23,829 bases of DNA from Betaproteobacteria bacterium (GTDB lineage: Bacteria > Pseudomonadota > Gammaproteobacteria > Burkholderiales > SG8-39), in assembly GCA_029865405.1 (NCBI GenBank), contig JAOUGZ010000006.1, positions 1-23,829 of the forward strand, given 5' to 3'. Of the stretch, positions 1 through 23,829 are shown piece after piece. The notes under the pieces are model-generated. The model did no database searches. It saw only the letters and a program-made list of their open reading frames with translations, and was not told where the DNA came from. The translations under genes and the position numbers were made by a program. How positions within the stretch are numbered: the first letter of the stretch is position 1; each line of letters starts with the position of its first letter.

Positions 1-752
1 CCGCGCGTGAAGCGCTCGGCCAGCGCGGCCGGCAGGTCCACGCGTGGCAGTCCATCGAGCAGCCGCTCGACCGGCAGGAGCTTCGCGTCGCGGGCCTGCG
101 CCGCGTCACGTTGCAGCTGCTCGAACGTCGTCGCGTCCTCGACGCGAAAGACCCCCGAACGCGTGCGCCGCAGCGCGGCGAGGTGCGCACCGCAGCCCAG
201 CGCCCGTCCGATGTCCTCGACGAGGGTACGCACGTAAGTGCCCTTGCTGCAGCGAACGAGCAGTTCGAGGACATCGTTCTCGAATCGCAGGAGCTGCAGC
301 GCATGCACGCGGATGCGGCGCGCGGCGCGCGGGACCTCGCGCCCTTCTCGTGCCAGCGCATACAGGGGACGCCCCGCGTGCTTCAGCGCCGAGTACATCG
401 GCGGCACCTGCTCCAGGTCGCCCCGCAACCCGGCCAGGACCGGCTCGATGTCCTCGAGGCGAGCCGTGCAGGGTCGGCGCTCGAGCACCTCGCCGTCGGC
501 GTCCGCCGTCGTCGTGGTGACGCCGAGGCTCGCGTGCGCCAGGTATTCCTTGTCGGCGTCGAGCGCCAGCTGCGAGAACTTGGTGGCTTCGCCGAACAGG
601 ATGAGCAGCAGACCGGAGGCGAGCGGGTCGAGCGTGCCGGCGTGGCCCGCCTTGGCGGCGGCATACAGCCGTTTCACCGACTGCAGGACCGCGTTCGACC
701 CGACCCCTGCGGGCTTGTCGAGCAGGAGCACGCCATCCAGGCTGCGGCGCAT
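1..752 (-). CDS. truB: tRNA pseudouridine(55) synthase TruB, 3' end cut by the window edge
   Basis: TruB makes pseudouridine 55 in the T-loop of elongator tRNAs in the cytoplasm. The frame starts at ATG 752-750 ([16 protein letters not shown]) and stays open to base 1, so about 250 residues are visible and the C-terminal end is missing. The catalytic motif GHAGTLDPLASG carries the nucleophile Asp42. Further on, PPMYSALK and the KGTYVRTL motif are typical of the TruB fold. The start codon shares one base with the rbfA stop (TGATG), so translation is probably coupled. This is the last visible gene of the rimP-nusA-infB-rbfA-truB operon. Identification is firm; only the C-terminus cannot be judged. 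Confidence 0.96.
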   Translation of the reverse strand, partial: MRRSLDGVLLLDKPAGVGSNAVLQSVKRLYAAAKAGHAGTLDPLASGLLLILFGEATKFSQLALDADKEYLAHASLGVTTTTADADGEVLERRPCTARLEDIEPVLAGLRGDLEQVPPMYSALKHAGRPLYALAREGREVPRAARRIRVHALQLLRFENDVLELLVRCSKGTYVRTLVEDIGRALGCGAHLAALRRTRSGVFRVEDATTFEQLQRDAAQARDAKLLPVERLLDGLPRVDLPAALAERFTR

Positions 753-1096
753 CAGTCCTTCGGGCGGACGCTGTCGATAAGCTGCGAAAGGTGCGCGCCG
801 CGCGCCACGGATTCGTCGTAGCGAAAGCGCAGCTCCGGCGTCGTATAGAGCTTGATGCGCTTCGCGAGGTGCGTGCGCAGGTAGCCGGCCGCGCCCTTCA
901 GCGCCGCCGTCGCGGGCTCGACCTGGGCGGCGTCGAGGCAGGTGAAATAGACCAGCGCGTGCGACAAGTCGGGCGCCACGTCCACGGCAGTCAGGGTGAC
1001 CAGGCCGAGGCGCGGGTCGCGCAATTCGCGTCTCAGGAGGACGGACAGCTCGCGCTGGATCTGGTCGGCGACCTTCTGCGGCCGGCCCCGGCTCAC
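752..1096 (-). CDS. rbfA: 30S ribosome-binding factor RbfA
   Basis: RbfA is a small KH-type protein that binds the 30S subunit during late 16S rRNA maturation. The product is 114 residues, close to the family norm of about 120. It begins [17 protein letters not shown], the usual RbfA N-terminus, and continues through [15 protein letters not shown] and [12 protein letters not shown] chose the GTG start at 1096-1094 because it overlaps the infB stop by four bases (GTGA) and matches family starts. The same frame stays open upstream inside infB, but that extension has no RbfA character. It overlaps truB by one base downstream. Confidence 0.95.
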
Positions 1097-3684
1097 AACG
1101 TGCGGGCCACCTCGAGGACTTCGAACACCTCGAACTGGTCGCCTTCCTTGATGTCCGAGAAGTTCTTCAGCGACATGCCGCATTCGAAGCCGGCCTTGAC
1201 TTCGCGCGTGTCGTCCTTGAAGCGCTTGAGCGACTCGATCTCGCCGGTGTGGATGACGACGCTGTCGCGCAGCACGCGCACCTGGGCATTGCGACGCACG
1301 AGCCCGTCGACGACATAGCAGCCGGCCACGGCGCCGACCTTGGAGATGCGGAACACCTGCCGCACTTCCACCATGCCGAGCACCTGCTCCTTCCTTTCCG
1401 GCGCCAGCATGCCGGAGAGCGCGGCCTTGATCTCGTCCACCGCCTCGTAAATGATGTTGTAGTAGCGCACCTCGATGCCCGAGCTCTCGATGAGCTTGCG
1501 CGCCGTCGCGTCGGCGCGGGTGTTGAAGCCGATGATCACCGCCTTCGCCGCCAGCGCCAGGTTCACGTCGGACTCGGTGATGCCGCCGACGCCGGCGTGC
1601 ACGACGCCGACCTTCACCTCGTCCGTGGACAGGCGCGTAAGGGCATGCACCAGGGCCTCCTGCGAGCCCTGCACATCGGCCTTGATCACCAGCGACAGGA
1701 CTTTCGTGCCGCCTTCGCCCATCTGCTGGAACAGGTTCTCGAGCTTCGACGCCTGCTGCTTGGCCAGCTTGACGTCGCGGTACTTGCCCTGGCGGAACAG
1801 CGCGATCTCGCGCGCCTTGCGCTCGTCGTTGAGCGACGTCATTTCCTCGCCCGCCGTCGGCACTTCCGACAGTCCCTGGATCTCCACCGGGATCGAGGGT
1901 CCCGCGGTTTCGATCGAGCGGCCGTTCTCGTCGAGCATGGCGCGCACGCGCCCGTACACGGCGCCGGTCAGCACGATGTCGCCGCGTCGCAGCGTGCCCG
2001 CGCGCACCAGTACCGTCGCCACCGGGCCGCGGCCCTTGTCCAGGCGCGCCTCGATCACGAAGCCGCGCGCCGGCGCCTCCACGGGCGCCTTCAGTTCCAG
2101 CACTTCTGCCTGCAGCAGCACGCGCTCCAGGAGATCGTCCACGCCCTTGCCGGTCTTGGCCGACACCGGCACGAACGCCGTTTCGCCGCCGAATTCCTCC
2201 GGCACGACGCCGTGCTGCAGCAGCTCCTGCTTGACCTTGTCCGGGTTGGCTTCGCCCTTGTCGATCTTGTTGATCGCCACCACCAGCGGCACTTTGGCCG
2301 CCTTGGCGTGGTTGATGGCCTCGATCGTCTGCGGCATCACGCCGTCGTCGGCAGCCACCACCAGGATCACCAGGTCGGTCACCATCGCGCCGCGTGCGCG
2401 CATGGCGGTAAACGCCTCGTGGCCCGGCGTGTCGAGAAAGGTGATCACGCCGCGCGGCGTCTCCACGTGGTACGCGCCGATGTGCTGCGTAATGCCGCCC
2501 GCCTCGCCGGCGGCCACCTTGGTGCGCCGGATGTAGTCGAGCAGCGACGTCTTGCCATGGTCGACGTGGCCCATCACCGTGACCACCGGCGGCCGCGGCT
2601 CGCCCGCCACCGCCTCCTGTGCCGCATCCTGCGTGGTCTCCGCGAGGTAAGCCTCGGGATCATCGAGCTTCGCCGGCTTCGCCTTGTGGCCCATTTCCTC
2701 GACCACGATCATCGCCGTTTCCTGGTCGAGCGCCTGATTGATGGTGGCCATGGTGCCGAGCTTCATCAGCACCTTGATCACCTCGGCGGCCTTCACGGAC
2801 ATGCGGTGCGCGAGCTCGCCCACGGCGATGGTCTCGGGGACTGCAATCTCGCGCGTCACCGGCTCGGCGGGCTGACTGAACGTCTGCTGCTCTGCCGCCG
2901 CGCCACCGCGATGGCGCGCGCCGCCCCGTGCGTGCCATCCGCCAACCCCGCCGCCCATGTCGCCGCGCGTCTTGATGGTGCGCCGGCGCACCGAGTCGTC
3001 GCGCATGGTCGTGGTCGGCTTCGCCTTCTTGGGCTTCTTGTCCGGCTTGGCGTCGGTCTTGGGCGCGTGCAGCGTGCCCTCGACCGGCGGCGCCGCGGCC
3101 CCGGGCTGCGCCTGCGCTTTCTCGATCGCGACCTGCGCTTCGCGTTCCGCGGTGCGCTGCTCGGCCTCGCGCCGTTCGCGCTCCTGCTTCTCGCGCAGCT
3201 CGGCCGCCTGCAGCGCCGAGAGCTGCTCGTTGCGTCGCGCCTCATCGGCGCGCAGGGCCCGTTCCCGCTCGTCGATCCGCGGCGCCGCGGCGGGCGCCGG
3301 CGCCGGCTTCGGCGCGGGGGTCTCGGCGAGCGGCGGCGGCGCCGTTGCCTCGCTGGCGCGCTCCTGGGCCGCCAGCTCGGCGGGGTCGCGCTTCACGAAC
3401 ACGCGCTTCTTGCGCACCTCCACCTGGATGGTGCGCGCCCGGCCCGAGGTATCGGACTTCTTGATGATTTCGCTCGACTGCTTGCGCGTGAGCGTGATCT
3501 TGTTCTTCGGCTCGACGGAGCCGTGCGCCTTGCGCAGGTACTCCAGCAGCCGCGCCTTGTCGCTCTCGGTCAGCGAATCGTCGGCCGCGCGCTTTTCCAC
3601 GCCGGCGGCGCGCAGCTGCTCGAGCAGCACCGCGGGCGGCATCTTCAGTTCACTGGCAAATTGCGCAACGCTGGTCATGGCCAC
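1093..3684 (-). CDS. infB: Translation initiation factor IF-2
   Basis: IF-2 is the GTPase that places initiator tRNA on the 30S subunit and promotes subunit joining. The 863-residue product has an N-terminal IF2_N domain (VAQFASELK, about 1-55), then a long Ala/Glu/Arg/Pro-rich charged linker, then a second IF2_N domain (about residues 280-340). The G domain follows with GHVDHGKT at 372-379, DTPGHEAF from 418 and NKID at 472-475, then the beta-barrel and C-terminal initiator-tRNA domains. The start is either GTG 3684, nine bases after a perfect AAGGAGG inside the 3' end of nusA, or ATG 3678 two codons later. I give the GTG. One base separates it from the nusA stop. Confidence 0.97.
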
Positions 3685-3685
3685 C

Positions 3686-5194
3686 TTACTGCGCCTCCTT
3701 GATTTGCGCCTCGCCGTCCTGCTCGAACCAGTGCGCGCGCGCCGCCATGATCAGGCTCTTGGCGCGCTCGTCGTCGATGCCGGTCAGCTCCGAGAGCTCG
3801 TCCACGGCCAGATCCGCCAGGTCGTCGCGCGTCTTCACGCCGCCCTCGGCCAGCTTGGCGGCGAGCTGCGTGTCCATGCCTTCCAGCTGCAGCAGGTTCT
3901 GGTCGACGCCCTCCACTTTCTCCTCGCTGGCGATCGCCTGCACCAGCAGCGCGTTGCGCGCGCGGCTGCGCAGTTCGTTGACGGTGTTCTCGTCGAAGGA
4001 TTCGATCTCCAGCATTTCGTTGATCGGCACGTAGGCGACTTCCTCCAGCGTCGAGAAGCCTTCCTGGATGAGGATGTTGGCGACTTCCTCGTCGACGTCG
4101 AGGCGCTGCATGAAAAGCTCGCGCACGCGCGTCGACTCTTCCGTCTGTTTCTTGTTCGATTCCTCTTCGGTCATCAGGTTAATGGTCCAGCCCGTCAGCT
4201 CGGAGGCGAGGCGCACGTTCTGGCCGCTGCGGCCGATGGCGATGGCCAGGTTCTCCTCGTCCACCACCACGTCCATGGCGTGCTTTTCTTCGTCCACGAG
4301 GATCGAGCTGACCTCTGCAGGCGCCAGCGCGCCGATGACGAACTGGGCCGGATCCGCGGACCAGAGCACGATGTCGACGCGCTCGCCGGCCAGCTCCTGC
4401 GTCACCGCCTGCACGCGCGAGCCGCGCATGCCGACGCAGGTGCCGATGGGGTCGATACGCCGATCGTTGGTGTGCACGGCGATCTTCGCGCGCACGCCGG
4501 GATCGCGCGCCGCGGACTTGATCTCCAGCAGCTTTTCCTCGATCTCGGGCACCTCCAGCTCGAACAGCTTCATGATGAATTGCGGCGCGGTGCGCGACAG
4601 GATCAGCTGCGGGCCGCGCGCGCCGCGATCGATCTTCGCCACCCAGGCGCGCACGCGGTCGCCGACGCGCAGGTTCTCTTTCGGGATCATGTTCTCGCGC
4701 GGCAGCAGCGCTTCCAGGCGGCCCGATTCCACGATCGCACTTCCCCGCTCCATGCGCTTGACCGATCCGGTGACCAGCTCGTCACCGCGGCCGAGGAAGT
4801 CGTTCAGGATCTGCTCGCGCTCGGCGTCGCGGATGCGCTGCAGGATGACCTGCTTGGCGGTCTGCGCGCCGATGCGGCCGAAAGGGATCTTCTCGATCGG
4901 CTCCTCGAGATAGTCGTCCATCTTGGCGTCGGGCTTGCGGTCATGCGCTTCCTCGAGCGACAGCATCTGCGCCGTGTTCCACTCCGGCGTGTCGTCGGGC
5001 ACCACGTGCCAGCGCCGGAAGGCTTCGTAGTCGCCCGTGTTCTTGTCGATCGCCACCCGGACGTCGACGTCCTCGGTGAAGCGCTTCTTGGTGGCGGAGG
5101 CCAGCGCCATCTCCAGCGCGCCGAACACGACGTCGCGGTTGACGTTCTTTTCGCGCGCCAGCGCGTCCACCAGCAGCAGTATTTCCCGGCTCAT
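3686..5194 (-). CDS. nusA: Transcription termination/antitermination factor NusA
   Basis: NusA binds RNA polymerase and modulates pausing, intrinsic termination and rRNA antitermination. The product is 502 residues, near the E. coli length of 495. In order it shows the NusA N-terminal domain ([17 protein letters not shown]), an S1 domain (about 133-200), two KH domains ([14 protein letters not shown] and [14 protein letters not shown]) and two acidic helix-hairpin-helix repeats at the C-terminus. The double acidic repeat is the proteobacterial form. The start is ATG 5194-5192, preceded by GGAG at suitable spacing. The frame is open further upstream, but that stretch lies inside rimP and is not NusA-like. 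It sits 13 bases after rimP and one base before infB. Confidence 0.97.
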
Positions 5195-5207
5195 CTTGGC
5201 TCCATGC

Positions 5208-5645
5208 TCATAGGTCCGGAACGAGTCGCGCCCGATCCATGCCCTCCAGTTGCAGCGCCACCGGCGCCCCGTCCACTTCCACGGTCGCCGTGGCTCCCTC
5301 AATGCCGCGCAGCACGCCCACGTAGCGCCTGCGGCCCGTTGCATCCGCCAGCCGCATTCTCACGTCCACCTTGCGGCCGGCGAAGCGGGCGAAGTCGGCC
5401 GGCCGCCGCAGCGGCCGATCCATGCCCGGCGACGACACCTCCAGGCGGTCGTAATCGATGCCTTCGACCTCCAGCAGGTGCGACAAGTGGCGGCTGACGG
5501 TCGCGCAGTCGTCCACCGTGATGCCGCCGGGCTTGTCCATGAGAATGCGCACGAAACGTCCCCGGTTGGACACTTGCGCGTCCACCAGTTCGAACCCCAG
5601 ACCTGCCAGGGTCGGCTCCAGGATGCCTTCGAGGGCGCTCGCCAC
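5208..5645 (-). CDS. rimP: Ribosome maturation factor RimP
   Basis: RimP assists 30S assembly. The product is about 145 residues and carries the family signatures [36 protein letters not shown] and a C-terminal SH3-like part. I place the start at GTG 5645-5643, which aligns with the usual RimP N-terminus. A TTG at 5651 is an in-frame alternative. No Shine-Dalgarno sequence is visible, because the bases just upstream are the U-tract and hairpin of a terminator-like structure (5650-5670). This gene heads the nusA-infB-rbfA-truB block, so that hairpin is placed to control all of it. The identity is firm and the exact start less so. Confidence 0.94.
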
Positions 5646-5649
5646 AAAC

Positions 5650-5670
5650 AAAAAATGGGCCGAAGCCCAT
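5650..5670 (-). terminator. UUCG hairpin with U-tract, terminator or attenuator ahead of rimP
   Basis: On the minus strand ATGGGC pairs with GCCCAT around a TTCG tetraloop (hairpin 5655-5670), followed directly by five further T residues. This is a classic intrinsic terminator. It ends only about five bases before the rimP start codon, so it can stop readthrough from rluB and can also attenuate any transcript that starts just upstream. Confidence 0.85.
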
Positions 5671-5688
5671 CTACACGAAACGGCTTGA

Positions 5689-5717
5689 AGTTTAACCGCT
5701 TTTCGCCGTCTTCACAA
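5689..5717 (-). promoter_or_regulatory. Candidate sigma-70 promoter for the rimP operon inside the rluB 3' end
   Basis: On the minus strand TTGTGA (5717-5712) and TAAACT (5694-5689) are separated by exactly 17 bases. Each matches the sigma-70 consensus at four of six positions. The predicted start near 5682 would give a leader of roughly 35-40 bases made up almost wholly of the terminator-like hairpin. This is inferred from sequence only. Confidence 0.35.
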
Positions 5718-6480
5718 TCGCCTCGACGCTTTTTTGATCCAGTTCGTGCCACTGCCCGGGACGCAGGTCCCGCGGCAACTCGACCGGCCCGTAGCGCACG
5801 CGCAGCAGCCGGCTGACCTTGCGGCCGAGCGCCTCGAACAGGCGCCGCACCTCCCGGTTGCGGCCTTCGCGCAGCGTCACCCGATACCAGCGGTTGGCGC
5901 CTTCCGCCGCGCCCGAGGGCTCGAGGGTGTCGAAGCGCGCCATGCCGTCCTCCAGGGGGACGCCGGCCAGGAGCCGGCGGCGCTCCTCGGGCTGCAAGGC
6001 GCCCAGCACGCGCACCGCGTATTCCCGCTGCACCTCATAGCGCGGGTGCATCAGGCGGTTGGCGAGCTCTCCGGAGTCCGTGAACAGGAGCAACCCCGCC
6101 GTGTTGATGTCCAGGCGCCCCACTGCCACCCACTTTCCACCCGGGATCGGCGGCAGGCGCTGGAACACGGTAGGCCTGCCTTCCGGATCCGAGCGCGTCA
6201 CCATCTCGCCGTCGGGCTTGTGATACAGGAGCACCCGCGGCGCGGCGCCTGCGGCCCTCAGGGCGAGCGGCCGGTCGTCCAGCTCGATGAGGTCGCCGGG
6301 CCGAGCGCGGTCGCCCAGCTTCGCGGTCAGGCCATTCACCTTGAGGCGCCCGGCGCCGATCCAGGCTTCGACCTCCCGGCGCGAGCCGTGGCCGGCCGCC
6401 GCCAGCAGCTTTTGCAGCCGTTCAGCCGGCGGCGGGTTCGTTGGCGGCTTCGGGTACGGCGGGCGCCGGTGCGGGTTCAA
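5692..6480 (-). CDS. rluB: 23S rRNA pseudouridine(2605) synthase RluB
   Basis: RluB modifies U2605 of 23S rRNA (E. coli numbering). The 262-residue product has an N-terminal S4 RNA-binding domain ([21 protein letters not shown], about 21-75) and a pseudouridine synthase domain. The domain carries [20 protein letters not shown] with catalytic Asp124, and the later [15 protein letters not shown] motif is typical of the RsuA/RluB/RluE/RluF group. The position next to scpB favours RluB. The only start upstream of the S4 domain is TTG 6480, which overlaps scpB by 59 bases and lacks a clear Shine-Dalgarno. The first 20 residues are Pro/Arg-rich. The S4 domain begins almost exactly where scpB stops. 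Confidence 0.93.
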
Positions 6481-7009
6481 GCTGCAGCGTCTTGGCGATT
6501 TCCTCGAGCGGCGGCAGCTCCTGCAGCGAGCGCAACCCGAGGTCGTCGAGGAAGGTCCGGGTGGTGGCGTAGAGCGCGGGACGCCCCGGCGTCTCGCGGT
6601 GCCCGACGGCGTCGATCCAGCCGCGGCTCTCCAGGGCCTGGATGATCTGCGTGGAGACCGTGACGCCGCGGATGTCCTCGATGTCGCCGCGCGTCACCGG
6701 CTGGCGGTAGGCGATGATGGCGAGCGTCTCCATCACCGCGCGCGAGTAGCGCGGTGGCTTCTCGGGCTGCAGCTTCTCGGCATACGGACGGAATTCGGGG
6801 CGCGTCTGGAAGCGCCAGCCGCTCGCCAGGCTGGCAAGCTCCACCGCGCGCCCGTTCCAATCCTCTCGCAGCTCCGCGAGCAGGTTCTTCAGCGTGTCGG
6901 CGGCGAGCTGGTCGTCGAACAGCCGGCGCAGGTCGGCCAGCGACAGGGGCTCCTGCGAGGCGAGCAGCGCCGCCTCCAGGATGCGCTTCGCCTCAGTGGG
7001 ATTCTGCAT
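6422..7009 (-). CDS. scpB: Segregation and condensation protein ScpB
   Basis: ScpB is the winged-helix kleisin-associated subunit of the SMC-ScpAB condensin. The 195-residue product shows the family features: an N-terminal wHTH ([21 protein letters not shown]), then [29 protein letters not shown] and GRPALYATT. The C-terminal tail after about residue 175 is Pro/Ala/Glu-rich. The ATG at 7009 overlaps the scpA end by 17 bases, which fits the ScpA-ScpB pairing. The 3' end overlaps rluB by 59 bases in another frame. Confidence 0.95.
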
Positions 7010-7799
7010 GCGCCAATTTTACGTAGATCGGCGCAAAACTCTCGGATTGCGTGAGCTCGAGCAACGACTCGCGCGCCAGTTCCAGCACGGCCAGCAGCGT
7101 CACCACCAGGACCGCGACGCCCCTCGCCGGGTCGAAAAGCTCGCCGAATTCGAGCACGCGCCGCTCCTGCAGGCGCCGCAGGATGCCGCTCATGTGCTCG
7201 CGCACCGACAGCTCTTCGCGCGAGACGTGATGGTGCGCCGAGAGGCGCGCCCGGTACAGCAGCGCGCGCCAGGCCTCGGCGAGATCCTGCGCGTTCACGT
7301 CCGGCAGGCGCTCGGCCACCGTGCGCTCGACCCACACCGAGACCGCCAGGACGTCGCGCCCGACCTGGGGCATCTGGTCGAGCTGCTGCGCGGCCTTCTT
7401 CATGCGCTCGTACTCGAGCAGGCGGCGCACCAGCTCGGCGCGCGGGTCTTCCTCGTCCAGGTCGGCCGCGGGCGGGCGCGGCAGGAGCAGCCGGGACTTG
7501 ATCGCCATGAGCGTCGCCGCCATCACCAGGTACTCGGCCGCGAGCTCGAGATTCGTGGCCCGCATCCCCTCGACGTACGCGAGGTACTGGCGCGTCAACG
7601 GCGCCATGGGGATGTCGAGGATGTCGAGATTCTCCTTGCGGATCAGGTACAGGAGCAGGTCCAGGGGCCCCTCGAAGGCCTCCAGGATCACTTCCAGCGC
7701 GTCGGGCGGGATGTACAGGTCGCGCGGGATCTCGATCAGCGGCTCGCCGTAGATGCGGGCCACCGGTGTGGCGAGCGCCAGCTGCTCGGGCTCGCTCAT
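6993..7799 (-). CDS. scpA: Segregation and condensation protein ScpA
   Basis: ScpA is the kleisin that bridges the SMC dimer in the bacterial condensin complex. The product is 268 residues. The hallmark segment [19 protein letters not shown] lies near residue 45, followed by [22 protein letters not shown], and the C-terminal winged helix contains [24 protein letters not shown]. The start is ATG 7799-7797, which shares one base with the trpS stop (TGATG). The frame stays open for over 1 kb upstream across trpS, but that part is out of frame with TrpRS and is not kleisin-like. Confidence 0.95.
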
Positions 7800-9001
7800 C
7801 AGGCGTAGTCGATGCCCATGGATTCGCGTACGTCGCGCATGGTCTCGAGCGCGAGCTTGCGCGCCTTGTCGCAACCGTCGGCGATGATGCTCTTCACCAG
7901 CGTCGGATCGTCGACGTACTGTTGCGCGCGCTCGCGCATCGGCGCGAGCTCCGCCAGCACCGCCTCGATCACCGGCTGCTTGCACTCCAGGCAGCCGATG
8001 CCGGCGCTGGTGCAGCCCTTCTGCACCCAGTCCTTGCGCGCCTCGTCGGAATAAACCCGATGCAACGCCCACACCGGGCACTTCTCCGGCGTTCCCCGGT
8101 CCGTGCGCTTCACGCGGGCCGGGTCGGTGGGCATGGTGCGGATCTTCTTGGTGACCGACTCCGGCGCTTCGCGCAGGCCGATCGCGTTGCCGTAGGACTT
8201 CGACATCTTCTGTCCGTCCAGGCCCGGCAGGCGCGCCGACTCGGTCAGCAGCGCCTCGGGCTCGACCAGGATCTTGCGCCCGCCGCCCTCGAGCCAGCCG
8301 TAGAGCCGTTCCCGGTCGCCGCGCGGCAGGTTCTGCTGCTCCTGCAGCAGCGCCTGCGCGCGCCGCAGCGCATCGCCATCCCCGGACTCGAGAAACTTCG
8401 TGCGCAGATCGCCCAGCAGCCGCAGCTTCTTCGTGCCCATCTTCTTCGCCGCCGCCTTCGCCTTGTCCTCGAAGCCCTCCTCGCGCCCGTACAGGTGGTT
8501 GAAGCGGCGGGCGATCTCGCGCGTCATCTCGACGTGCGGCACCTGATCCTCGCCGACCGGCACGTAGCGCGCGCGGTAGATCAGGATATCGGCCGACTGC
8601 AGCAGCGGATAGCCGAGAAAGCCGTAGGTCGCCAGGTCGCGGTCCTTGAGCTTGTCCATCTGGTCCTTGTACGTCGGCACGCGCTCCAGCCAGCCGAGCG
8701 GCGTGATCATGGAGAGCAGCAGGTGCAGCTCCGCATGCTCCTGGATGTGCGACTGCACGAACAGCGTCGCCTGGTTCGGGTCGACGCCCGCGGCCAGCCA
8801 GTCCACCACCATCTCCCAGGCGGTCTGCTCCACGCGCCCCGGGTGCTCGTAGTCGGTGGTCAGCGCGTGCCAGTCGGCGACGAAGAACAGGCACGGGTAC
8901 TCGGCCTGCAGCTTGACCCAGTTCTTGAGCACGCCGTGGTAATGCCCGAGATGCAGCGCGCCCGTGGGGCGCATGCCGGAGAGAACGCGCGTTTCGAACA
9001 T
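7799..9001 (-). CDS. trpS: Tryptophan-tRNA ligase TrpRS
   Basis: This class I enzyme charges tRNA(Trp). The product is 400 residues from ATG 9001-8999 (MFETRVLSGMRPTGALHLGH). The HIGH-type motif is HLGH at 17-20 and the KMSKS loop is exact at 265-269. At 400 residues it is longer than the compact E. coli enzyme (334) because of an insert of about 60-70 residues before the KMSKS loop. I regard this as the longer TrpRS form common in betaproteobacteria, not an anomaly. Two bases separate it from the preceding M50 gene. Confidence 0.96.
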   Translation of the reverse strand: MFETRVLSGMRPTGALHLGHYHGVLKNWVKLQAEYPCLFFVADWHALTTDYEHPGRVEQTAWEMVVDWLAAGVDPNQATLFVQSHIQEHAELHLLLSMITPLGWLERVPTYKDQMDKLKDRDLATYGFLGYPLLQSADILIYRARYVPVGEDQVPHVEMTREIARRFNHLYGREEGFEDKAKAAAKKMGTKKLRLLGDLRTKFLESGDGDALRRAQALLQEQQNLPRGDRERLYGWLEGGGRKILVEPEALLTESARLPGLDGQKMSKSYGNAIGLREAPESVTKKIRTMPTDPARVKRTDRGTPEKCPVWALHRVYSDEARKDWVQKGCTSAGIGCLECKQPVIEAVLAELAPMRERAQQYVDDPTLVKSIIADGCDKARKLALETMRDVRESMGIDYA

Positions 9002-9003
9002 GC

Positions 9004-9669
9004 TCAGAGCTGGAGCACCGTACCGATCACCTGGTACGAGGCCTCGACGACCGGCCGCAGCAGCACGCCGAGGTAGCCGGTGAATAACAGCAGGAGCAGG
9101 ATCGGGAAGCCCCAGGGCTCGAGGCGGGCATACTGCCAGGCCATGCGGTGCGGCAGCAGGCTGGCGAGAATGCGCCCGCCGTCCAGCGGCAGGATCGGCA
9201 GCAGGTTGAGGACCATCAGCACCACGTTGACCTGGATGCCGGCGAGGCAAACGAGGCGTGTCGTCGCCGTCACGTCGCCCGCCGGGAGCGCATCGCCGAG
9301 CTTCAGCAACAGCGCCCAGCCGATCGCCATCGCGAGGTTCGCCGCGGGACCGGCGGCCGCGACCCACATCATGTTCTGCTTCGGCCGCTTGAGCGCCGAG
9401 TAGTTCACCGGCACCGGCTTCGCCCAGCCGAACAGATAGCCGGGCGCGCCCGCGAGCTTGGCCGCGACGAGAATGGCGATCGGCACGACGATCGTCCCGA
9501 CGAGATCGATGTGGCGAAACGGGTTGAGGCTGATGCGGCCTTGCGCATACGCGGTCATGTCGCCGAAGTGGCGCGCGACATAGCCGTGCGCCGCCTCGTG
9601 CAGCGTGATCGCGAACAGCACCGGGAGCGAGTAAATCGCGAGCGTCTGTACGAGCTGGGTGACGTCCAT
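9004..9669 (-). CDS. Site-2 protease-like M50 family metallopeptidase
   Basis: This is a membrane protein of 221 residues in the small bacterial M50B group. The zinc motif is HEAAH at residues 24-28 in the first membrane segment, with the third ligand in LPLDGGR (Asp163). FGWAKPVPVNY near residue 80 is also typical. About five to six hydrophobic segments are visible, at roughly 8-28, 58-75, 100-124, 140-160 and 182-210. I chose ATG 9669 because MDVTQLVQTLA matches the usual family start. GTG 9702 is an alternative that would overlap the upstream gene by 14 bases. The substrate is unknown. The pairing with trpS and scpA is common in this lineage but does not reveal function. Confidence 0.9.
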   Translation of the reverse strand: MDVTQLVQTLAIYSLPVLFAITLHEAAHGYVARHFGDMTAYAQGRISLNPFRHIDLVGTIVVPIAILVAAKLAGAPGYLFGWAKPVPVNYSALKRPKQNMMWVAAAGPAANLAMAIGWALLLKLGDALPAGDVTATTRLVCLAGIQVNVVLMVLNLLPILPLDGGRILASLLPHRMAWQYARLEPWGFPILLLLLFTGYLGVLLRPVVEASYQVIGTVLQL

Positions 9670-9688
9670 CGGGCAGTCGCGAATCTTA

Positions 9689-10318
9689 TCAGAGGCTTTC
9701 ACCCAGCACCGCGAGCGAGCCTTTGCCCGCGCGCAGCACGACGGGCGCCTCGCCGGTGAGATCGATCACCGTGCTCGGCTCGACGCCGCAGGGGCCGCTG
9801 TCGATCACCAGGTCGAGCTGGTGCTCGAGCGCCGCGCGAATCTGCTGCGCGTCGGACAAGGGCAAGGCCGCATCCGGCAGCAGCAGCGTCGCCGAGAGCA
9901 TCGGCTCGCCCATTTCCGCGAGCAGCGCGCGCGCGGCGGCATGCGCCGGCACGCGTACGCCGATGCTCTTGCGGCGCGGGTGCATGAGCCGGCGCGGCAC
10001 TTCGCGCGTGGCGCGCAGGATGAACGTGTAGCTGCCCGGCGTCGCCGCCTTCAGCAGGCGGAATTGCGCGTTGTCGACGAGCGCATAGGCCGCAATCTCG
10101 GACAGATCACGGCACATCAGCGTCAGGTGGTGCTTGTCGTCCATGCCGCGCGCGCGGCGCAGGCGCGCCTGTGCGTCCGCGTCGCCGAGGTGGCAGCCCA
10201 GCGCATAGCAGGAATCCGTCGGGTAGGCGATCAATCCGCCACGGCGCACGATCTCGGCGGCCTGGCGGATGAGCCGCGGCTGCGGATGCGTCGGATGGAT
10301 GGCGAAGTACTGCGCCAC
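9689..10318 (-). CDS. YciO/Sua5-family (YrdC-domain) protein
   Basis: The product is 209 residues with a single YrdC fold: LIRQAAEIVRRGGLIAYPTDSCYALGC, then RARGMDDKHHLTLMC, then a C-terminal GPCGVEPSTVIDL motif. Sua5/TsaC relatives make threonylcarbamoyl-AMP for tRNA t6A. This copy resembles the YciO branch, whose role is less settled, and it lies directly after a PHP phosphatase as yciO follows rnm (yciV) in E. coli. That context favours YciO over the essential TsaC. The start is GTG 10318, nine bases after the PHP gene, without a strong ribosome binding site. Confidence 0.88.
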   Translation of the reverse strand: MAQYFAIHPTHPQPRLIRQAAEIVRRGGLIAYPTDSCYALGCHLGDADAQARLRRARGMDDKHHLTLMCRDLSEIAAYALVDNAQFRLLKAATPGSYTFILRATREVPRRLMHPRRKSIGVRVPAHAAARALLAEMGEPMLSATLLLPDAALPLSDAQQIRAALEHQLDLVIDSGPCGVEPSTVIDLTGEAPVVLRAGKGSLAVLGESL

Positions 10319-10327
10319 GCGCCGCTG

Positions 10328-11158
10328 CTACAGCCCCCACTCGCGCCACACCGGCCGCAGCGCCGGGTCGAGCGGCGGCAGCGTGCCGAATTCCGCGCCC
10401 TCCTCCGGGCCGTGGAAATCCGAGCCGCGCGAGGCGGCGAAATCGTACTGCGTGGCGAGTGCCGCGAAGTGCCGGTACTGGTCCGCGGAGTGGCTGCCGG
10501 TCACCACCTCGAGCGCTTCGCCGCCGGCGGCGCGGAACTCCTGCAGCAGCGCATCCATCGCGCCCGCCGACAGGCCGTAGCGTCCGGGATGCGCGAGCAC
10601 CGCCTGTCCGCGCGCCTGCAGAATCCATTGCACGGCATCGGCGAGCGCTGCCCACTGGTGCGGCACGTAGCCCGGCTTGCCCGGGACCAGGAACTTGCGA
10701 AAGGCGTCGCGCGTGTCGGCGACCGCGCCGATGTCGGCAAGATAGCGGGCGAAGTGCGTGCGACTGACCATGTCCGGATTCTCAGCGCGCTCGATCGCAC
10801 CCTCGTAGGCGCCATCGATGCCGGCTGCGTGCAGATCGCGCGCCATGGCGCGCGCGCGCTCGAGACGGCCGCCACGCACGCGCGCAAGGCCTGCGGCCAG
10901 GTTCTCGTCCCTGGGATCGATGCGCAGCCCGAGGACGTGCACGGTGCTGCCGCGCCAGGTCACCGAGATCTCGACGCCGTCGACGAACTGCATGCCCTCG
11001 TCCAGCGCCGCCGCGCGCGCGTCGTCGAGGCCCGCAAGCTGGTCGTGGTCGGTCAGGGCCCATACTGCGACGCCGGCGCGCGCGGCGCGCCGCGCAACCT
11101 CGGCCGGAGCGAGCGCGCCGTCGGAAACGTTCGAGTGGCAGTGCAGGTCGATATTCAT
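10328..11158 (-). CDS. rnm: PHP-domain phosphatase/5'-3' exoribonuclease (RNase AM-like)
   Basis: The product is 276 residues of the PHP metallo-phosphoesterase fold. The metal-binding set is visible: HCH at residues 6-8 with Asp13 in the first motif, LTDHD near 35-39, VEIS, an AHPGRYG motif and a C-terminal GSDFHGP. It aligns in style with E. coli YciV/RNase AM (formerly TrpH) and with the Chromobacterium 3',5'-nucleoside bisphosphate phosphatase, which trim 5' ends of small RNAs or remove 3'-phosphates from bisphosphates. The neighbouring YciO-like gene supports this. The ATG overlaps the upstream hydrolase stop by four bases (ATGA). Confidence 0.85.
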   Translation of the reverse strand: MNIDLHCHSNVSDGALAPAEVARRAARAGVAVWALTDHDQLAGLDDARAAALDEGMQFVDGVEISVTWRGSTVHVLGLRIDPRDENLAAGLARVRGGRLERARAMARDLHAAGIDGAYEGAIERAENPDMVSRTHFARYLADIGAVADTRDAFRKFLVPGKPGYVPHQWAALADAVQWILQARGQAVLAHPGRYGLSAGAMDALLQEFRAAGGEALEVVTGSHSADQYRHFAALATQYDFAASRGSDFHGPEEGAEFGTLPPLDPALRPVWREWGL

Positions 11159-12027
11159 GGCGCGAACAGGAATTCCTCGAGGAGATGCGCGACCTGCTCA
11201 GGCTGGTCGTGATGCAGCATGTGGCCCGCATTGGACAGCGTAACGTAGCGCAGGTTGCGAAACGACGCGCGGCGCTCGGCGTACTGCGCCGCGTCCAGGC
11301 CGACGCGTTCGAGGCCCTTTGACTCGGCGGCGTCGACCCACAGCACCGGCGCGGTGACCTCGCGCCAGCAGGCGCGTGCCTCTTCGTAGCGATAGAGCAC
11401 CGGGTAGACGATCTTGTGCGCCGGATCGCCGCGCAGCTGCACCCGGCCATCGGGCAGCCCGCGGCCCCAGTGGCGCGCGAGAAAATCCGCGCGTTCGCGT
11501 GTGAGGCGCGGATTGTTGTTCCGCATGCGCTCGGCGAGGGCCGCGAAATCCGCGTACGGCCGGAAGCCCTTGCTATCGCGCAACTCGTCGAGCCAGCGCG
11601 CGTAGCGGCCCGGGGCCTGTTCGGGTCGCGTCACCGACATGCCGAAGCCTTCCAGATTGACCAGCCGCCGCACCCGCGCCGGGCGCACGCCCGCGTAAAG
11701 GCAGGCGACATTGCCGCCGAGGCTGTGGCCGACCAGATCGACCGGCGCCCGTGCCGAGAGGTGGCGCAGCAGCGCGTCCAGATCGGCCAGGTAGTCCGGA
11801 AACCAGTAGCAGTCGGACTTGCCCCAGTCGGTCAGGCCGTAGCCGCGCCAGTCGGGCGCGAAGATCTCCCAGTGCGCGGGCAAGGCATCGACCAGGAACT
11901 GGAAGGAGGCCGAGACGTCCATCCAGCCGTGCAGGAGCACCGCGCGCGGTCCGCCGTCGCCCGCCCAGTGCCGCACGTGGTAGCGCAGGCCGCGCACATC
12001 GAAGTACAGCGATTCGCTCGCCTTCAT
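11155..12027 (-). CDS. Alpha/beta-fold hydrolase, substrate unknown
   Basis: The product is 290 residues with a full alpha/beta hydrolase pattern: oxyanion region LLHGWMDVSASF near 31-42, nucleophile elbow GHSLGG at 100-105 with Ser102, a likely acid in LWVDAAE (Asp232) and catalytic His269 in NAGHMLHHDQP. There is no signal peptide, so it is cytoplasmic. The lid (about 125-200) is rich in Arg and aromatic residues. It overlaps dadA by four bases upstream and the PHP gene by four bases downstream. Neither neighbour identifies a substrate; esterase, thioesterase and epoxide hydrolase remain possible. Confidence 0.88.
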   Translation of the reverse strand: MKASESLYFDVRGLRYHVRHWAGDGGPRAVLLHGWMDVSASFQFLVDALPAHWEIFAPDWRGYGLTDWGKSDCYWFPDYLADLDALLRHLSARAPVDLVGHSLGGNVACLYAGVRPARVRRLVNLEGFGMSVTRPEQAPGRYARWLDELRDSKGFRPYADFAALAERMRNNNPRLTRERADFLARHWGRGLPDGRVQLRGDPAHKIVYPVLYRYEEARACWREVTAPVLWVDAAESKGLERVGLDAAQYAERRASFRNLRYVTLSNAGHMLHHDQPEQVAHLLEEFLFAP

Positions 12028-13271
12028 GCGGGTAGGAAAGCGAAATCGACGTCCGGCCGGCGCCCCGCGACCAGATCCGCGAGCGCGCGGCCGGATCCCG
12101 CGGCCAGCGTCCAGCCGAGCGTGCCGTGACCCGTGTTGAGGTAAAGATTGCCGTAGCGCGTGCGACCGATCACCGGCACGTTGCTCGGCGTTGCCGGCCG
12201 CAGCCCCGCCCAGTACTCGGCGGCGCCGGCGCGCGCCAGCGCGGGAAACAGCTGGCGCAGGCGCGTGACGATGGCCTCGCAGCGCTTTGTGTTGATGCTC
12301 GTGTCGTAGCCGGTCAGCTCCGCGGTGCCGGCGCAGCGCAGGCGTGCGCCGAAGCGCGAGATCACGAGCTTATGCGCTTCGTCGGTGAGGCTGACGGTGG
12401 GCGCATGCGCCGCGACCTCCGGCGCCAGCGTCAGCGTGACCGAGTAGCCCTTGAGCGGGTAGACGGGGATCGCGATGCCCAGCGGTGCGAGCAGCCGTGC
12501 GCTGTAGCTGCCCAGCGAAACGACGAACGCATCGGCCTGCAGCCGCTCGCCGCCTGCGCGCGCGGCGCGCACGCGGCCGCCCTCCGCCTCCAGGGATTCG
12601 ACGACCGTTTCGCGCAGGAACCGCACGCCCCTCTCCTCGGCGAGCTGCGCCAGGCGCACTGTGGCCTGATGCGCGTCGCCGGACTCATCCTGCGGAGAGA
12701 AGACACCGCCAACGACCCGCGCCGCGGACGCGCGCAGCGTGGGCTCGAGGTCATGGCATTGCGCCGCCGACTTGATCTCGCGCGCGATGCCCAGGTCGCG
12801 CATGCTCGCGGCGTGCTTTGCCAAAGCCTCGAATTCGGCCTGCCCGGTGCAAAAGTGCAGGATGCCGCGCGCCACGCGCTCGTACTCGATGCCGGTCGCG
12901 CCGCGCAGCTCGGCGAGGCAGTCGCGGCTGTAGCGCGCCAGTCCCGCGAGCTGCCGCGCATTGCGCTCGAAGCGCCCGGGCAGGCATTCAAGAGCGAAAC
13001 GCAGGGCCCAACGCCACTGCTGCAGGTCGGCTCGGGGCCGGAACAGAAGCGGCGCATCCTCGCGTCCGAGCCAGCGCAGCACGTCGAGAACGGCCGACGG
13101 CTTCGCCCAGGGCTCGGCGTGGCCTGCGGCGATCTGGCCGCCGTTCGCGAACGAGGTTTCCATGCCGGGCTGCGCCTGCCGGTCGACCAGGGTCACTTCG
13201 TGGCCGGCCTCCGTCAGGTACCAGGCACTGGTGACGCCGATCACCCCGGCGCCGAGGACGAGGATTCTCAC
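12024..13271 (-). CDS. dadA: D-amino acid dehydrogenase small subunit-like FAD oxidoreductase
   Basis: The product is 415 residues, near E. coli DadA (432). It opens with the FAD dinucleotide motif GAGVIG at 7-12 and then the DadA-type segment METSFANGGQIAAGHAEPWA. Later GLRPATPSNVPVIGRT and LNTGHGTLGWTLAAGSG complete the family pattern. DadA oxidises D-amino acids (mainly D-alanine) to 2-oxoacids and passes electrons to the respiratory chain at the inner membrane. I chose GTG 13271 (VRILVLGAG), 16 bases after the hexapeptide-repeat gene. No alanine racemase is nearby, so the substrate could differ. Confidence 0.88.
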   Translation of the reverse strand: MRILVLGAGVIGVTSAWYLTEAGHEVTLVDRQAQPGMETSFANGGQIAAGHAEPWAKPSAVLDVLRWLGREDAPLLFRPRADLQQWRWALRFALECLPGRFERNARQLAGLARYSRDCLAELRGATGIEYERVARGILHFCTGQAEFEALAKHAASMRDLGIAREIKSAAQCHDLEPTLRASAARVVGGVFSPQDESGDAHQATVRLAQLAEERGVRFLRETVVESLEAEGGRVRAARAGGERLQADAFVVSLGSYSARLLAPLGIAIPVYPLKGYSVTLTLAPEVAAHAPTVSLTDEAHKLVISRFGARLRCAGTAELTGYDTSINTKRCEAIVTRLRQLFPALARAGAAEYWAGLRPATPSNVPVIGRTRYGNLYLNTGHGTLGWTLAAGSGRALADLVAGRRPDVDFAFLPA

Positions 13272-13287
13272 CGCATGACGGCGAGGC

Positions 13288-14361
13288 TCAAACCGCGCCG
13301 GCGGCGCGCCGAGCCTGCGCGCTGTATGCCAGGTAGTTTGCCGCGTACTCGACGTAGATCTCCACGGCGCGCGCGAACTCCCGGCGGTTCCGGTCGGACA
13401 GCGCTCGAGCCGCCCGGGCTGGCCGCCCGGACCAGACCTGGCCGGCGGTGATTTCGGTGCCGGGTTCCGTGACGGAGCCTGCTGCGACGCAGGCACCCGC
13501 CCTCACGATGGTGCCCTCGCCGATGACGGACTCCATGCCGATGATCGCGCCTTCCTCGACGGTACACGCGGAGAAGCGGACGTTATGGCCGACCAGTACG
13601 CGCGGGCCGATGCGGATGTCCTGGCCGGCCTTCCCGGCGTACAGGCGCGAATTGTCCTGCACGTTGGTCTCTTCGCCGATCTCGACGCGGGCGTCCCCGG
13701 CGTCGATCTCGACGCCGAACCACACGCTCGAGCGGGGATGGAGCACGACGTTCCCGGCGATGCTGGCCGTCGGCGCGACATACACGCCTGCCGCGAAGCT
13801 TCGCGCCACCCCGCTGCCGGGAGTTCGCCGCAGTTTCGGGACGCGCACCGCGGCGACGAGTTGCGGTGCGCGCGCGCCGGCGTCGCGGCGCAGGGCCTCG
13901 TGCAGGCTCGAGAGCAGCACGGCGGAGACGCGCTCGACCGCGCGCGCGGGCGCCCCGGCATAGAGCCATCCGCCCTCGAGCTTCTTTCCCGGCGGCACGA
14001 TGCTCTGCGCCGCGATCACCGCGCCGTGGCCCACGAGCGCACCGTCCATCACCGCCGCATGCTCGCCGATCACGCAGTCATCCCCGACGGTGCAGGCATG
14101 CACCAGCCCATAACGTCCCACCGTGACGTGCGAGCCGATGAGGGCCGGAAACACGCCATCGGCGATGTGCACCGTGCTCGCCTCGCCGAACCAGCAGTCG
14201 GCACCGATGCGCACATCTTCGCCGTCGGCGCGCACGAGCGTCAGCTCGCCGAGCGCAGTGCCGCCCTCCAGCCGCGCACGCCCGATGACCGTGGCCGACT
14301 CGTGCGCGGCGACGCCTGCCGCGATGCGCGGTTCGTGCTCAAGGTATGGGAGGACGACCAT
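13288..14361 (-). CDS. Tandem gamma-carbonic-anhydrase-like hexapeptide-repeat protein
   Basis: The 357-residue product consists of two left-handed beta-helix halves (about 1-150 and 185-340), each ending in a similar W-x-G-x-PAR-x2-R segment and helix, so it arose by duplication and fusion. Gamma-CA zinc is bound by three His. Aligned with equal spacing, half 1 has His65, Arg83, His88 and half 2 has Tyr241, His259, Ser264. Neither half keeps a full set, but together they supply all three. Half 2 keeps the NVQD motif; half 1 keeps the Arg44/Asp46 pair. It starts five bases after the mutase gene and is probably co-transcribed. Related proteins CaiE and PaaY are tied to CoA-ester metabolism, PaaY as a thioesterase, so a CoA-related role is possible but unproven. 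Confidence 0.85.
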   Translation of the reverse strand: MVVLPYLEHEPRIAAGVAAHESATVIGRARLEGGTALGELTLVRADGEDVRIGADCWFGEASTVHIADGVFPALIGSHVTVGRYGLVHACTVGDDCVIGEHAAVMDGALVGHGAVIAAQSIVPPGKKLEGGWLYAGAPARAVERVSAVLLSSLHEALRRDAGARAPQLVAAVRVPKLRRTPGSGVARSFAAGVYVAPTASIAGNVVLHPRSSVWFGVEIDAGDARVEIGEETNVQDNSRLYAGKAGQDIRIGPRVLVGHNVRFSACTVEEGAIIGMESVIGEGTIVRAGACVAAGSVTEPGTEITAGQVWSGRPARAARALSDRNRREFARAVEIYVEYAANYLAYSAQARRAAGAV

Positions 14362-14366
14362 CGTTG

Positions 14367-16043
14367 CTAGAAGACCGGCGTCTCTCGGTAGGATCCCCAG
14401 ACCGCCTTCAGCCGCTCGACGATCTCGCCCATCGACGCGCCGGCGCGAACCAGATCGATGGTCACGGGCATGACGTTCTCTCGCTCGTCGCGGGCGACCT
14501 GCACCAGGCGCTCGAGCAGCGCCGCGACCTGGCGTGCGTCACGCTCCCGGCGCACCCGCCTCAGCCGCTCGATCTGGCGCTGCGCGGTCGAGGGATCGTA
14601 GGCATGCGTCGCAATGTTCACCGACGCCTCGGGTTCGACGAACTTGTTGACGCCGAGGACCACCTTCTCGCCCTTCGCTTTTTTCAGCGCAGTCTCGTAA
14701 GCGAAGTCGGCGATGCGCTGCTGGAACCAGCCTTCCTCGATCAATTTGATCGTGCCGCCCCGCCGGTCGACCTCCTCTACGACCTCGAATATCGCGCGCT
14801 CCATCTGCGTTGTGAGGTGCTCGATGTAGTAGGAACCGCCGAGCGGATCGATCACGTTCGCGACATTCGTCTCGTCCGCGATCACCTGCTGCGTGCGCAG
14901 CGCGATCTTCATCGCCTCCTCGGTCGGGATGGTGAAGGCCTCGTCCATGCCGTTCGTGTGCAGGCTTTGCGTGCCGCCCAGGACAGCGGCGAGCCCCTGC
15001 AGCGTGGTGCGAACGATGTTGACCATGTACTGCGGCTTGGTCAGCGTCGCGGCGGCCGTCTGCGTGTGGAAACGCAGCCGCATGGAATCGGGGTGCTTGG
15101 CGCCGAAGCGCTCCTTCATGATCTTAGCGTAGGCCCGGCGCGCCGCGCGGAACTTGGCGACCTCCTCGAAGAAGTCGCCTTGCGAGACGAAGTAGAAGGC
15201 GAGGCGCGGCGCGAACTCGTCGACCGGCAGCCCGGTCCGGGTCACCTCCTCCACGTAGGTGATGAGATTGCACAGCGGGAACGCCACTTCGTCGAGCGGC
15301 GAGGACCCGGCCTCGGAGATGTGGTAGCCGGAGATGTTGATCGGGTTGTAGCGTCGCATGTTGCGCGCGCAGTAGGTGATGCAGTCGCGCACGATGCGCA
15401 CCGAAGGACGGATGGGAAACGTCCATTCCTTCTGCGCCATGTACTCCTTGAGGATGTCGGCCTGGATCGTGCCGGAGAGCTTGTTCAGGTCGAGGCCGCG
15501 CCGCTGTGCCACGGCGATATACATGGCGAGCAGGATCCAGGCCGACGGATTGATCGTCATCGACACCGAGATGTTCTCCAGGTCGATGCCGTCGAAGAGC
15601 AGATCCATGTCCGCCAGCGTGTCGATTGCGACGCCCTCGCGCCCCACCTCGCCCTCGCTCATCGGATGATCGGAGTCGTATCCCATGAGGGTCGGCATGT
15701 CGAAATCGGTGGACAGTCCCGTCTGGCCCTGAGCGACGAGGTACTTGAAGCGCGCGTTGGTGTCCTCAGCCGTGCCGAAGCCCGCGATCTGGCGCATCGT
15801 CCACAGCCGGCCGCGGTACATGGTCGGATAGGCGCCGCGCGTAAAGGGGTACTGGCCGGGCAGGCCGATGTCCTCCGGCGGTGTTTCGGCCAGGTCGAGC
15901 GGCGTATACACCCGCTTCACGGGGAAGCCCGTGCCGCTGCGGAACTCCGCCTTGCGCTCGGGTGCCCTGTTCAGGAAGGCAGCAAGCTCGTTCCGCTCCC
16001 AGCGCTCGAATTGCCGTCGAAATTCCTCGAGTTCCGTGCTCAT
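14367..16043 (-). CDS. hcmA: 2-Hydroxyisobutyryl-CoA mutase large subunit, HcmA-type
   Basis: This is the substrate-binding subunit of a B12-dependent acyl-CoA mutase, 558 residues, without its own cobalamin domain. It follows the methylmalonyl-CoA mutase fold with YPTMY, GLSTDFDMPT, SVSMTIN and ISGYH (Tyr240-His241). The substrate-determining positions differ from methylmalonyl-CoA mutase: Ile86 replaces Tyr89, Asp113 replaces Ala116 and Gln204 replaces Arg207 (P. shermanii numbering). Ile/Asp/Gln is the set of HcmA from Aquincola tertiaricarbonis (Ile90, Asp117, Gln208), with a constant offset of four. Loss of Arg rules out a free-carboxylate substrate, and the Asp is the residue that contacts the hydroxyl group. 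The expected reaction is 2-hydroxyisobutyryl-CoA to (S)-3-hydroxybutyryl-CoA. The ATG overlaps the chaperone stop by four bases. Confidence 0.9.
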   Translation of the reverse strand: MSTELEEFRRQFERWERNELAAFLNRAPERKAEFRSGTGFPVKRVYTPLDLAETPPEDIGLPGQYPFTRGAYPTMYRGRLWTMRQIAGFGTAEDTNARFKYLVAQGQTGLSTDFDMPTLMGYDSDHPMSEGEVGREGVAIDTLADMDLLFDGIDLENISVSMTINPSAWILLAMYIAVAQRRGLDLNKLSGTIQADILKEYMAQKEWTFPIRPSVRIVRDCITYCARNMRRYNPINISGYHISEAGSSPLDEVAFPLCNLITYVEEVTRTGLPVDEFAPRLAFYFVSQGDFFEEVAKFRAARRAYAKIMKERFGAKHPDSMRLRFHTQTAAATLTKPQYMVNIVRTTLQGLAAVLGGTQSLHTNGMDEAFTIPTEEAMKIALRTQQVIADETNVANVIDPLGGSYYIEHLTTQMERAIFEVVEEVDRRGGTIKLIEEGWFQQRIADFAYETALKKAKGEKVVLGVNKFVEPEASVNIATHAYDPSTAQRQIERLRRVRRERDARQVAALLERLVQVARDERENVMPVTIDLVRAGASMGEIVERLKAVWGSYRETPVF

Positions 16044-17011
16044 CGGATGATCTCCGTCCCTATGCGCGCCACGAGCCGCCTTGCCGCCGCCTGCGGCGAG
16101 ACCGCCCCCCGTGCCAGCTGTGCGATCAAGTCTGCCATGCGCCCCTGCCGATGCTGCTCGAATTCCTGGTGCAGCAGCTGTTCGGCCGCCTTCAGCATCC
16201 TGCGTTCCTGGATTGCCTCGCGCCGTGCGGCGTACTCGCCGCTCGCCACGAGGTACTCGCGGTGCGCTTCGATGGCCACCAGCAGCTCGGCAATGCCCTC
16301 TTCCCGCGCGGACGAAGTCTTGATGACCGGCACGGCGCGTTTCGCGCCGCTTGCCGGCAGCGCGAGGGCGAGCATGCCCTTGAGCTCTCCGACCGTCTTG
16401 TCCGCCTCCGGCTTGTCGCCCTTGCTGACCGCGTGCACGTCCGCTATCTCGAGAATTCCCGCCTTGATCGCCTGAATGTCGTCCCCGAGCCCCGGCGCCG
16501 ACACCACGACGGTGGTATGCGCCGCGCGTACGATATCCACCTCGTCCTGGCCTACGCCGACCGTCTCGATGAAGATCAGGTCGTATCCCGCGGCGTCGAG
16601 AATGTCCACGGACTCGAGCGTCCCGTGGGCGAGCCCGCCCAAGGCGCCGTGCGTCGCCATGCTGCGCACGAAAACCGAAGGATGGCCCGCAACCTCACCC
16701 ATGCGGATCCGATCGCCGAGAATCGAGCCTCCGGAAAACGGGCTTGACGGGTCGATCGCCACGACACCGATCTTACGCCCGCCCGCCAGCGCCGCCGCCA
16801 CGAGCCTTGCCACCAGCGTGGACTTACCGCTTCCCGGTACGCCGGTGATGCCGACGACGTGCGCGCGACCGGTGCGCCCGTAAAGAAGATCCAGGGCCTC
16901 GCGTGCCTCCGCGCTTCCGGATTCGGCGCGCGAGAGCATGCGCGCGACCGCGCGCCTGTCGCCTTGGCTGACGCGCTCGGCGAGTTCCAGCGAAGGCAGC
17001 GAGGGTTGCAT
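16040..17011 (-). CDS. meaH: MeaB-type G-protein chaperone for the mutase
   Basis: MeaB-family GTPases gate adenosylcobalamin loading and protect B12-dependent mutases from inactivation. The product is 323 residues, matching MeaB (about 327). The Walker A GVPGSGKST is at 57-65, followed by IDPSSPFSGGSILGDRIRM and the family switch motif ETVGVGQDEVDI at 149-160. The base-recognition motif reads SKGD at 196-199 in place of NKxD. A C-terminal helical dimerisation region with RREAIQERR closes the protein. It lies between the ligase (2-base gap) and hcmA (4-base overlap). MeaH is the name used for the paralogue that serves 2-hydroxyisobutyryl-CoA mutase; I apply it by context. Confidence 0.92.
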   Translation of the reverse strand: MQPSLPSLELAERVSQGDRRAVARMLSRAESGSAEAREALDLLYGRTGRAHVVGITGVPGSGKSTLVARLVAAALAGGRKIGVVAIDPSSPFSGGSILGDRIRMGEVAGHPSVFVRSMATHGALGGLAHGTLESVDILDAAGYDLIFIETVGVGQDEVDIVRAAHTTVVVSAPGLGDDIQAIKAGILEIADVHAVSKGDKPEADKTVGELKGMLALALPASGAKRAVPVIKTSSAREEGIAELLVAIEAHREYLVASGEYAARREAIQERRMLKAAEQLLHQEFEQHRQGRMADLIAQLARGAVSPQAAARRLVARIGTEIIR

Positions 17012-17013
17012 GC

Positions 17014-18441
17014 CTAAGGCCCCAGTCTTTCGCGCACCTCGCGGAAGACCGCGCGATCGTCGATCACGCGACGCGCCTTGAAGTCGGTGCGAGGAAAGGT
17101 TCCCGGCGGCACGATCTCCACGAGCGCCCGCAGGCCGAGCACCTTCTGCAGTCGTGAGCGGGCTTCCAGGCGCATCGCTGCCGGCGCGTCGGCGCCGCGC
17201 TCGAATAGCCCCGGCGCCGCTTCGATGCGCACCAGCAGCTCGTCCATCGCGCTATCGCGCGTGACGACGATGCGGTGCTCGCCGCCGTAGGCGGCAAGCT
17301 GGTTGACCACTGCGTCGATCTCGCTCGGATAGACGTTCTCGCCGCGGATGGTGATCATGTCGTCGATGCGGCCGAAAATGCCGTTCGGCAGCCGCGGATA
17401 GGTGCGCCCGCAGGGATTGGGCCCGTCCACCCACAGCGTCAGGTCGCCCGACAGCAGCCGGATCATCGGCTGCGAGGTGCGCTCGAGGTGCGTGTACACC
17501 GGGGTTCCGCGCTCGCCGTAGCGCACGCGGCGGAAGCCTTTCGGGTCGCATACCTCGGTATACACGACGTCCTGCCAGCACAGCATGCCCTGCTCGGTCT
17601 GCTCGCTTCCGGCCACGTTCATGAACGGCGTCATCTCCGCCATCGAGCCGCAATCGATCACGCGGGCCTTGTAGGTCGCGCGAATCTTGTCGCGTATTTC
17701 CGGAACCGAGGCGCCCGGCTCGCCGGAGAAGAACATCAGCTTCAGGCCGAAGTCGCCGGGCTCGTAGCCCTCGGTGCGCGCCACCTCGGCGAGGTGGAGC
17801 GCGAATGACGGCGTGCCGTAGAAGGCCTTGGGCCGAACGTTCGCGAGCCACATGGCCGCCCGCGCCGTCATCCCCGCGGCGCCCGCGCCAAATGGAAACG
17901 ACTTGCAGCGCAGCCTTTCCGCGCCGGCCAGCGTGCCCCACGAGCCCATGTAGAGACTGAAGATCGCCGCGATGAACACGGTGTCGCCGGGACGAATGCC
18001 CATCGCCCACATGATCCGCGCGTGCGCGTTGGCAACCGCCTGCCAATCCGAGCGCCCGATGGCGAACGCCGTCGGCTTGCCGGTGGTTCCCGAGGTCCCG
18101 TGGACGTGGTGGATTTCTGCTTCGGGGACGCAGACGTAATCGCCGAACATCGGCGCGCGCGCCTGCGACTCGCGCAGATCGGCCTTGGTGATGACCGGTA
18201 CCCTGTCCTCGAAGTCCTCGAGGCTTTTCAGCTGCCCGGGGTGGAAGCCGGCCGCGTCCCATTTCCGGCGGTAAAAAGGCGCGTGCTCGTAGGCGTAGCG
18301 CGTCACCTCCTGCAGTCGCGCGAGGATGGCCGCTTCGCGCTCGGCGACGGGCATCGTCTCGCGGCGCGGGAACCAGTAGCGCGCGCCCGGCTCGGGAAAA
18401 TAATCCGGATCGTAGGACGGCGGAAACGACCAGCATTCCAC
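17014..18441 (-). CDS. hcl: PaaK-like acyl-CoA ligase, probable 2-hydroxyisobutyrate-CoA ligase
   Basis: This is an AMP-forming ligase of the phenylacetate-CoA ligase/coenzyme F390 synthetase type, 475 residues. The P-loop-like motif is HGTSGTTGKP (about 114-123). An A5-like GSMAEMTPF, the A7 SGDLT, the A8 GRIDDMITIRGENVYP and a C-terminal PRTDFKARRV with the likely catalytic Lys455 follow. Its place between the two mutase subunits matches the cluster known from Methylibium and Aquincola, where such a ligase activates 2-hydroxyisobutyrate. The sequence alone does not prove that substrate; another short branched hydroxy acid is possible. The start is GTG 18441, 11 bases after hcmB. A different-frame ATG nearby gives no ligase sequence. 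Confidence 0.82.
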   Translation of the reverse strand: MECWSFPPSYDPDYFPEPGARYWFPRRETMPVAEREAAILARLQEVTRYAYEHAPFYRRKWDAAGFHPGQLKSLEDFEDRVPVITKADLRESQARAPMFGDYVCVPEAEIHHVHGTSGTTGKPTAFAIGRSDWQAVANAHARIMWAMGIRPGDTVFIAAIFSLYMGSWGTLAGAERLRCKSFPFGAGAAGMTARAAMWLANVRPKAFYGTPSFALHLAEVARTEGYEPGDFGLKLMFFSGEPGASVPEIRDKIRATYKARVIDCGSMAEMTPFMNVAGSEQTEQGMLCWQDVVYTEVCDPKGFRRVRYGERGTPVYTHLERTSQPMIRLLSGDLTLWVDGPNPCGRTYPRLPNGIFGRIDDMITIRGENVYPSEIDAVVNQLAAYGGEHRIVVTRDSAMDELLVRIEAAPGLFERGADAPAAMRLEARSRLQKVLGLRALVEIVPPGTFPRTDFKARRVIDDRAVFREVRERLGP

Positions 18442-18452
18442 GGCCGTCGCGC

Positions 18453-18860
18453 CTACCGGGGGCCGCGCTCGGCCACGAGACGGCGGATGGTCGCCACGAT
18501 CTTCTCCGGTGGCGTGTCCTGCAGCAGGATTTCCCTTACCCCCATCGCCTTGAGCTGCGCGGCATCCTCCTCGGGCATGACCCCGCCCCCGATGACGATT
18601 ATGTCTTCCGCGTCGCGGTCCTTCAGGAGCTTGAGCAGCCGCGGCAGCAAGGTCATGTGCGCGCCCGAGAGCAGGCTCACGCCGAGCACATCCACGTCCT
18701 CCTCGATCGCCGCTTCGACGATCTCCTCGGGCGTGCGATGCAAGCCGGTGTAGATCACGTCCATGCCCGCATCGCGCAGGGTGCGGGCGACGATCTTCAC
18801 GCCGCGGTCGTGGCCGTCGAGGCCGACCTTGGCGACGATGACGCGAATGCGCTCGCTCAC
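18453..18860 (-). CDS. hcmB: B12-binding small subunit of the acyl-CoA mutase, HcmB-type
   Basis: The 135-residue product is a stand-alone cobalamin-binding domain. The base-off/His-on motif DGHDRG is at 15-20, with His17 expected to coordinate cobalt. SLLSGAH and the GGG turn near residue 91 complete the nucleotide-tail pocket. Its size equals that of HcmB, while methylmalonyl-CoA mutases usually carry this domain fused to the large subunit. With HcmA, which lacks the domain, it makes a heteromeric holoenzyme. The start is GTG 18860 (VSERIRVIVAKVG), ten bases after the dehydrogenase gene. Confidence 0.92.
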   Translation of the reverse strand: MSERIRVIVAKVGLDGHDRGVKIVARTLRDAGMDVIYTGLHRTPEEIVEAAIEEDVDVLGVSLLSGAHMTLLPRLLKLLKDRDAEDIIVIGGGVMPEEDAAQLKAMGVREILLQDTPPEKIVATIRRLVAERGPR

Positions 18861-18870
18861 GGGCGCGCGC

Positions 18871-19632
18871 TCACTTCGGCGCCATGCGGATCGCGCCGTC
18901 CAGGCGGATGGTCTCGCCGTTCAGCATCTCGTTCTCGATGATGGCGCGCGCAAGCTGCGCGTACTCCGCGGGCCTGCCCAGGCGCGACGGGAACGGCACC
19001 TGCTTGCCGAGCGAGTCCTGCGCTTCCTTGGGCAGCCCCATCAGCATCGGCGTCTCGAAGATGCCCGGCGCGATGGTGCAGACGCGGATGCCGTTGCGCG
19101 AAAGATCGCGCGCGACGGGCAGCGTCATGCCGACGACGCCACCCTTCGATGCGGAATAGGCCGCCTGCCCGATCTGGCCGTCGTAGGCCGCGACCGACGC
19201 GGTGTTGATGATCACACCGCGCTCGCCCGCCGCGTTGGGGCCCGCCTTGGCCATGGCGTCGGCGGCGACGCGGATCATGTTGAAGGTGCCGATCAGGTTG
19301 ACGGTGATCACGCGCGCGAAGCGCCCGAGATCGTGCGGCGCCTCCTTGCCGAGGGTGCGCTCGGCGAGCGCGATGCCGGCGCAGTTCACCAGCACCTGCA
19401 GGCCGCCGTACTCCTTGACGGCGCGCGCCACCGCCGCCTTGGCGTCGGCCTCCGCGGTGACGTCGCATTTCACGAAGTGCCCGCCCAGCTCCTTGGCCAG
19501 CTTTTCGCCGGCGTCGGCCTGCATGTCGGCGATCACGACCTTGCCGCCGTTCTCCGCCGCCATGCGCGCCGTGGCGGCGCCGAGCCCAGATGCGCCGCCG
19601 GTAACCAGAAACACGCTGTTCTTGATAAGCAT
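18871..19632 (-). CDS. HSD10-like short-chain 3-hydroxyacyl-CoA dehydrogenase
   Basis: This is a classical SDR of 253 residues. The nucleotide motif TGGASGLG is at 11-18 and Asp36 ends the second strand, which favours NAD+. NCAG lies at 83-86, Asn112, Ser146, Tyr159 and Lys163 make the catalytic set, and the insertion [19 protein letters not shown] is typical of type 2 (HSD17B10-like) 3-hydroxyacyl-CoA dehydrogenases. These oxidise (S)-3-hydroxyacyl-CoA, so it fits the product of the mutase encoded next door and would give acetoacetyl-CoA. It is the first gene of the run, with GAGG about five bases before ATG 19632 and a -10 hexamer upstream. Activity on 2-methyl-3-hydroxybutyryl-CoA is also possible. 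Confidence 0.88.
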
Positions 19633-19659
19633 ATGCGCCTCGTCGCGATGAGAGCGGCG

Positions 19660-19667
19660 ATTATAAT
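19660..19667. promoter_or_regulatory. Palindromic ATTATAAT giving a -10 hexamer on both strands
   Basis: TATAAT occurs on the plus strand at 19662-19667 and on the minus strand at 19665-19660. It is the only AT-rich spot between the divergent starts at 19632 and 19682. The minus-strand start would lie near 19653, giving a 20-base leader containing the GAGG of the dehydrogenase gene. The plus-strand start would lie near 19674, which makes the flavoprotein mRNA nearly leaderless. No good -35 element is seen on either side. Confidence 0.55.
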
Positions 19668-19681
19668 TCAGGCACTTGCCG

Positions 19682-22600
19682 ATGCTGCAGCTGCGCTTCG
19701 ACCTTTCTTTCGAGGATCTCTATAGCCGCGACGGCCTCGTGCGGCTCGACGCCGCGTTCCTGGCGTTTCTCGCGGAAGCCGACGCCGCGCTGCGCGCCCG
19801 GCTCGAGGCTGCGCGGGCGGCGCCGCCGCCCGCGCGCGAGGAATCCGAGCTGCTCATCGCGCTCGCGCCCCATGTCGAGGATTTCATCGTGCGCCTGTTC
19901 GGCATCGAGGCCGAAGCGCAGGCGCTCGCCGCACGGCACCACGAGCTCGCCCCGCTCTACAGCGTGAAGCGGCTGTTCGTGCAGCGGCGCGCGCTGCACA
20001 AGGTGAAAGCCGGGGAGGCGCGGCCCGACGGCTATCGCTTCACCACCGAACTCGACTTCGCGCGCCAGGTCACCGAGTGGCAGAAGGACGAGGCGGCGCA
20101 CGCGGCGAAGCTGGAAGGCGCGGCGCGCTATGCGGCATGGGCGGCGACGACGCCCGAAGGCAAGGCGAAGCACAAGGCGGGCGTGCTCTTCAAGGCGCCG
20201 CACAAGCTCGACTTCATGCGGCTGGTGCCGGCGCAGCCGGAGACCCGCCTTCGCCAGGGCTTTGCGCTTACCGACCGCGGCACCGACCTCGCCGGTGCGC
20301 TCGACCAGGCGAACTACTGCATCTGGTGCCACGAGCAGGGCAAGGACTCCTGCTCCAAGGGCCTGACGGAGAAGGCGCCCGCCGCCGGATTCAGGAAGTC
20401 CGCGTTCGGCGTAGAGCTCGCCGGCTGTCCGCTGGAGGAGAAGATCTCGGAGTTCCACCTCGTCAAGACGCGCGGCCAGCCGCTCGGCGCGCTCGCCATG
20501 ATCGCCGTGGACAACCCGCTGGTCGCCGCCACCGGCCACCGCATCTGCAACGACTGCATGAAGGCCTGCATCTACCAGAAACAGGACCCCGTCGACATCC
20601 CGCAGGCCGAGACGCGCACCCTCAAGGACGTGCTCGAGCTGCCGTGGGGTTTCGAGGTCTACTCGCTGCTCACGCGCTGGAACCCGCTCGATCTGCGCCG
20701 GCCCTATCCCGGGGCGCCGAGCGGCCGGCGCGTGCTGGTGGTCGGCCTCGGCCCGGCCGGGTTCTCGATCGCCCACCACCTGATGAACGACGGCCACACG
20801 GTCGTCGGCGTCGACGGCCTGAAGATCGAGCCGCTCGATGCGTCGCTCTCGGGCGTCGACGCGCTCGGCCGGCGCGTGCCGTTCCGCCCGGTGCGCGACG
20901 TGCGGGAGCTCTACGAGCCGCTCGAGAGCCGCGTCATGGCCGGCTTCGGCGGCGTGGCGGAATACGGCATCACGGTGCGCTGGGACAAGAACTTCCTCAA
21001 GGTGATCCGCCTGCTGCTCGAGCGGCGCCGCCAGTTCGCGATGTTCGGCGGCGTGCGCTTCGGCGGCACGCTGACCATCGACGAGGCGTTCGCCGACGGC
21101 TTCGACCACATTGCTCTGTGCGCCGGCGCCGGGCGGCCCACGGTGCTGGAGACGATCCCGAATGGCTTTGCGCGCGGCGTACGCGCGGCGTCCGACTTCC
21201 TCATGGCGCTGCAGCTCACCGGCGCCGCAAAGCACGAGTCGATCGCCAACCTGCAAATCCGGCTGCCGATCGTGGTGATCGGCGGCGGGCTCACCGCCAT
21301 CGACACGGCGACCGAGTCGCTCGCCTACTACGCGGTACAGGTGGAGAAATTCCTCGCGCGCTGGGAGAGGCTCGAGACGAAGCCCGAATGGAGCGCCGAG
21401 GAGCGCGAGATCGCCGGGGAGTTCATCGCGCACGCGCGCGCCTTGCGCAAGGCCAGGCCCGAGGAGCGGCTGGCGCTGCTCACGTCCTGGGGCGGCTCGA
21501 CCATCGCCTATCGCCGCCGCATGGTCGACAGTCCCTCCTACACCCTGAACCACGAGGAGGTCGCCAAGGCGCTCGAAGAGGGCATCGTGTTCTCGGAAGG
21601 CCTGACGCCGCAGAGAATCGAGGTCGACGCCTACGGCCACGCGAAAACCGTCGTATTCCAGGACGGAATCAGGCTGCCCGCCCGCTCGGTGCTGATCGCG
21701 GCGGGCACCCAGCCCAACACGGTGCTCGCGCGCGAGGAAGGCGTGAGCCTGGCGCTGGACGGCAAGTATTTTCTCGCCTGCGACGAGCGCGGCGCACCGG
21801 TCAAGCCGCAGCGTCACACGTCGAAACCCGAGTTGCCGGAAGTGCTGCTGCACCGCTATGCCGACGGCCGCTTCATGAGCTTCTTCGGCGACCTGCATCC
21901 GTCGTACTTCGGCAACGTGGTGAAGGCGATGGGCAGCGCCAAGCAGGGCTATCCGGTCGTGAGCCGGGTTCTGGCGCAGCGCCGACCCGCCTCGGCACTG
22001 GCGGACGCAGAGTTCCTGGGCCGGCTCAATCGCGACTTGCGCGCCGTGGTGCACGAGGTGCGGCGCCTGACGCCCGCCATCGTCGAAGTGGTGCTGCGCG
22101 CACCGATCGCGGCGCGGCGCTTCCGCCCCGGGCAGTTCTACCGCATGCAGAACTTCGAGGCGCTGGCGTTGAAGGTGCCGGGCACGACTTTGGCGATGGA
22201 AGGCTTGGCTCTTACCGGTGCCTGGGTGGATCACGACAAAGGTCTGATCTCGGTGATCGCGCTCGAAATGGGCGGCTCGGCCGACTTGCTTGCCTACCTG
22301 CGTCCCGGCGAACCCGTGGTGCTGATGGGGCCGACCGGTACGCCTACCGAGATACCGCGCGGCGAGACCGTGGTGCTTGCGGGCGGCGGCCTGGGCAACG
22401 CAGTCCTGTTCTCGATCGGGCGCGCGCTGCGCGCCGCGAGCTCAAAGGTCATCTATTTCGCCGGCTACAGGCACCTCGGCGACCGCTACCGGATCGAAGA
22501 TATCGAGGCGGCCTCGGATGTCGTCGTCTGGTGCTGCGACGAATCTCCCGGGTTCAGCGCACGGCGCCCCCAGGACCGCGCGTTCGTCGGCAATATCGTC

Positions 22601-23023
22601 CAGGCGATGCACGCCTACGCCTCGGGCGCGCTCGATGCGCAGCCGATTGCCTTTTCGGCGGCCGATCGCATCATCGCCATCGGCTCGGACCGGATGATGG
22701 CCGCGGTGGCGCAGGCACGGCACGGGGTGCTGCAGCCCTTTCTCAGGGACACCCACGTCGCCATCGGCTCGATCAACAGCCCCATGCAGTGCATGATGAA
22801 GGAGATCTGCGCGCAGTGCCTGCAGCCGCACGTCGATCCGCGCACCGGCAAGACCACCTACGTGTTTTCGTGCTTCAACCAGGACCAGCCCCTCGATGAA
22901 GTGGACTTCGGCGCCCTCGCGCAGCGCCTGGCGCAGAACAGCGTGCAGGAGAAGCTCACCGCGCAGTGGATCGATCGCTGCCTGAAGCTGCTGCCGCCCC
23001 CTGCCGAGCGCAAAGCGGCCTAG
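19682..23023 (+). CDS. Large NfnB/NfnA-like fused iron-sulfur flavoprotein oxidoreductase
   Basis: The product is 1113 residues from ATG 19682 (a TTG at 19676 is also possible). Residues 1-200 are mostly helical, charged and unrecognised. Residues 205-310 form a GltD/NfnB-like cluster domain with Cys213, 216, 224, 249 (before Pro) and 289, 292, 296: seven Cys, with Thr where GltD has another Cys. A flavin-type GLGPAG at 355-360 and a second dinucleotide motif [10 protein letters not shown] at 534-543 follow, with a charged insertion after the latter. From about 785 a PyrK/NfnA-like reductase begins: RPGQF at 815-819, GGGLGNA, and Cys1037, 1043, 1046, 1064 for a likely [2Fe-2S] cluster. The parts resemble both subunits of electron-bifurcating Nfn joined in one chain. 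Substrate and acceptor are unknown, and bifurcation is not shown. Confidence 0.85.
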
Positions 23024-23130
23024 CCGCCGAGGAACAGCCTGCGGACCTCCGGGTTCTCGAGCAGCGCGTCGCCGCTCGCCGCCCGAGAGCACCTTGGCCA
23101 CGTGCTTGCGCAGCGCTGCACGCACAATCT
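23020..23130 (-). pseudogene. Frameshifted C-terminal remnant of a LivF-type ABC transporter ATPase
   Basis: The minus strand reads [21 protein letters not shown] then stop, ending at 23020. This is the usual tail of branched-chain amino acid transporter ATPases. Directly upstream, in another frame, it reads RAALRKHVAKVLSGGE, which matches the preceding part of the same tail (VRxALxxAxxAYVLxxGxxxxSG). A shift of one frame near 23085 breaks the two. Only about 40 residues remain; the ATP-binding motifs are gone. The stop overlaps the stop codon of the flavoprotein gene. Confidence 0.55.
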
Positions 23131-23149
23131 CGAGCGCAAAAAATCAGCA

Positions 23150-23829
23150 TCACACGCCTGTGGGCGTGGTCTCTGCAGCGACGCTCGGTGCGCCCGCATG
23201 CGCCGTCGCGATGCGATTGCGGCCGGCGCGCTTCGCTTCGTACAGCGCCGTGTCGGCCGCCGAGAGCAGCGCATCCCAGTCATCGCCGTCGATGCCGAAG
23301 GTGGCGACGCCACCGCTCACCGTGACGTCGATGCGCCCGACTTCGACGCTGACGCCGCGCGTCTCCAGCGCACGGCGGATCCGCTCCGCCACGCGCACCG
23401 CGGTATCCATGCCGGTCTGCGGCATGAGCAGCGCGAACTCCTCTCCACCATACCGGCCCACGGTGTCATGCTTGCGAATGCTCGATCGCAGCACGTCGGC
23501 GAAGGCCTTCAGCACCTGGTCGCCCGCCGGGTGGCCGTAGCGGTCGTTCAACTGCTTGAAGCGGTCCAGGTCGAAGATGGCGAGGCTGAACGCGGCGCCG
23601 CCGCGCCCGCTGCGCGACACCTCGCGCTCGAACTCGGTGAGGAAAGTGCCGCGGTTGTAGATGCCGGTGAGCGAGTCGTAGTGCGCGGAATACACCAGTT
23701 CCGCCTGCAGGGTCTCGATCTCAATCCACATGATGCCGAGCGTCGACACCATGATGAATCCGGCGTAGGCAAGGAAGGTGGCCGCATTGAGCACGTTGGG
23801 CTGCAGGAGATCCTGCGTGTCGGCGACGA
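23150..23829 (-). CDS. Membrane-linked GGDEF diguanylate cyclase, 5' end beyond the window
   Basis: The frame is open to the right edge, so the N-terminus is missing; about 225 residues are visible. A hydrophobic segment (AATFLAYAGFIMVSTLGIMW) and a short linker lead into a complete GGDEF domain: DSLTGIYNRGTF, FDLDRFKQLND, the active site GGEEF and a C-terminal ALYEAKRAGRNR. Five residues before GGEEF stands RKHD, an intact inhibitory RxxD site, so product feedback is expected. The enzyme should make cyclic di-GMP from two GTP. More membrane segments or a sensor probably lie upstream. It converges on the flavoprotein gene and the LivF remnant. Confidence 0.92.
   Translation of the reverse strand, partial: VADTQDLLQPNVLNAATFLAYAGFIMVSTLGIMWIEIETLQAELVYSAHYDSLTGIYNRGTFLTEFEREVSRSGRGGAAFSLAIFDLDRFKQLNDRYGHPAGDQVLKAFADVLRSSIRKHDTVGRYGGEEFALLMPQTGMDTAVRVAERIRRALETRGVSVEVGRIDVTVSGGVATFGIDGDDWDALLSAADTALYEAKRAGRNRIATAHAGAPSVAAETTPTGV

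Follow-up and report, generated by a model that had tools for sequence, protein, structure and literature searches.

The described systems closest to this locus are those of Aquincola tertiaricarbonis L108 and Methylibium petroleiphilum PM1, which share with it split mutase subunits, the residue triad of the large subunit and a specific ligase. In PM1 the megaplasmid gene set named in the initial annotation is present, in the order hcmB-hcl-meaH-hcmA; the cluster on this 599 kb plasmid additionally carries a GntR gene, two cobalamin adenosyltransferase genes, a 2-hydroxyacyl-CoA lyase gene and an HBD gene. The same order occurs in the window (the whole stretch of 23,829 nucleotides that was analysed), at 14367-18860 where the initial annotation had placed it, as four intact ORFs on the minus strand with gaps of 11, 2 and -4 bp (Table 1). 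PM1 queries for GntR, adenosyltransferase, lyase and HBD found no match within the 23.8 kb of the window.

The gene identities proposed for the cluster were borne out. The B12 domain is indeed a separate gene: HcmB scores 197 bits to 4r3u_C and 160 bits to TIGR00640, exceeding its cut-off, and carries DGHDRG, which fits the D-x-H-x-x-G motif. The MeaB-type chaperone (285 bits to Pfam MeaB; 314 bits to TIGR00750, again exceeding the cut-off) and the ligase lie between the two subunits as described, and the ligase, first called PaaK-like, can be assigned to a specific type, with 805 bits to the solved 2-hydroxyisobutyryl-CoA synthetase of Aquincola (6hdw) versus 222 to phenylacetate-CoA ligase. 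We collected 50 hcm loci besides the window and omitted the 17 with less than 4 kb on one side, leaving 33 full-flank loci; related loci were counted separately among the 50 (L016, L073 and L002 are near-copies). The ligase gene accompanies hcmA in 32 of these 33, whereas none of 34 control loci has it. Loci L148-L150, of which one has full flanks, are without an hcl match. Two further parts, a tandem gamma-carbonic-anhydrase (gamma-CA) gene and the dehydrogenase gene next to the cluster, lie outside the interval first annotated.

Table 1. Features at and around the hcm genes of the window
Feature	Coordinates	Strand	Basis
Sua5, after PHP, then trpS-like gene	9689-10318		
PHP, follows alpha/beta hydrolase	10328-11158		
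Alpha/beta hydrolase, core neighbour	11155..12027	-	Pfam, synteny
dadA-like FAD amino-acid dehydrogenase, GTG start at 13271, core neighbour downstream of cassette	12024..13271	-	NF001933
Gamma-carbonic-anhydrase-like protein with two tandem domains, 357 aa, 5 bp behind hcmA	13288..14361	-	profiles, alignments, loci counts
hcmA, large (substrate-binding) subunit of 2-hydroxyisobutyryl-CoA mutase, 558 aa	14367..16043	-	bits to 4r3u_A, triad, tree
meaH, MeaB-type GTPase chaperone for mutase, 323 aa	16040..17011	-	Pfam MeaB, TIGR00750
hcl, 2-hydroxyisobutyrate-CoA ligase, 475 aa	17014..18441	-	bits to 6hdw
hcmB, B12-binding small subunit, 135 aa	18453..18860	-	4r3u_C, TIGR00640, DGHDRG motif
Type II 3-hydroxyacyl-CoA dehydrogenase (HSD17B10-like SDR), first gene of unit	18871..19632	-	4xgn, 1u7t
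Divergent large oxidoreductase (PRK06567 family), upstream core neighbour	19676..23023	+	NF005128, synteny

HcmA scores 954 bits to the crystallised Aquincola HcmA (4r3u_A), with 410 of 549 residues identical, versus 430 bits to human MUT. The residues Ile86, Asp113 and Gln204 claimed for it are all present and match the Aquincola protein at a constant offset, aligning to I101, D128 and Q219 by chain position in 4r3u, which we take to correspond to the published HcmA residues Ile90, Asp117 and Gln208. This I-D-Q triad is not there by chance. Among tblastn matches to all loci gathered (matches of fewer than 300 columns omitted, redundant loci counted), 80 of the 81 at 65% identity or above have I-D-Q and one has L-D-Q; the 73 below 65% comprise 43 Y-A-R, 27 F-A-Q, one V-D-Q, one L-I-N and one incomplete triad. 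Among the best 120 listed homologues, Ile86 is found in 119 (one has Phe), and Asp113 and Gln204 are each found in all 120.

The phylogeny of the large subunit, suggested at the outset as a check, places the window's HcmA inside the HcmA clade, apart from the MMCM and ICM types. The tree was made by a quick method from 72 rows (a hand-picked 70 loci, the window and 4r3u), and the program flagged several of its branches as long; its 40 rows at 65% identity or above form one side of a branch with SH-aLRT 92, or 99 when the V-D-Q row L004 is included. The stated likeness to Aquincola HcmA holds for the clade but not for the Aquincola/PM1 subclade, since the window falls in a separate subclade of seven rows with support 100, whose titled members (L006, L007, L036) are metagenome-assembled genomes.

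The hcm unit includes the tandem gamma-CA-like gene. We found it beside hcmA in 24 of the 33 loci with adequate flanks and in 0 of the 34 control loci; a double gamma-CA was called in hcm loci at 230 or more aligned residues, and in controls the match had to span 40% of the query. The protein shares the left-handed beta-helix hexapeptide family with gamma-CAs, PaaY and CaiE, and each half aligns with solved gamma-CAs; it differs from all of these in having two domains per chain with the ligand set split between the halves, and its profile scores lie below the cut-offs (gamma-CA 189/250, PaaY 94/320, CaiE 88/305). Whereas a canonical gamma-CA has three metal-ligand histidines in one domain, here the N half has two (His65 and His88) and the C half one (His259). 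These three are invariant in all 33 rows encoded next to hcmA (window included; matches below 290 aa, single-domain ones too, near-duplicates and the run-on ORF of L020 left out) and in the 120 best-scoring listed homologues of 284. The remaining ligand histidines are absent from most homologues; five rows retain further histidines, and L089 and L090 have all three ligands within the C half.

An AlphaFold model of this protein built with 39 rows reached a mean pLDDT of 71.3 (the other four models 58-64), and Foldseek with this model returned no match at E <= 0.001 and 188 at E <= 10, with no gamma-CA among the 50 listed, so the gamma-CA reading rests on the sequence alignments. Among the titles listed when the open-access literature was searched for a link of gamma-CA with the 2-hydroxyisobutyrate pathway, we found none on a tandem gamma-CA. 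The protein is perhaps an accessory metallo-enzyme, maybe a hydrolase clearing unwanted CoA esters.

At the upstream end of the cassette, 10 bp away, is the SDR gene, whose product finds its best matches in solved type II HADHs (369 bits to 4xgn, 286 to 1u7t). It was found in 67 of 98 genomes from the family of G001 and is a resident core gene, probably outside the inserted cassette; we therefore reject the idea that it was recruited along with the cassette. The dadA-like gene (495 bits to NF001933, exceeding the cut-off) follows the gamma-CA gene after 16 bp, and the large oxidoreductase gene (749 bits to NF005128, under its cut-off of 1072) adjoins the SDR gene in many relatives' regions. 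The core-gene surroundings noted initially are thus real, but the operon resembles an insertion into a conserved block that the relatives retrieved mostly have without hcm. All 22 relatives' regions retrieved have the SDR locus without the operon (of the SDR-bearing genomes, 20 out of 67 had been retrieved; a number of these contigs end just past the SDR, and the SDR gene of L226 was filtered from display), and close HcmA relatives have the operon at other loci. A cluster ancestral to the locus is rejected on the same ground; the operon looks inserted into a conserved core block, and we infer gain rather than repeated loss.

HcmA turned up in 11 of the 399 genomes sampled across the order of G021; for the family of G001 the figure was 7 of 98. 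Both counts include the centre genome. In G001, G481 and G473 hcm and SDR are on different contigs, and for the hcm-bearing family genomes G467 and G442 no SDR match reached the cut-off. Among the window ORFs scanned with Pfam, a set that excluded some small ORFs, there was no transposase, integrase or oxygenase, in agreement with the initial annotation. A GntR-family regulator, present in 21 of the 33 full-flank loci, had no match in the window. An upstream GntR regulator is usual but not universal, and so does not define the HcmAB type. The 2-hydroxyisobutyrate cassette, best known from plasmid-bearing fuel-oxygenate degraders, thus also has a core-chromosomal location in bacteria of other kinds, which points to a natural substrate.

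The cassette very probably encodes an HcmAB-type pathway for 2-hydroxyisobutyrate. Judging by homology, its enzymes and likely reaction are of a known kind: HCL would attach 2-hydroxyisobutyrate to CoA, HcmA would bind the resulting 2-hydroxyisobutyryl-CoA with HcmB carrying adenosylcobalamin, and a radical rearrangement would yield (S)-3-hydroxybutyryl-CoA, MeaH serving to load and protect the B12 cofactor. The type II dehydrogenase would then oxidise this product, giving acetoacetyl-CoA; its gene is a core gene also present without hcm, and adjacency is therefore no proof of such a role. Set between the resident dehydrogenase gene and dadA, the cassette would probably be transcribed with housekeeping genes rather than under a GntR of its own.

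A possible objection is that the cassette acts on another short tertiary 2-hydroxyacyl-CoA, such as 2-hydroxy-2-methylbutyryl-CoA derived from a branched five-carbon compound, and that 2-hydroxyisobutyryl-CoA is merely a side substrate. According to excerpts of PMC7176365 and PMC8760513, the actinobacterial lyase for this family of esters accepts 2-hydroxy-2-methylbutyryl-CoA. Excerpts of the former also state that many mutase-HCL strains have no identified natural source of 2-hydroxyisobutyrate; the question of the source, raised in the initial annotation, was already in print, and no source is visible in the window. Given that HCL and HcmA are both near enzymes characterised on 2-hydroxyisobutyrate, and that the triad is the same as in Aquincola HcmA, we consider this objection unlikely to hold. 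It is also conceivable, though quite improbable, that the cell runs the reaction from 3-hydroxybutyryl-CoA to 2-hydroxyisobutyryl-CoA, for example as an acyl donor: the mutase reaction can go both ways, and prokaryotes are among the organisms with reported lysine 2-hydroxyisobutyrylation (PMC7176365, in excerpt), but a dedicated free-acid ligase gene in 32 of 33 full-flank loci suits breakdown.

That HcmA is simply a methylmalonyl- or isobutyryl-CoA mutase whose active-site residues have drifted we find hardly credible. The Pfam family is common to all, and NCBI does name the relatives methylmalonyl-CoA mutase, as was predicted of automatic annotation, although some JGI names already read 2-hydroxyisobutanoyl-CoA mutase large subunit. 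Against this, HcmA scores under the equivalog cut-offs (MMCM 572 versus 876 bits, IcmF 333 versus 1500), lacks the Tyr/Ala/Arg triad of the one and both the Phe/Ala/Gln triad and the fused architecture of the other, and falls inside the HcmA clade. Moreover, 6 of the 12 hcm-bearing genomes searched yield a separate Y-A-R mutase of 720-860 aa (L154-L159), and the two scored, L154 and L158, are both above the MMCM cut-off.

Returning to the 2-hydroxyisobutyrate pathway, a 2-hydroxyacyl-CoA lyase is also present at 11 of the 33 full-flank loci, and two relatives have one at the same slot, giving a testable link from the hcm cassette to a thiamine lyase route via acetone and formyl-CoA. The lyase had no match in the 23.8 kb window, and on this ground we do not count it in the pathway encoded there. 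Tentatively, and with somewhat less than even confidence, we propose a reading in two separate parts. The tandem gamma-CA would be a dedicated, undescribed 2-hydroxyisobutyryl-CoA enzyme (a thioesterase or other CoA-ester/CO2-related hydrolase) that arose by duplication and fusion, most lineages having lost complementary ligands to leave one metal site per chain across the halves; and the site next to the type II HADH gene would take alternative branched 2-hydroxyacyl-CoA cassettes, certain strains having the B12 mutase there and others the thiamine-dependent lyase.

Among known systems, the RcmAB type of Kyrpidia tusciae (RcmAB-like in Desulfococcus biacutus) is, in excerpts of PMC7176365, a distant relative of HcmAB at most, with a preference for (R)-3-hydroxybutyryl-CoA in the Kyrpidia enzyme. 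The sequences compared here include an Rcm protein only if the Sinorhizobium locus L004, with its V-D-Q triad, is of that type. The window differs from Aquincola and PM1 in its core-chromosomal setting and HcmA subclade. Xanthobacter autotrophicus Py2 and Agrobacterium deltaense EL101 have, as in the window, hcmB-hcl-meaH-hcmA followed by the double gamma-CA gene; their clusters are on plasmids, with GntR and adenosyltransferase genes, and their HcmA is 74% identical to that of the window.

The 2-hydroxyisobutyryl-CoA mutase (hcm) cluster recognized in the initial annotation is real, and its assignment is very likely right. The large subunit HcmA scores 954 bits to solved Aquincola HcmA (4r3u_A) against 430 to human methylmalonyl-CoA mutase, is identical to the former at 410 of 549 aligned positions and has an I-D-Q triad; HcmB matches 4r3u_C. 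The ligase had been described as PaaK-like, a label less specific than the match itself: Hcl scores 805 bits to solved 2-hydroxyisobutyryl-CoA synthetase (6hdw) and 222 to its next solved relative, phenylacetate-CoA ligase. The adjoining SDR gene product matches type II 3-hydroxyacyl-CoA dehydrogenases (HADH), whose substrate, (S)-3-hydroxyacyl-CoA, has the configuration of the HcmAB product.

Gene layout around the hcm cluster
Feature	Position	Strand	Remark
PRK06567-family gene	19676-23023		divergent from SDR, 43 bp apart by ORF ends
SDR	19632-18871	minus	ORF of unbroken run
hcmB	18860-18453	minus	ORF of unbroken run
hcl	18441-17014	minus	ORF of unbroken run
meaH (chaperone)	17011-16040	minus	ORF of unbroken run
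hcmA	16043-14367	minus	ORF of unbroken run
tandem gamma-carbonic-anhydrase-like gene	14361-13288	minus	357 aa; ORF of unbroken run
dadA	13271-12024	minus	ORF of unbroken run
alpha/beta hydrolase, PHP-domain gene, Sua5	after dadA	minus	in this order; unbroken run
trpS-like gene, scpA, pseudouridine synthase, rimP, nusA, infB, rbfA, truB	beyond Sua5

Spacing within the minus-strand run from SDR to Sua5 is -4 to 16 bp, and the surroundings are core chromosome. The divergent PRK06567-like oxidoreductase (1115 aa) scores 749 bits against a family cut-off of 1072, and has relatives in 61 of 200 genomes from the order of G010.

Among the loci in hand, matches at least 65% identical to HcmA have the I-D-Q triad in 80 of 81 cases and L-D-Q in one. 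The 73 matches below 65% have Y-A-R, the methylmalonyl-CoA mutase type (43), isobutyryl-type F-A-Q (27), V-D-Q (one, L004 of Sinorhizobium), L-I-N (one, the divergent homologue L174:1477-3153 of G428, on a long branch) or an incomplete triad (one). When ten of these were scored against NCBIfam, Y-A-R proteins at L154 and L158 exceeded the methylmalonyl-CoA mutase cut-off, F-A-Q proteins at L146 and L175 exceeded that of IcmF, and the other six fell under both. Stand-alone F-A-Q mutases (L005, L038, L040, L043 and others), about 49-54% identical to HcmA, are spread over haloarchaeal, Thorarchaeota, Gemmatimonadota and other loci. In a 72-row tree built by a quick method, in which the program flagged long branches but none within the window's subclade, the 40 rows with at least 65% identity form one side of a branch with SH-aLRT support of 92 (99 with L004 added). 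The window lies on that side, which upholds the HcmA-clade placement, in a seven-member subclade (support 100) with G467, G481, G428, L006, L007 and L036; the Aquincola, PM1 and Piscinibacter sequences group together elsewhere in the clade.

The comparison took in 50 hcm loci in addition to the window, and in 33 of them hcmA has at least 4 kb on either side; the loci are related by descent, and counts are not independent draws. The 33 contain hcmB (33), hcl (32), meaH (32), a double gamma-carbonic anhydrase (gamma-CA; 24, plus one locus with only a single-domain form), GntR (21), 2-hydroxyacyl-CoA lyase (11), adenosyltransferase (6) and HADH-type SDR (2). We used 48 loci of other mutases as controls, 34 of which had full flanks. 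Queries for gamma-CA, hcl, the lyase and the SDR found no match there; hcmB matched 17 times, meaH 14 and GntR once. The hcl query likewise had no match at hcm loci L148, L149 and L150, where metabolism itself may thus supply the CoA ester. L145-L149 have a second PF01642 mutase with an F-A-Q triad close to the hcm cluster; the L146 copy, the one scored, is above the IcmF cut-off.

Within the family of G001, SDR occurs in 67 of 98 genomes (E <= 1e-90) and HcmA in seven (E <= 1e-230). None of the 22 SDR regions inspected (from 20 of the 67 SDR-bearing genomes, plus L141 and L142) contains hcm. The clearest hcm-free block, L219, reads trpS-Sua5-PHP-abh-dadA-SDR-PRK06567; in many others the dadA/SDR gap contains a gene for a single-domain gamma-CA, encoded on the opposite strand. 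G001 and G481, with HcmA 87 and 85% identical, have the block without hcm and hcm on another contig. The operon lies near an infA-like gene and a PDZ protease at L134, near a molybdopterin oxidoreductase gene at L135, and near cox15 and an acetyl-CoA-synthetase-like gene at L006. In two family members hcm is close to SDR. G010 has it between SDR and abh, together with a GntR of its own, and its HcmA belongs to a different subclade; in G428 it is on the other side of SDR, with two intervening ORFs. Given these hcm-free blocks and differing sites in relatives, the cassette looks like an insertion into this core block and has apparently shifted from one chromosomal site to another; repeated loss of hcm would be a less economical account. 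No mobile element was seen in the window. At 0.677 G+C the hcm stretch is near its neighbours (0.69-0.71), and base composition thus hardly points to recent import.

Both halves of the tandem gamma-CA protein align with solved gamma-CAs. Its N half retains Arg44 and Asp46 of the Arg-x-Asp motif and ligands His65 and His88, but position 83, the third ligand His in solved enzymes, is Arg; its C half keeps Asn233, Gln235, Asp236 and the third ligand, His259, with Tyr241 and Ser264 at the other two ligand positions. His65, His88 and His259 are present in all 33 tandem rows (window included) and in all of the best 120 of 284 homologues. Among these same rows and best 120 homologues, His occurs at position 83 in 0/33 and 3/120, at 241 in 2/33 (L089, L090) and 2/120, and at 264 in 5/33 (L012, L089, L090, L091, L133) and 0/120. 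A gamma-CA metal site is shared by adjacent subunits, one giving two ligands and the other the third, so His65, His88 and His259, all invariant, point to a predicted composite site between the halves. The split set stands alone in 28 of 33 rows, the window among them; three further rows have two ligand histidines in the C half, and L089 (G169) and L090 (G237) have the complete set there plus two in the N half. Residue conservation thus suggests decay of the complementary site in most lineages, though not in every one; L089 and L090 may represent a stage at which the split was less advanced. The AlphaFold model proved unusable. A relative, PaaY, is a thioesterase; any function for the tandem protein is a guess. 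We found no statement linking gamma-CA to the hcm pathway in open-literature searches or in the portions seen of PMC7176365, PMC7888143, PMC8760513 and PMC11599936.

Lyase and mutase jointly would let acetone and formyl-CoA reach 3-hydroxybutyryl-CoA. By whole-genome search, a lyase above the NF058623 profile cut-off (600 bits) occurs in 8 of 21 hcm-bearing genomes and in none of 14 control genomes, with weaker family matches in all 21 and all 14. The gene is in or near the hcm cluster at 15 of 50 loci (L002, L008-L010, L012, L014-L016, L019, L020, L023, L024, L073, L143, L151); the PM1 plasmid lyase (L002:11541-13301) scores 742 bits against NF058623 and 551 against 7pt1. The L010 cluster is on a MAG contig titled Bordetella parapertussis, a name that may be a binning label. 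At L228 and L229 a lyase gene adjoins SDR in the same core block, with scores of 947 and 942 bits against the cut-off of 600. The slot occupied by hcm in the window there also holds hydantoinase A/B-like or caprolactamase-like gene pairs and a CoA-ligase-like gene, with a GMC-type oxidoreductase gene in L229; in G010 (L022) a hydantoinase A/B-like pair adjoins SDR and hcm. The portions seen of those four papers, and a literature search by titles, yielded no mention of a lyase gene within the hcm cluster of PM1.

According to the parts seen of PMC7176365, many bacteria have hcl clustered with meaH and the mutase genes, as a rule accompanied by GntR; most cluster-bearing strains appear to originate from pristine sites, and no natural source had been identified so far. 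In acetone-degrading sulfate reducers a thiamine-dependent enzyme, mutase and dehydrogenase occur together, the first step being a proposal in what we saw of PMC7888143. The window's cluster is a system of known kind; the additions worth following are the tandem gamma-CA protein, the history of the apparent insertion and, in related clusters, the pairing of lyase with mutase.
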